This document shows, in pieces, positions 1 to 64,000 of a DNA stretch of 64,000 nucleotides. Position 1 is the first letter of the stretch; each line of letters begins with the position of its first letter. Origin of the DNA: Nitrosopumilus oxyclinae (GTDB lineage Archaea > Thermoproteota > Nitrososphaeria > Nitrososphaerales > Nitrosopumilaceae); NCBI RefSeq assembly GCF_013407165.1, contig NZ_CP026994.1, forward strand, positions 1,392,187 to 1,456,186, read 5' to 3'. A program made the translations under genes and the position numbers. The notes beneath the pieces are model-generated. The model was not told the DNA's origin. It ran no database searches and saw nothing but the letters and a program-made list of their open reading frames with translations.

Positions 1-1158
1 TGCAGCAGCAGCTAAATTCCTAGCATGAAGACGCATGTGTCCTTTTTGAATCCCTTCAGTTGAAAGAGCTCTAATTGCACTATAATTTTGAGCCAATCCA
101 GTAGCAGTCATCACACATGCAAGTTCTTGTGCAGATGTTGCTCCTAGAATCTTTGTACACACTTTGGCTACAGGATGAACATTTGCAATTCCACCCACAA
201 TTCCTACAGAAAGTGGTATTTCTAAAATCCCAACTAGATTCCCCTCACTATCCTTACTCCATTTACTCAAAGAACGATATTTTCCAGTATGTGCAGCATA
301 AGCATTAGCTGCTGCCTCTATTGCCCTACTATCCTGACCTACTGCATTAGCAACAGCTATTGTTCCATTCATAATACCTTTGTTATGAGTAACGGCTCGA
401 TACACATCATTATCAGCAAACTCAAATGCAGAAATAATGTTATCAACTACTTGCTCACCACCTACAGCTTCTTTTTCAAATACTGCTTTTGCTTTCACCA
501 TTCGTCTAGTAGAATAATTAGATAATATTCTTAATAATGCTCTTCCACCAGTAATTTTTTCAATTAAAGGGGAGATAGCTTCGCACATAGTATTTGTAAC
601 ATTTGCACCCATTGCATCACCTACGTCAATAAGTAATTCAACAATTAGCATTTTTCCAGATGGCGTATCAATTTCTTTACATGAAATTTCTTTAGCACCT
701 TTTCCCATTTTAGATAAAGTATTACTTTTTGAATTTGCTAGTTGTATTATTTCCTTTGTAGCATTTTCTATTTCCAATATTGCTGATGAAATATCAACAT
801 CTAACATTTGGATTTGACCAATGCTAATAGATTCATCAGCAAATACTTCAAATCCACCTTTAATTCGTGCAACTTTAGCACCCTTTGATGCAGCAGCTAT
901 TACGGATGGTTCCTCAATTACCATAGGGACTAAGTAATCCTTACCGTTTATCTTAAAATTTGTAGCAATTCCTAAAGGAAGAGAGAAAGTTCCAATGGCA
1001 TTTTCAACCATTTTATCGGCTTTATCAAAAGAAATTCCCCCATTATCATTTTTTAAAATTTCTAATTCTTCATTTGAAAGATTTGCAAAATTGGCAACAA
1101 CATCTAATCTTTCTTGTTTAGATTTTTCAAAAAATTTGGAAATTGATGAATCAGGCAT
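1..1158 (-). CDS. hmgA: HMG-CoA reductase, class II-like (3' end beyond the window)
   Basis: Reduces HMG-CoA to mevalonate for archaeal isoprenoid lipid synthesis. The reading frame runs from an ATG at 1156-1158 to the left edge with no stop, giving 386 visible residues. Visible motifs are ENAIGTFSLPLG near residue 52, an EEPSVIAAAS segment, DAMGAN, NKGIMNG with the catalytic lysine, and a C-terminal GHM with the catalytic histidine near residue 374. The short N-terminus without membrane spans and the motif spelling resemble the class II (MvaA/degradative) branch. The family is about 420-430 residues, so roughly 40-50 are missing off the edge. It starts one base after the stop of the upstream sugar dehydrogenase on the same strand, so the two are probably cotranscribed. 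The family call is firm; the class II assignment is by motif memory only. Confidence 0.93.
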   Translation of the reverse strand, partial: MPDSSISKFFEKSKQERLDVVANFANLSNEELEILKNDNGGISFDKADKMVENAIGTFSLPLGIATNFKINGKDYLVPMVIEEPSVIAAASKGAKVARIKGGFEVFADESISIGQIQMLDVDISSAILEIENATKEIIQLANSKSNTLSKMGKGAKEISCKEIDTPSGKMLIVELLIDVGDAMGANVTNTMCEAISPLIEKITGGRALLRILSNYSTRRMVKAKAVFEKEAVGGEQVVDNIISAFEFADNDVYRAVTHNKGIMNGTIAVANAVGQDSRAIEAAANAYAAHTGKYRSLSKWSKDSEGNLVGILEIPLSVGIVGGIANVHPVAKVCTKILGATSAQELACVMTATGLAQNYSAIRALSTEGIQKGHMRLHARNLAAAA

Positions 1159-1159
1159 T

Positions 1160-2251
1160 TTATTTCAATATCCTCAATAGTTTATCATCCATACTATCTG
1201 GAAAACCTTTTCCATCTGTATTTGAAGTAATTACATACAGACTACCATCAGGACCTTGTACTACATCACGTACACGTCCTATACCACTAAGAATTGACTT
1301 TTGTGAACTCAACCCTTCTTCAAAATCTAATTGGTATAGATTTGCTGCCCTCATGGATGCCATAATAAATGAGGATTCAAAGTCTATGGAATCCCCAGAA
1401 TAAAACAAGATACCTCCAGGTTCTATACTTGGATCATAACAAAGAAGGGCATCTTCAAAAATTTTATCACCTGAACATTGTTCCTCAGGCCATCCATAAT
1501 TTTTCCCTGCTTGAATTAGATTAATTTCATCATTTTTTTCTGGACCAAATTCTGCAACAAAGAAATTTCCATTATCATCCCAAGTCATTCCCTGAGGATT
1601 TCTGAATCCTAATGAGTAGACAAGTGAATTAGGAAATGGATTATCATCAGGAATTGTACCATCATCATTTAATCTTAAAATTTTTCCAGATAGAGAATCA
1701 AGATCTTGTGGTGAATGAGAAGCATCAGAAATAGTACCTGTACCTACATACAATTTTTCATCTGGACCAAATTTCAAAAAACCTCCATTTGTAAATGAAG
1801 AACCAGGAATTTTATCTAAAATAATTTCTGCATTTTGTAATTTGTTCTCTGATTCAGTAATTCTTAAAATCTTATTCCATAAATTATCACCTTCTTCATA
1901 GGTCAAAAATACATACATGTAATGATTATTTGAAAAATTTGGATGTAATGCAATCCCCAACAATCCACCATCAAACACATCAGCTCCACGTAATGTAGCT
2001 AATGGAGATTCTAACAAAGTGTTATTTTGGATTACTTTAATCATTCCATCTTTTTCAGTAACAAAAATCCTATCATTAGAAACAGCAATAGCTCTTGGCT
2101 TATCGAGATTTTTAGCTAAAATAGTTACAAAGTCATTTTCAGAATTAGAATTTGGAAGAGGTAATGGAATTGGATCTGTTGGCGATGTTAAAACTAATGC
2201 TGAAAATACAATAGCTACAACAATTGCAGCAACTTGAATTTTTTTATCCAT
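1160..2251 (-). CDS. Secreted PQQ-type glucose/sorbosone dehydrogenase-like protein
   Basis: A 363-residue protein with one hydrophobic signal/anchor segment (about residues 6-23), then a six-bladed propeller of the soluble aldose sugar dehydrogenase family. Family signatures are the N-terminal LDKPRAIA segment, LGIALHPNF, GFRNPQGMTWD (near 217-227) and VAEFGPEKNDEIN followed by KNYGWP. Relatives oxidize sugars or aldehydes outside the membrane with pyrroloquinoline quinone and calcium, but many archaeal members have no proven substrate and ammonia oxidizers are not known to live on sugars, so the substrate is open. It is followed after one base by HMG-CoA reductase. The start is the first ATG and puts the signal segment at the extreme N-terminus. 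Confidence 0.85.
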   Translation of the reverse strand: MDKKIQVAAIVVAIVFSALVLTSPTDPIPLPLPNSNSENDFVTILAKNLDKPRAIAVSNDRIFVTEKDGMIKVIQNNTLLESPLATLRGADVFDGGLLGIALHPNFSNNHYMYVFLTYEEGDNLWNKILRITESENKLQNAEIILDKIPGSSFTNGGFLKFGPDEKLYVGTGTISDASHSPQDLDSLSGKILRLNDDGTIPDDNPFPNSLVYSLGFRNPQGMTWDDNGNFFVAEFGPEKNDEINLIQAGKNYGWPEEQCSGDKIFEDALLCYDPSIEPGGILFYSGDSIDFESSFIMASMRAANLYQLDFEEGLSSQKSILSGIGRVRDVVQGPDGSLYVITSNTDGKGFPDSMDDKLLRILK

Positions 2252-2301
2252 GAAAACATGAGTTCTTCAAATCCTATTAATTACTTTCAAGAATTTGATA
2301 A

Positions 2302-2312
2302 AGCGTATATAC
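2302..2312 (+). promoter_or_regulatory. TATA box of the initiator tRNA gene
   Basis: An AT-rich box with core TATATA lies about 22-32 bases before the first base of the tRNA at 2334. This is the normal archaeal spacing for transcription starting at or just before the mature 5' end. Confidence 0.6.
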
Positions 2313-2333
2313 GGCTCAACTTCATTTATGTTC

Positions 2334-2408
2334 AGCGGGGTGGGGAAGCCAGGTCATCCCGGCGGGCTCATAACCCGCAGTTCAGTAGTTCAAATCTACT
2401 CCCCGCTA
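2334..2408 (+). tRNA. Initiator tRNA-Met (anticodon CAT)
   Basis: A complete 75-base cloverleaf. The 7-bp acceptor stem is AGCGGGG with CCCCGCT, the D stem GGGA/TCCC, the anticodon stem GCGGG/CCCGC with loop CTCATAA (anticodon CAT), and the T stem AGTAG/CTACT with loop TTCAAAT. The discriminator is A and no CCA is encoded. The A1:T72 end pair and three consecutive G:C pairs in the anticodon stem are hallmarks of archaeal and eukaryotic initiator tRNA, so this is the initiator and neither elongator Met nor Ile2. No intron is seen. It ends one base before the stop codon of the convergent tiaS gene. Confidence 0.95.
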
Positions 2409-2409
2409 C

Positions 2410-3762
2410 TTATTTTCCATATACACAAAACCATGAAAGAGATTTATCAAATTTTGATGATTTGTTAATCGTTCTAATTCTTTGCAAGGGCCTACTTAGA
2501 TGCCTATGTGCAGAAATTTTTGGAAGATATAGTTGTTGTTTGATATCTCTTGGAATTTCAGTAGTAATTTTTTTAGAATCTTTTTTTCCACAACGAATAC
2601 ACTGAAACCCTTGATTGATACCTTTAGATTTCATTTTTTTATGGCATTTATTGCATTGTGGATTTGATAGTGTAGTATTCTTTTCTAATGAAACAATATT
2701 AATAAATTCAAGATTAATTATTCGAGGGAAATGTTTCGAAGCTTTTCTAACTCCTCCACCAACACTAATTTTATCACCTTTTAACAAATTTGATGCAACT
2801 TTAGTCATACCTGTTGGTTTGTAAACAGCACACCAAAATTCATGGTTATTTGAATTAATTTTAAAAAATACATGACCCCCCTTTACAATTTTTGGTGTAT
2901 TAGATACAATCCCAGAAATTTTTCCAGATGCATATGGTTTCATATTTTCAAAAGTTAATTCATTTTTCAAATGATCACCAGTTCCTTGATTTGATTTGAA
3001 GATCATATATCCATCTAATTTTTCAGTTGTTTTGATAATTTTAGTTGCATAAACCAAGGAATCAACATTTTCACCTCTAACGCCATAAAATACAGGGTCT
3101 GGACCATGTGGAGTAATTAAGACTCGGCCTTTCTTTGTATCAAAACTGTTAAACGTATTAGGAGAAGTTTTTTCCTGCATTTGTTTTACACTCGCAGTAG
3201 AAAGTTTTCTCTCTTTTCCAAATTTTGATTTTTTACGGTAGCTTAAAAGTTCCAATGTGTGATCTTGAAAATCATAACCTATTGCACCTATAGCACCAAC
3301 TAATCCTTGACCATTTCCTTGGAAATGAATTTCAAGATTATTTTTTTTAGCAAATGTTTTTGCATTGTTTCGATTAATTAATTGCCATAAAGCTAATTTA
3401 CTAAATTTAGTAAATTCAGATGGGATACTATCACTTTCAAAAAATACCAATCCTGGATTGGCACCATTTTCAGTATCAGAGTATTTTGAAACAAGATTTT
3501 TAATTTGTTTTTTAATTTTAGATGGATTTTTTGTCTTTATTTTAAAAGAAACGGCTCCATTTCCCCTAGTTTTCCACGGAATGTTAGGATTAAATCTAAT
3601 TAATCGTGGAAAATCTAAAAATTCTGTTTTTTGTTTTTGAAGTAAATCAACAATTTTGTAAGCAAGAAATGTAGTACACATTCCTTTAGGTGAATCAGTG
3701 TCATCAAATCCAACATTTAGGATAGTTTCCTTTTCCATGACTTTTTTAAATTGATCAGACAT
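2410..3762 (-). CDS. tiaS: tRNA(Ile2) 2-agmatinylcytidine synthetase TiaS
   Basis: TiaS attaches agmatine to C34 of the CAU-anticodon isoleucine tRNA, so that it reads AUA and not AUG. The 450-residue protein has the N-terminal GFDDTDSPKGMCTT motif (about 18-31), characteristic of the family, then a long catalytic region, an OB-fold-like segment near 280-345 and a C-terminal zinc ribbon (CxxC about 370, CxxC about 390). Length fits archaeal TiaS. The start is uncertain: Met8 would also leave the conserved core intact. It converges on the initiator tRNA-Met gene, which also carries a CAU anticodon but is not a TiaS substrate. Family assignment is firm from the motif. Confidence 0.93.
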   Translation of the reverse strand: MSDQFKKVMEKETILNVGFDDTDSPKGMCTTFLAYKIVDLLQKQKTEFLDFPRLIRFNPNIPWKTRGNGAVSFKIKTKNPSKIKKQIKNLVSKYSDTENGANPGLVFFESDSIPSEFTKFSKLALWQLINRNNAKTFAKKNNLEIHFQGNGQGLVGAIGAIGYDFQDHTLELLSYRKKSKFGKERKLSTASVKQMQEKTSPNTFNSFDTKKGRVLITPHGPDPVFYGVRGENVDSLVYATKIIKTTEKLDGYMIFKSNQGTGDHLKNELTFENMKPYASGKISGIVSNTPKIVKGGHVFFKINSNNHEFWCAVYKPTGMTKVASNLLKGDKISVGGGVRKASKHFPRIINLEFINIVSLEKNTTLSNPQCNKCHKKMKSKGINQGFQCIRCGKKDSKKITTEIPRDIKQQLYLPKISAHRHLSRPLQRIRTINKSSKFDKSLSWFCVYGK

Positions 3763-3802
3763 TTTTAGTTGTTGTAAGCTTCAGTTGATTTAAATTAATA
3801 AT

Positions 3803-4816
3803 ATGTTATTCCAAGCTGAATTGATCATAATAGATGAAGCAAGAATTTTCAAAGAAATAGATGAAAAAAAACCAGCATCAGTTTCATTAAATGGTCCAGA
3901 TGGCATGTTGCCTCAAGTTCAAGATATGGCAATCAAAATTTCAGCAAAATATGATATTCCAGCATATGTGTTAGCAGATACCACATGGGGAACTTGTGAT
4001 TTGAATACAACAGGTTCAAAAATACTAGGAGCTGAAATTCAATTCAATATCGGACATACAATTAATACAGAATCATTAGAAGAAAATTTAGTTTTAATTG
4101 ATGCTTTTGATGATGTCGGATTTGATAATGTTGCAGAGCAATGTACAGATCTTTTAAAGGGAAAATTAATTTCACTTGTTACAGACAGTCAACATTTACA
4201 TCAAATGGATAGAGTTGAAAAAATTTTAACAAAAAACGGAATTAAAGTAAAAATTGGAAAGGGGAAAGGGCAATTAAATGACGGTCAAGTATTTGGTTGT
4301 GAATTTTATCCTGCAACAGAACTAAAAAAAGAAGTTGATGCCTATGTATTTTTAGGACAAAGTAATTTTCATGCTGCAGGAATTGCATTATCAACAAATT
4401 TGCCAACATTTGTGTTAGATCCTTATTTTAACGAAGTAAGAGAAGTAACAGAATTTGCACGTTCACTAAAAAAGAAAGCATCATTGGCAATATTCAAAGC
4501 AGCTGAAGCAAAATCATTTGGGATAATTATCGGATTAAAAGAAGGGCAATTATCAAAAGTGTTTGGTTTAAAATTTAAAAAAGAATTAGAAAAAGAAGGA
4601 AAGACAGTTCAGTTATTTGCACTTACAGACATTACAAATGAAAGATTAAACAATCTTAGAGGAATTGATGCATTTATTCAAGTTGCATGTCCAAGAATTT
4701 CCACAGATAATCAATTCGACAAGCCAGTATTGTCCACCCCACAGGCTAATGCACTTCTAAAAGTTTTACGAAAAGAAAGTATTGGTGAATATTTAGAAAT
4801 TCCACATTGGTTATAG
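3803..4816 (+). CDS. dph2: 2-(3-amino-3-carboxypropyl)histidine synthase Dph2
   Basis: First step of diphthamide synthesis on translation elongation factor 2. A [4Fe-4S] enzyme cleaves SAM in a noncanonical way and transfers a 3-amino-3-carboxypropyl group to histidine. The 337-residue protein has GPDGMLPQV near 31, DTTWGTCD with Cys65, GCEFYP with Cys166 and QVACPR with Cys296. These three cysteines have the spacing of the cluster ligands in the archaeal Dph2 homodimer. Length is normal. It is transcribed alone, divergent from tiaS across a 40-base gap. The ATG follows an AT-rich stretch with no clear ribosome site, which fits a leaderless transcript. Confidence 0.95.
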   Translation: MLFQAELIIIDEARIFKEIDEKKPASVSLNGPDGMLPQVQDMAIKISAKYDIPAYVLADTTWGTCDLNTTGSKILGAEIQFNIGHTINTESLEENLVLIDAFDDVGFDNVAEQCTDLLKGKLISLVTDSQHLHQMDRVEKILTKNGIKVKIGKGKGQLNDGQVFGCEFYPATELKKEVDAYVFLGQSNFHAAGIALSTNLPTFVLDPYFNEVREVTEFARSLKKKASLAIFKAAEAKSFGIIIGLKEGQLSKVFGLKFKKELEKEGKTVQLFALTDITNERLNNLRGIDAFIQVACPRISTDNQFDKPVLSTPQANALLKVLRKESIGEYLEIPHWL

Positions 4817-5416
4817 CTATAAAATTAATTTTTTAAATCGGACATCATTAGAGAGTTTTTCAAATATTTTTGATTTTTTAGCTTTAATTTTGTATTGTGC
4901 TCCTTGAGAGATAGCACGCTCAAGTAAATCTAATGCCTCATCATCTTTGGACAACATAACAAAACTACAAGACTTATCAAATAAAACATCCCCATTTTCA
5001 GGATAATCATTTAAAATTTGATTACAGCATTCAATAGATTCATCATAATTTTCCATAGAAAATAAAATTCTCTCTTTATGATACAATGCAATATTATATT
5101 TTGAATTATTATCTAAAATACCATTACATATGGATAATGCATCTACAAATTTTCCTTGTTTACGAAATGAAGAAATTTTGTTTACTAGTAGTGAAAGATC
5201 ATCTGGAGAATTCTGTAAAGCAGCATCATAGCATTTTATTGCATTTTCAAAATCTTTTAGTTTACTGAGAGCATATCCCTTATTGTTAAGCGAGCTTACA
5301 TGTTTGGGATTATCATCGAGAATTTTATCATAGTATGTAATGGCTTCACGTAATTTACCTGCTAAAAACAATCTATTGGCTTCATCTAAAATTGAATTTG
5401 TTCTTGGATCTTCCAT
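4817..5416 (-). CDS. TPR-repeat protein
   Basis: A 199-residue protein built almost wholly of 34-residue tetratricopeptide repeats, about five of them, with the typical W/L-G-Y-A-P spacing (for example NNKGYALSKLKDFENAIKCY near 44-63). TPR arrays bind other proteins; nothing shows the partner. There is no signal peptide or membrane span. It abuts the convergent dph2 stop and lies four bases after the MDR oxidoreductase stop on the other side, so it may be read from its own start. A related but longer TPR protein is encoded at 47205-47909. Confidence 0.8.
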   Translation of the reverse strand: MEDPRTNSILDEANRLFLAGKLREAITYYDKILDDNPKHVSSLNNKGYALSKLKDFENAIKCYDAALQNSPDDLSLLVNKISSFRKQGKFVDALSICNGILDNNSKYNIALYHKERILFSMENYDESIECCNQILNDYPENGDVLFDKSCSFVMLSKDDEALDLLERAISQGAQYKIKAKKSKIFEKLSNDVRFKKLIL

Positions 5417-5420
5417 ATTA

Positions 5421-6497
5421 TTAAGACCTAGGCTTGATTAAGATTTTTCCAAAGAGACCTTTACCTTTAAGCATTTTTGTATGTGCATCAGCAGCTTGCT
5501 CTAATGAATATACAGAATCAATAACAGACTTGATCTTGCCTTGTGACATCCAATACAGACCTTGTTCTAATTCAGCTCTAGTACCCTGAGTAGAGCCCAA
5601 AATGTTAATGCCTTTAAAGAAAATATGACGTAAATCAGTCTCAGCATCATAACCGGTTGTGGCACCAGTTGTTACAATTGTTCCACCATAATTTAGTAAA
5701 GTAAGTTCTTTGTTCCAATGAGAACCACCAATATGTTCAAAAATAACATCAACTCCAGGTACATCTCCTAAAGGTTTGGGAATTTTTTTAGTAATTGATC
5801 TTACCTCTTTATGCCAATCTTCTTTTCTATGATCAACGGCATAATCAGCACCAAGCTCCAATAATTTATCTAATTTATCAGGACTAGCAGTAGCAATTAC
5901 GGTACATCCAAAAAGTTTTGCAATCTGTATTCCATAATTTCCAACTCCAGAACTGCCTCCCATTATCAAAACTATTTGGCCTGGTTGAATTTTTGCTCTA
6001 CCTACCAACATATGCCACGAAGTTAACAAAGTCATTGATGCAGCAGCAGCTTGATCATATGAAACACCTTCCGGAATTTTTACAACATTAACTTCTGGAA
6101 GATGTGTAAATTCACAGTAACCTCCCCATAGTGGTCCTGTCTCAAAACCCCAAATAGTTCGTTTTTTACAATCAAATTCTCGTCCAGATGTACATAGTTT
6201 ACAAACCCTACATGACATATTTCCATGTGAGACGACCCTATCACCAACTTTAATATTTTTAACATCACTACCAATAGCTGTTACTTCACCAGCAGCATCA
6301 GTTCCAGAAATATGAGGTAATGGAATTGCTAATGGTTTCCCTCTCATACCCCAGATATCATCGTAGTTGAGAGCAGCCGTTTCTACTTTAATTATGACCT
6401 CATTAGATTTCGGTTCAGGTATAGGAATATCTTTAATTTTTAAGATTTTAGAAAAATCATCATCAACAGAATATTGATCATATACTAGAGCTTTCAT
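5421..6497 (-). CDS. Zinc-type MDR oxidoreductase (alcohol dehydrogenase/acyl-CoA reductase-like), copy 1
   Basis: Medium-chain dehydrogenase/reductase of 358 residues: N-terminal GroES-like domain, then a Rossmann domain with a GGSSGVG nucleotide motif near 180. A CxxCxxCx7C set near residues 96-110 matches the structural-zinc lobe. The catalytic-zinc positions look altered: the usual Cys is replaced in ALNYDDIWG and the GHE motif is replaced by SGTDAAG. This is seen in quinone-reductase and enoyl-CoA-reductase branches that reduce activated double bonds. A close paralogue is at 50090-51169, alike by eye over the whole length. The substrate is unknown; alcohol dehydrogenase and acryloyl-CoA reductase-like roles are both possible. 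Confidence 0.82.
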   Translation of the reverse strand: MKALVYDQYSVDDDFSKILKIKDIPIPEPKSNEVIIKVETAALNYDDIWGMRGKPLAIPLPHISGTDAAGEVTAIGSDVKNIKVGDRVVSHGNMSCRVCKLCTSGREFDCKKRTIWGFETGPLWGGYCEFTHLPEVNVVKIPEGVSYDQAAAASMTLLTSWHMLVGRAKIQPGQIVLIMGGSSGVGNYGIQIAKLFGCTVIATASPDKLDKLLELGADYAVDHRKEDWHKEVRSITKKIPKPLGDVPGVDVIFEHIGGSHWNKELTLLNYGGTIVTTGATTGYDAETDLRHIFFKGINILGSTQGTRAELEQGLYWMSQGKIKSVIDSVYSLEQAADAHTKMLKGKGLFGKILIKPRS

Positions 6498-6584
6498 GAT
6501 TTTTGTCTAATTTTTGAAGATATATGATTTATCAAGATCCATTAAACCACAAACAATTATAATCATAAATACAGAATTCTCAAT

Positions 6585-7136
6585 ATGTCTGAAAATGCAA
6601 TATTTCCAGGAGACAAAATAGCATCTATTGAAGAATATGAGGCAGGAAATAATGCTTTTGACGATGGAGACATGGTTAGAGCAGCAACTATTGGAGAAAA
6701 AGATATTGACAAGGCATCACGAACTGTAAATGTAAAACACCCAAAACTTTTATCGATTCCAAAGGTAGGAGACATCATTATTGGAACAGTAGCAGCAGTC
6801 ATGTCATCTATGATTGCAGTTTCAATTGATTACATTAATGGAAAACCTACAACATCAAAAGTTGAATGTATTTGTGGAACACGAAATTTAAGAATAAGAA
6901 ATGTTGCATTAGTTAATGATATAGTTACATTAAAAATTCTAAATCATCTTAATGGAACTATTCACGCATCTATTAGTGAACCAAATTTAGGAATTTTATT
7001 TACAAAATGTAGAAAATGTGGTGGAAAAGTTATTCCAATGCGTGATGCAATAAAATGTACAGATTGTGCATGGATTGATGAGAGAAAACTTTCTGCAAAC
7101 TTTGGAAATAGTGACTTCGTAAATTTAAGAGATTAA
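6585..7136 (+). CDS. csl4: Exosome RNA-binding subunit Csl4
   Basis: Cap subunit of the archaeal RNA exosome (3'-to-5' RNA decay and tailing), binding RNA and, in other archaea, recruiting DnaG. The 183-residue protein has the Csl4 layout: N-terminal PGD(K)IASIEEYEAG segment (about 8-21), an S1 RNA-binding domain (about 63-130; VGDIIIGTV start) and a C-terminal four-cysteine zinc ribbon (CxxCGG about 144, CxxC about 160). Length is typical. It is followed three bases later by pheA on the same strand, so the two probably share a transcript. The start ATG is the only one before the conserved N-terminus. Confidence 0.93.
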   Translation: MSENAIFPGDKIASIEEYEAGNNAFDDGDMVRAATIGEKDIDKASRTVNVKHPKLLSIPKVGDIIIGTVAAVMSSMIAVSIDYINGKPTTSKVECICGTRNLRIRNVALVNDIVTLKILNHLNGTIHASISEPNLGILFTKCRKCGGKVIPMRDAIKCTDCAWIDERKLSANFGNSDFVNLRD

Positions 7137-7139
7137 GAA

Positions 7140-7955
7140 ATGATTCATGTTTCGTTCCAAGGTGAACGAGGTGCTTATAGTGAAGCTGCAGCAAGATCAT
7201 TTTTTAATGAAAAAATTCAAACCGTACCTCAAACTACATTTGCAGAAGTGTTAGAAAGTACATCAAATGATAAAACACAATATTCAGTTTTACCAGTAGA
7301 GAATTCTATAGAAGGAAGTGTAGGTGAAAGTTATGATTTATTGTATTTAACATCTCTAAATGCAACAGGTGAAATTTATCACAGAATAGAACATTGTTTA
7401 ATTGGAACCGGCAATATTGATCAAATAGATACAGTTTATTCACACCCTCAAGCTTTAGGTCAATGTAGGAAATTCATTGAAGAGCACAACATGAAAAAAA
7501 TTCCAGCATACGATACTGCTGGAAGCGTAAAAATGATTAAAGAATTAAACAAAGATAACTGTGCATGTATTGCAAGTAAGGATGCAGCAGAAATCTACAA
7601 CATGCCTATAATTTTAGAAAATATTGCAAATAATCTCAATAACTATACAAGATTTTTAATTCTGTCAAAAAAAAATAATTCTGAAACAAGAAATGATAAG
7701 ACATCAATAATCTTTTCAATAAAACATGAACCTGGTTCTTTATTTAGAATAATAGAGAATTTCCATAAAAATAACGTCAATCTAACAAAAATTGAATCCA
7801 GACCAACCAAAGCAAACACTTGGGAGTACAATTTTTACGTGGATTTTGAAGGGCATCAAACTAATTCTAAAATTTCAAAAATGCTAGATTCAATAAAACA
7901 AGATACATTATTTATGAAAATTTTAGGATCTTATCCTTCTGCAAAACTAAACTAA
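7140..7955 (+). CDS. pheA: Prephenate dehydratase
   Basis: Converts prephenate to phenylpyruvate in phenylalanine synthesis. The 271-residue monofunctional enzyme has FQGERGAYSEAAA at the N-terminus, the LPVENSIEGSVGESYDLL segment near 56-73, a THY-like region spelled NYTRFL near 170, and a C-terminal ACT domain (about 190-265, with GSLFRIIENF and the ESRP motif) that normally binds phenylalanine for feedback control. Length is normal and no chorismate mutase domain is fused. It follows csl4 by three bases and overlaps the convergent membrane-protein gene by four bases at its 3' end. Confidence 0.95.
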   Translation: MIHVSFQGERGAYSEAAARSFFNEKIQTVPQTTFAEVLESTSNDKTQYSVLPVENSIEGSVGESYDLLYLTSLNATGEIYHRIEHCLIGTGNIDQIDTVYSHPQALGQCRKFIEEHNMKKIPAYDTAGSVKMIKELNKDNCACIASKDAAEIYNMPIILENIANNLNNYTRFLILSKKNNSETRNDKTSIIFSIKHEPGSLFRIIENFHKNNVNLTKIESRPTKANTWEYNFYVDFEGHQTNSKISKMLDSIKQDTLFMKILGSYPSAKLN

Positions 7956-8419
7956 AATCCTTTAGGCTTTCTTAGTGTGAACCCCATACTAAATCCAATG
8001 ATAACCATACCTGATGTAATCACCATTAAATCATATGTGAACCAAATTGGATCAGAACTTCGAATTAATTCTCCAGTGACATGTAATTCGGAATCACCAG
8101 TGTTTTGAATCTTAATTCTTGTTTCACCATCTTCTAGATGAACCCAATCTAATTTTAATTCATTTTTATACGAACTGAGTGGAATTTGTAATCCTGTTGC
8201 AGGACTTGCAAGTTGTAGATCAAATGCTTCCCCTACAATCATCATATGCTGTGGGGTATGATTAGGAGCAGGAATTGTATATGACATTGAATCACCTATG
8301 GCCACTGTATAATCTTCATAAACCGTAAGTGGTCCAATATGTGTAAGTAAAGAATATCCGCCAATTGCAATAATTGCACCGCCAACTACTAATCCAATTA
8401 TTGTTCTTTTAGAAAGCAT
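7952..8419 (-). CDS. Small protein with terminal membrane spans, unknown function
   Basis: A 155-residue protein with a hydrophobic segment near residues 8-26 and another near 129-149, so a beta-rich middle part (about 30-125) is probably held on one side of the membrane by both ends. A short positively charged tail (RKPKGF) follows the second span. I do not recognise a family. The middle region has no cysteines and no catalytic-looking motif. It is the 3' neighbour of guaB on the same strand, 35 bases away, and overlaps the pheA stop. Composition resembles native genes around it. Confidence 0.7.
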   Translation of the reverse strand: MLSKRTIIGLVVGGAIIAIGGYSLLTHIGPLTVYEDYTVAIGDSMSYTIPAPNHTPQHMMIVGEAFDLQLASPATGLQIPLSSYKNELKLDWVHLEDGETRIKIQNTGDSELHVTGELIRSSDPIWFTYDLMVITSGMVIIGFSMGFTLRKPKGF

Positions 8420-8454
8420 GATGAAATTATTCTATATGCTGTTTAAAAAATTAT

Positions 8455-9885
8455 CTACATCAAAGAAACATCATGAGGCTGACTCTCTGCAAATCCTGCT
8501 CTTGACATTTTGATAAATTCTGCATTCTCTTGCATTTGTGGAATTGTATGTGCACCACAATAGCTCAAACCAGAACGGACACCACCAGTTAGTTGTTTTA
8601 GAATATCAGTTACAGTTCCTTTGTATGGAACCATTGCTTCAACTCCTTCTGCAACATAATCATTTAAATCATCATCAAGTGATATTGAACCTGTTTCTTT
8701 AGATTTTCTACCAATAGATGCAGCTAGTGATGCCATACCACGATAAACTTTGAATCGTTTTCCATTTTTAGTTAAAACTGTACCAGGAGATTCATCAGTT
8801 CCTCCAAGCATACTGCCAACCATTACTGTTGAGGCACCAGAAGCTAATGCCTTTGTTGCATCACCAGAAGTTCTTGTCCCTCCATCAGAAATTATTGGAA
8901 TTCCATGATCCTTTCCAACTTTAGCACAATCCATTACTGCAGTTAGTTGTGGAACTCCAGAGCCTGTAATTACTCTAGTAATACAAATTGAACCAGAACC
9001 TACACCCACCTTGACAGCATCTACACCTGCTTTAATCAAATCTTCAGCTCCTTGAGCAGTTGCAATATTTCCTGCAATTAATTCACAGTTAGGAAATGCT
9101 TTTTTGATGTTACGAATTGTACTGATTGCATTTTCACTATGTCCATGTGCAATATCGACAACAAGTACATCCACACCTGCTTCTAAAAGAGATTCACTTC
9201 TTTCTAAAAAGTCACCCTTAACTCCAACTGCAGCACCAACTAGTGGTCTACCTTTCTTATCTTTAGATGCATTTGGAAAATCTGCATTGTTTGTAATATC
9301 TTTACTTGTAATCAAACCTTTGATAAACCCAGAGTCATCAACAATAGGTAATTTTTCAATTCTATGTTTATGCAAAATTGCTTTAGATTCATCTAATGTA
9401 ACTCCGAGTTTTGCAGTTACAACGTCTTTTGTCATCACATCTTGAATTTTACTGGTTTTATTTGCAAATAGTAAATCCCTTTCAGTCACTATTCCAATTA
9501 ATTTTGAACTAGAATCAACAACCAAAAGACCTGAAATTTCTTTATCAAGTGCATAATCTAAAGCATTTTCAACGGATTTATCTGTAGAGATTGAATATGG
9601 ATTTTCAATCATCACACTGCCTGATCTTTTAACTTTGAGAACTTCACTTGCTTGTTCTTCAATGGTCAAAAATCTATGAATAATTCCAATTCCTCCAGCC
9701 CGAGCCATGGCACTTGCCATAGAAGATTCAGTTACAGTATCCATATTTGCACTAACAAAAGGAATGTTTATTGTAATATTTCGAGATAATTTGGTAGATA
9801 GATCGGTCTGACTTCTACTTGTAATATCTGAATATTTGGGTACAAGAAGAACGTCGTCAAATGTTAATCCTTCTTTGAATTCCAA
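8455..9885 (-). CDS. guaB: IMP dehydrogenase
   Basis: Oxidizes IMP to XMP with NAD, the committed step to guanine nucleotides. The 476-residue enzyme has the TIM-barrel start [12 protein letters not shown] near 10, two CBS domains inserted near 93-205, [16 protein letters not shown], the catalytic loop GSGSICITR with the active-site Cys (about 302), [10 protein letters not shown] and the flap region near 395-425. All landmarks are present and length is standard. GMP synthase, the next step, is encoded at 12193-13716. The gene appears to have its own promoter in the 45-base gap upstream. Confidence 0.96.
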
Positions 9886-9930
9886 TGAAACCTTGTTAAG
9901 AAAGTAAAATATTGATTATAAGCCTTTGTG

Positions 9931-10794
9931 TTATTTTGATAATTTAGAAGCGATCGTTACGGCATCTTTAGTTGCCTGAACATTGTGAGTACGAATAATA
10001 TCAGCACCATTCATAACAGATACTACTTCTGCAGAAAGCGAGCCAAATAATCGATCATTTGGGTTCTCTTTTCCCAAAATTTTCCCTATGAATGATTTGT
10101 TTGAAACAGAGATAAGGATTGGATAATTTTTTGTGATGAGATTTAGATTTTGTAAAACGTGTAGATCTCTTTCTAACCAATCTGATTTAATTTTTGTAAA
10201 AAATGGTCCCTTTCCAGTTTTTCTAAAAAACCCAATAGCAGGATCTAATACAATTTGTTCTGAAGGAACATGTGATTTTTTTGCCATCTTTATGCTATCT
10301 TGAAGTAATTTTTTTGTAGTTGTTATAGGATTTCCAGAAACAAATTTTTGACTATATGCACATAAAATTAGAGATGGATTGTATTTAGAAATTACACCTT
10401 GCATATTTTTATCATATTTTAATCCAGAAATATCATTAATAATTTCAACTCCACATTCTAAAGCATCTTTTGCAACTGTTGCTCTACAAGTATCCACAGA
10501 TATTGGAAGATTTGTAGAATTTTGAATAATTTTAATTGCATTTTGAATTCTTTTTGATTCTATTTTTTCTGAAACCGATGTTGACAGATATGGTGCAGTA
10601 GACATCCCTCCAACATCAATAAAATCTGCTCCTTGATCCTCCATTAGTTTAGCAGTATTTTTTATCACAGTTTTACTAGTATTAACAGACTTTTTGTAAA
10701 ATGATTCAGGACTAGTGTTCATAATTCCCATTATTCGGACTGGATTCTTTCCACCCACACCTATATTCCCAATTTTTGCCACATGGTTTATCAA
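9931..10794 (-). CDS. folP: Dihydropteroate synthase family protein
   Basis: Pterin-binding TIM barrel of 287 residues with GIMNTSPESF near 23-32, the GADFIDVGGMST motif near 55-66, SVDT near 99 and NDISG near 120. These are dihydropteroate synthase landmarks: condensation of a hydroxymethylpterin diphosphate with an aromatic amine. In archaea the amine and final cofactor may differ from bacterial folate. It is divergent from mptE, whose product makes the pterin diphosphate substrate, with starts only about 20 bases apart, so the two are very likely controlled together. The exact product is inferred. Confidence 0.85.
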   Translation of the reverse strand: MINHVAKIGNIGVGGKNPVRIMGIMNTSPESFYKKSVNTSKTVIKNTAKLMEDQGADFIDVGGMSTAPYLSTSVSEKIESKRIQNAIKIIQNSTNLPISVDTCRATVAKDALECGVEIINDISGLKYDKNMQGVISKYNPSLILCAYSQKFVSGNPITTTKKLLQDSIKMAKKSHVPSEQIVLDPAIGFFRKTGKGPFFTKIKSDWLERDLHVLQNLNLITKNYPILISVSNKSFIGKILGKENPNDRLFGSLSAEVVSVMNGADIIRTHNVQATKDAVTIASKLSK

Positions 10795-10815
10795 ATCTAA
10801 TACAATTTGAGTGAT

Positions 10816-11553
10816 ATGATGATTTTAGGTTGGAAAAAGAGGTACAAGGAGATTTTAAATGAATTCAAGTACGCTGAAAAAGAGGACAAAGAATCAGCTA
10901 TTATTTTAAATTCAATTTTAAAAAAAACTAATGTTAACAAAAAAATCATCAATTTAATCAAAGGAAAAACAGTTTTGGTGATTGGTTCTGGACCGTCTTT
11001 AGCATCAGCCATTCCAAAATTAAAAAATTATAAAAAAATAGTAAAAATTGCTGCGGATAGTTCAATAAAACCACTTGTGGCAAATGGTATCATACCAGAT
11101 ATCATTGTAACAGATTTAGATGGAGATGTAAAAACACTTGAAAAAATTGGAAAAACTAAATGTGTTTTTGTTGTACATGCACATGGGGACAATATTGAAA
11201 AATTGGAATTTGTAAAAAAATTTAAAAATTGTATTGGAACAACACAGTCTACACCTTTTGATAAAATAGAAAATTATGGTGGTTTTACAGATGGAGATAG
11301 AGGAGTTTTTCTAGCAAACCATTTTCAAGCTAAAAAAATTATTTTGATGGGAATGGATTTTGGAGATCAAATTGGAAAATATTCAGAAACCAAAAGATCA
11401 GATAGAAAAAGAAAATTGATGAAATTGAAAAGAGGTGAATCTCTTTTGAAATGGCTATCATCGTTTACAAAGGCAGAATTGTTTACCACATCAAAGGCAA
11501 TTGAAGGATTTAAAAAAATATCATACAAAGAACTGGATATTATAATTACCTAG
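10816..11553 (+). CDS. mptE: 6-hydroxymethylpterin diphosphokinase MptE-like
   Basis: Archaeal (DUF115-type) 6-hydroxymethyl-7,8-dihydropterin diphosphokinase, unrelated to bacterial FolK, supplying the activated pterin for folate or methanopterin-like cofactors. It has the motifs VLVIGSGPSL near 55-64, AADSS near 80, VTDLDGD near 98-104, and GFTDGDRG plus MGMDFG near 155-180. I start it at the ATG at 10816; the adjacent ATG (10819) or a TTG at 10807 are alternatives. A Lys-rich stretch follows the last motif. It is divergent from the dihydropteroate synthase gene. Confidence 0.88.
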   Translation: MMILGWKKRYKEILNEFKYAEKEDKESAIILNSILKKTNVNKKIINLIKGKTVLVIGSGPSLASAIPKLKNYKKIVKIAADSSIKPLVANGIIPDIIVTDLDGDVKTLEKIGKTKCVFVVHAHGDNIEKLEFVKKFKNCIGTTQSTPFDKIENYGGFTDGDRGVFLANHFQAKKIILMGMDFGDQIGKYSETKRSDRKRKLMKLKRGESLLKWLSSFTKAELFTTSKAIEGFKKISYKELDIIIT

Positions 11554-11588
11554 AATGCATTTAATACCCATTCCACATTAATCAAATT

Positions 11589-12188
11589 ATGAAATTCTCA
11601 GAGGAGCAAGTAAAAGAAATTGTTGCTTTAAAGGAGAGTTTGATTGAGCAAATTGACAAACATCAGGAAGGGATAGAGGCGTTAGAAAAAAATATTACAG
11701 TTTTAGACTCGTTTCTAAAAGACTCGAGTTTTACAAAGGCATCTCAATTAGAAATAAAAAAAGAGATAAAATCTGAAATCATAGAAAAAAAAGAGATAAA
11801 ATCAAAATCTGAAATCATAGAAAAATCAGTAGAAAATTCAATTCCAATTAAAAGAGTCAACGATGGTAAGATTATCGCTAACGCTTTTGTTACAGCAGAT
11901 CAGGTCTCCATAGTTTTAGATAATGAGATTATAATTAATGCAGACACTCCACCTTTCAAATCATTCTTTTTAGATAGAATAATTGGTGAAATGAAAAAGA
12001 AAGATGTCGTTGAAGCAGAAAATGGAAAAATTCAGAAAGAATCAGTGATTGATTACATTGTTAATAAAAATGGGGCAGATATTAGAGAAATTATCATTAA
12101 AAATTATAGACAAAAAGAAAGAGTGAACGAGTTAATTAACACAGCAGGATGGTCATTAACTAGAATGCTTGAGAATGTAAATAAGTGA
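11589..12188 (+). CDS. Coiled-coil protein of unknown function upstream of guaA
   Basis: A 199-residue protein. Residues 1-75 are highly charged and heptad-like (a coiled coil with repeated KSEIIEK segments, some an internal duplication near 62-81). Residues 85-195 form a compact mixed alpha/beta region ending in a helix (INTAGWSLTRMLENV). I do not recognise a family with confidence. It lies between mptE and guaA on the same strand, 35 bases after one and 4 before the other, so it is probably in one transcript with guaA. No signal peptide, no membrane span, no cysteines. Confidence 0.75.
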   Translation: MKFSEEQVKEIVALKESLIEQIDKHQEGIEALEKNITVLDSFLKDSSFTKASQLEIKKEIKSEIIEKKEIKSKSEIIEKSVENSIPIKRVNDGKIIANAFVTADQVSIVLDNEIIINADTPPFKSFFLDRIIGEMKKKDVVEAENGKIQKESVIDYIVNKNGADIREIIIKNYRQKERVNELINTAGWSLTRMLENVNK

Positions 12189-12192
12189 TAAT

Positions 12193-13716
12193 ATGGACAA
12201 AATTGTAGTTTTAGATTTTGGATCTCAGTACAGTCATTTGATTTGTAGAAGGATTAGAGAATTTTCAGTTTATGCAGAACTTGTTCCATATGATATTAGT
12301 TATGAGGAATTACAAAAACTAAATCCTACAGGGATAATTTTTTCTGGGGGTCCATCAAGTGTTTATAATTCAGATGCACCAATTCCAGAAAATAAAATTT
12401 TTGATATGAATTTACCACTTCTTGGAATTTGTTATGGACATCAATTAATTGTTAATAAATTTGGAGGTAAAGTGAAAAGAGCAAACAAAGAATATGGTTC
12501 ATCATTACTAACAATTGATAGTGATAAAGATCTTCTAAACGGAGTTGGAGAATCAGTGAGGGCATGGATGAGTCACGGAGATGAAGCAGAACAAATTCCT
12601 GAAGGTTTCAAAGTTATTGGGCATACTGAAAATGCAAAAGCAGCGGCGATTGCATCTGAAGAAAAATCAATTTATGGCATTCAATTTCATCCAGAAGTAG
12701 TACATACAGAACAAGGTACAGAAATTCTAAAAAATTTTGTTTTAAAGGTTTGTGGTGCAAAACAAGATTGGACCATGGAGGGGTTTATCGATACAGCTGT
12801 TGAGAAAATTGCAAAGATAGATGGAAATGTACTTTGTGGAGTAAGTGGAGGTATTGACTCTACTGTTGTTGCATTATTAATTCACAAAGCAATAGGTGAT
12901 AGACTAAAATGTGTTTTTGTAAATAATGGATTGTTACGATTAAACGAAGAAAAAGAGATAGAGGACATGTTTAAAGATAATTTCAAAGTAGATTTTACTT
13001 CAATTAATGCTGCTGAACAATTTCTTGGGAAACTCAAAGGAGTGGAAGATCCCGAAAAGAAACGAATGATCGTAGGAGAAGAATTTATTCATGTTTTTAC
13101 GGATTTTGCTAAAAACAGTGGTCCTTTCAAATGGTTAGCTCAAGGTACATTGTATCCAGATGTAATTGAAAGCGGAGTATCAAAAGGGCCTGCATCAGTA
13201 ATCAAATCTCATCATAATGTTGGAGGATTACCTGATTGGCTTAATTTAGAAATTTTAGAGCCATTAAGAGAATTGTATAAAGACGAAGTAAGAAAAATTG
13301 CTAAAATTCTTGAAGTTCCAGAAAAACTTTTCATGAGACATCCATTTCCAGGTCCAGGATTATCAGTTAGAATAATTGGAGAAGTAACTCCAACAAAACT
13401 CGAAATTTGTAAAGTTGCAAGTAAGATTGTAGAAGAAGAATTGATGACTGTAGGTTTGTATGAAAAAGTATGGCAGGCATATGCTGCAGTAGGGGATGAT
13501 AGAGCAGTTGGAGTTGTGGGAGATGAGCGTAGATATGGAAATATTGTTATGATCAGAGTTGTAGATTCAGTTGATGCAATGACTGCAGATTGGACAAGAT
13601 TACCACATGGATTATTAGAAAAGATGAGTAATAGAATAACAAATGAGATTGAAGATGTTACTTGGGTTACGTATACCATTTCAAGTAAACCACCTGCAAC
13701 AATAGAGCCCCAATAG
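12193..13716 (+). CDS. guaA: GMP synthase (glutamine-hydrolysing), two-domain form
   Basis: Aminates XMP to GMP using ATP and glutamine. The 507-residue protein carries a class I glutamine amidotransferase domain (about 1-190: FDMN...GICYGHQ with Cys near 77, and the QFHPEV His/Glu pair near 164-168), an ATP pyrophosphatase domain with SGGIDSTV near 219-226, and the C-terminal dimerization domain ending in PPATIEPQ-like sequence. Many archaea split this enzyme into two genes; here it is fused, as in bacteria. A hypothetical gene begins right after the stop. Confidence 0.97.
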   Translation: MDKIVVLDFGSQYSHLICRRIREFSVYAELVPYDISYEELQKLNPTGIIFSGGPSSVYNSDAPIPENKIFDMNLPLLGICYGHQLIVNKFGGKVKRANKEYGSSLLTIDSDKDLLNGVGESVRAWMSHGDEAEQIPEGFKVIGHTENAKAAAIASEEKSIYGIQFHPEVVHTEQGTEILKNFVLKVCGAKQDWTMEGFIDTAVEKIAKIDGNVLCGVSGGIDSTVVALLIHKAIGDRLKCVFVNNGLLRLNEEKEIEDMFKDNFKVDFTSINAAEQFLGKLKGVEDPEKKRMIVGEEFIHVFTDFAKNSGPFKWLAQGTLYPDVIESGVSKGPASVIKSHHNVGGLPDWLNLEILEPLRELYKDEVRKIAKILEVPEKLFMRHPFPGPGLSVRIIGEVTPTKLEICKVASKIVEEELMTVGLYEKVWQAYAAVGDDRAVGVVGDERRYGNIVMIRVVDSVDAMTADWTRLPHGLLEKMSNRITNEIEDVTWVTYTISSKPPATIEPQ

Positions 13717-13724
13717 TGATTAAA

Positions 13725-14081
13725 ATGGAATACGAAAAAATCTGTGATGAAATTTTAGAATGTGATAAAGATATTCGATATGTTGGGATATACGATTACG
13801 GAGAGCTTTACGATAAAATGAAACCAGGGCTTAAAAGTCATTTATCAAGGGAAGAGACTGAAATGTCCTTATCTCAAGCAGTGTATCGCTGGTCTACACG
13901 TAAAAAGACTGCAGATAAAATTGGAAAACCAATTTATGCATTAGCAAAATATGAGAAAATTTATCGAGTAACAGTTCCAATTGGCGGTGCAGGGTTAATT
14001 TTGATTAGTATTGAATTGAATGCGGATGTAAATATGATTGCAGAAAAAATTATAACAATTAAAAATAAACATTCTTCATAA
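13725..14081 (+). CDS. Conserved small protein of unknown function
   Basis: About 118 residues from the ATG at 13725; a GTG at 13716 overlapping the guaA stop would add three residues. The protein is alpha/beta with a central basic helix (RWSTRKKTADKIGK) and a beta-rich end (YRVTVPIGGAGLILISIE), a pattern reminiscent of profilin/roadblock-like folds, but I cannot assign it. No membrane span. It sits immediately after guaA and just before the DUF2024 gene, all on the plus strand with tiny gaps, which suggests cotranscription. Confidence 0.72.
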   Translation: MEYEKICDEILECDKDIRYVGIYDYGELYDKMKPGLKSHLSREETEMSLSQAVYRWSTRKKTADKIGKPIYALAKYEKIYRVTVPIGGAGLILISIELNADVNMIAEKIITIKNKHSS

Positions 14082-14093
14082 TCTGTGATTGAT

Positions 14094-14354
14094 ATGGATT
14101 TTCATGTTTTTGACTCTTATGTAAAAGCAAAAGATGGGCATACAATGCATTTTGATGTTGTTACAGATACAAGTGATTTAGAAAAAGCAATTTCCTATGC
14201 TAAAGAATGGCTAAAATCTATTGGTGAAGAATCATCAACAGTTACTGCAAATGAATGTAAATTTTGTCATACTCAATCAGTACCAGAAGATATGGAAATT
14301 GAAATAATGACTATTGGATATTCTATTTCAAAGATGGAAGGATGTCCGAACTAA
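14094..14354 (+). CDS. DUF2024-like small protein
   Basis: Eighty-six residues from the ATG at 14094 (a GTG nine bases upstream is possible). The opening FHVFDSYVKAKDGHTMHFDV matches my recollection of the DUF2024 family, small alpha/beta proteins of unknown role. A CxxC pair (CKFCHT, about residues 57-60) plus a Cys near the end could bind metal. It follows the previous gene closely and its last four bases overlap the convergent gene at 14351. Confidence 0.75.
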   Translation: MDFHVFDSYVKAKDGHTMHFDVVTDTSDLEKAISYAKEWLKSIGEESSTVTANECKFCHTQSVPEDMEIEIMTIGYSISKMEGCPN

Positions 14355-14974
14355 TCCACATCAATAATTTCTTCTGAAATTAAATATTGTATAGCAGATA
14401 ATAGATCATTTTCTGAAATTGTTTCATCTGCATACCATACAAATATGTCATGAACCCATGCAGGGATTTTAGATTGTTCTGAAGTTTCAATTTGTAATGA
14501 TTCAACTTCAGTTTCAACTTCAGGTTGTGATTCCTCAATATTTTGAGTTACTATTACTGGCTTGCTAGATTGAATTATAGAGAATGTTGAAGATATAGAT
14601 GTCGGACCAGATTCAGAAAAAATCCTCAATCCATAATCACCAACAACATTTGTTTCATCGTCATCAGGATCAAGGTAATGTAATATCTGAACCCCGTATA
14701 GATCATCGTCTATGACTTTGGGAAGAATTTCAGTAGATTTTATAATATCTCCATCACTTAATCGTGATATTTCCATAAAGTGATAACCATGTTGTGGATC
14801 ATAATTTTGAATTTCAATGTTAGCTCTAATCATTTGTGGAGTTTTATCTAAATCAATTACATTTCCAGAAAGAAAATCTATAGTGATAATTGGAATCTCT
14901 TCTAGTCCATAAATAGAATTTACTTGAAATAGCAGTAGTATTGAAAAAAATCCAATCATTATTTTTGAAATCAA
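14351..14974 (-). CDS. Secreted protein with C-terminal thaumarchaeal helical motif
   Basis: A 207-residue protein with a cleavable-looking signal peptide (about 1-22), a beta-rich domain (about 25-140) and, after an acidic Ser/Glu-rich linker, a C-terminal motif starting IPAWVHDIFVWYADETIS and ending QYLISEEIID. I recall such a W-rich 'PAWV...I..W...' segment recurring at the end of many exported thaumarchaeal proteins, so it is probably a shared envelope-association module. The function of the beta domain is unknown. The start ATG gives a good signal sequence. An AT-rich promoter region lies between it and the ROK kinase gene. Confidence 0.75.
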   Translation of the reverse strand: MISKIMIGFFSILLLFQVNSIYGLEEIPIITIDFLSGNVIDLDKTPQMIRANIEIQNYDPQHGYHFMEISRLSDGDIIKSTEILPKVIDDDLYGVQILHYLDPDDDETNVVGDYGLRIFSESGPTSISSTFSIIQSSKPVIVTQNIEESQPEVETEVESLQIETSEQSKIPAWVHDIFVWYADETISENDLLSAIQYLISEEIIDVD

Positions 14975-15057
14975 TTTTTATCTATAATTTATCAAATTTG
15001 ATGGGTTATATCTATAATAGACAATTTTTTTAACAAACAGATTCCAATTTGGAAATA

Positions 15058-15924
15058 TTAGTCAAGCATACATGCACCAAAAACACCTGCTGAATCTCCT
15101 AATTTATTTTTCAAAATAGGCGTATCAACCAAATCAGAAAAGACTTGATTGTAAATCAATTTTTTTCCTTCAGTATACAAAAAATCAATGTTTGATAAAC
15201 CACCTCCTAAAACAATTGCATCAGGATCCAAAATATCAATAACATTTGCAAGGCCATACCCCAAATTTTCTAGAAATTCATTTTTCCATTTATCCCAATG
15301 TTCATTGTCTATACTGGTAAGTATTTCAGGAAGATGCTGATGCTTTCCTGTTAGTTGAGTCCAATGCTTTTCCAGTGATGGACCGCTAATGTAAGTCTCT
15401 ACGCACCCAGTCTTTCCACAATAGCATGAATTTCCATTTCGATGTAATGTATGATGACCCCACTCACCTCCAATGTTAGTTCTTCCAGAATAGAGTTTTT
15501 TATTAATCACTATTCCTCCACCGACACCAGTTCCTAGTATAACACCAAAAACTAAATCAAAATCTACAGCAATCCCCAAAGTTGCTTCAGCCAATGCAAA
15601 ACAATTGGCATCATTTTCCATAGAAATTTTTTTATCAAGTTTATTTTCTAAATCTTCTTTTAGTGATTTTCCAATCAAACATTGCGTGTTACTATTTTTA
15701 ATCAATCCAGTTTGTTTAGAAATTGCACCAGGAGTACAAATTCCTAATGAATAATCAGATATGTTTTCAGATATGTCCATCACTAAAGATGAAATAGAGT
15801 CTAGAATTTTTCGATAATCATTTTGCGGTGTAGGAATTCTTTTTCTTTTAATTACATTGAAATTTTGATCTAACAGAACTGCTTCAATTTTGGTGCCACC
15901 TAAATCAACACCAAGTTTGTACAT
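15058..15924 (-). CDS. ROK-family sugar kinase
   Basis: A 288-residue sugar kinase of the ROK family, which phosphorylates glucose, N-acetylglucosamine or similar sugars with ATP. Visible landmarks are the N-terminal phosphate-1 motif DLGGTKIEAVL (about 6-16), the ENDANCFAL stretch near 103-111, GTGVGGGI near 131-138, the catalytic/zinc signature GGEWGH...CYCGKTGCVETY (about 152-179) and VLGGG near 256. The cysteine set of the ROK zinc site is complete. Sugar specificity cannot be read from the sequence. No sugar transporter or pathway genes adjoin it. Confidence 0.9.
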   Translation of the reverse strand: MYKLGVDLGGTKIEAVLLDQNFNVIKRKRIPTPQNDYRKILDSISSLVMDISENISDYSLGICTPGAISKQTGLIKNSNTQCLIGKSLKEDLENKLDKKISMENDANCFALAEATLGIAVDFDLVFGVILGTGVGGGIVINKKLYSGRTNIGGEWGHHTLHRNGNSCYCGKTGCVETYISGPSLEKHWTQLTGKHQHLPEILTSIDNEHWDKWKNEFLENLGYGLANVIDILDPDAIVLGGGLSNIDFLYTEGKKLIYNQVFSDLVDTPILKNKLGDSAGVFGACMLD

Positions 15925-15967
15925 AAATTATTTATAGAAATTAAAACGCTTAAGCTTAACTAAAATT

Positions 15968-17575
15968 TTACCCCATTCCGCCAGGGGCACCGGATATTGC
16001 AATAACATCATCAATTCTAAGTATCATACATGCAGCTTCAGTTGCAGATTTAATTATCTGTTCTTTAACTACAATTGGTTCTACAACGTTGATTGCCATC
16101 ATATCTGCTATCTTCATATTTCTAGCATCAATTCCAGTCCATTTTTGACCTTGATTTTGTTTTGCTCTAAGATTAGCCATTGTATCAATTGGATCCATTC
16201 CTGCATTTTCAGCGATAGTAAGTGGAATTGTTTCTAATGCTTCTGCATATTTTTTAATTGCAAGTTGTTCTCTTCCATCAAAATTATCAGCCCAGTCTTT
16301 GAGTAGGGATGCTGCAAATGCTTCAGGTGCACCACCACCAGCTACAATTGCTGGTTTTTCAATTACATCTTTTACAACCATCAAAGAATCATGAATTGAA
16401 CGATCAACTTCATCAATTACTCTTTGAGTTCCACCACGGATTAACATTGTAACTGATTGTGGATGTTTACATCCTTCAATGAAGACCCATTTATCAGATT
16501 CAACTTTCTTTTGATGAGCTAAATCTGCAATACCAAGATCATTTTCTGAAAGATCATCAATATTACTAATTACACGTCCTCCTGTTGCTTTTGCAAGTTT
16601 AATCATATCACTTTCTTTAACACGACGAACTGCCATAATTCCATATTTTGCCAGATAGTGTTGTGAAATATCATCAATTCCTTTTTGACAAATTAATACA
16701 TTAGCTCCTACATCATGCAGTTTGTCAACCATAGCTTTCAACATTCGGTTTTCTTCTTCTAAGAACATCTGCATTTGAGTTGGGTCAGTAATTCTAATTT
16801 CTGCACTTAATTCAGTTTTTTCAATTTCTAATGCTGAATTAAGTAATGCAATTTTTGCATGTTCAATTTTTGTAGGCATTCCACTATGAACAATTTCTTT
16901 ATCTAAAACAATTCCTTTGATAATTTGTGTATCATCAATTGAACCACCAGCTTTCTTTTCTACTTTAATATTTTCAAGGTCAACAGTAAAAGTATCACCT
17001 TTCTTTGTTGCAATACTTAGAATAGCATCAACTATAATTTTAGAAAGGAATGTACTATCTTCAGAGATTAATTTTGATTGCATACTAGTTGTAGCGATTT
17101 TTAATAGTGATGCTCGATCATCAGGCTGGATTTTTTTTGCCATGTCTGAGTAAATTTCAAGGGTTTTATCAGCTGCTGCTTGATATCCATCAATAATAGT
17201 TGAAGAATGAACATCTTTGTTTAGAAGATCTTCTGCTCTAGCCAATAATGCACCTCCAAAAATTACAGAAGATGTTGTACCATCTCCTACTTCATTATCA
17301 ACAGTTTTAGAAATTTCAACCATCATTTTGGCTGCAGGATGCTGAACATCAATTTCTTTTAGAATTGTAGCACCATCATTTGTAATTGTAACATCACCTA
17401 AGGAATCAACTAACATTTTATCAAGACCTCTTGGTCCAAGACTGCTTCTAACTAATTGTGCAACTAATTTTGCTGCTGCGATATTATTTTGTTGAGCATC
17501 TTTGCCTTTTTGCTGTAATGCGCTCTCTTTGAGAACTAAAACAGGTCCATTTGGTCCTTGTTGAATTGATGCCAT
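15968..17575 (-). CDS. thsA: Thermosome (group II chaperonin) subunit
   Basis: ATP-dependent protein-folding chamber subunit of 535 residues. Seen are the group II signatures [19 protein letters not shown] (about 43-61), TNDGATILK, the GDGTTS nucleotide motif near 97-102, and AGGGAPE near 412-418. It ends in a Gly/Met tail (SGAPGGMG), common in thermosomes. Length is standard. Which paralogue this is cannot be decided here. A 44-base gap separates it from the upstream adenine deaminase gene on the same strand. Confidence 0.96.
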
Positions 17576-17619
17576 TTAGATTCAGCTTCAATCCACTGAA
17601 TCCCCCTTTTTAACATTAC

Positions 17620-19383
17620 TTAGTAGATCGGTGAAATGTAACTACGTTTTTTCACATCGACAATTCCACCACAAAGAATTCGAACAGATGGAAGAGCCAA
17701 GAATGGTAAGAATAATGGAATCAAATGTGGTCTAGAAAATTTAGAACCTGAATCTACAATAGTATTATTGATTTTTTCAAAATTGGATGAAACTTTTTCA
17801 AAAGAATCTGTGGAGATAATACCACCAAACTGTAAAGGTAATGAAGCAGTAATCTTTCCAGATTTTACTACAACAAGTCCACCTTGATTTTTGATGAGAT
17901 GATTTGATGCAATTGCCATATCAGAATCATTTGAACCAATTACGATCATGTCATTTTCATGAAAACTCCATGTTGAAGCAAAAGCACCAATGTCTGCACC
18001 AAAATTTTCAAGAAATCCTATAGAATGTTTACCAGTTCCATGAATTCTATCAAAGGCTGCAACTTTCCAAATATCTGAATCTAATGAGGCAGAAACATGC
18101 CCATCTTTAGTATGAAGTTCAGCAGAACCTAACTTTGTAATAATTTCAGTTTGCATATAGATAGTATTTGCAATTACATCTTTCTTTTTTGATTTTATTG
18201 CAAAGTCATTTTTAGAGAAATTTTTCAGTTTTACAGTTTTTTTAATCCAAGGTGAAATCATTTGTTTTTTAATCGGGGCAACTATTTGTCCATTTGACAC
18301 AACCAGTTTACCTCCGATATAGACTCTGTTGGGTTTGAATGATTTTAAATCATCAAAAACTAGAATGTCTGCTAATTTACCAGGAGCTATACCACCCAGA
18401 TCTTTTCCCATATTATAATAATCAAAATTATTCTTTGATGCCATGGTAACTGCATCTATTGGTTTTAGGCCAAGGTTGATTGATTCTCGAATACAATGAT
18501 CTATATGGCCAAATTCAGATATATCTAGAGGATCAAGACCATCTGAACAAAACATTAATCGATTAAGATATGTCCCATGAGACAAAACATATGGAATTAT
18601 TTCCTTTAAATCGCGTCTAATTGAACCCTCTCTAATCATTATCCACATTCCAAGACGTAGTCTTTCTAAAACTTGATCAAAATTAATTGGTTCATGACAA
18701 GATAGAATTCCAGATGAGACATATGCATTAAGTTTTTTCTCACTTGCTCCAGCAGTATGTCCATTAATTATGCAATCACATTCCAACATCGATGAAAGTG
18801 ATTTCATTGTTTTTGGATCACGCGAAGTAACTTTTGTCCAAGAAAAAACTTCTCCCAATCCAAGTACATGTGGATGTTTGATAGCAGTTTTTTCTTGTGA
18901 TAATGATAACGATTTACTACTACTAAATTTTGCATCTACTGGAAGACCGCCTGGAACTACTTGAAAAATTCGGATTGGGAGATTCTCACCAAGTTTTAAA
19001 AATTCTTGAAAACCTCGATATCCCCCTACACTAACGATATCGATAGGATCAGAAAATAGAGATGTTACACCACAGAGTAAAGCCTTTTTTGCAAATTCAG
19101 ATGGCAAGACAAATTGATCAATATGTAAATGAGGATCTGCAAAACCAGGACTAACATATTTTCCTTTTACATCAATTGTAATAGTTTTTGGACCAACTGT
19201 ATGTGTAGCGTCTGGTCCAACGTACGCTATTCTATCTTTAATAATTGCAATCTGAATCTCTGGAATAATTTCCCGAGTATAGACTGACATTAAATTACAA
19301 TTTTTTAAAACCAGATCGGCTTTCTTATCACCCATTGCTACAGAGTTAAGAGACAAGATCGAATTTGCTAGGCTCGAATTCAC
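17620..19383 (-). CDS. ade: Adenine deaminase
   Basis: Deaminates adenine to hypoxanthine (purine salvage). The 587-residue amidohydrolase has the metal motif PGFADPHLHID near 77-87, GLGEVFSW near 155, NGHTAG near 188, SCHEP near 208 and the metal aspartate in CSDGLDP near 259; the C-terminal half carries the Ade-specific domain with GSND and GGLVVV. Length fits the family (about 570-600). The frame opens with a GTG; an ATG 16 codons in (MGDKKADLVL) is an equally good start because family members begin near ADLVLKN. It is divergent from the eL42 gene. Confidence 0.93.
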   Translation of the reverse strand: MNSSLANSILSLNSVAMGDKKADLVLKNCNLMSVYTREIIPEIQIAIIKDRIAYVGPDATHTVGPKTITIDVKGKYVSPGFADPHLHIDQFVLPSEFAKKALLCGVTSLFSDPIDIVSVGGYRGFQEFLKLGENLPIRIFQVVPGGLPVDAKFSSSKSLSLSQEKTAIKHPHVLGLGEVFSWTKVTSRDPKTMKSLSSMLECDCIINGHTAGASEKKLNAYVSSGILSCHEPINFDQVLERLRLGMWIMIREGSIRRDLKEIIPYVLSHGTYLNRLMFCSDGLDPLDISEFGHIDHCIRESINLGLKPIDAVTMASKNNFDYYNMGKDLGGIAPGKLADILVFDDLKSFKPNRVYIGGKLVVSNGQIVAPIKKQMISPWIKKTVKLKNFSKNDFAIKSKKKDVIANTIYMQTEIITKLGSAELHTKDGHVSASLDSDIWKVAAFDRIHGTGKHSIGFLENFGADIGAFASTWSFHENDMIVIGSNDSDMAIASNHLIKNQGGLVVVKSGKITASLPLQFGGIISTDSFEKVSSNFEKINNTIVDSGSKFSRPHLIPLFLPFLALPSVRILCGGIVDVKKRSYISPIY

Positions 19384-19403
19384 TTCTTTTAATTGGAATT
19401 TGC

Positions 19404-19430
19404 GCCTATTATAGATTCAATGTATAAATT
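19404..19430. promoter_or_regulatory. Back-to-back TATA boxes between ade and rpl44e
   Basis: On the minus strand CTATAATAG lies about 25-32 bases before the GTG of ade. On the plus strand TGTATAAATT lies about 24-35 bases before the ATG at 19454. The boxes nearly touch, so binding of TBP for one gene may exclude the other. Confidence 0.5.
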
Positions 19431-19453
19431 ACGGTTGAAGAGGTTTTTGTGAT

Positions 19454-19735
19454 ATGAACATTCCTAAGGTGATCAGAAAGTATTGTGCAAAATGTAATGC
19501 ACATACTGAACAAAAGATCTCCATTTACAAGGCTGGAAAAAGACGTGGTTCTGCTGCTGGTGAACGCCGACATGCAGAGCGTAAAAAAGGATATGGTGGA
19601 CAAAAATTCCCAAAATTAGCAAAACCAGCCAAAGTTACAAAGAAAGTTACTCCTATTATGACATGTACTGTATGTAAAAAGAAATACAATAAAAAAGGCG
19701 TTAGAATTAAGAAATTTGAGTTGATAGCAGCATGA
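19454..19735 (+). CDS. rpl44e: Ribosomal protein eL42 (L44e)
   Basis: Large-subunit protein of 93 residues, near the E site in archaeal and eukaryotic ribosomes. The N-terminal YCAKCNAHTEQK and the C-terminal CTVCKKKY give the CxxC...CxxC zinc site, with the basic GKRRGSAAGERRHAERKKGYGG-type central region typical of the family. It overlaps the eS27 gene by four bases (ATGA), so the two are translationally coupled, the usual archaeal pairing. Confidence 0.97.
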   Translation: MNIPKVIRKYCAKCNAHTEQKISIYKAGKRRGSAAGERRHAERKKGYGGQKFPKLAKPAKVTKKVTPIMTCTVCKKKYNKKGVRIKKFELIAA

Positions 19736-19929
19736 AGAAAGATCATATTGAAATTCCAAAGCCATCTAGTAAGTTTCAAAAAGTCAATTGCAATGAATGC
19801 GGTGAACTACAAGTAGTTTATTCACATGCATCAACTAAAGTAGCATGTAATTCCTGTGGAAATACTATTTCAGAACCAACTGGATCTAAAGCACAAATCA
19901 ATGGTAAAATCTCAGGCAGTGCCGAGTAA
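19732..19929 (+). CDS. rps27e: Ribosomal protein eS27
   Basis: Small-subunit protein of 65 residues with a four-cysteine zinc ribbon: CNECGE near 21-26 and CNSCGN near 39-44. Length is normal for the archaeal form. Its start overlaps the stop of the eL42 gene and its 3' end overlaps the convergent cobY gene by 18 bases, which is unusually tight for convergent transcripts. Confidence 0.96.
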   Translation: MKKDHIEIPKPSSKFQKVNCNECGELQVVYSHASTKVACNSCGNTISEPTGSKAQINGKISGSAE

Positions 19930-20496
19930 ATCATAATCCTTTTTAGAATTTAGATTAAATGCAATTCTCTTATCATCAATTATGATATAATTTTCATCTA
20001 AATTTTCTAAAGAAGAGACTTTTTCGGAATTTACCAAAGAAATTCCAGTGTAATGACATGTTTGACCATCAAAATTAACAGAGAAATCAGATTCTAAACC
20101 AAGAGCGGTTAAGAATTTGTTAGTTACAAGAATACTAGTCCAAATTTTTTTAGGATCAAATTGATTAGTGATTTTTTTGATTATTTCTTCATCAAGTAAA
20201 GGTAAATCACCGGAAATTACTAACACATGATCATTGATTGTTCTTAATGTGGAATTTAGATCTTCTACATAACCAATTCCTGATGTATCAAAAGTTTCAA
20301 TGTTATTTTCTTCGAGTAATTTTTTTGTCTTAGGGGAATTACAACTAGTAACGGCTAGAATTTTTGAAAAAGAATTTGAGTTTTTTAATGAATGAACAAC
20401 ATGTAGAATTACAGGTTTTTTAAATTTGAGTAATAGTTTTTCATCATCTAAATTCATTCTAGTACCTTTGCCGCCAGCCATTACAAGACAGATCAT
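19912..20496 (-). CDS. cobY: Adenosylcobinamide-phosphate guanylyltransferase CobY
   Basis: Transfers GMP from GTP to adenosylcobinamide phosphate in the late B12 pathway; CobY is the archaeal replacement of CobU. The 194-residue nucleotidyltransferase begins with the sugar-nucleotide-type loop MAGGKGTRM (about 6-14), then K near 21-25 and SGDLPLL near 94-100. It is the last gene of the cob operon and overlaps cobS by four bases. The assignment rests on the family motif plus operon position. Confidence 0.9.
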   Translation of the reverse strand: MICLVMAGGKGTRMNLDDEKLLLKFKKPVILHVVHSLKNSNSFSKILAVTSCNSPKTKKLLEENNIETFDTSGIGYVEDLNSTLRTINDHVLVISGDLPLLDEEIIKKITNQFDPKKIWTSILVTNKFLTALGLESDFSVNFDGQTCHYTGISLVNSEKVSSLENLDENYIIIDDKRIAFNLNSKKDYDLLGTA

Positions 20497-21218
20497 ATTG
20501 AAACAAACACCATCAAAGAAGCTAATCGAGTGAATTCATTGGTGGCTCCTAGCACATCACCAGTAACACCACCAAAACTACGAGTGGATAAAGCCAGGAG
20601 AAACATTGTCAAAACAATAGTTACACCAAGCATTATCAATCCTGTTGTTTCACCAATTACAATTACAGGAATAAGCATTATGAGAAATGCTGCTGTGAGT
20701 TTTTTCTTATCTTTCATGAATTCAACAAAAGGAGAATTTGATCCTAATGAAGCTGATTTGCCCAAACTAGCCATCAAAACCATTGAAAATTTTGCCAAAA
20801 TTTCACTAATCAAAATTGCCTTAAACAAATCAAATCCACTTGTAAGAGAAATAGTAATTATCAAACCAATGAGATACAATACAATTGTAACAATTCCTGC
20901 CGAACCTGTAGAAAGATCCTTCATTGCTTTGAGTTTTTTATCTTTTGATCCTTTCACCATCAATCCATCTGCAAAATCAGCTAAACCATCGGCATGATGT
21001 ATACCTGTAACTATTGCAATAGATGCAACAACTAACAAACTAACCAACAATGGTTCCAAAAAGAAAGATAGTCCAAAACCTAATGAACCAATTAAAAGTC
21101 CAATAGCTATTCCAACTATAGGAAACATGAACATGTATTTTGCAATAGTATCTAACGAAGCATTTGTTGATGGGAATATTGTTAAAAATGAAAAAACAGA
21201 TCCAATTTCTTTAAACAA
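20493..21218 (-). CDS. cobS: Adenosylcobinamide-GDP ribazoletransferase CobS
   Basis: Integral membrane enzyme that joins the lower-ligand nucleoside (alpha-ribazole or its phosphate) to adenosylcobinamide-GDP, completing cobalamin. The 241-residue protein has the CobS signature HHADGLADFADGLM (about 74-87), with its acidic metal-binding residues, followed by KDLSTGSAG and several membrane spans. Its start overlaps the end of cbiB and its stop overlaps cobY, so translation is coupled along the operon. Confidence 0.95.
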   Translation of the reverse strand: MFKEIGSVFSFLTIFPSTNASLDTIAKYMFMFPIVGIAIGLLIGSLGFGLSFFLEPLLVSLLVVASIAIVTGIHHADGLADFADGLMVKGSKDKKLKAMKDLSTGSAGIVTIVLYLIGLIITISLTSGFDLFKAILISEILAKFSMVLMASLGKSASLGSNSPFVEFMKDKKKLTAAFLIMLIPVIVIGETTGLIMLGVTIVLTMFLLALSTRSFGGVTGDVLGATNEFTRLASLMVFVSI

Positions 21219-22182
21219 GTACCCACCATCCTACAATAGACAAAATAAAAATTATTGGAATAGATACAATTCCAAAAAAGAGTACAGAGGTAAGTTTCAT
21301 AATAGAAATTGCAGAATGTACATCCTCTTTTGTTAGAATTATTTCACCATCGCCTAATTTGTAATGATTAATTTTTTCAAATTTTGTTTCTAAAGCTCCA
21401 GCTAAAGCAGCCATAGGATATCCAGCATTAGGACTTTCAGTTTTTTTACCATCTCTGATCATTATTTTGTAAGACTCTCTCCAATTATTTTGTAAAATTG
21501 CAGCAGAAATTATCATTATAATCCCTGTCAGTCTAGATGGAATATAATTTAGAATACTGTCACAAGTTGCTGCAAACCAACCAACATTTTTAAAAATATC
21601 AGTTTTGTATCCAACCATAGAATCTGCGGTGTTAATTATACGATATACAAATGCTCCAGGCAATCCAAGAAGAGCATAATAAAATAATGGCCCAGTGATT
21701 CCATCGACGGTATTTTCACTAATACTCTCAAGTACACCTGAAAGTACATGATTTTTGTCTAAATTTTTGGTATTACGCTTAACAATCATAGATAAGTGAA
21801 TTCTTGCCAAATCAAGATTATCCTCATCTAAGGATTCTATAACAGATTTTGCATGTTTTTCCATTCCACGAATAGCAATTGTAGTTTTTAATAACAATCC
21901 ACCAACAATTACAAAAACAATCAGTGATAGATAATCAATAGTTATCAACGAAATTCCAATATTCAAAACAAAAAGTAGTAGAATTACTAAACCAGAAGTA
22001 ATAGTAACAACACAGACACCTCCAAATTTTTCTATCACAGGATGTTCATTTTTTGCCATAGGAGTAAGTTTAGCAATCAAAGTTCCAATCCAAGCTGTAG
22101 GATGATATTTATTTTTAGGATCTCCAAACTTCAAATCAAGTAAAATTGCAAAACCAATTACAAAAATAGATTCAATAATCAT
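21211..22182 (-). CDS. cbiB: Cobinamide-phosphate synthase CbiB (CobD in the aerobic nomenclature)
   Basis: Membrane enzyme that attaches aminopropanol phosphate to cobyric acid. The 323-residue protein opens with a membrane span and LDLKFGDPKNKYHPTAWIG (about 15-33), the family hallmark, then AGALE near 259 and SPNAGYPMAA near 248. About five hydrophobic spans are visible. Its ATG overlaps the stop of cobQ as ATGA, and its end overlaps the cobS start by eight bases. Length is typical. Confidence 0.95.
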   Translation of the reverse strand: MIIESIFVIGFAILLDLKFGDPKNKYHPTAWIGTLIAKLTPMAKNEHPVIEKFGGVCVVTITSGLVILLLFVLNIGISLITIDYLSLIVFVIVGGLLLKTTIAIRGMEKHAKSVIESLDEDNLDLARIHLSMIVKRNTKNLDKNHVLSGVLESISENTVDGITGPLFYYALLGLPGAFVYRIINTADSMVGYKTDIFKNVGWFAATCDSILNYIPSRLTGIIMIISAAILQNNWRESYKIMIRDGKKTESPNAGYPMAALAGALETKFEKINHYKLGDGEIILTKEDVHSAISIMKLTSVLFFGIVSIPIIFILSIVGWWVLV

Positions 22183-23018
22183 TTCAACATCTTCTCAATA
22201 GATTGTATATCAAGATTAGATTCTACAGTTTTTGCCAATTTATTTAATTCATTGTCAATTTTTGAAATATTTCTCTTAGTCCATTGAATATCTTTAGGAG
22301 TGGCATTAAGTGAATCTTCTTCAGGTAGGTCTAATGGGATTAATGGAATAGTGCCTACAACAGGTATTTTTGTAATATTTTTGAGTTTTTTAAATCCAGG
22401 TTTTAATACGTCTAAATCTCCTCTGAATTTGTTAAAGATGAAACCTTTTACAAGTTTTTGATATTTTTTTTCAATTAAAGCCATGGTTCCAACTAGACTT
22501 GCAAAAGAACCACCTTTGTCAATATCTGAAACCAATAAAACAGATGCATTAGCTTTTTGAGCAATCCTCATGTTTGCAATATCAAATTTTTGTAAATTAA
22601 TTTCAGCTGGAGAACCTGCACCTTCTAAAATAACTAAATCATAGTTTTTCTGCAATATTTTAAGAGATTTAACTGCAACATCAATTCCTTTTTGATTTAC
22701 AAATTTTTCATAATATTCTTTTGCGTGCATTTTCTTGTATCGTTTTCCATTTAGATATACAATACTGTTGTAGTTTCCTATTGGTTTTAGTAAAATTGGA
22801 TTTAGATCAGGAGTAATTTCGCATCTAGAACCAATAGCCTGAATTGCTTGAGCACGAGAAATCTCAAATTCAGGCGTAACATATGCAAAATTTGACATAT
22901 TTTGAGATTTGAAAGGTGCAACACGGTAACCTTTATCAGAAAAAATTCTGCAAAGCGCTGCCACCAACGTTGTTTTTCCTGCTCCAGAAGAAGTTCCTTG
23001 AATCATCAAAGATTTCAT
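22179..23018 (-). CDS. cobQ: Cobyric acid synthase-like protein lacking the glutamine amidotransferase domain
   Basis: CobQ/CbiP amidates four side chains of adenosylcobyrinic acid diamide using glutamine ammonia and ATP. The 279-residue product matches only the ATPase half: P-loop TSSGAGKTTL near 9-18, PFKSQNMSNF near 34-43, LLKPIG, LEGAGSPAEINL near 155-166, DIDKGGSFASLVGT near 185-198 and LPEEDSL near 251-257. It then ends in about 25 helical residues. The C-terminal class I-like amidotransferase domain (about 230 residues in the family) is absent. The stop is embedded in the cbiB start codon, and nothing downstream encodes the missing part, so this is not a simple frameshift. Confidence 0.88.
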   Translation of the reverse strand: MKSLMIQGTSSGAGKTTLVAALCRIFSDKGYRVAPFKSQNMSNFAYVTPEFEISRAQAIQAIGSRCEITPDLNPILLKPIGNYNSIVYLNGKRYKKMHAKEYYEKFVNQKGIDVAVKSLKILQKNYDLVILEGAGSPAEINLQKFDIANMRIAQKANASVLLVSDIDKGGSFASLVGTMALIEKKYQKLVKGFIFNKFRGDLDVLKPGFKKLKNITKIPVVGTIPLIPLDLPEEDSLNATPKDIQWTKRNISKIDNELNKLAKTVESNLDIQSIEKMLK

Positions 23019-24097
23019 TTTATTTTCTCCAATACATTTACAAGTTTTAAATTGTCTTTATGGGCTTTAACAGCAATTCTAATATGATGGTTATCTAATC
23101 CTCTAAAATTTTTACAATCTCTGATCAAAATTTTGTGTTCGAGTAATTTCTTTTGTAATTCGGTCGAATTTTTTTTTGTTTTAATTAAAATGAAATTAGT
23201 TGAAGAGTCATCACAATCAAATCCTTTTAATTTATTTATTTTATTTCTTAAAAAGATTAATTCTTTTTCAATAATAGAATTAGATTTAACAAGATGAGAT
23301 TTATTTTTAAGGGCAGTATTTGCTGCATCTTGAGCTAACGAATTTACGCTCCACGGTATTTGTATTTTTTTTAAAACGTTAATGATTTCTTTTGAGCCTG
23401 CTGCATATCCAATACGGATTCCAGGTAATGCAAATGATTTAGTTAACGAACGTAAAACAAAAAGATTTTTGTGATTTTTAACATATGATATAATCGATTC
23501 ATTTGATGCTGGAACCATTTCTATAAAACATTCATCTAAAAATACAATTGTAGATAATTTTTTTGCTTTTTTAATTATTTGTAGTAATTCTTTTTTTGAT
23601 AATAATTGTCCTGTTGGATTATTTGGATTACAGATGAATACACACCCATTTTTTGGAATTTTTGAAATGAATACATCAAGATTTTTAGATAAATTCATTG
23701 TTTTAAAATAAGAAATTTGACATTCATTGAGTTTAGCTACTGCTTCATATTCTTGAAAAGTTGGAATTGGGATCAACACTTTAGTTTTTTTAGATAAAAA
23801 TGCAAAACAGAAATTATAAAGAATTTCAATTGCACCATTCCCAACTATCAGATTTGATTTTTCTAATTTTGTATATTTTTTTAGGCTTGAAATCACCGTT
23901 GATGAACTAGAATCTGGATAGTGTTTGATATTTTCAATATTTTTTTTAAGAGATTTTTTTACAGTAAATGGAGTACCTGCAGGCGATACATTTGAACTAA
24001 AATCGATGATTTTTGAATCAATGCTTTGTGAAGAATTTCGTCCCCCATGAAGTACTGGTATATGATTAATGATCGAGGGTTTTGTTCGTATTTTCAC
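23015..24097 (-). CDS. cobD: Threonine-phosphate decarboxylase-like PLP enzyme (CobD/HisC family)
   Basis: Fold-type I PLP enzyme of 360 residues. In cobalamin operons this family makes (R)-1-amino-2-propanol phosphate from threonine phosphate. Seen are HGGRNSS near 17-23, FSSNVSPAG near 33-41, NPNNPTGQ near 157-164, DECF near 188 and the PLP-lysine motif SLTKSFALPGIRIGY (Lys about 219). Histidinol-phosphate aminotransferases look similar, but the position at the head of the B12 operon favours CobD. The start is a GTG. It overlaps cobQ by four bases. Confidence 0.88.
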   Translation of the reverse strand: MKIRTKPSIINHIPVLHGGRNSSQSIDSKIIDFSSNVSPAGTPFTVKKSLKKNIENIKHYPDSSSSTVISSLKKYTKLEKSNLIVGNGAIEILYNFCFAFLSKKTKVLIPIPTFQEYEAVAKLNECQISYFKTMNLSKNLDVFISKIPKNGCVFICNPNNPTGQLLSKKELLQIIKKAKKLSTIVFLDECFIEMVPASNESIISYVKNHKNLFVLRSLTKSFALPGIRIGYAAGSKEIINVLKKIQIPWSVNSLAQDAANTALKNKSHLVKSNSIIEKELIFLRNKINKLKGFDCDDSSTNFILIKTKKNSTELQKKLLEHKILIRDCKNFRGLDNHHIRIAVKAHKDNLKLVNVLEKIK

Positions 24098-24180
24098 AGT
24101 TCCAAATAGAATTAGTCGATTTAGTATGTTTGGGTAATACAGAAAACGATTATTAGTTGAAACCGATCAATATTCAAAAT

Positions 24181-25257
24181 ATGAGTAAAAAAAGAGTGGC
24201 AATTATTGGGGTTACAGGTTCTGTGGGTCAGGAATTTGTTCAGTCATTAAATAACCATCCATGGTTTGAAGTTACTCAAATTGCAGCATCCTCACGTTCA
24301 GCAGGAAAAAAATATCTGGATTCAATTAAAGATGCAAGTGGAATTATAGCATGGGATGTGGGTGGAGAAATCCCAGAACATATCAAAGAAATGACAGTAA
24401 AATCAGTTGATGAGTTAGATATTTCTCAATTAGATTTAGTATTTTCAGCAGTAGAATCAGAGGCAGCCAGAGCTATAGAAACTAAGATGGCTGCAGATTT
24501 ACCAGTTATCTCTACAAGTTCTGCTTATAGATATGAAGATGATGTACCAATCTTAATCCCAGGAATTAATGATGAGCAAACAGAATTACTTGAAACTCAA
24601 AAAAAGAATAGGAATTGGAAAGGTTGGGTAGCTCCATTACCAAATTGTACTACAACGGGTTTAGCAATTACATTAAAACCATTACTTGAAAAATATGGAG
24701 CAAAAAAAGTTATGATGACTTCAATGCAAGCAATATCCGGAGGTGGAAAATCTGGGGTATCAGCAATGGGGATTACTGATAACATCATTCCATATATTCC
24801 AAAAGAAGAAGGTAAAGTAAGATTAGAAACAAGGAAAATATTAGGCAAGCTAATAGATGGAAAAATTGAAGATGCAGATATCCGAATTAGTTGTACTTGT
24901 ACAAGAGTTCCTGTAATTGATGGACATACAGAATCAGTTTTTGTAGAAACTACAGAAAAAATTGATCCTACAAAAGCAAAAGAAACCTATGATCAATGTA
25001 ACAAAGACATTTCAGTAGCTGGTTTACCATCTGCTCCTGAAAAATACTATGCATTTCATGAAGACCCAACTAGACCTCAACCAAGAATGGAAAGAAATGT
25101 TGGAGATGGAATGACTACAACTATCGGAAGAGTTGAAACTGAAGAATTATTTGATAACGGTTTGAAATACATGTTATTTTCTCACAATAAAAAAATGGGT
25201 TCAGCAAAGGGAGCAGTTTTGTTGGCAGAAATGTTATACAAAAAAGGTAAGATTTAG
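24181..25257 (+). CDS. asd: Aspartate-semialdehyde dehydrogenase, archaeal type
   Basis: Reduces aspartyl phosphate to the semialdehyde for threonine, methionine and lysine synthesis. About 358 residues from the ATG at 24181 (an in-frame TTG 24 bases upstream exists). Seen are the dinucleotide motif GVTGSVGQ near 10-17, the active-site Cys in PLPNCTTTGL near 153, and the SGGGKSG region near 182. In some Crenarchaeota a paralogue of this family is malonyl-CoA/succinyl-CoA reductase; I see no feature proving that here, so the amino-acid role is the default. Confidence 0.88.
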   Translation: MSKKRVAIIGVTGSVGQEFVQSLNNHPWFEVTQIAASSRSAGKKYLDSIKDASGIIAWDVGGEIPEHIKEMTVKSVDELDISQLDLVFSAVESEAARAIETKMAADLPVISTSSAYRYEDDVPILIPGINDEQTELLETQKKNRNWKGWVAPLPNCTTTGLAITLKPLLEKYGAKKVMMTSMQAISGGGKSGVSAMGITDNIIPYIPKEEGKVRLETRKILGKLIDGKIEDADIRISCTCTRVPVIDGHTESVFVETTEKIDPTKAKETYDQCNKDISVAGLPSAPEKYYAFHEDPTRPQPRMERNVGDGMTTTIGRVETEELFDNGLKYMLFSHNKKMGSAKGAVLLAEMLYKKGKI

Positions 25258-25328
25258 AGAATTTATTGCAATTTTTACAATAATAACTTTATAAGATCCA
25301 GAAAACTAGATCGACTCAGGTGTTTTAG

Positions 25329-25796
25329 ACGGCAAAAGTAGATGACTTAGATTTACAAATTTTATCAGAATTATCCAATGACGCCTCAATTTCAGTTCCC
25401 CGTTTATCAAAAAAAATTAATGTTAATTCATCTGTAGTGTATTCAAGAATCAAGCGATTAGTTAAGAGAAAACTGATTGAACGTTTTACCATTGTTGTTA
25501 ATGATGAAGAATTGGGTTACAGTGTTAAAGCATTAACTGGAATCAATATGGATACAAAAAAACGAGATCATATAATTGAGGAATTATTCAAAATAGACGG
25601 AGTCAGAGAAGTTGCAGAAGTTACAGGTAGATTTGACATTCTAGTTACAATGTATTCAAAATCATTAGATCAAATGCATAAAATGGTCTCTGAGCGAATT
25701 GGCAGAATTGAAGGAATTCAGTCATCTGAATCGTTTATTGAAATGAAATCACGAATGAAAGCAATGCCATATATGCCATCAAAGGACAGTGACTAA
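25329..25796 (+). CDS. Lrp/AsnC-family transcriptional regulator with a non-canonical start (ACG at 25329)
   Basis: The coding frame is open from just after a TAG at 25326. The first canonical start is a GTG at 25437, but that would cut off most of the DNA-binding domain. The frame upstream encodes KVDDLDLQILSELSNDASIS and the recognition-helix region, exactly the expected Lrp helix-turn-helix, so the real start lies near 25329. There ACG-GCA-AAA stands where homologues would have ATG. A TATA-like CTTTATAAG (25287-25295) and AGGTG six bases before the ACG support this. The product would be about 155 residues, standard for Lrp, with the C-terminal RAM ligand domain (about 80-140). It is followed two bases later by the heme O synthase gene. 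Confidence 0.85.
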   Translation, partial: TAKVDDLDLQILSELSNDASISVPRLSKKINVNSSVVYSRIKRLVKRKLIERFTIVVNDEELGYSVKALTGINMDTKKRDHIIEELFKIDGVREVAEVTGRFDILVTMYSKSLDQMHKMVSERIGRIEGIQSSESFIEMKSRMKAMPYMPSKDSD

Positions 25797-25798
25797 TA

Positions 25799-26728
25799 TT
25801 GCAAAAGCAAAAATCCGAATCCAGAGTAGCAGTATATTATGAATTAACAAAGCCAAAAATTTGGTATTTACTAGTTTTTACAGCATTTGGTGCAGCATTA
25901 ACAGCTTCCAATATTTACGACATAGAAATATCTCCTGCAACATGGCTACTAATGTTATTTTCAGTTGCAGCTGGTTCAGCAGCAGCAAATACTTTGACAA
26001 ATTATCATGATAGAGATATCGATGCCATTATGGAAAGAACAAAAGACAGACCTCTACCATCAAAAAGAATCTACCCTGCAGTAAAGGCAAGGAATTTTGG
26101 ATTAGCATTAGCAGGCATCTCTCTAGTTCTAGCATTTGGAATTTCTTTTACAACGACATTAGAACAAGGAACATGGGCAACTGCTTTCATTGCATTTGGA
26201 TTAGTAAATAACATCATAATTTACTCATATGTTTTAAAACGAAATTCTAGGACTAACATTATTTTAGGTGGATTATGTGGAGGTTCACCTCCAATGATTG
26301 GATGGGTAGCAGTAAGTATGTCAGATTTATGGACAATGGGTCTTGCCATGGCAGGTTTAGTGTTCATTTGGATTCCAATGCATATTTGGGCACTCACTTT
26401 ACATTTTAAAGAAGATTATAACAAAGTCAATGTTCCAATGTTGACTGCAGTACAATCAGAAAAAACTTCTGCAAGGGCTATTGCAATTTCAACAGTCGTA
26501 ATGGTATTATTTTCAATTGCCCCATTTTTCATTACAACTCAAAGCGGTGAAGAAATGGTTGGAGCAGTATATCTATGGACTGCAATTGCATCAGGTGCAT
26601 TAATGGTAGGATTATCAATATGGGTCATAGTCAAACCAATGGAAAAAGCAGCCTGGACATTGTTTAAATTCTCTAGTCCATACTTGGCAGTATTGTTTAT
26701 TGCACTAATGGTTGATTCTGCATTATAA
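25799..26728 (+). CDS. ctaB: Heme O synthase (protoheme IX farnesyltransferase)
   Basis: UbiA-family membrane enzyme that adds a farnesyl-type chain to heme b for terminal oxidases. The 309-residue protein shows about eight or nine membrane spans, the first aspartate-rich motif in NYHDRDIDAIMERTKDRPLP (about 68-87), and conserved LGGLCGGSPPMIGW (about 156-169). No ATG occurs before the conserved N-terminus YYELTKPKIWYL, so the TTG at 25799 is taken as start. The preceding Lrp gene may regulate it. Confidence 0.93.
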   Translation: MQKQKSESRVAVYYELTKPKIWYLLVFTAFGAALTASNIYDIEISPATWLLMLFSVAAGSAAANTLTNYHDRDIDAIMERTKDRPLPSKRIYPAVKARNFGLALAGISLVLAFGISFTTTLEQGTWATAFIAFGLVNNIIIYSYVLKRNSRTNIILGGLCGGSPPMIGWVAVSMSDLWTMGLAMAGLVFIWIPMHIWALTLHFKEDYNKVNVPMLTAVQSEKTSARAIAISTVVMVLFSIAPFFITTQSGEEMVGAVYLWTAIASGALMVGLSIWVIVKPMEKAAWTLFKFSSPYLAVLFIALMVDSAL

Positions 26729-26956
26729 AATACTCCCTTCATCATCTAAGCTATTTAATTCTTTAGTGATTTCAGAATGATTTTCTACCAGATTTTTGAG
26801 ATCATTTTTTAATTCTTCAGAATTCCATTCAGATGAAATTAGAGATGTCAATTTTGCAACAATCTTCCACTGAATATTGTTTTGATCATCAATTAATTTT
26901 AAAAATTGTTCTCCTTTTTCTTGATCATTCATAATTTTTTGACATTTTACAATCAT
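26723..26956 (-). CDS. Small helical acidic protein, unknown
   Basis: Seventy-seven residues, or 69 if the ATG at codon 9 (MNDQEKG) is used. The sequence is rich in Glu, Asp, Asn, Lys and Leu and predicted all helical. There is no family I recognise, no membrane span and only one Cys, in the optional N-terminus. Its end overlaps the convergent ctaB stop by six bases. It could be a spurious frame, but the composition is protein-like and no overlapping gene competes for most of its length. Confidence 0.55.
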   Translation of the reverse strand: MIVKCQKIMNDQEKGEQFLKLIDDQNNIQWKIVAKLTSLISSEWNSEELKNDLKNLVENHSEITKELNSLDDEGSIL

Positions 26957-27023
26957 AAAAAGTTAGCATTGGTAATTACATAATTTCAAAGTTTTATTAG
27001 TAAATAATATGTATTTTTTTTAA

Positions 27024-27179
27024 ATGCAATGCAGTATATCAGAATGCAAAGAAAAAGCTATAGAAACTGTAAAAATTAGTTTTAGAGAAACAAGAAATCT
27101 ATGTAAAATACATTACAAATTATTTGAAAATAAGGACAAAAAACACAACCCAATATTTTCCAAGGCATCAGATGTTTAG
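27024..27179 (+). CDS. Tiny Cys/His protein, possible zinc finger
   Basis: A 51-residue frame, MQCSISECKEKAIETV and so on, with Cys3, Cys8, Cys27 and His30 in a C-x4-C...C-x2-H pattern able to bind one zinc, and a basic body. An AT-rich promoter-like stretch (TTTTATTAGTAAATAAT) precedes the ATG by about 15-30 bases. No frame on either strand competes. I do not know a named family. It may be a small DNA- or RNA-binding protein; this is inferred only from its size and Cys/His pattern. Confidence 0.6.
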   Translation: MQCSISECKEKAIETVKISFRETRNLCKIHYKLFENKDKKHNPIFSKASDV

Positions 27180-27245
27180 TACTCAGTTATTTTTACATGA
27201 TAAAATTATTGAAAGATTTAACATCTACTATTTTCAAAGTACAAT

Positions 27246-27734
27246 ATGGCAGCCAAGAAAATGAGTAAGCCTAAGAAAATTAGTAAACCTAAGAAGACAG
27301 TAAAAAAAACTGTCTCTAAACCTAAAAAACAAGTTTCAAATTCATTAAAAAAACCAGAATTTGAAAAAGCTTGGAAAGACTACAATTCTGCTTTGAGCGG
27401 TTGGAAAGATTCACTTGCACAATGGCAAAAAGCCACAAATGAAACTTTGATGACATATCATGATGCATGTCAAAAAGCATTAGAATCAGATGCAGAATTA
27501 TTGAAAAAAGTTAGTTCAAGTTGGGAAAATACTTGGGAAGAAATTGGACCTGAATATATCAAACAACAAACAAAGATGATGGAAAATATCTTTAAAGAAA
27601 CTAACATTGAATCAATTAAAAAATTTAATATTCAATGGGAAAAATTTCTAAAATCCTCTGGTGATGATTCGATTATAGCATATCAAGAGGCAATCAAGAA
27701 ATTCAATCAGGCGTGGCAATCAGGACAAATGTAA
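27246..27734 (+). CDS. Phasin-like helical protein with Lys-rich tail, copy A
   Basis: A 162-residue protein. Residues 1-35 are a repetitive Lys/Pro/Ser tail (three runs of KPKK); residues 38-160 are amphipathic helices rich in Trp at regular intervals (KAWKDY, GWKDSL, QWQKA, SWENTWEE, QWEKF, QAWQS). This Trp-bearing helical pattern recalls phasins and the PhaE subunit that coat polyhydroxyalkanoate granules. A similar protein without the tail is at 31285-31698. The granule role is inference; the tail could instead bind nucleic acid or polyphosphate. Confidence 0.7.
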   Translation: MAAKKMSKPKKISKPKKTVKKTVSKPKKQVSNSLKKPEFEKAWKDYNSALSGWKDSLAQWQKATNETLMTYHDACQKALESDAELLKKVSSSWENTWEEIGPEYIKQQTKMMENIFKETNIESIKKFNIQWEKFLKSSGDDSIIAYQEAIKKFNQAWQSGQM

Positions 27735-27761
27735 TTATTTCCAAGTTAACAAAACAAGTTT

Positions 27762-29150
27762 TTATTTTTTCATTTTAGTTATTCTGAAGACTTTACATCC
27801 ACATACTGAGCAAATTCCTTTAATTGCAGGTCTACCATTTTTCATGATGGTCTTTTTTGGATTTTTAATAATTCTTTTTGTTTTACACCTAACACAATAA
27901 GCTTCTTGACTAGAAGATTTAGGAGTTTTAATTGTAATATTTTTTGAATTACCAAGTTTATTTTCTATATCATCAAGTTTCTTTTTTTGTTTTCGTAAAG
28001 TTGGAATAATTTTATGTTCGACATCTATTGCCTCTAATTTTTTAATTTCTTTTTCTAATTTCTTAACTTTTGATAATTGTTCAGGAGTAGCTTCTTCTTC
28101 CTCTGGTTCGGAGAATTTTTGATTTGATAGAATGTTTTCCAAATCATCTATTTGTTGTTGAAGATCATTTACTTGTGATAATTGTTCAGGAGTAGCTTCT
28201 TCTTCCTCTGGTTCGGAGAATTTTTGATTTGATAGAATGTTTTCCAAATCATCTATTTGTTGTTGAAGATCATTTACTTGTGATAATTGTTCAGGAGTAG
28301 CTTCTTCTTCCTCTGGTTCAGTTACAGGTTCTGGTTGTAATTCTAACTCTTGAGGAAGTTCTTCTGTAGATTCTTTTGGTAATGAACCTCTAGGACTAGA
28401 AGGTGGTTCTGGTTCAGTTATTGGTTCTGGTTGTAATTCTAACTCTTGAGGAAGTTCTTCTGTAGATTCTTTTGGTAATGAACCTCTAGGACTAGAAGGT
28501 GGTTCTGGTTCAGTTATTGGTTCTGGTTGTAATTCTAACTCTTGAGGAAGTTCTTCTGTAGATTCTTTTGGTAATGAACCTCTAGGACTAGAAGGTGGTT
28601 CTGGTTCAGTTATTGGTTCTGGTTGTAATTCTAACTCTTGAGGAAGTTCTTCTGTAGATTCTTTTGGTAATGAACCTCTAGGACTAGAAGGTGGTTCTGG
28701 TTCAGTTATTGGTTCTGGTTGTAATTCTAACTCTTGAGGAAGTTCTTCTGTAGATTCTTTTGGTAATGAACCTCTAGGACTAGAAGGTGGTTCTGGTTCA
28801 GTTATTGGTTCTGGTTGTAATTCTAACTCTTGAGGAAGTTCTTCTGCAAATGAAGATTCTGGTAAATCACCTAGGTAATCTAATTTCACTTTATTTTCAT
28901 CTATTCTTAGATAAGGACTACCCCCAATTGAAAAAGTTCGAAGTTTGTTACCAGGTTTCCAAGAATTTTTTCCACTGTAAATTGTAATGTATACAAATCC
29001 ATTTTTTATGTCAGATGCAATTGTTAATCGATCTACAGGTTTACCTCTAGTTATGCCACTATCGGTATCTTGATGTTGTGTAGCTATCGAAATTAAATGC
29101 TCAGAATCATAGCTTACTTCTGAAATTAAGTAATCAGCCCATTTCTTCAT
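27762..29150 (-). CDS. Repeat-bearing protein: DUF3892-like head, tandem acidic Pro/Glu repeats, DUF5679-like zinc tail
   Basis: A 462-residue mosaic. Residues 1-95 (KKWADYLISEV...) resemble DUF3892 and carry GNKLRTFSIGG. Residues about 100-290 are six copies, the last incomplete, of a 32-residue unit with core ELPQELELQPEPITEPE. Residues about 290-370 are two full and one partial copy of a 35-residue coiled-coil unit with core ATPEQLSQVNDLQQQIDDLE. The C-terminus (about 415-462) is a zinc ribbon with CVRC and CSVCGC resembling DUF5679. The domain names are from memory. The acidic spacer probably varies in length among strains. Function unknown. Confidence 0.8.
   Translation of the reverse strand: MKKWADYLISEVSYDSEHLISIATQHQDTDSGITRGKPVDRLTIASDIKNGFVYITIYSGKNSWKPGNKLRTFSIGGSPYLRIDENKVKLDYLGDLPESSFAEELPQELELQPEPITEPEPPSSPRGSLPKESTEELPQELELQPEPITEPEPPSSPRGSLPKESTEELPQELELQPEPITEPEPPSSPRGSLPKESTEELPQELELQPEPITEPEPPSSPRGSLPKESTEELPQELELQPEPITEPEPPSSPRGSLPKESTEELPQELELQPEPVTEPEEEEATPEQLSQVNDLQQQIDDLENILSNQKFSEPEEEEATPEQLSQVNDLQQQIDDLENILSNQKFSEPEEEEATPEQLSKVKKLEKEIKKLEAIDVEHKIIPTLRKQKKKLDDIENKLGNSKNITIKTPKSSSQEAYCVRCKTKRIIKNPKKTIMKNGRPAIKGICSVCGCKVFRITKMKK
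28072..28318. repeat. 105-base tandem repeat inside the 27762-29150 gene
   Basis: Two full 105-base copies start at 28072 and 28177, and a partial third at 28282. The last two share identical sequence over the compared stretch. The unit is 35 codons long, so copy changes keep the frame. It encodes the Gln-rich coiled-coil repeat. Confidence 0.9.
28319..28847. repeat. 96-base tandem repeat inside the 27762-29150 gene
   Basis: Units start at 28319, 28415, 28511, 28607 and 28703, with a partial unit at 28799. They are identical by eye except for a short difference at the start of the first (GTTACAGG against GTTATTGG). The unit is 32 codons. Near-perfect identity at silent sites shows recent expansion or ongoing homogenization. 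Confidence 0.93.
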
Positions 29151-29301
29151 TACAAAAAATAATGATTAGTTTCTACTAATTAAGCAATGATTTTTGGAAT
29201 ATTAAAAAAAATGAATTTCCAAAATTTGAATAAAATCAGGAAAATGTATGAAAATAGGCATAAAAAATAGGGTTATAATCAGCAGAGTATAACTGAAATT
29301 A

Positions 29302-29685
29302 ATGGAAATTTCTATCGAACCCTGGAAAAAATTGATTATTCACGAGGTAATTGAATACAAATTTGAGGATTGGGTAAAGCAGATAGCATTTAGTACACGA
29401 TCATCAGGAGGGGGAATTCCTACAATGCAATGGACAAATGGAGTTGTTTTCTCTCCAGCAAATTTTCCAACAACCAATTCCACAGTTGATGAACAATTGA
29501 AAGGAACGCTACATTGGTCATCTGTATCATTTGCAATTAAAGAGAAATTTGAGAAACAAATTGTTAAAGAAAATGCCACAATAAATTTAGTAGATGTTAG
29601 TGTGAATGAAATTTTTAAAGAATTGGCTACTAGTTTAAAATCACAATCAAAATATGCCAATTCAGAATCTAATACGGCCCAATGA
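29302..29685 (+). CDS. Conserved-looking unknown protein, paired with the next gene
   Basis: A 127-residue protein with mixed alpha/beta composition: a Trp-bearing N-terminal helix, a Gly-rich stretch (RSSGGGIPTMQW near 33-44) and a helical C-terminus. No family recognised. No cysteines, signal or membrane span. It overlaps the start of the next gene by four bases (ATGA), so both are translated together. The 150 bases upstream hold an AT-rich promoter-like region and no other frame. Confidence 0.68.
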   Translation: MEISIEPWKKLIIHEVIEYKFEDWVKQIAFSTRSSGGGIPTMQWTNGVVFSPANFPTTNSTVDEQLKGTLHWSSVSFAIKEKFEKQIVKENATINLVDVSVNEIFKELATSLKSQSKYANSESNTAQ

Positions 29686-30365
29686 ATATTGATGAAACAA
29701 TAGAAAAATGTGAGATCTCTTTAAAACAAATTAAACAATATGATCCTGATCCATTTTATGTAAATTATTTTTTTGATCAGTACATTAGTTTAAGAGAGAA
29801 AATAATAGCAGGGATTTTTGAAGAAGCCGACAGAGATTTTGGATTATTTTTAACTGGATTAATCACTGAAGAAAGTTTTCATCAAAAAGCAAAATCAAAA
29901 AATGATGAAAATGCAATTAAATTTTCAAAATGGTTTAGAACAAAATATGTTGAAGAACATAAGAATCCATATCCAAATTTTATGAGCAAAATATGTAATT
30001 TTAGAAAAAAATTTGAAAAATTACCAAATGTAAAAATTATGATTAGAGCATCAGATAGATACAAAGATGATATTAATCTAGAAATTAAAGTTCCTTTAAG
30101 TAATGAAAAATTACGTTCTAAAGAAGAATTAGATATTGAAATAAAAAGACAAATACCAGTTTTTTTAGAAGTTATTAATCATAAAAGACGTGAAAAAAAT
30201 GAGCCTAAAGTTGAAAATAATCAGATAGTTGCTTCCACATTTTTAGATATTGAAGATCATAAAAATATTGAAGTTGTTTATGCATCTGAAATTTACATAC
30301 CAGTGATGAAACGGCTAGTTGAAGAAGCAAGGATGAAAATTAAAGAATTGATTAGGAATAATTGA
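29682..30365 (+). CDS. Unknown helical protein coupled to the previous gene
   Basis: A 227-residue, charged, mainly helical protein with no cysteine in the core except Cys8 and Cys in KICNF near 106. It is not a family I can name. The middle (KIMIRASDRYKDDINLEIKV near 118-137) looks beta-stranded. Overlap with the preceding gene argues for a two-gene unit acting together. Its 3' end faces the convergent gene at 30370 with a four-base gap. Confidence 0.68.
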   Translation: MNIDETIEKCEISLKQIKQYDPDPFYVNYFFDQYISLREKIIAGIFEEADRDFGLFLTGLITEESFHQKAKSKNDENAIKFSKWFRTKYVEEHKNPYPNFMSKICNFRKKFEKLPNVKIMIRASDRYKDDINLEIKVPLSNEKLRSKEELDIEIKRQIPVFLEVINHKRREKNEPKVENNQIVASTFLDIEDHKNIEVVYASEIYIPVMKRLVEEARMKIKELIRNN

Positions 30366-30369
30366 AAAT

Positions 30370-31038
30370 TTATTCAGATAAACCAAAAATTGAATGTTCA
30401 GATTTTATTTTGACTATTGGAAGATATGAGTAGCCATGATCAAAATTATCAGAAAATTCTGGATCCTGACCCTGATTACCCTGGTATTTGACAAAATGCT
30501 TGGTAGGTTCTGAATCTAATTCAACGTAATTGAAATTATAGTATACTTCATCCATTTCAAGCGAAGTAATGTATCCCATTACCCAAGATTTGTTGTGGGG
30601 CAATGCAAAAAGCGTAAGATTTTGTTCATCTGGAAATTCTGGATCATATGTTAATCGGGCTAAACTTCCTAAATCTTTAACTTGTATTGGGTGAAATTGA
30701 TCAGATATTTTCTTTGATTTTACAGGCAAAGATGAAATCTTAGATTCCATATGAACGATAGGCGCATAGTTAGAATTAGTTTTTGTAGATTCAACAATAT
30801 CACAAATTTCTTTTCCAGAATCAACTTGGTATGAAACATATCTTCCTGATTTTAAAATTGGTGTATAAAAAATCAACAATGTATTTGCAAGAGTCAAACT
30901 ACTTGAAATAATTCTAGTACCATCTAATTCTTGGGAATATACTCGTTTAGGATATTCTTGCAATGCACATGTAAATCTCGCTAAATCATCAAAACTAGAT
31001 AATTCTACATAGTATTCATTCTGAGTAATGGACATCAA
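30370..31038 (-). CDS. Unknown soluble protein
   Basis: A 222-residue protein, rich in Ser, Tyr, Glu and Asp, probably beta-containing, without signal peptide or membrane span. No motif or family is recognised. The first two codons are both ATG, so the start may be one codon later. It lies between unknown genes in an accessory-like stretch (26.7-31.7 kb) where almost nothing has a known function. A small membrane protein gene ends 15 bases upstream on the same strand. Confidence 0.65.
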   Translation of the reverse strand: MMSITQNEYYVELSSFDDLARFTCALQEYPKRVYSQELDGTRIISSSLTLANTLLIFYTPILKSGRYVSYQVDSGKEICDIVESTKTNSNYAPIVHMESKISSLPVKSKKISDQFHPIQVKDLGSLARLTYDPEFPDEQNLTLFALPHNKSWVMGYITSLEMDEVYYNFNYVELDSEPTKHFVKYQGNQGQDPEFSDNFDHGYSYLPIVKIKSEHSIFGLSE

Positions 31039-31053
31039 AAAATTATGAAATAA

Positions 31054-31275
31054 TCATGGTTTTATTCTTTCCACATTATGAGAATTTTTTGTTTGTAATT
31101 TTTTTCTATCAAAAAATTCCATAATAAAATGAAAAAGAATAAGCTTGCCAAAAACAATCATGGAAATTAAAGACAGAACATATTCTTCTAAATGAAACAA
31201 ATATCCAGTAACGCCTATTGCAGTCATGATTTCTAATCCAGTACAAGTACAAAAAAAGAGAAATTTTTCTCTCAA
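31054..31275 (-). CDS. Small two-span membrane protein
   Basis: Seventy-three residues with two hydrophobic helices (about 5-28 and 33-54) and a basic C-terminal tail (FFDRKKLQTKN). There is a CTC at residues 9-11. No family recognised. It starts nine bases after the stop of the phasin-like gene at 31285 on the same strand, suggesting cotranscription with it. Confidence 0.6.
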   Translation of the reverse strand: MREKFLFFCTCTGLEIMTAIGVTGYLFHLEEYVLSLISMIVFGKLILFHFIMEFFDRKKLQTKNSHNVERIKP

Positions 31276-31284
31276 TTCAACAAT

Positions 31285-31698
31285 TTATTGGGATTTTGGC
31301 CACATTGAAGCCCAAGTTTCAGCAAATTTTTTCATCATTTCGCCGTAAACATTCATCTGTTCTAAACCAGATGAGCTAAGAGTCTTTTGCCAATTTTCAG
31401 CAAATTGTTTGAAAGTGGATGCATTAGTGTCATTAAGGGCCTTTTGCCAATTTTCACTAAATTCTTTGAAAGAATTCATTCCAACATCATTGAGAGCTTT
31501 TTGCCAATTTTCTCCAAATAATTTCATGGTTTCAGCACTTGATTCAACATTTGCTTTATCCCAAACACCATTGAATTTGGTTTGCATGTCTTTACTTGCA
31601 GTTTGAATTTGCTCAAATAGAGATTTCCAATTTTCAAGTGATTTTGTATATTCTTGCCATAATGAATCCCATTCATTATTTTTTGGTTGATCTGACAT
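31285..31698 (-). CDS. Phasin-like helical repeat protein, copy B
   Basis: A 137-residue all-helical protein with an internal repeat of about 20 residues carrying FGENWQKALND, FSENWQKALND and FAENWQKTLSS, then KFAETWASMW. The N-terminal half (WDSLWQEYTKSLENWKSLFEQ) shows the same regular Trp spacing as copy A at 27246-27734. Phasins and PhaE-like subunits coat polyhydroxyalkanoate granules; that role is inferred from pattern only, and no synthase gene lies in the window. No signal or membrane span. Confidence 0.72.
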   Translation of the reverse strand: MSDQPKNNEWDSLWQEYTKSLENWKSLFEQIQTASKDMQTKFNGVWDKANVESSAETMKLFGENWQKALNDVGMNSFKEFSENWQKALNDTNASTFKQFAENWQKTLSSSGLEQMNVYGEMMKKFAETWASMWPKSQ

Positions 31699-31748
31699 TA
31701 ACTAAAGATATTGTTCATTATTCTTAAGTGGATCTATGAGAATATAGG

Positions 31749-32237
31749 TTATTTTTGGCGATGTTTTATTCTAGTATCCATTCGGATTTTACCTTCTTCA
31801 AATTTTATCCTATCATCATCTGTTTTTAGTGATAATTTAGGAACATGTGTGGGTTTTCCATTTTTATCAAGTGCTACAAATGTTACAAAAGCAGTTCCAG
31901 TAACAGTTCGAATTCCAGTCACAATATCTTCAGCTTCAGCTCTAACTTCTATTTCCATTGATGAATTATGAACATAATTTATCCTAGCATTTAATGTTAG
32001 AACATTGCCAACAAAAACAGGTTTTAAAAAATTCACACTATCCATAGATACAGTAACTGCATTTGATTGACAATGACGTTGAGCAACAATTCCTGCTACC
32101 ATGTCGATATGTTTTAGAATTTCACCTCCAAAGACATTTCCAGCTGGATTTGCATCTGAAGGAAACATTCTAACAATTACTTCAGCATGAGATTCTGAAG
32201 GGCTTTTTTCTCGCATATTGGAGCTTTCTGATGACAT
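31749..32237 (-). CDS. Acyl-CoA thioesterase, hotdog fold
   Basis: A 162-residue single-hotdog thioesterase like bacterial YciA and eukaryotic brown-fat thioesterases. Seen are MFPSDANPAGNVFGGEILKHID (about 24-45) with the catalytic region, VTVSMDSVNFLKPV near 63-76, and the strand TGTAFVTFVALD near 113-124. It hydrolyses acyl-CoA to free acid and CoA, probably in the cytoplasm; chain length cannot be told. An unstructured acidic C-terminus follows. It stands alone between the phasin-like and UbiD genes. Confidence 0.9.
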   Translation of the reverse strand: MSSESSNMREKSPSESHAEVIVRMFPSDANPAGNVFGGEILKHIDMVAGIVAQRHCQSNAVTVSMDSVNFLKPVFVGNVLTLNARINYVHNSSMEIEVRAEAEDIVTGIRTVTGTAFVTFVALDKNGKPTHVPKLSLKTDDDRIKFEEGKIRMDTRIKHRQK

Positions 32238-32285
32238 TTTTTATCTTATTATGATTCTCAATTTAATTTAATCAGTTGATTTTAG

Positions 32286-33623
32286 TTATTTGAAATATTT
32301 TTCGAGTTTAATTTTATCAATTTTCGGGATTTTTGCTAACTCAAATCCCTCTGGACGCTTAGATAAGGATCTAGTAGCATCAATACCCATTTTGGCAGTT
32401 TGCAATTTTTGTTGATTGCTTGATGGATCCAAACTGGAACCACGAACATTTTTGAGGATAACTAGATCTTTGTCAGCTTGAAATCTTGTAGCCATAGCAT
32501 ATTCTACAGATTCAGCATTATTGGGATCAATATCTTCATCAACTACAGTGACTTGTTTTAATGAACGATGTGATTCAAATGTTTTTTTAATAATTTTTTT
32601 GGGATCTGAGTCATTTTTCTTTTTAATTTGCACTACTGCATGTAACCAGTTACATCCACCATTAGTCATAGAAACTTGTTTTGTTTGAGAGAATGATTTT
32701 TTCAATTCTCCATTTAATTTTGATTCAATTGGCATTCCCATCAACAATCTATGTTCTGAATATCCAGATAAAACATCATGGAAAATTGGATTATTTCTAA
32801 AATAGAGATTTTCAAGTTCAAAAACAGGTTGAGATCTTTTATGATCATATGTCTGAAGCATTTCAACCATCCATTCTGGATGTGTTTTATCACGAAGAAT
32901 TTTTCCTTCCATAACAAATTCAGAACCAGAAGGAACATTCAATCCAGTAAAAGGAAGTTTTGCTAAAGTTAATTTTCCACCTAAAAGAGAATTAGCAATA
33001 TCGATTTCATCCTTTCCCCAATCAGCTTGATATGCACCAGCAATAGAAATTGCAGGATGCACCCCTACAGTTATGGCAATTTTAAGATCTTCACCATGTT
33101 CTTTAGCATCAGTAAAACATCGATGAAGATGACGACCTTCAACCATCCTAATAGAAAAATGAGTTTTATCAATTGGCATCATTCTGTGAAATGAAGAATT
33201 TTGTTTGCCAGTTTCAGGATTTTTAGCATATGCTACAGAGGATGTGATAAATGGACCAGATTCCTTTTCAAAATGAGTAACTATAGGCATGGAAAGTAGG
33301 TTTTTTGACTTGTTTTCCATAAATTTTCCAGATGAAACAATTTTAGGTTTTTTTGCTTTTTTAATTGCAGAAATTACTTTTTCATGAATATTATTTTCTG
33401 TGCCATTAACGGCAATTGCAAATCGCTTTCTAGTTCCAACTAAATTTGCTATCAATCTAAAATTACTTTCTTTTATTTTTTCAAACAATACAGCATTTGA
33501 TCCATCAACCTTAGCAGTGATTCCAGCAATTTCATATTTTGTTGACACAGGAGATTTTACAGTTTTGAGTTCATTGATTTTTTTAATTTGTGAAATGTAG
33601 CTTCTTAAATCACTCATTCTCAA
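32286..33623 (-). CDS. UbiD-family decarboxylase
   Basis: A 445-residue prenylated-FMN-dependent decarboxylase. Landmarks include FHRMMPIDKTHFSIRMVEGRH (about 142-162) with the active-site arginine, HPAISIAGAYQ, and the Glu-rich loop SEFVMEGKI near 241-249. Archaea lack ubiquinone, and many use a UbiD homologue as anhydromevalonate-phosphate decarboxylase in the modified mevalonate route, which would fit the HMG-CoA reductase at the left of this window. This role is inference. The start could be Met1 or Met3. It slightly overlaps the preceding small gene on the same strand. Confidence 0.9.
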   Translation of the reverse strand: MRMSDLRSYISQIKKINELKTVKSPVSTKYEIAGITAKVDGSNAVLFEKIKESNFRLIANLVGTRKRFAIAVNGTENNIHEKVISAIKKAKKPKIVSSGKFMENKSKNLLSMPIVTHFEKESGPFITSSVAYAKNPETGKQNSSFHRMMPIDKTHFSIRMVEGRHLHRCFTDAKEHGEDLKIAITVGVHPAISIAGAYQADWGKDEIDIANSLLGGKLTLAKLPFTGLNVPSGSEFVMEGKILRDKTHPEWMVEMLQTYDHKRSQPVFELENLYFRNNPIFHDVLSGYSEHRLLMGMPIESKLNGELKKSFSQTKQVSMTNGGCNWLHAVVQIKKKNDSDPKKIIKKTFESHRSLKQVTVVDEDIDPNNAESVEYAMATRFQADKDLVILKNVRGSSLDPSSNQQKLQTAKMGIDATRSLSKRPEGFELAKIPKIDKIKLEKYFK

Positions 33624-33951
33624 TCATCTCCATAATCTCAGACATTAAGGCTTTTGCCGTATCTGATTCTAAAGGTTTTTGAATAAAAGCAGAAACTAAA
33701 GCAATCCCTCTCATTCTAGTACTAATTCTTTCAGAAACAAGTTTTAAAAAAAGAGATTCAGATCTGGATGGAATAATAGTAGTTGTAATTGGTGTTGGTC
33801 CTGTTGCTAATGAAACTACCATGGATCCCAATTTGTTTGATCCTTCAGTAACTGAAATAAAATAACCATTTTCGAATTTTTGAATTTGTAAAGAAAAACT
33901 ACGACTCCCCAAACTTACCATTTTATGGAAAAATCCATTTGGAGAGGTCAA
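33610..33951 (-). CDS. Small conserved protein, possibly proteasome-assembly-chaperone-4-like
   Basis: A 113-residue alpha/beta protein with GSMVVSLATGPTPITTTIIP near 42-61 and a helical C-terminus. I recall similar thaumarchaeal proteins labelled proteasome assembly chaperone 4 family, but the match is weak in my reading and should be treated as a suggestion. It overlaps the UbiD gene by 14 bases, so the two are probably cotranslated. No cysteine, signal or membrane span. Confidence 0.65.
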   Translation of the reverse strand: MTSPNGFFHKMVSLGSRSFSLQIQKFENGYFISVTEGSNKLGSMVVSLATGPTPITTTIIPSRSESLFLKLVSERISTRMRGIALVSAFIQKPLESDTAKALMSEIMEMIENE

Positions 33952-33968
33952 CGAGCTATGAACAAATC

Positions 33969-34427
33969 TTATGCTTTTATTGCTATTGTTTCACTTTTCT
34001 GGGAAGCAACAACTTCAGGGTTCTTTTTGCAATTCTTCTCATGCTTGTCTGGATAAACAAAGAGTTTTTCACAGTGTGTACATGGAGTTTTTTCCTTACT
34101 TTTTGCTTTAGCTTTGGATTTTGTTGTTTTTGCTTTAGCTGTTTTAGCTTTAGATTTTGCTTTAACAGTTACTTCTACAACTTCTGATTCAATTTCAGTA
34201 GCTGCTGCAGCTTCCATAGAATCAGCCTCAACTCTTGCTCGCAATTTTGCTTTGTATTTCAAATTACGTGGTTTTGTTCTTAATCTATATCCACAACATG
34301 GACACCAAAGTCCTTCCCATTTGATGAAAATTTCACAAATCTGGCATCGACGTTGTCCAGAAGCATATCTTCCAGTGCCAACAGGCTTTTGAGCCTTATA
34401 TCTAACACAAATTCCTTTACAAGTCAT
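33969..34427 (-). CDS. Zinc-binding protein with a Lys/Ala-rich linker
   Basis: A 152-residue protein. The N-terminal 60 residues (MTCKGICVRYKA, RRCQICEIFI, GLWCPCCGYRLRTKP) hold six to eight cysteines in CxxxC/CxxC/CxxC pairs, a zinc-ribbon-like block found in multiple short thaumarchaeal proteins as I recall. Residues about 85-112 are a Lys/Ala/Thr-rich linker with repeated KAKSKAK-like units, like histone H1 tails. The C-terminus is a second finger, CTHCEKLFVYPDKHEKNC. It is probably nucleic-acid binding. A TATA box lies 28-37 bases upstream of the start. Confidence 0.8.
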   Translation of the reverse strand: MTCKGICVRYKAQKPVGTGRYASGQRRCQICEIFIKWEGLWCPCCGYRLRTKPRNLKYKAKLRARVEADSMEAAAATEIESEVVEVTVKAKSKAKTAKAKTTKSKAKAKSKEKTPCTHCEKLFVYPDKHEKNCKKNPEVVASQKSETIAIKA

Positions 34428-34768
34428 CTTGGTAATATTGTATAGAATTCATAACTATATAAGCATGGATCGATAAATTTCATATAAAATATTAAAATTT
34501 CTTGTAAATATTTTAGATTAATGGTCGATCAAAATTATTATTTTCAAATAAAAACACAAAATTAACAATAAATATGTATAGCTGATTTTGATATCATGTT
34601 TTTTGAAATAATAATATGTGTCAATATAGGTGTTTGACAAAAAATTTCATTTTTTTATAAAAAAATAGTGAAAATTTATAATATTATCATACTTTCATCG
34701 TCATTAAACCATGAAAAAAGTAGAAATTTCATATAAAATCAAATTTTTCTCAAAAAATATCAAAATTA
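34428..34768. other. 341-base gene-free AT-rich gap
   Basis: This is the longest gene-free stretch in the window. It is strongly AT-rich, with no convincing open frame on either strand. The 16-base sequence AAATTTCATATAAAAT occurs twice in direct orientation, at 34475-34490 and 34724-34739. The left end carries the promoter of the zinc-protein gene. The right end borders the 3' end of the RuvC-like gene, so a terminator or untranslated tail may be present. No tRNA-like or clear hairpin structure is visible. Confidence 0.7.
34455..34464 (-). promoter_or_regulatory. TATA box for the 33969-34427 gene
   Basis: GCTTATATAG on the minus strand lies about 28-37 bases before the ATG (34425-34427). 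This spacing implies a very short or absent 5' leader. Confidence 0.6.
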
Positions 34769-35398
34769 CTAACCTGTAATAGATAATGGAAGAATTGAAT
34801 GTCGATATCCTTCTCGCTGAGAAATATATTTTGCTGAGAGCATATCTCGTTTTCCCCGCTGATTAAAATTTTTAATTTTCATACTTGTTTTTCTTTCATC
34901 TATAAATTCCAATTCAAATGATGAACAATATTTTAGATTAAGCATTTTTACAATTTGTTTGGCAACAAGCATATTTCCATCGCCAATTTTCAGAATTTTT
35001 CTTTTAGCTCGAAGACCACTTAAAATTCCAATAATATGGTAGACCAATTCCTCAATTGAATTATGAACTGATCTCTCAATTTCTATGCCATAATAAAATA
35101 TGGATAAACCAATTCGCTGACCAGGATCAACTCCTAAAACTAGATTTTCTTCTTCAAAACTGAGATTAAGTTTTTGCATCATTACACCTCTAAGAACAGT
35201 AGGATGGTGTTCAAGAACATCTTCATGAAGTAAAATCTTTTCACATTTTTTAGGAGATTCCATTTGAGTTGTAAGAATTAAATTTCCAGAATAGAACTCT
35301 ATTTCTTCAGGTAGTATAGAATCAAAACATAGATTGAGACGTTTCAGATAAGTTGAAAATCTATAGTATGGTTTACCATAGGTAGTAGCAATTCCAAT
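34769..35398 (-). CDS. RuvC/YqgF-like RNase H-fold protein, N-terminus without a canonical start
   Basis: The first canonical start is the ATG at 35261-35263 (164 residues), but the frame stays open back to a TAA at 35441-35443. The upstream part reads as good protein (GIATTYGKPYYRFSTYLKRL, then SILPEEIEF). It has no ATG, GTG or TTG, so a start near the ATT at 35396-35398 or a changed start is possible. The shared part has VLGVDPGQRIGLSIF (first acidic residue of an RNase H-like fold), KIGDGN near 93 and KRDMLSAKYISQREG near the end, together like RuvC-type resolvases. It may act on nucleic acid; substrate unknown. Confidence 0.7.
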   Translation of the reverse strand: MGIATTYGKPYYRFSTYLKRLNLCFDSILPEEIEFYSGNLILTTQMESPKKCEKILLHEDVLEHHPTVLRGVMMQKLNLSFEEENLVLGVDPGQRIGLSIFYYGIEIERSVHNSIEELVYHIIGILSGLRAKRKILKIGDGNMLVAKQIVKMLNLKYCSSFELEFIDERKTSMKIKNFNQRGKRDMLSAKYISQREGYRHSILPLSITG

Positions 35399-35452
35399 AC
35401 GTGAATTCTGTAAGGGATCGATGATTGATGAAATGAAATATTAGATTTAGGT

Positions 35453-35788
35453 TTATGCTTTCAAAACTGTTGACACTACATGTTTGACTGCTTCATCAAA
35501 ATTTGCATCAATTTTTGACTGCATTTCAGATAATTTTGCTTCACCCTCTTGAGCAATTTTTGTGGATTCCGCAGTTGCTTTATCTTTAGAAGTATTGATA
35601 ATGACTTCAGCCTCTTTAGTGGCCATTTCACGAGTTTTTTCTAACAAATTATCAATTTCAGATAGAGCCTTTACAGATAGTTGTTTTTTCATATCCCCTA
35701 CCTTACTATTTAGAGAATCTAGATCATCTTCTAAGGCATTTAATGATTTGATAATTCCTGTGACTTTGGATTCAGCCATACTACTCAT
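35453..35788 (-). CDS. Coiled-coil protein, possibly A-type ATP synthase stalk subunit H-like
   Basis: A 111-residue, almost fully helical protein with heptads through residues 10-95 and a terminal NFDEAVKHVVSTVL segment. This layout, Ala/Glu/Lys-rich helix followed by a short conserved C-terminal piece, resembles the peripheral-stalk subunit H (or G/E-type) of archaeal A-ATP synthases. No other ATPase subunit gene is in this window, so the call is tentative. It lies upstream of the RuvC-like gene on the same strand. Confidence 0.6.
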   Translation of the reverse strand: MSSMAESKVTGIIKSLNALEDDLDSLNSKVGDMKKQLSVKALSEIDNLLEKTREMATKEAEVIINTSKDKATAESTKIAQEGEAKLSEMQSKIDANFDEAVKHVVSTVLKA

Positions 35789-35858
35789 TATGTACTAAAT
35801 CTGATAATCCATTACTTAAATCATTCATTTTCAGGCACAAGAATATGGCATTCTAAGA

Positions 35859-36203
35859 TTATCCAGTTGTTAAAAGCAAGATAGCTCGAGCAAGATCGCC
35901 TTCAGCCTCTTCTAAAGCATTTTTGGCTTTTTCTTCATCAACACCAGCTTGTTGACTTACAAGCTGAATATCCTCTTCGGAGTAAATTGGAACTTCTAAT
36001 TCCCTTTCTTCATAACTATCAGCAGTTACTGTAAAAATTGAATTGTCTTTTGCTTTCATTTCAGTAACAGCAGGCTTTGAAATAATGATTTCTTTTTTAT
36101 CAGTTTTAATTATAACTTCTTGAACATTAGATAATTCATTCATATCCAAACCCATCTTATCCATCATTCTTCGCATTTCGCGGTTTCCTCCTCCTCGCAT
36201 CAT
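35859..36203 (-). CDS. nac: Nascent polypeptide-associated complex protein (archaeal NAC)
   Basis: Ribosome-bound chaperone forming a homodimer in archaea. The 114-residue protein has the basic N-terminus RGGGNREMRRMMDKMG, the NAC beta-barrel (about 27-68, VQEVIIKTDKKEIII) and a C-terminal UBA domain (about 77-112, DIQLVSQQAGVDEEKAKNALEE). Length is standard. It overlaps the PUA-domain gene by four bases (ATGA), a pairing common in archaea. Confidence 0.95.
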   Translation of the reverse strand: MMRGGGNREMRRMMDKMGLDMNELSNVQEVIIKTDKKEIIISKPAVTEMKAKDNSIFTVTADSYEERELEVPIYSEEDIQLVSQQAGVDEEKAKNALEEAEGDLARAILLLTTG

Positions 36204-36673
36204 GATGTTATTTCCTCATTACGACTTTTTAAACTATCTCTGATCTTTATGGCCACTCCTCTATCAAAATCAGAAATCATATCAGATGCCAATAGTGCCC
36301 TTCCTACGGCTATTACCTTATTTTTGAATAATACAGGAGTGTCTGCAGATATTTGGACATTTTTTCCACATGATACAACATGCTTACAAAATACAGATCT
36401 GCCCTGCTCAACAAAAGGGGCAGCATCAGAATTTATCTCAATACAATTTTCTTTAAATTTTTTATTTTTCAGTAACATTTGAGCAAAATGAATACTAATT
36501 GCAAGACTTCCATCAATTCTCAAAGTACATAGAAATTTCCCTTTATGAGAAACGGTTCTAATTCTACCAGTCTTTCTAGAAAAAGTCATTTCAATATCTT
36601 TTGGTAATAATTTTGATGTGCCATTTCCAAATAATGCATCAAGAGAATGCTGGAGTTTAACGATATGATCCAA
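36200..36673 (-). CDS. PUA-domain RNA-binding protein
   Basis: A 157-residue protein whose C-terminal part (about 78-150: EINSDAAPFVEQGRSVFCKHV, then TPVLFKNKVIAVGRALLASDM and RGVAIKIRD) is a PUA domain like that at the end of archaeosine transglycosylase. The N-terminal 70 residues look like a partner domain of that family but contain no catalytic motif I can see. It is cotranslated with NAC through a four-base overlap, which suggests a role at the ribosome or on rRNA/tRNA. Confidence 0.85.
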   Translation of the reverse strand: MDHIVKLQHSLDALFGNGTSKLLPKDIEMTFSRKTGRIRTVSHKGKFLCTLRIDGSLAISIHFAQMLLKNKKFKENCIEINSDAAPFVEQGRSVFCKHVVSCGKNVQISADTPVLFKNKVIAVGRALLASDMISDFDRGVAIKIRDSLKSRNEEITS

Positions 36674-36765
36674 TACTCATAGTAGAATTTTTTCTAAATA
36701 TTAGTTCAGTGATAGTCTATATTGGAAGGATCAAACTATATAGAATAGAATTTTCCGTTTAGATT

Positions 36766-37812
36766 ATGGAAGATGGGGGAGAAACTAGGAAAATACAGTT
36801 TACCGGTAAATCATCATACATTGTTTCATTGCCAAAACAATGGATAATGGAATTGGGTCTCAAACAAGGAGACCAAATCAGAATGGTTCGAAAGGGTTCA
36901 TCAACATTAGAGTTGTATCCACCAAAATTTGAATCCAGAATTCAGAAAAAAGAAGAAGCAGTAATAGAAATTGACGGAGGAGAAGAAGCAGCCTCTATTG
37001 TTAGAAAATTAATTTCGTTGTACTTTTTAGGATTCAAAACGATTAATGTAAAACCAAAAAATGGCATACTGAGTGCACATCAAAGAAACACAGTAAAAAA
37101 AGCTGTGAAGCGAATGTTAATGGGTTCTGAAATAATTGCCGATTCAACAAGTGGGATTACAGTCCAAGTTCTTGTTAATTTGTTAGAATTATCAGTAGAT
37201 GGTGCCTTCAAGCGAATGATTCACCTAGCAAAATCAATGTCAAGTGATGCAATTTTGGCTGTAAAAGAAAATAATTTAGAATTAGCCCAAGAAGTTATCA
37301 ATACAGATGATGAAGTAGATAGATTTGGATTTTATATTATCAGACAATTAAAGATCGCAATTCAAAATGAGCATATGTTAAAAGAAATGGGTTTTAGAAA
37401 TGCTAGGAATTGCTTAGGGTATAGACTGGTTGTAAAAAATATAGAGAGAACAGGAGATCATGCTGCATTCATAGCAAAAGATCTGATTGAATTTAAAAAA
37501 CCTGTAAAAAAAGAGATTTTGCAAAAATTACAGGATATGAATGAGTTTTGTTTATCTGTTTTAGACGATTCATGTCTTGCATTATTCAAAGAAGATTACT
37601 ATCAAGCTGAAAAAACAATAACAAAAATTGAGGAAATTGCAAAATTTGAAAAGAAAGTAAGAGATGCTTCTAAATCATTAAAAGATGATGAGGAGATTTA
37701 CAGGGTAAGAAGAATGACTGAAAATATTCGAAGAGTCGCTGAATATGCTAGCGATATAGCTGAAATAGTTTTGAATATGAATATTGAAAAAACGTTAAAA
37801 AAATCGGATTAA
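36766..37812 (+). CDS. PhoU-like regulator with N-terminal AbrB-type DNA-binding domain
   Basis: A 348-residue protein. Residues about 8-52 (RKIQFTGKSSYIVSLPKQWI...GLKQGDQIRM) form a swapped-hairpin AbrB/SpoVT domain; residues about 110-345 are two PhoU helical bundles with the E/D-rich DDEVDRFGFYI motif near 183 and ERTGDHAA near 225. The archaeal family is thought to control phosphate uptake genes. No pst genes adjoin it. It is the first of a plus-strand series leading to hflX. Confidence 0.9.
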   Translation: MEDGGETRKIQFTGKSSYIVSLPKQWIMELGLKQGDQIRMVRKGSSTLELYPPKFESRIQKKEEAVIEIDGGEEAASIVRKLISLYFLGFKTINVKPKNGILSAHQRNTVKKAVKRMLMGSEIIADSTSGITVQVLVNLLELSVDGAFKRMIHLAKSMSSDAILAVKENNLELAQEVINTDDEVDRFGFYIIRQLKIAIQNEHMLKEMGFRNARNCLGYRLVVKNIERTGDHAAFIAKDLIEFKKPVKKEILQKLQDMNEFCLSVLDDSCLALFKEDYYQAEKTITKIEEIAKFEKKVRDASKSLKDDEEIYRVRRMTENIRRVAEYASDIAEIVLNMNIEKTLKKSD

Positions 37813-37870
37813 TTTACTAAAAACATGTCCAATACAATTATCTTAGATTCAATTAATAAAATGAAATAGA

Positions 37871-38992
37871 ATGAATTCTGCAATTTTAATCACATATGAT
37901 CAAGAAGACTCAATAAATGAGGCAAAAGGATTGTGTGATGCAGCTGGTTATGAGGTAGTCCACGTAATAACACAAGATTATCTTCAGAAACCAAAGTATG
38001 GCATCAGTGGCGGAGTACTGGAACAATTGCAAGAAATTGCAGACAAGTTAAGACCAGACATCATAGTGTTTGATGAGATTTTAAAACCAAGCCAGAACTA
38101 CAATCTTGCTACAGAATTACACAGAGAAGTGTTAGATAGAGAAGCATTGATTCTGGAGATTTTTGAAAGCAGAGCTTCAGGGGCAGAATCAAAATTACAA
38201 GTAAAATTGGCTCAGTTGAGATATGAAATGGCAAGAGCTAAAGAAAAAGTTAGACTTGCAAACATGGGTGAACAGCCTGGATTTATGGGAATAGGGAAAT
38301 TCGAGGTTGACGTGTATTATAATGATATTAAACATAGAATGCAGACAATAAGATCAAAGCTCGAAAAAGCTGGAAAACAAAGAGAACTTCACAGACAGGG
38401 AAGAAAAAGAATGGGATTCAAGACAATATCACTTGCAGGTTATACTTCTGCAGGAAAAACTACATTGTTTAACAAAACTACAGGTGAAACAAAAACTCAA
38501 AGTAAAGAACTTTTCACAACTCTTACTACAACAACACGAAGAGTAATGATTGATCAAGAGCCATTTTTAATTGCAGATACAGTTGGTTTTATCAGCAAAC
38601 TGCCAGCGTATATGATTGATGCATTCAAATCTACACTAGAAGAATTGATACATACGGATGTAATCATTCTGGTAATTGATATTAATGATTCAATATCTGA
38701 ATTGAAAAAGAAATTTTCTAGTTGTATGAGAACTTTAAATGAATTAGGGGTAGAACAAAACAAGATAATTTATGCACTAAACAAGTCAGATTTATTAAAA
38801 AATGAAGAAATAGAAAGAAAAGTTGAATATCTCAATTTAACTGAAAATAAAAAATTGATTTCAGTATCTGCAAAAACTGGAAAAAACATATCACAATTAA
38901 AAAAATTGATCAAAGAAATTACAGAAAGTCAGAATTACCATAAACCAAAAAAGAATGCATGGGAAGGAGCGAATAAAACATTTGGTAATTGA
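37871..38992 (+). CDS. hflX: GTPase HflX
   Basis: Ribosome-associated GTPase that splits or rescues ribosomes. The 373-residue protein has the HflX N-terminal domain, the basic helical linker ([18 protein letters not shown] near 176), the P-loop [12 protein letters not shown] (about 193-204), TTLTTTTRR (G2 region), [10 protein letters not shown] (G3), NKSD (G4) and SAKTG (G5). The sequence begins near the conserved region, so the ATG at 37871 is suitable. It overlaps the tRNA methyltransferase gene that follows. Confidence 0.95.
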
Positions 38993-39515
38993 AGTAGTTA
39001 GGATAGGACAACGTGTTGTAAGAGATGACAGAGTAACCACACATGTAGCACTTGTTTCAAGAGGATTTGGTGCTGAGCGAATTTACATGACAGAAGTAAA
39101 TCCAGAGATCAAAGATACTATTGAAAAGATCAACAATACTTGGGGAGGTAATTTTCAGATTGAATTTATTGAAAAATGGAAAACGATTGTGAAAAAGAAA
39201 AAAGATGAAGGTTTCAAAATTGTTCATCTATCAATGTATGGTGAAAATATCAATGATGCTGAAGAAAAAATTGGAGATGAAGAAAATCTGCTGATAGTTG
39301 TAGGTGCTGAAAAAGTTCCAAGAGAGATTTATGAATTAGCAGACTATAATGTCGGAGTGGGTAGCCAACCACATTCAGAGATTAGTGCTTTAGCAATTCT
39401 TTTAGATCGTATACAAAAAGGTAAACAATTTGAGAAAGAGTTTCCTAATGCAAAAAGAAAGATCATTCCTACTAAAAAGGGCAAAAATGTACAAGTAAAA
39501 GAAACAAGGGATTAA
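38982..39515 (+). CDS. trm56: tRNA (cytidine-56) 2'-O-methyltransferase Trm56
   Basis: Archaeal SPOUT enzyme that methylates the ribose of C56 in the T loop. Seen are [28 protein letters not shown] (split here as [15 protein letters not shown] plus RGFGAE) and the SPOUT knot region [32 protein letters not shown] start at the TTG at 38982, which gives the usual short N-terminus, with AAGGAG about 12 bases upstream; an ATG at 38955 is the alternative. It overlaps the hflX end. Confidence 0.93.
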
Positions 39516-39541
39516 TAGTAGAAAATCAGAACTCATTAGAG

Positions 39542-40057
39542 TTGGTAGATAAATACGAAGATCCTTTTGTTAGAATCGCCTCAATGATTGGAGGAGATGA
39601 ATATCTCAAAGTAGCAAGATCTCTTCTAAAAGCAGAAGATGCTACTGATGAAGAAATTGCTAGTTCTACAGGTCTTAGAATCAATATGGTAAGAAAAGTA
39701 TTGTATGATCTATTTGGAAAGTCTCTCATTACTGGTATTAGAGTTAAAGATGAAAGAAAAGGATGGTTTGTCTACAGATGGAGAACTAGAAGAGAAGAAG
39801 TAGAGCATTTTATTGAAAATCAAAAAAAGAAAATCGATGAAAGATTACAACAGAGATTAGATTATGAGAATGCTTCAGATTTCTATCACTGTGGAAACGA
39901 AGATTGCCCTAGAGTGACATTTGAAAGTGCTCTTGATGGAATGTTCAAATGCCCATCATGTCAAAATGTTTTGAATCTAAAAAAGAATGATAAATCAAGA
40001 AAAGCATATCAAAAGAAAATTGACGAGATCAAACAAGATATGCAACAGACATTTTGA
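39542..40057 (+). CDS. tfe: Transcription factor TFE (TFIIE alpha)
   Basis: General transcription factor that stabilizes the open promoter complex. The 171-residue protein has an N-terminal winged helix (about 15-90, EEIASSTGLRINMVRKVLYDL) and a C-terminal zinc ribbon (CGNEDCP near 120-126, CPSCQN near 139-144), then a coiled tail. It has no ATG before the conserved N-terminus, so the TTG at 39542 is taken. It is 26 bases after trm56 on the same strand. Confidence 0.95.
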   Translation: MVDKYEDPFVRIASMIGGDEYLKVARSLLKAEDATDEEIASSTGLRINMVRKVLYDLFGKSLITGIRVKDERKGWFVYRWRTRREEVEHFIENQKKKIDERLQQRLDYENASDFYHCGNEDCPRVTFESALDGMFKCPSCQNVLNLKKNDKSRKAYQKKIDEIKQDMQQTF

Positions 40058-40119
40058 TTAGATTAAAAATTTGAAAAGCAGGTTACTAGAATAAATAGGA
40101 GAAACCCTGTGAGAGATCC

Positions 40120-41511
40120 TTGAGTCAAATCACTACAGTAAATCCAACAACAGGTGAGGATATTACAAACTTTTCTGCAATGGATAAAAATCAAGTATTT
40201 GATTTAGTAGGAAAAGCAAAAAGAGCATATCCAGAATGGAAGAAAGATTATGAAAAACGGAGAAGTTACATTTACAATTTAGTTGAATATCTAAAGAAGA
40301 ACAAAACAGAACTAGCAAAAGTAGCTACATCTGAAATGGGCAAGCCACTCAAAGAATCAATCGGAGAAGTTGAAAAATGTGCATGGGCTTTAGAATTTTA
40401 TGCAGACCACGGAGATAGTTTTCTTGCTGATGAAGTACTAAACACAGATGCAAGAAAGAGTTTTCTGACTTTTGAACCACTAGGAGTAATAGGCTCAATT
40501 ATGCCATGGAATTTTCCTTATTGGCAAGCATTAAGATTTGCAGCTCCTTGTCTAATGGCAGGAAATGTGATTGTAATGAAACCATCTAGAGTTACAATGC
40601 AATCAGGTATTGAAATTGAAAAAGCATTTACCGAATCTGGAATACCTGATGGAATTTTCCAAACAGTAGTTGGAAGCGTAGAATCTGCAAATCATCTAAT
40701 TGATTCAGATGTTAATGCAGTTACATTTACTGGCAGTACCAATGCAGGTGCAAAAGTAGGTGAAAGAGCTGCAAAGAATTTGAAAAAATGTGTTTTAGAA
40801 TTAGGAGGAAGTGATCCTTTCATAGTATTAGATGATGCAATTATTGAAAAAGCAGCAGAAGGTGCAGTCAAAGGTAGATTCATCAACTGTGGTCAAAGTT
40901 GTGTTGCATCAAAAAGATTTTTTGTTGGAAAAAATATTGCAGATGAATTTATTGAGTTATTTATTAAAAAAGCATCTCAGCTCAAAATAGGTGATCCAAT
41001 GTCAATTGAAACAGACATTGGCCCATTGTCAAGTAAAAGCGGATTTGAAACAATTTCTGGAATAGTTGAAGATGCGAAAGAAAAGGGTGCAGAAATTCTT
41101 CTTGGAGGCTCTCAAATAGATGGAAAAGGATTCTTTTACAAACCAACCATCCTAAGAAATGTTAAATCAAATATGAGAATAGCACAGGAAGAAACTTTTG
41201 GTCCAGTGGCTCCAATTACAATTGTTGAAAATGAAAGTGAGGCCGTTAAATTAGCTAATGAAAGTGAATTTGGACTTGGTGCAAGTATATGGACACAAGA
41301 TCTTGCTAAAGCAGACAAAATGTCTAGACGAATTGAATCAGGCATAGTAAGTGTCAATAATGTAGTAATTTCAGATCCACGTATTCCATTTGGAGGAATT
41401 AAGCATAGTGGATTTGGAAGAGAACTATCAAGATATGGAATGCTAGAATTTGTAAATTTAAAATCAGTCAGATTTTATGATAATTTAACACATCATCATT
41501 ACGTAGAATAG
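40120..41511 (+). CDS. NAD(P)-dependent aldehyde dehydrogenase, succinic-semialdehyde-dehydrogenase type
   Basis: A 463-residue ALDH. Catalytic motifs are PWNFPYWQA near 129-137, FTGSTNAG near 203-210, ELGGSDPFIV near 227-236 (Glu base) and the Cys in INCGQSCVAS near 259-266. The overall pattern matches succinate-semialdehyde dehydrogenases. In ammonia-oxidizing archaea such an enzyme has been proposed for semialdehyde conversions of the hydroxypropionate/hydroxybutyrate cycle; the substrate cannot be read from sequence. The start is a TTG at 40120, with GAGA upstream. It is the last gene of this plus-strand run. Confidence 0.9.
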   Translation: MSQITTVNPTTGEDITNFSAMDKNQVFDLVGKAKRAYPEWKKDYEKRRSYIYNLVEYLKKNKTELAKVATSEMGKPLKESIGEVEKCAWALEFYADHGDSFLADEVLNTDARKSFLTFEPLGVIGSIMPWNFPYWQALRFAAPCLMAGNVIVMKPSRVTMQSGIEIEKAFTESGIPDGIFQTVVGSVESANHLIDSDVNAVTFTGSTNAGAKVGERAAKNLKKCVLELGGSDPFIVLDDAIIEKAAEGAVKGRFINCGQSCVASKRFFVGKNIADEFIELFIKKASQLKIGDPMSIETDIGPLSSKSGFETISGIVEDAKEKGAEILLGGSQIDGKGFFYKPTILRNVKSNMRIAQEETFGPVAPITIVENESEAVKLANESEFGLGASIWTQDLAKADKMSRRIESGIVSVNNVVISDPRIPFGGIKHSGFGRELSRYGMLEFVNLKSVRFYDNLTHHHYVE

Positions 41512-41533
41512 ATTATTTTTGAATTCTAAAATA

Positions 41534-41824
41534 TCAATCGTCTGAATCAGAATCATCATCTAATTCTTCCTCCTCATCATCACATTCTTCCAATTCAACA
41601 TGGGTTGGATTTCCATCATCTCCAAAAAAAATCTCAACACAGATATCAGTGGCTAAAGTGGATACTAAAATTTCGGCAAGTTCTTTAGGAAAATTTCCTA
41701 ATCTACTAGGATCTGATGAAAATCTATAGGAGGTAATTTCATCTTCATGATAAAAATCAAATTCAATATCCCCATGCGCAAATTTCCTTACTGTTGTCAC
41801 TTGACCAAATATACTATGAGCCAA
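41534..41824 (-). CDS. Small protein with an acidic tail
   Basis: Ninety-six residues: a beta-rich first part (HSIFGQVTTVRKFAHGDIEFDF) and a highly acidic C-terminus (about 79-96, nearly all Asp/Glu). No named family. Two bases separate it from the end of the hemerythrin gene upstream, so they are cotranscribed. The acidic tail suggests binding to a basic protein or metal, which is conjecture. Confidence 0.7.
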   Translation of the reverse strand: MAHSIFGQVTTVRKFAHGDIEFDFYHEDEITSYRFSSDPSRLGNFPKELAEILVSTLATDICVEIFFGDDGNPTHVELEECDDEEEELDDDSDSDD

Positions 41825-41826
41825 AT

Positions 41827-42384
41827 CTAACTACCTTGTTGAGAAACATCTTTTGTAAGATTTTCTGCTAATTGTTCATAATGTTCTCTAGTTTTTCCAA
41901 TCTCATCAAGTTTTGAATTTTCAATTTCAGTTAATTCTTTGTCAACCTTTTCTGAAACATATTGTAATCTTGCCTCTGCCATCATGAATAATTTATTATT
42001 CTCTTTCCATAAATGCTCAGTGATATGTTCAACATATTGTTGCATATCACTTACTAATTTTGTTGAGTCACCTGAAGAAAGATATTCTTTAGCTGAAATT
42101 TCCATTTCTGCACCAATCTCTCGAGAACGTTGATGATCAATTAACATCATAGCAATTGGTCCCATGTTAGTAGGTAAACCAGCTTGCTCTAATGCTGGAA
42201 ATAATGATTTTTCTTCTTTACTATGATGACAAACATCTGTAAAGTTTTTTGAAAAATCAATTACTGGTAATAATATTGATTCAGGGATCTGTTTACCATC
42301 ATTTAGTAATTGAACGGTAGATTCCATTGCTTTGATGACTTTTTCTATTAACTCATGATCGCGTCTTAATGATGTAGTAGACAT
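41827..42384 (-). CDS. Hemerythrin-like (HHE) protein
   Basis: A 185-residue four-helix-bundle protein. Iron-ligand-type residues appear as LRRDHELIEKV (about 6-16), DVCHHSKEEKSLFPAL (about 51-66), DHQRSREI near 84-91 and HITEHLWKENNKLF near 120-133. Hemerythrin-like proteins bind a di-iron centre and sense or carry oxygen or NO, or handle iron. It is followed by the acidic-tail protein gene. The promoter lies in the AT-rich 98-base gap upstream. Confidence 0.88.
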   Translation of the reverse strand: MSTTSLRRDHELIEKVIKAMESTVQLLNDGKQIPESILLPVIDFSKNFTDVCHHSKEEKSLFPALEQAGLPTNMGPIAMMLIDHQRSREIGAEMEISAKEYLSSGDSTKLVSDMQQYVEHITEHLWKENNKLFMMAEARLQYVSEKVDKELTEIENSKLDEIGKTREHYEQLAENLTKDVSQQGS

Positions 42385-42454
42385 GATTAATTAAAATAAA
42401 ATCCATTATCTATATCTTATTCATTTTAAAAAAATAATTAAAAGATAGAATTTA

Positions 42455-42474
42455 GTTAACGATGATTCGTTAAC
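42455..42474. terminator. Perfect 8-bp hairpin after the 42483 gene
   Basis: GTTAACGA, four-base loop, TCGTTAAC form a perfect stem. It lies 9 bases beyond the stop of the minus-strand Lys-rich gene and before the hemerythrin promoter. On the minus strand a T-rich run follows after about 12 bases, so it may stop transcription or protect a 3' end. An operator role is the alternative. Confidence 0.5.
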
Positions 42475-42482
42475 ATTGGGAT

Positions 42483-42776
42483 TTAACGATTAGAAAGGCT
42501 GTTTGATTTAACAAATGCCCAAATCTTTTTAGTCATTTCACTTGGTGCAATTGGTTTCTTACCAAAGACTTGTTCTACTGTTTCAGAACGTCCTGCAAAA
42601 CTAATTGCATATCCACCAAATGCTGGTTTTTTAGATTTTGATTTGGATGCTTTCTTTTTTGGAGCTGCTTTTCTTTTTGGAGCTGCTTTTCTTTTTGGAG
42701 CTGCTTTTCTTTTTGGAGCTGCTTTTCTTTTTGGAGCTGCTTTTCTTTTTGTTGTAGTTTTCTTTTTTATTGCCAA
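42483..42776 (-). CDS. Histone H1-tail-like DNA-binding protein with SWIB-like C-terminus
   Basis: Ninety-seven residues. Residues 9-45 are five tandem copies of a six-residue unit (KRKAAP type) followed by a Lys/Ser run, like the tail of eukaryotic H1 or bacterial HU-with-tail proteins. The C-terminal 45 residues (YAISFAGRSETVEQVFG...MTKKIWAFVKSNSLSN) recall the end of a SWIB/MDM2 domain. It is probably chromatin-associated. The repeat at DNA level is an 18-base unit copied five times nearly identically. Confidence 0.78.
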   Translation of the reverse strand: MAIKKKTTTKRKAAPKRKAAPKRKAAPKRKAAPKRKAAPKKKASKSKSKKPAFGGYAISFAGRSETVEQVFGKKPIAPSEMTKKIWAFVKSNSLSNR

Positions 42777-42812
42777 TTTCTTGTAATTTTATTTCAAAGA
42801 AAGTATAATAAC

Positions 42813-43469
42813 TTACACTTTTCGATAATTCAAAACGAGATGGTTTTTGAGCCTCTTGACAGATTTGAGATGTAAATTTGGGGATTTAGAAATTTTATCA
42901 AATCCAATACCTTGAACAAAAGATATTGAATCATTTCCTCCAATTACAAATGGAGAAATGGTTATGATCAATTCATCAAAAATATTTTGTTTAATAAATT
43001 CCCAATTTACGGTTCCACCACCTTCAACTAGTATTTTTTTGATTTTTTTCTCTGAAAGTTTTTTCAACAAAGATTTGATATTAACTGATTTTTCTCCAGT
43101 AATTATTACTTGAACTGGGAAATTATTTAATTTTTGTAAATTAGATTTCGTAATTTTTTTAGATACAGCTATTATTGTTGGTACTTTAGCAGATGTTTGT
43201 AAAATTTTTGATTTATCAGAGATTTCACCTTTAGAATCTAAAATTATTCTAATAGGGTTTTTTCCTTTACTATAACGTACAGTTAACAAAGGATCATCAC
43301 GCATTAGTGTATTTTTTCCAATAATTATTGCATCTACTTTTGCTCTTAGTTTATGTAATCTATGAAGATCTTTATCGGAAGAAAGTTTTGAATCACCTGT
43401 TCTAGTAGCAATTTTACCATCAACAGATATTGCAGCACTCAAAATAACATATGGCTTAAATTTTTCCAT
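42813..43469 (-). CDS. arfC: Diaminohydroxyphosphoribosylaminopyrimidine-type reductase (RibD C-terminal/ArfC-like)
   Basis: NAD(P)H-dependent reductase that turns the ribosyl side chain of the riboflavin precursor into ribityl. The 218-residue protein opens with YVILSAAISVDGKIAT (about 7-22), then KLRAKVDAIIIGKNTLMRDDPLLTVR-type motif near 41-66 and KKILVEGGGTVNWEF near 139-153. There is no deaminase domain fused. Its start overlaps the preceding amidohydrolase gene by 14 bases. It is the last gene of the riboflavin cluster. Confidence 0.93.
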   Translation of the reverse strand: MEKFKPYVILSAAISVDGKIATRTGDSKLSSDKDLHRLHKLRAKVDAIIIGKNTLMRDDPLLTVRYSKGKNPIRIILDSKGEISDKSKILQTSAKVPTIIAVSKKITKSNLQKLNNFPVQVIITGEKSVNIKSLLKKLSEKKIKKILVEGGGTVNWEFIKQNIFDELIITISPFVIGGNDSISFVQGIGFDKISKSPNLHLKSVKRLKNHLVLNYRKV

Positions 43470-44646
43470 GTACTATTTTTCCTCCAATCATAACGGCTTT
43501 AATTGCAGATTCAGATGCTCTATGTACAATTGATGCATGTGGATCATGCATTGGTTCTAAATCTAATGCATGTTTATCTAAAAATATACAATCAGCAAAT
43601 TTTCCAGATTCAATACTTCCAATATTTTTATTCAAAATTTTTCCACCGTTTACTGTTGCCATTTTAAGAATTTCTTTAGCATCAATTCTTTTTTTGTGTA
43701 ACCCCATAGTTACTTTCCAAATAAAATCCATTTCTCTAAACATATCAGGGGAATTTATCATAACATTATCTGTGCCTAGTGCTAAGATACAGCCTGACTT
43801 TTGCATTAAATCAATATCAGGAATCCCCTCAGCAAGTGATGAATTAGCTCTAGGACAAATTACAATACCTCTTGTTTTTTTAGAGGCTATTTTAAGATCA
43901 GATTTTGAGGCAAATGTCATATGAACTAAAAAATCAGGTTTTAGAGTTAGAGCCCTAATTGTTTCTGATTTTCCAGTTATTTTTTTTGATTGAGAAATAC
44001 TTTGTATAGTTTCAGCAGAATGAATTGCTCTAATTTTTGGTATTTTTGAATAATAATTCAATACAGAATTACTGTTTTCATTTGCACCACTGACACCAAT
44101 ACCATCACATTTTTTGAGTAATTCAGATAATTCAGAAGATTTTACGCTTGGAAATGATAAATTTTTTTTAATTTCTTTGGCATCTTGATAGAATTCTATT
44201 CGACCTAAGATAATTGAACGTAAAGGAACATCTTCTAATACTTTTTTTAATAAAATCACACCATCTAAACTGCCCTCTCTGAAATCAACAAATGTAGTAA
44301 TTCCCTTTCGAAGCATTGAATGACATGTATTTTTCATAAAATTTCCTAGGATCTCATTTGATGTTTTTTTTAAAATTTTTGATTTTGCACCAAAAACAGG
44401 ATGAATTTTTTCATTAACTGTATTGTTTAATGAAATATCTTTTCCTACAGAATCTCCAATATGAGTATGAGCATTAATGAACCCAGGTATCATCAAGAGT
44501 CCTTCACAATCTATAGTTTCTTCTTTTAAAATTGGTTTTATTTTTGAATTAATTTTTTTAAATTTATCATTTTGAATTCTAATATCGGTGTTTGAAACAT
44601 AATCTAATTCTTGACCAATTAAAACACTAGTATTTTTAATTAACAT
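43456..44646 (-). CDS. Amidohydrolase-superfamily protein (deaminase-like) inside the riboflavin operon
   Basis: A 396-residue TIM-barrel amidohydrolase of the cytosine/guanine/S-adenosylhomocysteine deaminase group. All metal and catalytic positions are visible: PGFINAHTHIGDS near 54-66 (HxH), AIHSAET near 204-210, a His in LVHMTF near 234-239 and LGTDNVM near 285-291. It overlaps the GTP cyclohydrolase III gene upstream by seven bases and the reductase gene downstream by 14, so it is translated as part of the riboflavin unit. I infer a deamination or deformylation step on a pyrimidine intermediate. Confidence 0.85.
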   Translation of the reverse strand: MLIKNTSVLIGQELDYVSNTDIRIQNDKFKKINSKIKPILKEETIDCEGLLMIPGFINAHTHIGDSVGKDISLNNTVNEKIHPVFGAKSKILKKTSNEILGNFMKNTCHSMLRKGITTFVDFREGSLDGVILLKKVLEDVPLRSIILGRIEFYQDAKEIKKNLSFPSVKSSELSELLKKCDGIGVSGANENSNSVLNYYSKIPKIRAIHSAETIQSISQSKKITGKSETIRALTLKPDFLVHMTFASKSDLKIASKKTRGIVICPRANSSLAEGIPDIDLMQKSGCILALGTDNVMINSPDMFREMDFIWKVTMGLHKKRIDAKEILKMATVNGGKILNKNIGSIESGKFADCIFLDKHALDLEPMHDPHASIVHRASESAIKAVMIGGKIVHGKI

Positions 44647-45392
44647 GATAATTCATAAATTTCAGGTTTTTCTTTCCCTGAATCTCGAATTTCACGTATT
44701 GTATCAAGGGATTTTGTGGCTAATTTTACTGCCTCTCTACCAGTTTTTGCATTACCAATTCCACAATTTAATAAAATTTCATCTTCATTTTTTATAAGAT
44801 TAATGAAATCTTGAACTGACTCTTTTCCTTCATTAGTTGATACAACCATAAAGTTATCACCACCCATAAAAAATGTAAGAGAATTTTTTTCTAAAAAGAA
44901 TTTAGACATTTTTGAATATAATCCAAAGATTATTGATGAAATTTCATACGGAGAATTAGTTTTTCGTTTAGATGTAAGATCATCAACATCTAGATGCATT
45001 ATTGAAACTTTTGTATCAGATTTTTCATAAATGAAACCAAAAATATTGTGTTCAGAATTTAAGATAATTTTGTTTTGTTTCCCCTCATATGCTTTGAGAT
45101 TTGCTTCAAAAGGTGAATTACCATAACCGATAGAAATAGTCATTCCAACTTCAAATAATTTTTCAAGAGTTTTTTGAATTTGAATATGTTCTTCTAAATC
45201 TAATCCATTTGAAATTACAAAAAATTCATCTGCTCTATTTAGAAAAACTATGCAGTTTTTATCAGAAAATAATTTCTGTATCTCTTTGTAGATAGTTGCC
45301 TGAAGCATTTGGAGTTCATGCTCTCTATCACTACCAAGTGTTAATGTCCATGGACCATATTCTGTGATTTTTAGGATACTTAGTTGAATCAT
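44640..45392 (-). CDS. arfA: GTP cyclohydrolase III (ArfA-like)
   Basis: Opens the GTP ring to give the formylated pyrimidine that starts archaeal riboflavin (and F420) synthesis. The 250-residue protein has LTLGSDREHELQMLQA near 17-32, a first cyclase-like half to residue 120, and a second with HLDVDDLTSKR near 133-143 and FFMGGDNFMVVS near 173-184. The duplicated GGDN-type architecture is that of the archaeal enzyme. It overlaps ribH upstream by four bases. Confidence 0.92.
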   Translation of the reverse strand: MIQLSILKITEYGPWTLTLGSDREHELQMLQATIYKEIQKLFSDKNCIVFLNRADEFFVISNGLDLEEHIQIQKTLEKLFEVGMTISIGYGNSPFEANLKAYEGKQNKIILNSEHNIFGFIYEKSDTKVSIMHLDVDDLTSKRKTNSPYEISSIIFGLYSKMSKFFLEKNSLTFFMGGDNFMVVSTNEGKESVQDFINLIKNEDEILLNCGIGNAKTGREAVKLATKSLDTIREIRDSGKEKPEIYELSC

Positions 45393-45805
45393 TTTTGAAT
45401 CCTTTTTAGCTCACCAGAAATTTTTACAACTGCCTCTACTGCTCGTTCTGCAACTGGTCTAATTCTAGCATAAGCATGTCTTTCCTGCATTCCTGGACCT
45501 GAAATTCCTAAAGAAACAGGTTTTTGATATTTTAATGATAAATCTGTAAGTGCTTGAGCAGCTGCATGTGAAATGACTTCATCATGTTTTGTTTGTCCTT
45601 TAATGATAGCACCTAAAGTGACTACAGCATCAACATCTTTTTTCTGCAATAATGCATCAACTATGATAGGCATATCATAGGCTCCTGGAGCCATACAAGT
45701 GAAAGATATTTTTAATTTCATTAGTTCTGCTTTTTCTTTGGCAATAGAGAGCATCCTAGACGTCACTTCCTCATTGAATTCCGAAACTACTATTGCTATA
45801 TTCAA
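45389..45805 (-). CDS. ribH: 6,7-dimethyl-8-ribityllumazine synthase
   Basis: Penultimate step of riboflavin synthesis; forms an icosahedral or pentameric shell. The 138-residue protein starts NIAIVVSEFNEEVTSRML (about 2-19) and carries GAYDMPIIVDALL near 42-54, VVTLGAIIKGQTKHDEVISH near 61-80 (catalytic His) and LGISGPGMQ near 98-106. Length is near normal. It starts two bases after ribB ends and overlaps GTP cyclohydrolase III. Confidence 0.95.
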   Translation of the reverse strand: MNIAIVVSEFNEEVTSRMLSIAKEKAELMKLKISFTCMAPGAYDMPIIVDALLQKKDVDAVVTLGAIIKGQTKHDEVISHAAAQALTDLSLKYQKPVSLGISGPGMQERHAYARIRPVAERAVEAVVKISGELKRIQK

Positions 45806-45807
45806 AA

Positions 45808-46473
45808 CTAATTCACCTTAGCGTATTCTAATAGCTCTTTTCCATCAATTAATGGAATTCCATTTTGTTTTGCAAATTTTTCTGCTTTATCCACAGATAA
45901 TGCTGTATAAGTTTCAGCATCCATCATTTCGCATATTGCAGTTACTGGAGTTAAACCTGCAATTTGTGCTAAATAAACAGACATCTCTGTATGTCCTTGA
46001 CGTGCAGCTAACAAACCTTTGGATGCTATCAATAAAGGAACATGTCCAGGAGTCTTAAAAGATGATGCAAATTTTTTCTGCTTGTTTTCAACATTATAGA
46101 TTTTAGCCATTTCATTAATTGTCAATGCCCTATCTTTATCAGTAATTCCAGTGTATGTTTGGTAATGATTTACAGATAATGAAAAAGTTGGATGATCGCC
46201 ATAAGGAGCTAATCCCATGATCATTTCTTTGTTTGAAATTGAAGAGTCAGCAAGAATTTCATGCATATATTGTAAATCAAGAGATGCTGCAAAATTATTT
46301 TCAATTGCAATACATAATAGTCCACCAGCATGTTGACGCATCCTTGCAACATGTTCAGGAGTTACAAATTCTGCAGCCACAACCATATCAATTTCATTTT
46401 CTCTCCCTGCAGAGTCAAACAATAGAACAAACTCTCCACGTTTCAAAGATTGTAATGCAGAATCAAGTGACAT
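45808..46473 (-). CDS. ribB: 3,4-dihydroxy-2-butanone 4-phosphate synthase
   Basis: Makes the four-carbon unit of riboflavin from ribulose 5-phosphate. The 221-residue protein has the acidic loop DSAGRENEIDMVVAAEF (about 20-36), HPTFSLSVNH near 93-102, FKTPGHVPLL near 139-148 and the RQGHTEMSVYLA motif near 158-169. It is fully recognisable and not fused to a cyclohydrolase. A TATA box and a 12-base palindrome lie upstream, so it probably heads the ribB-ribH-arfA-amidohydrolase-arfC transcript. Confidence 0.95.
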   Translation of the reverse strand: MSLDSALQSLKRGEFVLLFDSAGRENEIDMVVAAEFVTPEHVARMRQHAGGLLCIAIENNFAASLDLQYMHEILADSSISNKEMIMGLAPYGDHPTFSLSVNHYQTYTGITDKDRALTINEMAKIYNVENKQKKFASSFKTPGHVPLLIASKGLLAARQGHTEMSVYLAQIAGLTPVTAICEMMDAETYTALSVDKAEKFAKQNGIPLIDGKELLEYAKVN

Positions 46474-46516
46474 ATGAAAAAACTTCTTAATCTAATTATA
46501 AAGTTTACTAAAAAAT

Positions 46517-46528
46517 TGGTAATTACCA
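46517..46528. promoter_or_regulatory. Perfect palindrome upstream of ribB, candidate operator
   Basis: TGGTAATTACCA is a perfect 12-base palindrome 44-55 bases before the ribB ATG, just upstream of a TATA-like TTTATAATT near 46496-46504 on the minus strand. Known archaeal riboflavin regulators of the RbkR type bind palindromes in this position; identity with that site is not proven here. Confidence 0.5.
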
Positions 46529-46550
46529 CTAAAGTTGTAGATAATTGGCT

Positions 46551-47135
46551 TTACTTTAGGATATATTTTCCAAGAATATCAGTTTCAATATTAACTTTAT
46601 CGCCTACCTTTTTTGTATGAAAATTTGTAATCTCAATTGTATGAGGTATTAATGAAACTGAAGCTAGTGAATTTTTTATATCAACAACAGTTAAACTAAT
46701 TCCATCTAGAGCAATAGAACCTTTTTTCACTACAAATTTAGATAATTTTTTTGGAACTTCAAACCAAACTTGTACTTCCTTTGGTTTTTTTAGAATTTTT
46801 TTAATTATTGCAACGCCATCCACATGACCCAAAACAAAATGTCCCTCTAGTCTATCACCTGCTTTTAAGCTACGTTCAATATTTACAATTCCTCCAATCT
46901 TTAAATTTCCAAGATCAGTTTTTTTGGTAGTTTCTTCAATCATTTCAAAAATACAACTAGATTTAGAAAGTTTTGTTGCAGTAAGACAAACTCCATTTAG
47001 AGCAACACTTTGTCCAATTTTCAATCCCTTTGCATGTTTTCCTAAATTTACAGTCATTTGAATATCACTTCTATTTTTTGTATTTTTAGAAATTTTTTCT
47101 ACTTTACCGATTCCTTCAATAATTCCAGTAAACAT
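46551..47135 (-). CDS. ribE: Riboflavin synthase, bacterial (two-barrel) type
   Basis: Dismutates two lumazine molecules to riboflavin. The 194-residue protein is made of two homologous lumazine-binding barrels: MFTGIIEGIGKV near 1-12, VALNGVCLTAT near 44-54, LEGHFVLGHVDGV near 97-109 and IALDGISLTVV near 142-152. The trimeric alpha-subunit type is usual in bacteria; many other archaea use an unrelated lumazine-synthase-like enzyme. It lies upstream of ribB on the same strand, 77 bases away, with its own promoter likely. Confidence 0.95.
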   Translation of the reverse strand: MFTGIIEGIGKVEKISKNTKNRSDIQMTVNLGKHAKGLKIGQSVALNGVCLTATKLSKSSCIFEMIEETTKKTDLGNLKIGGIVNIERSLKAGDRLEGHFVLGHVDGVAIIKKILKKPKEVQVWFEVPKKLSKFVVKKGSIALDGISLTVVDIKNSLASVSLIPHTIEITNFHTKKVGDKVNIETDILGKYILK

Positions 47136-47204
47136 TAGAACATCTATGAATCATATGTATAAAATTCTTCACGTGATTACAAATAATTTGAATTACCTTT
47201 AAAA

Positions 47205-47909
47205 TTATTCAGAATTTGATGTTTTAAATTCATCATTACAAAATTGATGAAATACAGAACATTTGTTTTTCTTAGCATCATATTTGATTTTTTCCATATC
47301 CTTATTGAGAACTCCTTGAGCTGCTAAAAATGCATCATCACTCAGTTTCAATTTCTCAAATAAGCGTGATTTAGCAAGTGGAAGTTCTTTCAATTTTGGA
47401 TCAATCATTTGAGCTTTATCATAGTAATCTATAGCATCACGATAATTTCCTAAATGACTTAATGAAATTGCTTTATTCATCAAGGCTGTAATATCATTTG
47501 GATCTATGAGAAGTGATGTATCGTAGCATTCAAGAGCTTCTTTATGACGATTTAATTCATTTAGGGACAAACCCATGCTGTTTAGAGCCCATGTATCTTT
47601 AGAATTAGTTGAAAGGATTTGTTGGCATAATTCAATAACTTGTTCATATTGTTTCAAATTTTCAAGAGCAAAAATCTTATTTTTTAAGGCATAAGTATCA
47701 GAATTTTTTATCTCTAAAACTTTGTTGCAGTAATCAATACACTCTTCATATTTTTTTAGGTAAATCAAAGCTAATGAGATATTTTGTAAAGCAAGCATAT
47801 CATTTGGAGTTTTTTCTAGTAATTCCTTACAATATGTGTACAACTCTTCATATTTTTCAGCATCAAACATCCTAGTTATGACACTTGAAGGATCAAGAAG
47901 ATCTACCAT
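47205..47909 (-). CDS. TPR-repeat protein, longer relative of the 4817 gene
   Basis: A 234-residue TPR protein with about five repeats (for example MLALQNISLALIYLKKYEEC near 39-58 and ITALMNKAISLSHLGNYRDA near 137-156), then a cysteine-bearing C-terminus (KCSVFHQFC near 217-225). It is cytoplasmic and probably a protein-protein scaffold. It begins after a gap containing a separate tiny gene and is 69 bases beyond the riboflavin synthase start on the same strand. Confidence 0.8.
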   Translation of the reverse strand: MVDLLDPSSVITRMFDAEKYEELYTYCKELLEKTPNDMLALQNISLALIYLKKYEECIDYCNKVLEIKNSDTYALKNKIFALENLKQYEQVIELCQQILSTNSKDTWALNSMGLSLNELNRHKEALECYDTSLLIDPNDITALMNKAISLSHLGNYRDAIDYYDKAQMIDPKLKELPLAKSRLFEKLKLSDDAFLAAQGVLNKDMEKIKYDAKKNKCSVFHQFCNDEFKTSNSE

Positions 47910-47975
47910 TCTCTATTAATAGAATTTCATTATCTTTAATCTATTCTAATTAAATAGAAATTCAAAAAAGTTGAA

Positions 47976-48119
47976 TTATTTTAAAACTTTACGAAGTGTT
48001 TCATTCAAAACTTTAGAATAACTATACGAGGATTGTTCTTGTTGAATCAATTTTGCTTGACGCATTCTAAGTTTTTTGTCAAGATCCTCATCAATCATTA
48101 TTGTAACTCGTTTACTCAT
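47976..48119 (-). CDS. Ribbon-helix-helix DNA-binding protein
   Basis: Forty-seven residues: MSKRVTIMIDEDLDKKLRMR and so on to NETLRKVLK. The N-terminal strand with alternating RVTIMI, the DEDLDKKL helix and the final helix match the CopG/Arc ribbon-helix-helix fold, which binds DNA as a dimer. It is too short for many gene callers. A TATA-like sequence (near 48158-48170) lies some 40-50 bases upstream. The response-regulator gene ends 68 bases upstream on the same strand. Confidence 0.75.
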   Translation of the reverse strand: MSKRVTIMIDEDLDKKLRMRQAKLIQQEQSSYSYSKVLNETLRKVLK

Positions 48120-48187
48120 TTATATCAAAAATATTGTATGAAGTTTCTAATATAACATTATATGAAAAGTTCCAAAAATGGGAATCT

Positions 48188-48538
48188 TTAATTTTTGATT
48201 ATTGAAATAACTTGATCCATCTTGAATGGTTTTTGGATAAGAGGGATGTTTAATTTTTCCAATTTCTCTTCAGTTGTATAACTTCCATCTGCAGTTACGG
48301 CAATTATTCGTGCTCTAGGATTAATTTCTTGAATTTTTTTAATTGCATAAAATCCGCTTCCATTTGGCATATTAAGATCAATTAAGACAACATCTGGATT
48401 AGTTTCTTTGAAAAGTTTTACAGCTGTAACACCATCAAATCCATTTCCAATAACATTGATGTCATTCTCTTCTAGAAATTCGCTAAACAGTCTAACAGTA
48501 TCCTCATCATCATCAATAACTATAACCGATTTTGACAT
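48188..48538 (-). CDS. Stand-alone response regulator receiver domain
   Basis: A CheY-like protein of 116 residues with DDDED near 8-12, the phosphoacceptor in VVLIDLNMPNGSGF near 50-63 (Asp near 54), TADG near 83-86 and the KPF lysine near 103-105. It has no output domain and therefore acts through a partner. It is divergent from the winged-helix gene at 48597, with starts 58 bases apart, so shared control is likely. No histidine kinase lies in the window. Confidence 0.92.
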   Translation of the reverse strand: MSKSVIVIDDDEDTVRLFSEFLEENDINVIGNGFDGVTAVKLFKETNPDVVLIDLNMPNGSGFYAIKKIQEINPRARIIAVTADGSYTTEEKLEKLNIPLIQKPFKMDQVISIIKN

Positions 48539-48596
48539 GTCTAGTCATACTAGAAAGAGCAGTGCTTTAATATTTTCCATCATTTACAAGTATAGT

Positions 48597-49208
48597 ATGG
48601 GCGGTATTGATAGATTGATAGCATCTTCGCTATCATCTGAAATTAAAAAAAATCTAGATTTAGAAATTCTAAAGGATACAGAGAGGGAATTATTTTTAGA
48701 ACATGGTATGTCAATAAAATTATCAATAGAACATTTTCAGAAATTTACCAGTGTACTTCGAAAAAAGTCCACAATGGATGTTAAGAAATTTGAAAATGAC
48801 TGTATAGATAAAATTCTCAAAGTAAAAAAAAGAGATGATAAATTTTTAGTAACTATCGTTAATTCAGATTTGAGAGATTTAATTTTAGAATTATTTGGAG
48901 ATATTGAAACTAGAAAAATTATCTCTACACTATTAGAAAATGAATATACAATTCCGAAAATTCTTAAAGAATCCAAAGTTCCTAAAACATCAGGATATAG
49001 AAAAATAGAAAATTTGATTTTACATGGATTTATCATAGAGTCAGGTAAAGTTCTTAGTGAAAGTAAAAAAATATCTAAACTACAATGTGTATTTCAAGAA
49101 ATAAAATTAGATATTAAAAAAGACAAAATGGAAATTGTTGGAATTGTAAATAAAAAGTTGTTTGAGAAAAGTACCAGTATGAAATCAATTATTGAATTAC
49201 TTGGATAA
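48597..49208 (+). CDS. Putative winged-helix regulator
   Basis: I start this at the ATG at 48597 (203 residues), because longer versions of the frame run back through the divergent response-regulator gene. Residues about 105-160 (TRKIISTLLENEYTIPKILKE then VPKTSGYRKIENLILHG) look like an ArsR-type winged helix. The helical first half (about 10-60) has a His-bearing helix (LEHGMSIKLSIEHFQKF) that could be a phosphotransfer or sensing bundle; that is speculative. It pairs divergently with a receiver protein. Confidence 0.72.
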   Translation: MGGIDRLIASSLSSEIKKNLDLEILKDTERELFLEHGMSIKLSIEHFQKFTSVLRKKSTMDVKKFENDCIDKILKVKKRDDKFLVTIVNSDLRDLILELFGDIETRKIISTLLENEYTIPKILKESKVPKTSGYRKIENLILHGFIIESGKVLSESKKISKLQCVFQEIKLDIKKDKMEIVGIVNKKLFEKSTSMKSIIELLG

Positions 49209-49227
49209 CATTAATTATTGAAAATTA

Positions 49228-50082
49228 TCATTTTACAAGTTCAAGAAGTGCCTTTGCTTGCTTGAAATGAACCTCATCTATCATTTTTCCATCTACAGTG
49301 GTTGCCCCTTTGCCTTTTTTGGTAGATTCAAGATAAATTTCACATACTTTCCGAGCCCATGATATTTCGCTTTTGTTCGGATGAAATAATTTGTGAACCA
49401 CTGGTATTTGATCTGGATGAATAATGCTTTTTCCTGTATATCCTAGATTTTTTCCTAATTTACAATCCTTTTCTAATCCTTTAGAATCTTTAAGATCTTG
49501 CCAGATGGCATCAATTACTGCAACACCTGCAGCATGAGCATCTACAGGAATTTTTCTTCTAGAATATTTTTCCCCTTCAGAATCTTTTGTGTACTCTACT
49601 CCTAAATCATTTAGTAAATCAAACACACCAAAAACTACAGCAGAAACTCGTTTTCCAAAAGATGCAATATCAAAAGTATTCACAACTCCTTCTGCAGATT
49701 CAATTGAAGGGATAATTTGAATAGGCTTTAGATTTTTGGTTTTTTCTAAATTTGATAATAATTTTTCAATTTTTTTCATCTCTTTTACATTATTTACTTT
49801 AGGTATTACAATTCCATCAATTCCTTTTTGAACAATTTCTTTAAGATCAGATGGAATTTTGCCTGAACTTGGAGAATTTGTTCTAACAAAAATTGAAGAT
49901 TTGTATAATTTTCGTGCCTTTAATGCAGATTTGATTAATTTTCGTGCGTTTGTTTTTTCATTATCTGGAACAGAGTCTTCTAAATCAAAACAAACAATGT
50001 CAGCTTGGAGTGTTTTTGCTTTTTCTAAGAATCTGGAATTATTTCCAGGTACAAAAATAAGACTTCGAAAAAGCTGAGTCAT
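49228..50082 (-). CDS. CitE/HpcH-type CoA-ester lyase
   Basis: A 284-residue TIM-barrel lyase of the HpcH/HpaI superfamily (citrate lyase beta, malyl-CoA or citramalyl-CoA lyase). It has RSLIFVPGNNSRFLEKA near 6-22, DIVCFDLEDSVPDNEK near 29-44, FVRTNS near 65-70, IQIIPSIESAEGV near 120-132 and GKSIIHPDQI near 217-226. The metal Glu/Asp positions are in place. The exact CoA ester is uncertain. It is followed upstream (minus strand) by the MDR gene and starts seven bases after that gene's stop. Confidence 0.88.
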   Translation of the reverse strand: MTQLFRSLIFVPGNNSRFLEKAKTLQADIVCFDLEDSVPDNEKTNARKLIKSALKARKLYKSSIFVRTNSPSSGKIPSDLKEIVQKGIDGIVIPKVNNVKEMKKIEKLLSNLEKTKNLKPIQIIPSIESAEGVVNTFDIASFGKRVSAVVFGVFDLLNDLGVEYTKDSEGEKYSRRKIPVDAHAAGVAVIDAIWQDLKDSKGLEKDCKLGKNLGYTGKSIIHPDQIPVVHKLFHPNKSEISWARKVCEIYLESTKKGKGATTVDGKMIDEVHFKQAKALLELVK

Positions 50083-50089
50083 TAAATGA

Positions 50090-51169
50090 CTAAACGCCCT
50101 CTGGCTTCATTAAGATTTTTCCGAACATTCCTTTTCCGGTTAACATCTTTGTGTGAGCCTCAGCTGCTTGCTCAAAGGTATAAGTTGAGTCAATTGCTGC
50201 TTTAATTTTTCCTTGACCCATCCAGTAAAGGGCTTGATCAAGTTCGGCTTTGGTTCCTTGTGTTGAACCTAAGATGTTTGTTCCTTTGAAGAATACATGT
50301 CTAAGATCAGTCTTTGCGTTGTAACCAGTGGTTGCACCACATGAAACTAGGGTTGCACCGTACTTCAGTAATTGTAGTTGCTGATTCCAGTGTGTTTCAC
50401 CAATGTGATCAAATGATAAATCAATTCCTGGTGCTTCACCTTTTGTCTTTGCAATTTCTTTTGAAATCTTGTAGACTTCTTTGCTCCAATCTTCTTTTCT
50501 GTGATCTACTGCATAATCTGCGCCAAGTTCTAAACATTTGTCTAGTTTGTCAGGACTTGCAGTTGCAATTACATCACAATTGTATAGTTTTGCTATTTGA
50601 ATTCCAAAGCTTCCAACTCCAGAACCACCACCCATTATCAAGACGGTTTGTCCAGGTGTAATCTTGGCTCTGCCAACTAGCATGTGCCATGAAGTTAGAA
50701 TAGTCATTGATGCAGCAGCTGCGTCATCATATGATAGTCCTTCAGGAATTTTTGAAACATTTACTTCAGGAAGATGAGTTACTTCTTGGAATGCTCCCCA
50801 AGTAGGACCAGTTTGGAATCCCCAAATGGTTCTCTTAATACAGTCAAATTCTCTACCGTCAGTACAAGCTTTACAAACTCTACATGACATGTTTGAGTGA
50901 GAAACTACTCTATCTCCAACTTTGATATTTTTAACATCCTCACCAACTGCGATAACATCACCTGCGGCATCAGATCCTGATACGTGTGGTAATGGAACTG
51001 CAACTGGAACTCCACGCATTCCCCAAATATCATTATAATTCAAAGCAGCAGCTTTTACTGAAAATACTACTTCGTCTGATTTTGGTTTTGGGTCATCTAT
51101 ATCCTGGACTTTGAGGATTTTAGCATAATTATCATCTGGTGCATATTCATTGTATACAACGGCTTTCAT
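50090..51169 (-). CDS. Zinc-type MDR oxidoreductase, copy 2
   Basis: A 359-residue paralogue of the protein at 5421-6497. Motifs are SCRVCKACTDGREFDC (structural zinc), GGGSGVG for NAD(P), ASPDKLDKCLELGADYAVDH and FFKGTNILGSTQG. The catalytic-zinc Cys and GHE are replaced (ALNYNDIWG, SGSDAAG), as in copy 1, so a proton-relay or acyl-CoA reduction chemistry may replace alcohol oxidation. It lies seven bases from the CitE-like lyase, which hints at a shared CoA-ester pathway. Specificity unknown. Confidence 0.84.
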   Translation of the reverse strand: MKAVVYNEYAPDDNYAKILKVQDIDDPKPKSDEVVFSVKAAALNYNDIWGMRGVPVAVPLPHVSGSDAAGDVIAVGEDVKNIKVGDRVVSHSNMSCRVCKACTDGREFDCIKRTIWGFQTGPTWGAFQEVTHLPEVNVSKIPEGLSYDDAAAASMTILTSWHMLVGRAKITPGQTVLIMGGGSGVGSFGIQIAKLYNCDVIATASPDKLDKCLELGADYAVDHRKEDWSKEVYKISKEIAKTKGEAPGIDLSFDHIGETHWNQQLQLLKYGATLVSCGATTGYNAKTDLRHVFFKGTNILGSTQGTKAELDQALYWMGQGKIKAAIDSTYTFEQAAEAHTKMLTGKGMFGKILMKPEGV

Positions 51170-51210
51170 GAATGAATGAAAATTCTTTCTAAATTTAAAT
51201 TTTTTCTGTA

Positions 51211-51492
51211 TTAAACACGATTTATCTTAAAATCACGTTTTGGTTGCTGTGTAGATAGCAAAATCTGCTTTAATTGTTCATCAGAGATTTGGCCTGGGAT
51301 TTTTCCTTGAGAAGCCATACCAACAAGATATTGTTCAACCATCTCAGAGAGATCGGGTTTTACCATTTTGATATTATTTAGTCTCATTCTAGCTTCAGGA
51401 GATAAGACTTGTTTTAGAATTTGCTCTTTTTGTGCAGCTAATTCATGATTTGTGTTATCAACAGGAGGTTCGTTAGATTCTGGAAAACTCAT
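51211..51492 (-). CDS. PDCD5-family DNA-binding protein
   Basis: Ninety-three residues of the TFAR19/PDCD5 family: an N-terminal helix, then KQVLSPEARMRLNNIKMVKP (about 27-46), MVEQYLVGMASQGKIPGQIS (about 51-70) and a basic tail. The archaeal members bind nucleic acid or associate with chaperonin/ribosomal partners. It is eight bases downstream of the eS19 gene, the common archaeal arrangement. Confidence 0.93.
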   Translation of the reverse strand: MSFPESNEPPVDNTNHELAAQKEQILKQVLSPEARMRLNNIKMVKPDLSEMVEQYLVGMASQGKIPGQISDEQLKQILLSTQQPKRDFKINRV

Positions 51493-51499
51493 TTTGAAT

Positions 51500-51952
51500 C
51501 TAAGAGTATATCTTCAATTGCGGGGTTTCAACAATTAGTTCTTTGAGAATTTCAGTAGATAATCTATCAAGCTTTTGCATTCCTTGTTTAGAAATTATTC
51601 TTCCTTTCTTCTCAACTTTTTCTACATATCCAAGTTTTTCTAATCCTTGAATTGCATTACGGATAATTGCGCCACCAGCATCTTTGTGATGTGCTGCGCC
51701 ATAACCAGATGGTTTACCGCCGCCATAATCATTTCTTAAAGCATTAATTCCGATTGGTCCATTTAGGTAAATTTTTCTCATAATTGAAGCACATCTTGTA
51801 TGCCACCATTCTCTATTTTGAGGAGGTTTATCTGCATGAGCTCCAGTTTTGACAAATGGTATCCAAGAAGGTGCAGGAATATCTTCACTCTTTAGTGCTG
51901 TAGATAGTCTTTCTATCAACAAATCTGCTGGTACATCGTATACCTTTGCCAT
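51500..51952 (-). CDS. rps19e: Ribosomal protein eS19
   Basis: Small-subunit protein of 150 residues. Motifs are VYDVPADLLIERL near 4-16, WIPFVKTGAHADKPPQ near 30-45, WWHTRCASIMRKIYLNGPIG near 49-68 and the C-terminal LEKLGYVEK helix. Length is normal. It is transcribed with PDCD5 and follows the Rpp21 gene by 31 bases. Confidence 0.96.
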   Translation of the reverse strand: MAKVYDVPADLLIERLSTALKSEDIPAPSWIPFVKTGAHADKPPQNREWWHTRCASIMRKIYLNGPIGINALRNDYGGGKPSGYGAAHHKDAGGAIIRNAIQGLEKLGYVEKVEKKGRIISKQGMQKLDRLSTEILKELIVETPQLKIYS

Positions 51953-51983
51953 AAAGTCAAAAACTCGATAATCGTCTTATAAA

Positions 51984-52286
51984 TCATTGAGATATAATTT
52001 TGCGATAAGTATGCCCACACAAGTTACAAGAAATTCTGATCGACTTTACAGATGCTCTACCTAATCGAAATCTAGAATTTACCCCAGGCGCAATAAAGGA
52101 TTTGCATTTTTTACAAAATACCATTCTAAGATAGTATGGCATTCTGATTTTATGCCGAGTGCTAATTCTTCGGGCAAGAGAAGCTTGTCGCTGAGAAAGT
52201 TTAGGATTTTGTTTTGCATTAGTAATTGCATTTTCAATAAGAATTTGCATTCTCTCCATTGCAATTTTTTTTGCTCCAGGCTTCAC
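51984..52286 (-). CDS. rnp4: RNase P protein component 4 (Rpp21/Rpr2)
   Basis: Subunit of archaeal RNase P. It has KKIAMERMQILIENA near the start, the helical ARRISTRHKI-type basic segment, CKKCKSFIAPG and CNLCGHTYRK that give the zinc ribbon. The open frame extends upstream to 52367, but that part (MTRVRIPLTAF) is read through the antisense-free tRNA-Gly gene, an artefact. The GTG at 52284-52286 gives about 100 residues, the family length, beginning shortly before the conserved helix. An internal ATG (nine codons later) is the alternative. Confidence 0.88.
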   Translation of the reverse strand: MKPGAKKIAMERMQILIENAITNAKQNPKLSQRQASLARRISTRHKIRMPYYLRMVFCKKCKSFIAPGVNSRFRLGRASVKSIRISCNLCGHTYRKIISQ

Positions 52287-52337
52287 AATATTATCTAATA
52301 ATGCACCTAAAAATTGGTTCTCATAAGTATTGAAAAA

Positions 52338-52411
52338 TGCAGTCAGCGGGATTCGAACCCGCGTCACAGGGTTGGAAACCCCGAATACTAACCAGGCTAT
52401 ACTATGACTGC
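52338..52411 (-). tRNA. tRNA-Gly (anticodon TCC)
   Basis: Complete 74-base cloverleaf on the minus strand. The acceptor stem GCAGTCA pairs with TGACTGC, the D stem is GTAT/GTAT with wobble pairs, the anticodon stem CGGGG/CCCTG encloses loop TTTCCAA (anticodon TCC), and the T stem GCGGG/CCCGC encloses TTCGAAT. Discriminator A, no encoded CCA, no intron. It lies between the Nep1 and Rpp21 genes on the same strand. Confidence 0.95.
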
Positions 52412-52433
52412 AATAAAATGCAAATTTAATTTC

Positions 52434-53102
52434 CTACATAAAAATGGTTTTTTCGTACTCATAGAGCATTCTAGCAACTACTACATGTCCTTCAAAAGAT
52501 TCATCCCCAACAGAATATAGATCTGTTATTTTATTTTCAATTAAATCAGAGAAATGTCCTTTTTGAAATCCTCCAATTACAATACAAGCATCATCTGGAA
52601 TGTCTTTTGCAATTTTTTCATATGTACTGGTCTTACCAGTTGTAGAAAAACCAAGTACTTTTGAAGGATTAATCTCATCAAGTAATTGAGGAAAAGTTTT
52701 TTCTTCAATTTCTAACAAAACATCATCTTTTGTTGTAATTTCTTTTTCTTGATACAATTTTTCTATGACTCCTGCAAATCTATGATATGATTTTGGAATG
52801 TGTACATTGTTTCCAAAAGAAATTACTTTATCATCTAGAGTGTGAACATAGAATTTCATTTTATTTTGAAGATATAGTGGGATAGTTGTAGCTTCAAGTA
52901 TAGAAAAATGTACAAGATCAGGTCTGCCTCTCTTCATTTCATTTTGAATTCCTTTCATAGCTGCAAAATGCCATGAATTATCTAGTAAAATTTCTGATGG
53001 ATGTTTATCAAGTTTTCTTGCATGGGAAACAACTGATGGATGATGTTTTAATTCAGATGGAACAAGTTCTAAGGATGATTCAGCTAAAACAAAAGAGAAC
53101 AT
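52434..53102 (-). CDS. nep1: rRNA pseudouridine N1-methyltransferase Nep1
   Basis: SPOUT-fold enzyme that methylates a pseudouridine in helix 35 of 16S rRNA and helps small-subunit assembly. The 222-residue protein has LVPSELKHHPSVVSHARKL (about 13-31), EILLDNSWHFAAMK near 37-50, RGRPDLVHFSILEAT near 58-72, VIGGFQKGHFSD near 176-187 (the SAM knot) and YSVGDESFEGHVVVARMLYEYE near the end. Length is normal. It precedes tRNA-Gly in the same direction. Confidence 0.95.
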   Translation of the reverse strand: MFSFVLAESSLELVPSELKHHPSVVSHARKLDKHPSEILLDNSWHFAAMKGIQNEMKRGRPDLVHFSILEATTIPLYLQNKMKFYVHTLDDKVISFGNNVHIPKSYHRFAGVIEKLYQEKEITTKDDVLLEIEEKTFPQLLDEINPSKVLGFSTTGKTSTYEKIAKDIPDDACIVIGGFQKGHFSDLIENKITDLYSVGDESFEGHVVVARMLYEYEKTIFM

Positions 53103-53103
53103 T

Positions 53104-54222
53104 CTAGTTTATCATTTTAATTTGCTTCTTAAATTCATTCCAACTTGGTTTTGGATCCCCATCGTTACTAATCATACCTGCACTACAAATGTAATGACTT
53201 AATCTTTCAACCACGTGTTCACTAGTTCCAAAACCAGAGCCTTCAACAGTTAGAGTATCCTCTCCTATTGTTGGAGCTTCAACATTACAGGTTCCTTCTG
53301 GTCTATCATATTGCCTATACCAAGTGAAAAATTCTATTTCAGATTCATTTTCAGTGTAAAATTCAAAGGATTTTTCTAGAAATTCTGTTTGTCCAATTTC
53401 ACTTCCTAGAACAAAATCAGATGTACTCCAACTAATCTCAAAAATTCCCACTTTTTTATCCCCTGCCAAATCAAATACCTGCTGAAGTTCTTCTTTTGCC
53501 TGATCTGGGGTTTTTGCAATTTCATTTAGAGTATCAACTGGAGAATATGAAAAAGCAACAAAATCACCAATAGCTAATTCAGTCACTATGTATCGTAAAT
53601 TTTTGTTTAATACTTGATCTAATGCAAATGCATTGCCTATTTTTACATCAGGATGCTTTTCTTTAATTTTTTCATAGACTCCATTGAATAGTTCTTTATA
53701 GACAGGAATATTTTGCTCAGAAAATCTAAATTGAGATTCTGTTTGTCCAGCAAGTATTACAGTATCCACAATATCGTATCTAGATAATATTTCATCAAGA
53801 ACACTAACAACTCTATCTTCACCTATAGAATTCAAAGATGGTTTTCCAATCCAATTTGGGAATGGTCCAAGTGTTTCGCCATTAATTATTGAAAAGTATA
53901 GAGTAACTTTGAGATTATTATTTTTGTTAAAGCTCATTAATGCATCAGATTGCCCCCAATCATATTCTCCACGTACTGGTTCAACTAGATTCCAAAAAAG
54001 ATACACATTACTTCTTCCAATTCCAGAATCAGCAGCTTCTGAATAAACATCATTTAGTTCATGTAATGTTGTTGATTGATTTGGGGAATTAATTACCAGA
54101 CCAATTTTTTCATTTGTTTGTTGAGGGAAAAGAATATCAGTATTTGAAGCACTCAACCCCACTGCCATTACAGCAATAACAAGGCCTATACCTACAATTA
54201 TGCCCAGAGGTTTTTTATCCAT
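53104..54222 (-). CDS. Membrane-anchored glycoside-hydrolase-like (TIM barrel) protein, unknown substrate
   Basis: A 372-residue protein with an N-terminal hydrophobic anchor (about 6-25) and an extracytoplasmic domain. It has segments typical of barrel glycosidases: YLFWNLVEPVRGEYDW (about 78-93), VTLYFSIING, VDTVILAGQTE (about 151-161, possible acid), KVGIFEISWSTSDF near 262-275 (possible second Glu) and FFTWYRQYDRP near 303-313. I cannot place it in a glycoside hydrolase family. It ends one base before the Nep1 start. It may act on S-layer glycans or extracellular polysaccharide. Confidence 0.7.
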   Translation of the reverse strand: MDKKPLGIIVGIGLVIAVMAVGLSASNTDILFPQQTNEKIGLVINSPNQSTTLHELNDVYSEAADSGIGRSNVYLFWNLVEPVRGEYDWGQSDALMSFNKNNNLKVTLYFSIINGETLGPFPNWIGKPSLNSIGEDRVVSVLDEILSRYDIVDTVILAGQTESQFRFSEQNIPVYKELFNGVYEKIKEKHPDVKIGNAFALDQVLNKNLRYIVTELAIGDFVAFSYSPVDTLNEIAKTPDQAKEELQQVFDLAGDKKVGIFEISWSTSDFVLGSEIGQTEFLEKSFEFYTENESEIEFFTWYRQYDRPEGTCNVEAPTIGEDTLTVEGSGFGTSEHVVERLSHYICSAGMISNDGDPKPSWNEFKKQIKMIN

Positions 54223-54267
54223 ATAGATTCAAAAATAAAAGAAAGTAAAAAAGTTGTTATTCTGTTT

Positions 54268-56919
54268 CTATCCAGAAGTACAACCACTGTATCCACATTC
54301 AATGCAGATACTACAACCCTCTACGAATACCAAGTTGTTTTTACATGTAGGACATAATTTGTCTTCAGAAACGGCTTCTACTTTTGGAGCCTCTAGTTGA
54401 ATTTCTTCATCATGTACTTTCAATTCCAATGAAGCATTGACTTGTGATTTGATGTATGGGTTTGTGATATTTTTGGTTACAAATGCAGTCATGAACTCAC
54501 TTGGTGAGACCTCAAAGATCTTTGTTGCATTCTCACTTGTCATATGAAGAACTTGTTTGTGTCTTGAACCATCACGATAAACAGTCATTCCTTTTAGACC
54601 AATTTCGTGTGCAAGTAGATATGCAGATTTTACATCTTCGACTGTTACATCATACGGCATATTGATTGTTTTTGCAATTGCATTTCCAATCCAATCTTGC
54701 CATACACCTTGAGCCATTAAATGATCAGCCCAATGGATATCCATTGCTGTAACAAAGACATCTTGCATCCATTGCGGGATTTCATCTAATCCTTTCAATG
54801 AACCATAATTGTCTGCAATCTTTTCAAGAATTTCATCTGTATAGAGACCTTCTTCTTTGAGTGCTTCTTCAAGAATCTTGTTTGTATAGAAGAATCTTCC
54901 AACAGTAACTCTCTTCTCAAACACTAAAGCAAATGCAGGTTCCATTCCGTTTGAACAGTCTGCAATCATAGATAGCGTTCCAGTTGGTGCTACTGTAGTA
55001 GTTAAGACATTTCTAATACCATGTTTTTTGATTTCTTCAATGAGTGGTTCCCATTCATATGAATGAGATTCTTTTGATTTCTCATAGTATCCAGATATTG
55101 GAATCTTTCCTTCAGGGTATTCTGTCTTTGCACAAAGTGGGAACTCACCACGAGATCTTGCTAGTGCAACACTTTCTTCCATTGAATAGTATGTTAGGGC
55201 TTCAGATAGTTTTGATTGTAGTTCATATCCTTCTTGTGAATTGTAAGGAATTTTCAATCTGTATAACAAATCTGCGACTCCCATTACACCAAGTCCAATT
55301 CTTCTAGACTCTTTTGAGGCTGTACTAATTTCTGGAACTGGATAATTATTTACATCAATGATGTTATCCAAAAATCTTGTTGTCTTTCTGATAATCTCTT
55401 CATATCCTTGCCAATCAAATTCATAGGAACCATCAGCTTGTCTTTTTGCAAGATTTACCAAATTGATTGAACCCAAGTTACATGATTCGTATGGATAGAG
55501 ACTTTGTTCACCACATGGATTTGTAGCTCTAAGTGGTGCTTGTCGTGCTTTAGCAAATACATTGTATTTGTTAATTTGATCAAAGAAGATCAAACCAGGT
55601 TCTGCGCTCTTCCATGCAGATAATGCAATTAGATCAATTAGTTGATGTGCATTGATTTCTTTTACAGGTTTTCTGTCACGTGGACTACGTAGGACATAGT
55701 TACCGTCAGTTGTATTTACAAGTGCATGCCAAAAGTCTTCCCAAATTCCAACACTTACATTGAAATTTTCTAAAACTCCGGCTTCAGTTTTGTTTGTGAT
55801 GAATTTTTCAACATCAGGATGCCATGCTTCAATGATTCCCATATTTGCTCCACGTCTTTTTCCACCCTGTTTTACAACTTCAGTGACTGTATTGATGATA
55901 TTCATGAAGGATACTGGACCAGATGCAACACCAGATGTTGATGCTACAATGTCACCCTCTTCACGAAGATTTGAGTAGTTAATTCCAACTCCACCACCAG
56001 ACTTGAAGATTAATGCTGCATCAGAAGTAGATTTCATAATTTCTTCCATGCCATCCTCCATACCAAGTACAAAGCATGCTGAGAGTTGTCCTAGTCTTCC
56101 TCCAGCATTCATCATGGTTGGTGAGTTTGGTAGGAAGTCTTGCCCAGTCATCATTGTAAAGTATTCAGTGATTTTATCTGCATAACTTTCTAGTTTTTTG
56201 CCTGCTAGCAATGTCAATAGATCTTTGAAACTTATTTTCATCTGACCTTTGTTTGCAAGAGTCACATAGTGAGTGATTAAAGATCTAAAATGCCATTTAT
56301 TGAAGAAATAATCTCCAACTTTGAATTTATAATCAAAGGCATCTAGTTTTTCAAGATAAGATTTTGCTTCATCTATATCCTGCTTGTTATTTCCGGATTT
56401 GTCAAAGATTTGTGAATCATATAACATATCACCAATTCCGACTAGAATTGCGACTCGCTCAAACATTTGTGTTGGTGATTCAATAATCTCACTTTTTGAA
56501 TTTCTAAATAGATATCTCGATGCTAATACTCTCAGACAGTTTAAATCGAATTTTTTAGAGACTGGATCGAGGGCTTTAAGATTTAAGACCTTCATTTTTT
56601 CGTCTCTTAATTTTCTTCTTTCATGTCTGTAAACGATGTATGCTTTTGCAATATCGCTATTACCGCTATCGATTAAAGTTGACTCTACAATATCTTGAAT
56701 ATCTTCAACTGTAGGTGCTCTAGAGCTTGTAAATCCTTGCTCTACTAACTTGTTAACTACATCTGCTGCTAGTTTGTCGGCAACGCCACGATCGGCTTTA
56801 GAGGTGGCTGCCAATGCCTGATATATGGCATTTGAAATTTTATCTTTATTGAAAGCCGTGACTGTGCCACTGCGCTTACGGATCTTATTGATCGTATTTT
56901 CTATTTGTGAATTGTCCAT
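54268..56919 (-). CDS. nrdJ: Adenosylcobalamin-dependent ribonucleotide reductase (class II)
   Basis: Makes dNTPs or dNDPs with a B12-generated radical and needs no oxygen. The 883-residue protein has an N-terminal ATP-cone (about 16-105, VTAFNKDKISNAI), SACFVLGMEDGMEEI near 277-291 (first active-site Cys), SGGGVGINYSNLR near 305-317, the NPCGEQ motif (thiyl Cys and Glu near 464), APTGTLSMIADCSNG near 638-652 and a C-terminal zinc-finger-like tail with CPTC, CSIC and CGYSGC (redox/metal). B12 synthesis is encoded at 19.9-24.1 kb. A fused HTH/NrdD-like gene lies just upstream. Confidence 0.96.
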   Translation of the reverse strand: MDNSQIENTINKIRKRSGTVTAFNKDKISNAIYQALAATSKADRGVADKLAADVVNKLVEQGFTSSRAPTVEDIQDIVESTLIDSGNSDIAKAYIVYRHERRKLRDEKMKVLNLKALDPVSKKFDLNCLRVLASRYLFRNSKSEIIESPTQMFERVAILVGIGDMLYDSQIFDKSGNNKQDIDEAKSYLEKLDAFDYKFKVGDYFFNKWHFRSLITHYVTLANKGQMKISFKDLLTLLAGKKLESYADKITEYFTMMTGQDFLPNSPTMMNAGGRLGQLSACFVLGMEDGMEEIMKSTSDAALIFKSGGGVGINYSNLREEGDIVASTSGVASGPVSFMNIINTVTEVVKQGGKRRGANMGIIEAWHPDVEKFITNKTEAGVLENFNVSVGIWEDFWHALVNTTDGNYVLRSPRDRKPVKEINAHQLIDLIALSAWKSAEPGLIFFDQINKYNVFAKARQAPLRATNPCGEQSLYPYESCNLGSINLVNLAKRQADGSYEFDWQGYEEIIRKTTRFLDNIIDVNNYPVPEISTASKESRRIGLGVMGVADLLYRLKIPYNSQEGYELQSKLSEALTYYSMEESVALARSRGEFPLCAKTEYPEGKIPISGYYEKSKESHSYEWEPLIEEIKKHGIRNVLTTTVAPTGTLSMIADCSNGMEPAFALVFEKRVTVGRFFYTNKILEEALKEEGLYTDEILEKIADNYGSLKGLDEIPQWMQDVFVTAMDIHWADHLMAQGVWQDWIGNAIAKTINMPYDVTVEDVKSAYLLAHEIGLKGMTVYRDGSRHKQVLHMTSENATKIFEVSPSEFMTAFVTKNITNPYIKSQVNASLELKVHDEEIQLEAPKVEAVSEDKLCPTCKNNLVFVEGCSICIECGYSGCTSG

Positions 56920-56952
56920 TATAATCTCCCCAAAGAGGGTTAGAAAGAATTA

Positions 56953-56966
56953 CTGTATAAACTGTT
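56953..56966 (-). promoter_or_regulatory. TATA box of nrdJ
   Basis: On the minus strand, AGTTTATACAG lies about 34-46 bases before the ATG at 56917-56919. A second AT-rich patch is absent, so this is the likely box. A GGGGAG run just before the start may be a ribosome site. Confidence 0.5.
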
Positions 56967-57004
56967 TGTCGGATTTTCCCAAAACTTTGATTCAATAAAA
57001 TTGA

Positions 57005-57024
57005 CAACGCTCCAATTTGCGTTG
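57005..57024. promoter_or_regulatory. Inverted repeat upstream of the nrdJ promoter
   Basis: CAACGC and GCGTTG are exact reverse complements separated by eight bases. They lie about 40 bases upstream of the nrdJ TATA box, in the usual place for an archaeal activator or a distal operator. Confidence 0.5.
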
Positions 57025-57078
57025 GATCGGTTCTACAATAGTATGAATTTCATATAGACATAACATTACTTACAGTTA

Positions 57079-57089
57079 GCGATGATCGC
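57079..57089. promoter_or_regulatory. Palindrome GCGATGATCGC in the nrd intergenic region
   Basis: GCGAT-G-ATCGC is a perfect hyphenated palindrome about 64 bases downstream of the HTH/NrdD-like gene stop and 160 upstream of nrdJ. It could be a terminator remnant or an operator. It is G/C-rich compared with its surroundings. Confidence 0.45.
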
Positions 57090-57152
57090 AATGTCTGAAA
57101 CTGATCAAAAAATTTTCAAAAATGATCGGAACTAGTTTTTCATCTACGATTT

Positions 57153-59327
57153 TCAGACAACGTAAGGTGACTTACACTTTGGACATTTATCATCAAATGG
57201 TTCATCTTTGAATCCACACTCACCACAAATTGCAGTTGGTCTTACAGGTTTGAAAGAAGGTGTAAGCGTAGATGTTTTCTCTATTGCTTTTTTGATATCA
57301 TCAACTTTAGCGTCTTTGTCAATTTGTAAAGTTACAAGAAGACCTCCGTTGAGTATCTTTGAGAGTTTGTTAGATTCAACAATAACCGGACTTTTTGCAG
57401 TTAAATCAGAGACTTCTGAAGCATTAACTACAATACCTTGAGAATAGTAATCAGCATCCATAGAATTTAGGCTCGAGTTTTTACCGTATTTTTCACCATC
57501 AAGGGTTGCAAAACGGACAGAACCTTCAGTTTCAGTCATAGAAATGGCCACTGTGTCGCCTAATTCTTTGCCTTTTTTGGCACCAACATCAACTGCAGTT
57601 TCAATGACTTTGTTAAGAATATCTCGTCCTTCCTTGTTGTCTTGGAATCCAAGTATGTTAAAGACTGCTTCTTTGAGACCTACTAAATTCACAACAAGGG
57701 ATACAGAACTTCTCTGCATGTATTGTGTGTTCTTTGCTAAAATTGGATTAAGTCCTCTTCTAGTAAGATCTGAAATCTCTTTCTTTCTTAATGCCATAGA
57801 AGCCAAAGCTGGTTTCATCAACAAAGCAAGTCTTGCTCTAAAGTAAGTTTCATCTTTGTTTGATTCAAATGCTAATCTTGGAAGATTGATTGAAACAGAT
57901 TGTAAGGTTATTGAAAGAGGGCCAGATGTTTTAGTAGATCCATTAGTAATACCATAACTAGATGTTTGACCTTTAGCAAACATTACTTTTCCACCGATTG
58001 AAAGAATTTCAGCTACTGCTTGCGATACATCTGTAATCTTTCCTTTATCAGCATCAATTATCAAACCAATTTTTGGAATTGGTGTAATTTTTGTATAATT
58101 TTTGTATGCATTGATAATTGCTGTAATTATTTTTGTATCAGTTCCTAATTGTAAACGAATTGAAATGTTAGTACTATTTTTATTATATTTTGAAGTTGTT
58201 GATGAGGTTGCAAATGCATCAGTTAGTTTTTGTTCAAGTTCTGGAATAGATTTGGAATGTTTTGCAAACAATGGAACTAGTCCATCAAGAACAATTTCTT
58301 GTGAAGCTTCTTTTGATAAAAGAGCGATTACTACAGAGAGTGAACTTGTAATTTCATCTAGTTGTTTTGATGCAGAAATTCTTGATACATCAAGATATTT
58401 TCCTCCAAGATCAACTCCATCTTCAATCAATTCTTTAATGTTAACAAATATTGTATCAGGAATCATAGACCAAACACCAGGATTTGAAATGTGCAAGTCA
58501 CCAGAAAGATGTGAGTCTGCTACATCTTTAGGTAAAATATTTGTAAGAAGATGTTCAGCAAATACTCTTTGTCCTGTATTGAACAATAATCCCTCAGCAC
58601 CATTATCTACATCATCTAAATTAGAAATCATCTCTTGAACATCATAAACAGGCAGACCTAGGCGTGCTAGTTTGTTCCTGTATTCTTCATGTCCGTGCTC
58701 AAGAAGTACAGAATTAACCATTTCTCGAATTAATGCGCCTGTCAGATAGGTTGTTTGATATTTGTAAATTCTATTTTCAACTTCTTCAGTAATTTTTTGT
58801 GCTAGTTCTAGCGGAAGACTTCCTTCACGTACAAGTGATTGAATAATTTTATGGGAATTGAATTCTTCAATTGATTCAGATGATGTTCTAACATACATCT
58901 TTCCACTTTCAATAATTGATCTTTCTTCAATTTGTCTTGCTAAACTCAAAACAAGTTTTCCAAGATTTGTAATGGTGTAACGTCTTTCAGATTTATTTAA
59001 TGCAACAAGTGATTGTCTGAGTAATTTTCTCAAGTGGTATGCAAATTTTCCACTTTCTTTTTTTGATTTGAAACCAGCTAGGGATTTTAGTTCAGAATAA
59101 GTCAATGGGCCTTTAGAATTTAGGATTCTTAGGATATCAATTCTGTTTGGACTGGCCATGACAGAAAAGATCATTCTGACACGTTTTGAGGTGGATTGTA
59201 AGATTCCGCCTCTTTTTGGATCAGAGTCGTCTACGTCGTCATCTAGATCCATACCCAACTCAGAATCATCATCTAGTTCAGCACCAACATCTAGGTCTAA
59301 TTCCAAATCTTCCTCGGTTTGTTTCAC
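57153..59327 (-). CDS. Winged HTH + ATP-cone + catalytically dead class III ribonucleotide reductase fold (putative nrd regulator)
   Basis: A 724-residue fusion. Residues 5-37 are acidic. Residues 50-125 are an ArsR-type winged helix (MASPNRIDILRILNSKGPLT). Residues 143-225 are an ATP-cone (EEFNSHKIIQSL...REMVNSVLLEHG). Residues about 245-690 resemble anaerobic reductase NrdD: SGDLHISN at 276-282, NLPRLAF at 481-487, SMTETEGSVRFATLDGEKYG at 596-615, and NGGLLV near 668. The C-terminus is a zinc ribbon, CGEC and CPKC (Cys 701, 704, 715, 718). There is no cysteine elsewhere in the protein and no glycyl-radical loop after the zinc site, so thiyl and glycyl radical chemistry is impossible. I infer a dNTP/ATP-sensing transcription regulator of nrdJ. 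Confidence 0.88.
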   Translation of the reverse strand: MKQTEEDLELDLDVGAELDDDSELGMDLDDDVDDSDPKRGGILQSTSKRVRMIFSVMASPNRIDILRILNSKGPLTYSELKSLAGFKSKKESGKFAYHLRKLLRQSLVALNKSERRYTITNLGKLVLSLARQIEERSIIESGKMYVRTSSESIEEFNSHKIIQSLVREGSLPLELAQKITEEVENRIYKYQTTYLTGALIREMVNSVLLEHGHEEYRNKLARLGLPVYDVQEMISNLDDVDNGAEGLLFNTGQRVFAEHLLTNILPKDVADSHLSGDLHISNPGVWSMIPDTIFVNIKELIEDGVDLGGKYLDVSRISASKQLDEITSSLSVVIALLSKEASQEIVLDGLVPLFAKHSKSIPELEQKLTDAFATSSTTSKYNKNSTNISIRLQLGTDTKIITAIINAYKNYTKITPIPKIGLIIDADKGKITDVSQAVAEILSIGGKVMFAKGQTSSYGITNGSTKTSGPLSITLQSVSINLPRLAFESNKDETYFRARLALLMKPALASMALRKKEISDLTRRGLNPILAKNTQYMQRSSVSLVVNLVGLKEAVFNILGFQDNKEGRDILNKVIETAVDVGAKKGKELGDTVAISMTETEGSVRFATLDGEKYGKNSSLNSMDADYYSQGIVVNASEVSDLTAKSPVIVESNKLSKILNGGLLVTLQIDKDAKVDDIKKAIEKTSTLTPSFKPVRPTAICGECGFKDEPFDDKCPKCKSPYVV

Positions 59328-59436
59328 TGTTGTTCCTAAAATTAATGAAGTAAATAAGACTTGTGACTAGATAATTTGTTACGATTTTTGATCATATTCG
59401 TAAAAGATAAAAGATCTTTAAAGAAGATCATTTTGT

Positions 59437-59598
59437 TTATTTTTCTTGGACATCAAGTGAAAATTCTGATGTAGAAAGTTTCTGTCCACATGACGGACAC
59501 TTTCCATTTGTTGGATTGAGTACGTCTTTTAGAGATTTTAACATCTTCATGTTTGTGATCTTTTCTCCGCATTTACCACATGTAATTTCAACTGACAT
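59437..59598 (-). CDS. Small zinc-ribbon protein
   Basis: Fifty-three residues, MSVEITCGKCGEKIT and so on, with CGKC near 7-10 and CPSCGQ near 34-39 forming one zinc ribbon. The body is helical between the knuckles. It resembles small archaeal ribbons that act in RNA or transcription complexes, but no family is certain. It lies 109 bases upstream of the HTH/NrdD-like start on the same strand. Confidence 0.75.
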   Translation of the reverse strand: MSVEITCGKCGEKITNMKMLKSLKDVLNPTNGKCPSCGQKLSTSEFSLDVQEK

Positions 59599-59667
59599 GA
59601 ATAGATTAAATATGTAAAATAATTAAGAAACGATTTTGATTTTTTTTAATAATTCAAGCAAATTATT

Positions 59668-60033
59668 TTACTGTTTTTCGATAAGAATTCCGCGTTCATC
59701 AAAACCAGCAATTTTTGCTCTAGTACCAACAGGGAGATCTGCAGGAGTAGCTATATTTGGCATAAATCCTGAAATTCTCAAATTCACATCATCTAATTGA
59801 AGGACAACAAAGGCGTATGGAGTATATTTTTCAAAGCCTGCAGGCGCCACAGTGATTATAGTATAGGTGGCAACTGAGCCTACACCGTCTAAAACAGTAT
59901 CCTCAAATCCCTTACTACCACATTTTAGACAATAATATGCCGTAGACAAATGGAGATATCCACATTCAGTACATTTGTGAGTTAGAAGCTTGCCTTGTTT
60001 GGCAAATTCAATAAGTTGTTCTTCAATAGTCAT
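59668..60033 (-). CDS. DUF35 (zinc-ribbon + OB-fold) acyl-CoA-binding protein
   Basis: About 121 residues from the ATG at 60031-60033; the longer frame to 60084 overlaps the thiolase. There is an N-terminal helix, then a four-Cys rubredoxin-like ribbon (CTECGY near 21-26, CLKCGS near 35-40) and an OB fold (GVGSVATYTIITVAPAGF). Archaeal DUF35 proteins bridge thiolase and HMG-CoA synthase and hold the CoA substrate. It begins one base after the thiolase stop, the normal order. Confidence 0.9.
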   Translation of the reverse strand: MTIEEQLIEFAKQGKLLTHKCTECGYLHLSTAYYCLKCGSKGFEDTVLDGVGSVATYTIITVAPAGFEKYTPYAFVVLQLDDVNLRISGFMPNIATPADLPVGTRAKIAGFDERGILIEKQ

Positions 60034-60034
60034 T

Positions 60035-61198
60035 TTATACACTTTGGAATACGTGAACAGCACAACTTGCACCTGTTGCACCAAAGTTATGAGTTAAACC
60101 AATTTTTGCATCTTTAACAGTTCTTGCACCAGCTTTTCCAGTTAGTTGATCAAATACTTCTACTACTTGTCCAACACCTGTTGCACCAATTGGATGTCCT
60201 TTTGATTTAAGACCACCTGATGGATTAATAGAAATGTCAGAATTTAATTTTGTTCTACCTTCACGAACAGCTTGAACACCTTGTCCTTTATCAAAGAATC
60301 CCAAGTCTTCAGTGTCAACTACTTCTGCAATAGTGAAACAGTCATGTACTTCTGCAAAGTCAATATCTTTTGCAGTTATACCTGCCATCTTGTATGCATC
60401 TGCTGCTGCAAGCTTTGTACTTGGAATTGTTGTCATATGTTCACGTCCTTGTAATGCAGCAGGTGAACCACCTCTGCCTGAACCAATTACTTCAATGTAA
60501 TCACCACCATGTGCTTTTGCAAACTTTTCAGAACAAAGAATAACAGAACTTGCACCATCAGAAAATGGACAGCAGTCATAAAGTTTTAGTGGACTTGCAA
60601 CTACTGGAGATTTCATTACATCGTCAATAGTAATTTTCTTTTGCATGTGAGCTTTTGGATTAAGAAAACCGTTATCGTGATTTTTCACTGCAACTGCTGC
60701 AAAGTCTTCTTCAGTTGCATCAAACTCTGTCAAGTAAGCTCTTGCCATTGATGCAAACAATCCTGGAAACGATGCACCGGCTTGACCTTCATAAAAAAAG
60801 TCAGAACAATATGCAAAGTAAGTTGTTGTCCATTCAGTTCCTGTGTGAGTTACTTTTTCAACACCGGTTACAACTAGACAATCATAAAATCCTGCTGCAA
60901 CATTTGCATAGGCTTCTCTAAAAGATACAGAGCCACTTCCACATGCGGACTCTATAGTTAATGATGGTTTATCTGGAATTCCTAATCGGCTCATCAATAC
61001 TGGACCGAGGTGGACTTGCTTGTCAGCAACTCCGAAAACGTTTGAAATGTATGATGCTTGAATGTCTTTTGGGGAGATTCCTGCACTTTCTATGGCTGAA
61101 ACTGACGCCTGAGTAGTGATATCTGCTATACTTTCATTTAATTTTCCATATTTGGTGCTACCAGCGCCAAGAACACAAACCTTTTCCACAAATGTCAC
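60035..61198 (-). CDS. Thiolase (acetyl-CoA C-acetyltransferase family, SCP-x type)
   Basis: A 387-residue thiolase. It has the active-site Cys in ESACGSGSVSF (about 83-93), HDCFTIAEV near 285-293, GGLKSKGHPIGATG near 334-347 and a terminal HNFGATGASCAVHVF. It condenses or cleaves acetyl-CoA units; in these archaea it may serve the final acetoacetyl-CoA step of the carbon-fixation cycle or mevalonate synthesis. It lacks the usual second Cys spelling of classical thiolases, as in SCP-x relatives. It is coupled to DUF35. Confidence 0.9.
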   Translation of the reverse strand: MTFVEKVCVLGAGSTKYGKLNESIADITTQASVSAIESAGISPKDIQASYISNVFGVADKQVHLGPVLMSRLGIPDKPSLTIESACGSGSVSFREAYANVAAGFYDCLVVTGVEKVTHTGTEWTTTYFAYCSDFFYEGQAGASFPGLFASMARAYLTEFDATEEDFAAVAVKNHDNGFLNPKAHMQKKITIDDVMKSPVVASPLKLYDCCPFSDGASSVILCSEKFAKAHGGDYIEVIGSGRGGSPAALQGREHMTTIPSTKLAAADAYKMAGITAKDIDFAEVHDCFTIAEVVDTEDLGFFDKGQGVQAVREGRTKLNSDISINPSGGLKSKGHPIGATGVGQVVEVFDQLTGKAGARTVKDAKIGLTHNFGATGASCAVHVFQSV

Positions 61199-61245
61199 TG
61201 ACCCATTTCCCTATAAAAATTGTTTTAGTAAATTCATCATAGAAA

Positions 61246-61713
61246 ATGCCAAGAAGGAAATCAAGTCTCAAAACTGTACAGATCAAAAAGCCTACAATGA
61301 GACATGTCGTCAAAACAACAAAATCAAAAACTAGCATCTTCAAAAAAGAAATCATTCAATATTTTGATAGTAATGGATTCCTATCTTGGTCCTCAAAAGA
61401 GAGAAAATACATTATTCTTGGGACAAATTCTCCAAAAAACGGTCTAGTACCATGTCCTGAATGCAAGCTTGGAGAGTTAATGGTAATTAAAAATAAAGCC
61501 ACACGAAAACGATTCATGGGTTGTTCTAACTTTTATGGTGGATGTAAAGCATCATCACCGTTATTACAAAAAGCAAGAATGAGGGCTATGAAAAAACCAT
61601 GCGATATATGCAAATGGCCAATGATAATTTTTCGTTATTCACGAAATCAGAAATGGACTAAACAGTGTGGAAATTTTAATTGTGAAAGCAGAAAAATTAA
61701 GCCTTCAAAGTAG
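61246..61713 (+). CDS. Protein with two topoisomerase IA-type C4 zinc fingers
   Basis: A 155-residue basic protein. The N-terminus (1-30) is Lys/Arg/Ser-rich. Residues about 65-100 hold CPECKLGELMVIKNK...FMGCSNFYGGC, the DNA topoisomerase I C-terminal zinc-finger pattern; a second copy (CDICKWPMIIFRYS...CGNFNC) follows near 118-146. It probably binds single-stranded DNA or RNA. No topoisomerase catalytic domain is present. The gene faces the nitrilase gene and their ends overlap by 17 bases. Confidence 0.85.
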   Translation: MPRRKSSLKTVQIKKPTMRHVVKTTKSKTSIFKKEIIQYFDSNGFLSWSSKERKYIILGTNSPKNGLVPCPECKLGELMVIKNKATRKRFMGCSNFYGGCKASSPLLQKARMRAMKKPCDICKWPMIIFRYSRNQKWTKQCGNFNCESRKIKPSK

Positions 61714-62503
61714 GATAAACATCAGTTCTTCTGTTTTTTAACAAGGGTAAAATTTTTCGTGTTTGTTTTACTTTGTTCAAATCAATGTTTACAAAACTAA
61801 TTCCTTGCTTCTGTTTCATGTCAAGTATGATTTTACCATAAGGATCAACTACTAAACTTCGTCCACAGTAAATGTTTCCAACTTGATCAGGTGCGATAAC
61901 ATAGCATCCATTTTCAATTGCACGTGTTTTATTAATTGTAATCCAATGTTCTTCTTTCATGTTACCTTTCACCCAAGCAGATGGTGCAACTAGTATTTCT
62001 GATCCTGCAGCTGCAAGTGATCTTGACATCTCTGGGAACCTCAAGTCATAACATATCATCATTCCAATTTTTCCTATAGATGTTTTAACTGGCTTTGCAA
62101 TTTTTGAACCTGATTTCATCTTGTCTGATTCTTTGAATCCCAATGCATCATAGAGGTGTATTTTACGATAAGTAGAGATTACTTTACCGGATTTATCAAT
62201 GACAAATGCAGTATCATAAACACGATTTTTTGTTGTGCTTTTCTCATAAAATGAGCCTATAACTTGGATTTTGTTTTCTTTTGCAGCTTTTACAAGAGTA
62301 CTAACAAAATTTCCATTAATTGTTTCAGACAAATCTGCTAATTGTTTTGGAGTTTGTGCCGAGTTTGTGTAAAACATCATAAATTCCGGAAATGCACATA
62401 AAGTTGCTTTTTTTGATGCAGCTTTTGAAATAAATGAAATTATTTTTTTGAGATTTACTTCTTTGTTTGTTGATGCTGTGAATTGTACTACTGCAACTTT
62501 CAT
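61697..62503 (-). CDS. Nitrilase-superfamily amidase (Nit2-like)
   Basis: A 268-residue carbon-nitrogen hydrolase. The catalytic triad is Glu in CAFPEFMMF near 37-45, Lys in YRKIHLYD near 112-119 and Cys in MICYDLRFPE near 148-157. The sequence resembles omega-amidase/Nit2 members that repair or recycle deaminated glutamine or glutathione. It is cytoplasmic with no signal. A TATA box and a palindrome lie upstream of the start. Confidence 0.92.
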   Translation of the reverse strand: MKVAVVQFTASTNKEVNLKKIISFISKAASKKATLCAFPEFMMFYTNSAQTPKQLADLSETINGNFVSTLVKAAKENKIQVIGSFYEKSTTKNRVYDTAFVIDKSGKVISTYRKIHLYDALGFKESDKMKSGSKIAKPVKTSIGKIGMMICYDLRFPEMSRSLAAAGSEILVAPSAWVKGNMKEEHWITINKTRAIENGCYVIAPDQVGNIYCGRSLVVDPYGKIILDMKQKQGISFVNIDLNKVKQTRKILPLLKNRRTDVYPTLKA

Positions 62504-62542
62504 GAATTTGATTGATTGTATTATAATAAAAGGATAAACTTG

Positions 62543-62565
62543 TGGTACAATTTAGAAATGTACCA
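62543..62565. promoter_or_regulatory. Inverted repeat upstream of the nitrilase gene
   Basis: TGGTACA and TGTACCA are exact reverse complements spaced by nine bases, 40-62 bases before the nitrilase ATG. An AT-rich TATA-like box (TTTATTATAATA) follows between it and the start. Confidence 0.45.
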
Positions 62566-62629
62566 TTTTCTTATTATGCAAATTCATTGTATTCAATACA
62601 AACCGATCATAGTGTGTATGTCAACCCTA

Positions 62630-62653
62630 GACTGGAGGGGATATTTTCCAGTC
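62630..62653. terminator. Hairpin after the tautomerase gene
   Basis: GACTGGA and TCCAGTC pair across a ten-base loop, 19 bases beyond the tautomerase stop on the minus strand. It could be a 3'-end or transcription-stop structure. No clear T run directly follows. Confidence 0.45.
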
Positions 62654-62671
62654 AAATATTTTTAAAAATAA

Positions 62672-62848
62672 TTAAAGTTGGTTTCCTGCTAAAAACCAAT
62701 TTTCTTTAGGATTGTCTTCAAAAACAACAATAACGTGACTTTCTTTTGTTTTTAGAATATCAACTGCTGATTTTGTGATTGCTTTTGCGTATTCGTCCTT
62801 TTGTTCCTGAGTTCTACCAGGATACATTGACACTGTAATCAGAGGCAT
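62672..62848 (-). CDS. 4-oxalocrotonate tautomerase-family small protein
   Basis: Fifty-eight residues, MPLITVSMYPGRTQEQKDEY and on. The N-terminal Pro2 (catalytic after Met removal), the GRT...K helix and VIVVFEDNPKENWFLAG near 40-56 are family marks. The oligomeric tautomerase fold is very small, so the length is normal. Substrate unknown. It was too short for the usual cut-off. It lies 76 bases downstream of the rhomboid gene stop on the same strand. Confidence 0.85.
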   Translation of the reverse strand: MPLITVSMYPGRTQEQKDEYAKAITKSAVDILKTKESHVIVVFEDNPKENWFLAGNQL

Positions 62849-62924
62849 GTGAATTTCAAATGGATTGGGGGATTTATTCTTTCAATAATCTGGTCTGTAA
62901 CCATAACGTGTCCCATACATAGAA

Positions 62925-63668
62925 TCAGAACGATGAGTTTTTTTTGTAGATATAGCCAGCTGCTAATCCTACTAAAAATCCTCCAATGTGTGCAAGAAAT
63001 GCTACTCCACCACTTGATGCACCAAATCCACCAATAAAAAATGGAATTAAATTCTGAAATACAAACCAAAAAGGTAAGAACCATCTAGCTTGAACATGCA
63101 TCATAAAGTATCCCATAAGAGTTAGAATTCTAGCTCTTGGGAAAATAATTAGATAAGCTCCGAGAACTCCCGAAATTGCACCGGATGCACCAACTGCAGG
63201 AATAGGACTTGTAGGTTCACCTAAAACATGAATTAATCCAGCAACAATTCCCCAAATTAAATAAATTAAAAGAAATTTTAATTTTCCAAATTTGTGTTCT
63301 ATATTATCACCAAATACCCACAAAAATAACATGTTACCACCAAAATGCAAAAGTCCTCCATGCATGAAAGTAGAAGTCAGTAAAGAGATGTATGAAACAC
63401 TTGGACAAGAAAGTGAAACTGTACCACCACCAAAATTAATGAGAGATGCAGTAGCACCGGTAATACAATTTGGGACAGCACCCCAATTGTAATACATGCT
63501 GATTGTATTTGCATGAATTCCACTTGCATCTACCATTTCAAAATCAAAAAATTGTCCAGTAATTGCAACTTGAATAAAAAATACAATTGTATTTGTTATG
63601 ATTAATCCAATTGTAATTTTAGGCTTAAAACCAGGTGGAGTTGGGTTTTCATCTTTTAAAGGAATCAT
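62925..63668 (-). CDS. Rhomboid intramembrane serine protease
   Basis: A 247-residue membrane protein with about six spans. The catalytic dyad is Ser in GASGAISG near 157-164 and His in FLAHIGGF near 227-234; the HGGLLHFGGNMLFLWVFG segment (about 107-124) is the conserved L1/TM2 region. It cleaves membrane proteins within the bilayer. There is a soluble N-terminus of about 20 residues. Its neighbours give no pathway hint. Confidence 0.92.
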   Translation of the reverse strand: MIPLKDENPTPPGFKPKITIGLIITNTIVFFIQVAITGQFFDFEMVDASGIHANTISMYYNWGAVPNCITGATASLINFGGGTVSLSCPSVSYISLLTSTFMHGGLLHFGGNMLFLWVFGDNIEHKFGKLKFLLIYLIWGIVAGLIHVLGEPTSPIPAVGASGAISGVLGAYLIIFPRARILTLMGYFMMHVQARWFLPFWFVFQNLIPFFIGGFGASSGGVAFLAHIGGFLVGLAAGYIYKKNSSF

Positions 63669-63728
63669 GAATTAATTCAATTCAATAAAAATCGTATAAT
63701 AAGATTATTTAGTATTTTAAAATATAAG

Positions 63729-63866
63729 ATGAGAAACAGTTACCAAAATGACTCCTTTGTTTCTCACCTAACTATGGCCTGTGTAATTTACTATACAATA
63801 GATAAAAACAAAATTGGTACATTCGTAAGATGTATTAAAAAAATGAAAAAGAAAAAAGAATTTTAA
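63729..63866 (+). CDS. Possible 45-residue basic protein
   Basis: A frame starting MRNSYQNDSFVSHLTMAC and ending in a Lys run (KKMKKKKEF). A TATA-like TATAATAAG (63691-63702) lies about 30 bases upstream, so a leaderless message is possible. It occupies most of the 200-base gap between convergent or divergent neighbours, with no competing frame. It may be a chance frame in AT-rich DNA. Confidence 0.35.
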   Translation: MRNSYQNDSFVSHLTMACVIYYTIDKNKIGTFVRCIKKMKKKKEF

Positions 63867-63868
63867 GA

Positions 63869-64000
63869 TTATTCTTCTGGGTGGTGTTCAACATCAACAA
63901 GTAGACCTTTTTTATCTAATTTATCACAGATTTTTTCGCCATCACTTGTTGGTTCAATAAATCCTCTAAGAACACCTACTCCTCCATCACCATGAATCAT
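63869..64000 (-). CDS. Unknown protein, cut by or starting at the right edge
   Basis: An open frame of 43 residues that ends in a TAA at 63869-63871 and has an ATG exactly at the right window edge (63998-64000). The visible sequence is MIHGDGGVGVLRGFIEPTSDG and on to VDVEHHPEE. Whether that ATG is the start or internal cannot be told. No family recognised. Confidence 0.55.
   Translation of the reverse strand: MIHGDGGVGVLRGFIEPTSDGEKICDKLDKKGLLVDVEHHPEE

Follow-up and report, generated by a model that had tools for sequence, protein, structure and literature searches.

What is the function of a protein in which a winged helix, an ATP-cone, a class III ribonucleotide reductase core, and a zinc ribbon stand in one frame? 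The question is raised by a 724-amino-acid (aa) protein encoded in the 64,000-nucleotide stretch of Nitrosopumilus oxyclinae DNA analyzed here (the window). From the evidence below, the protein is probably a catalytically dead class III reductase that has become the sensing part of a transcription factor regulating the local reductase. The features of the locus are collected in Table 1.

Table 1. Features of the regulator-nrdJ locus. Positions are those of the window; wHTH, winged helix-turn-helix.
Feature	Position	Strand	Basis or remark
CDS, wHTH / ATP-cone / probably dead NrdD / zinc-ribbon protein	57153..59327	(-)	724 aa, GTG start
ArsR-type winged helix, aa 45-141	58905..59195	(-)	HTH_20, CzrA fold match, family identity
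ATP-cone, aa 143-232	58632..58901	(-)	PF03477 above cut-off; NrdR and PaNrdA cones; most conserved domain
Class III reductase-like barrel without catalytic residues, aa 240-690	57258..58610	(-)	Fold and alignment
Zinc ribbon CxxC..CxxC, aa 699-720	57168..57233	(-)	Cysteine positions and alignment
nrdJ, class II reductase with its own ATP-cone	54268..56919	(-)	Genome's only NrdA/NrdJ-type reductase barrel
Candidate operator GCGTTGTCAATTTTATTGA	56992..57010	(-)	Most conserved noncoding block before nrdJ; putative function
Putative TATA-like box of nrdJ	56956..56961	(-)	From sequence

An earlier note, made from the letters of the DNA, had proposed this domain order and suggested profile searches and superposition on NrdD as a check; both bear it out. 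In Pfam the protein scored above the cut-offs for NRDD (94.7 bits, best stretch aa 466 to 720), the ATP-cone PF03477 (34.1 bits, aa 144 to 216), HTH_20 (32.7 bits, aa 57 to 109), and DUF7347 (40.8 bits, aa 53 to 127). By sequence alone the whole protein had a weak match in the PDB (E 0.015), and fold comparison was needed. The AlphaFold model of the whole protein (pLDDT 80, pTM 0.68) gave class III reductases as its best matches, with 1h78 aligned at Z 29.6 and rmsd 3.0 over 443 residues; Foldseek matched it to 9dca, another class III reductase, at E 2e-21. The N-terminal 196 residues, modeled separately (pLDDT 86), resembled ArsR-type repressors in their first half and the ATP-cones of NrdR and reductases in their second half, and the top Foldseek row for this model was NrdR. 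Its winged helix superposed on CzrA at Z 12.8 and rmsd 1.8 over 89 residues, and a profile search with the winged helix led to HlyU and ArsR. The ATP-cone was found in all 22 of the aligned relatives. ArsR/SmtB-type repressors (CzrA, CadC, HlyU) have the same fold as aa 45 to 141, but their sensor is a metal or thiol site within the winged helix, whereas here the ATP-cone and the reductase body would do the sensing. Directly upstream of the gene, on the same strand, lies a 53-aa zinc-ribbon ORF (window 59437-59598, minus strand) that is kept across the family.

A search with the protein covered 200 genomes of the phylum and found relatives in 151, although the weakest of these matches may be ATP-cones alone. 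A broad alignment (A2) gave no searchable pattern. In the window's order, which presumably consists of ammonia oxidizers, a profile search found the gene in 85 of 87 good genomes and in 45 of 46 genera, nearly all at E < 1e-38. The relatives that carry names are mostly from Bathyarchaeota, plus one Njordarchaeum assembly, whose phylum we take to be Asgard; further members occur in the phylum of that assembly (the Asgard-type phylum).

The only cysteines of the 724-aa protein are at positions 701, 704, 715, and 718, the four zinc ligands, and the chain ends six residues past the last of them, so there is no glycyl-radical loop; on both points the first reading of the sequence was correct. We aligned the catalytic residues of 127 full-length family members with those of 12 working NrdDs whose genes adjoin relatives. 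The T4 NrdD residue numbers used here (C79, C290, N311, E446) are presumptive, assigned from the alignment and from general knowledge of NrdD. The equivalent of C79, the first catalytic cysteine, was present in 0 of 127 family members. The C290 site has a Cys, as a relic, in 23 of the 127, and in some members this relic reads GCR, which points to descent from an active NrdD. The N311 equivalent is kept in 126 of the 127, and each zinc cysteine is present in 124 to 125. All 12 adjoining NrdDs retain C79, C290, N311, and E446, and 11 of them have the radical Gly, the frame of the twelfth being cut short. The glycyl motif RVxGY is absent from the family alignment. A G does align at the glycyl column in some relatives, in other contexts (AKYAGR and similar) and not in RVTGY, and these candidates were rejected. 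In the Asgard-type set a few members have R-x-x-G near the C terminus, and none has C79. A catalytic Cys or Gly displaced to another site was looked for by alignment, and none was found in the window's order. The alignments confirm a predicted loss of catalysis that is family-wide and general, no oddity of a single genome.

The suggestion that the substrate pocket had been kept found no support: 127 of 127 family members have a gap in place of the NxN flap, and HxHD has another residue where its second His should be. In Prevotella NrdD the NxN flap and HxHD contact the substrate, and HxHD binds the triphosphate (PMC11226230). The family would not be expected to carry out radical chemistry or to bind substrate normally. 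The score of the protein against the NrdD equivalog TIGR02487 was 87.1 bits, versus a cut-off of 326.35, which is what would be expected of a nonenzyme. Compared with NrdD (TIGR02487, PF13597), the protein shares the barrel fold, the ATP-cone before the core, and the C-terminal zinc ribbon but lacks the catalytic cysteines, the glycyl loop, and the NxN flap and has gained a winged helix. Among the shorter members (L056 to L072, 535 to 650 aa) the core is eroded; often a NAC-like gene overlaps their end and an argF-like gene lies upstream.

Mean consensus in the family alignment was 72% for the ATP-cone, 60% for the winged helix, and 47% for the core. In 8 of 8 pairs tested from the window's family, winged-helix identity was 99 to 100% (dN ≤ 0.04). 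In the same comparison core identity fell to 56 to 66% in some pairs, in which synonymous sites were near saturation, and core dN rose to 0.33. By these comparisons constraint has shifted onto the regulatory head, a pattern characteristic of a DNA-binding sensor and not of an enzyme. Persistence of N311, and of the relic C290 in part of the family, might suggest that the protein still has some other enzymatic role, or that the gene is functionless and in decay. We give almost no credence to either, because the window protein has no cysteines beyond the zinc ligands, the substrate flap is lost, and strong constraint and near-universal presence exclude decay.

The genome (1.585 Mb, one contig) has a single NRDD gene, the one described here. 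It is followed, after a gap of 233 bp and on the same strand, by nrdJ. NrdR (TIGR00244) had no match in this genome at E 0.001, and a search for the activase NrdG gave two weak matches, both below the NrdG cut-off. NrdR has been reported to be rare in archaea (PMC9110341); it was above cut-off in 13 of the 200 phylum genomes, all belonging to one family (f3). These genomes, the only ones in the sample with a full NrdR, also have the dead reductase, and in the five f3 loci retrieved (L042, L044, L046, L050, and L051) no reductase adjoins the latter. Like the 724-aa protein, NrdR couples an ATP-cone to a DNA-binding domain and is linked to reductase genes of any class. In NrdR, however, an N-terminal zinc ribbon is followed by the ATP-cone, whereas the order here is winged helix, ATP-cone, reductase core, and zinc ribbon, and only here does a whole reductase fold stand behind the cone. 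Judged by its sequence, the protein is not a member of the NrdR family. It is best read as an independent counterpart of bacterial NrdR, both an ATP-cone nucleotide sensor and a transcription regulator acting on the local reductase; as a mode of action, the analogy to NrdR drawn in the earlier note appears to be well supported in this NrdR-free genome.

In 50 of the 51 loci read in the window's order, the regulator is followed directly by a same-strand reductase gene (49 by script plus L183, where the called frames overlap; the exception is L033), and the missing linkage that had been named as a reason for doubt was not encountered there. One genome of the window's family has no nrdJ neighbor. 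The claimed linkage to nrdJ is conserved in the window's order but is not specific to nrdJ, as there are four NrdD partner types, and pyrB is the commonest neighbor outside the order. The 41 regulator-reductase pairs fell into 7 partner groups, three NrdJ and four NrdD types (classes II and III), and partner type changed 9 times along the regulator tree; the groups were formed by single linkage at one threshold, 50% identity, and assembly errors are possible at single loci. At L173 and L182, for example, the regulators are 56% identical and the NrdJs 29% identical. Within one order (L165 to L184) there are at least three distant NrdJ types, about 26 to 41% identical to each other.

The regulators of L035 and L099 are 0.045 changes per column apart, and roughly 200 bp past the regulator, comprising a leader of about 90 bp and the start of a glutaredoxin gene, are nearly identical. 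The sequences diverge inside the glutaredoxin ORF and are followed by different nrdD genes. This pair is a natural swap experiment: the regulator and the leader stay and the enzyme changes. Exchange of the same-strand reductase next to a regulator that remains in place argues more strongly than any other finding for a functional link to the reductase itself, as opposed to a frozen gene order. In the Bathyarchaeia loci L035, L097, L103, L109, and L112, a glutaredoxin-like ORF of roughly 100 aa separates the dead nrdD from the live one; at L099 it is cut off where the different nrdD starts.

These exchanges also bear on the idea that the protein is a regulatory pseudoenzyme, an allosteric partner that binds the active reductase protein and uses its winged helix for protein-protein contacts or localization. 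Retention of the reductase fold and zinc ribbon and the position of the gene beside that of the enzyme would suit such a partner. We nevertheless regard it as highly improbable: the partners fall into seven groups from two unrelated classes, conservation is higher in the winged helix than in the core, and the promoter contains a conserved element.

Outside the window's order we counted neighbors at the 68 loci that had 3 kb of sequence downstream. A downstream reductase was present in 12 (10 NrdD and 2 NrdJ). The commonest neighbor was a convergent pyrB/argF-like gene, found in 43 of the 68, and 38 of these 43 had no reductase. In the Asgard-type phylum such a neighbor was found at 10 of 16 loci, and the loci read there had pyrB and no reductase. 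At L036, L037, L074, L207 to L213, and others, in Bathyarchaeia and the Asgard-type phylum, pyrB converges on the dead reductase gene, often with pyrI beyond it. These frequencies, together with a winged-helix identity that suits a regulator of many sites, favor a nucleotide-sensing transcription factor that acts mainly, or acted ancestrally, on pyrimidine synthesis (pyrB/pyrI) or on a broader regulon of nucleotide and replication genes, the reductase being only one of its targets. We consider this unlikely, though less so than the partner-protein idea, because a convergent pyrB shares no promoter region with the regulator, and the same-strand downstream gene is a reductase both in the window's order and at every swapped locus.

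If the protein regulates the local reductase, as we prefer, the region before nrdJ might hold its site. The GCGTTGTCAATTTTATTGA block sits 30 bp upstream of the TATA-like box of nrdJ (conservation 0.80 versus a mean of 0.60), and the left half-site of this element was found in 26 of 28 relatives, versus 1.2 in shuffles. The degenerate element matches the genome exactly once; allowing one mismatch gave 7 sites, versus 4 for the reversed control. The block is a putative binding site of the regulator. Other candidates did not hold. An operator of the TGATCAAAAAT type, shared before both genes and good by eye, had no genome match at 3 mismatches. The GCGATCATCGC palindrome (57079-57089) was not significant within the window alone. 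The 100% identity of the winged helix hints at more than one target, though the nrdJ element occurs once in the genome. The pyrB neighborhood seen beyond the order, and a winged helix more strictly conserved than a single operator would require, make a wider nucleotide regulon possible.

We infer DNA binding, the ligand, and the sign of control, which would fit together as follows. The protein would be dimeric, like NrdD, and ATP or dATP in the ATP-cone would alter the oligomer or the spacing of the two winged helices. One of these states would bind the conserved element upstream of the TATA box of nrdJ and change transcription of the local reductase. By analogy with NrdR, repression at high dATP would be the likelier sign. 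When the reductase at the locus is swapped for one of another class or type, the regulator and leader remain, so control would be kept.

In the open-licence literature we found no published description of this fusion protein, and we found no account of the control of reductase genes in archaea that have no NrdR. In two broad RNR family papers the term helix-turn-helix is absent, and archaeal members are not discussed under the terms sought.

The protein is a candidate for a near-universal regulator in one archaeal order, and a specific promoter element can be named for it. It also offers a clear example of an enzyme fold that has become the likely sensor of its own pathway. There is about an even chance that it represents something broader: an ancient archaeal transcription factor family derived from a whole dead reductase, extending from the window's order to Bathyarchaeia and the Asgard-type phylum. 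Such a family would sense (d)NTPs and control whichever class of reductase holds the locus, so that gene transfer could replace one reductase with another while regulation persisted.
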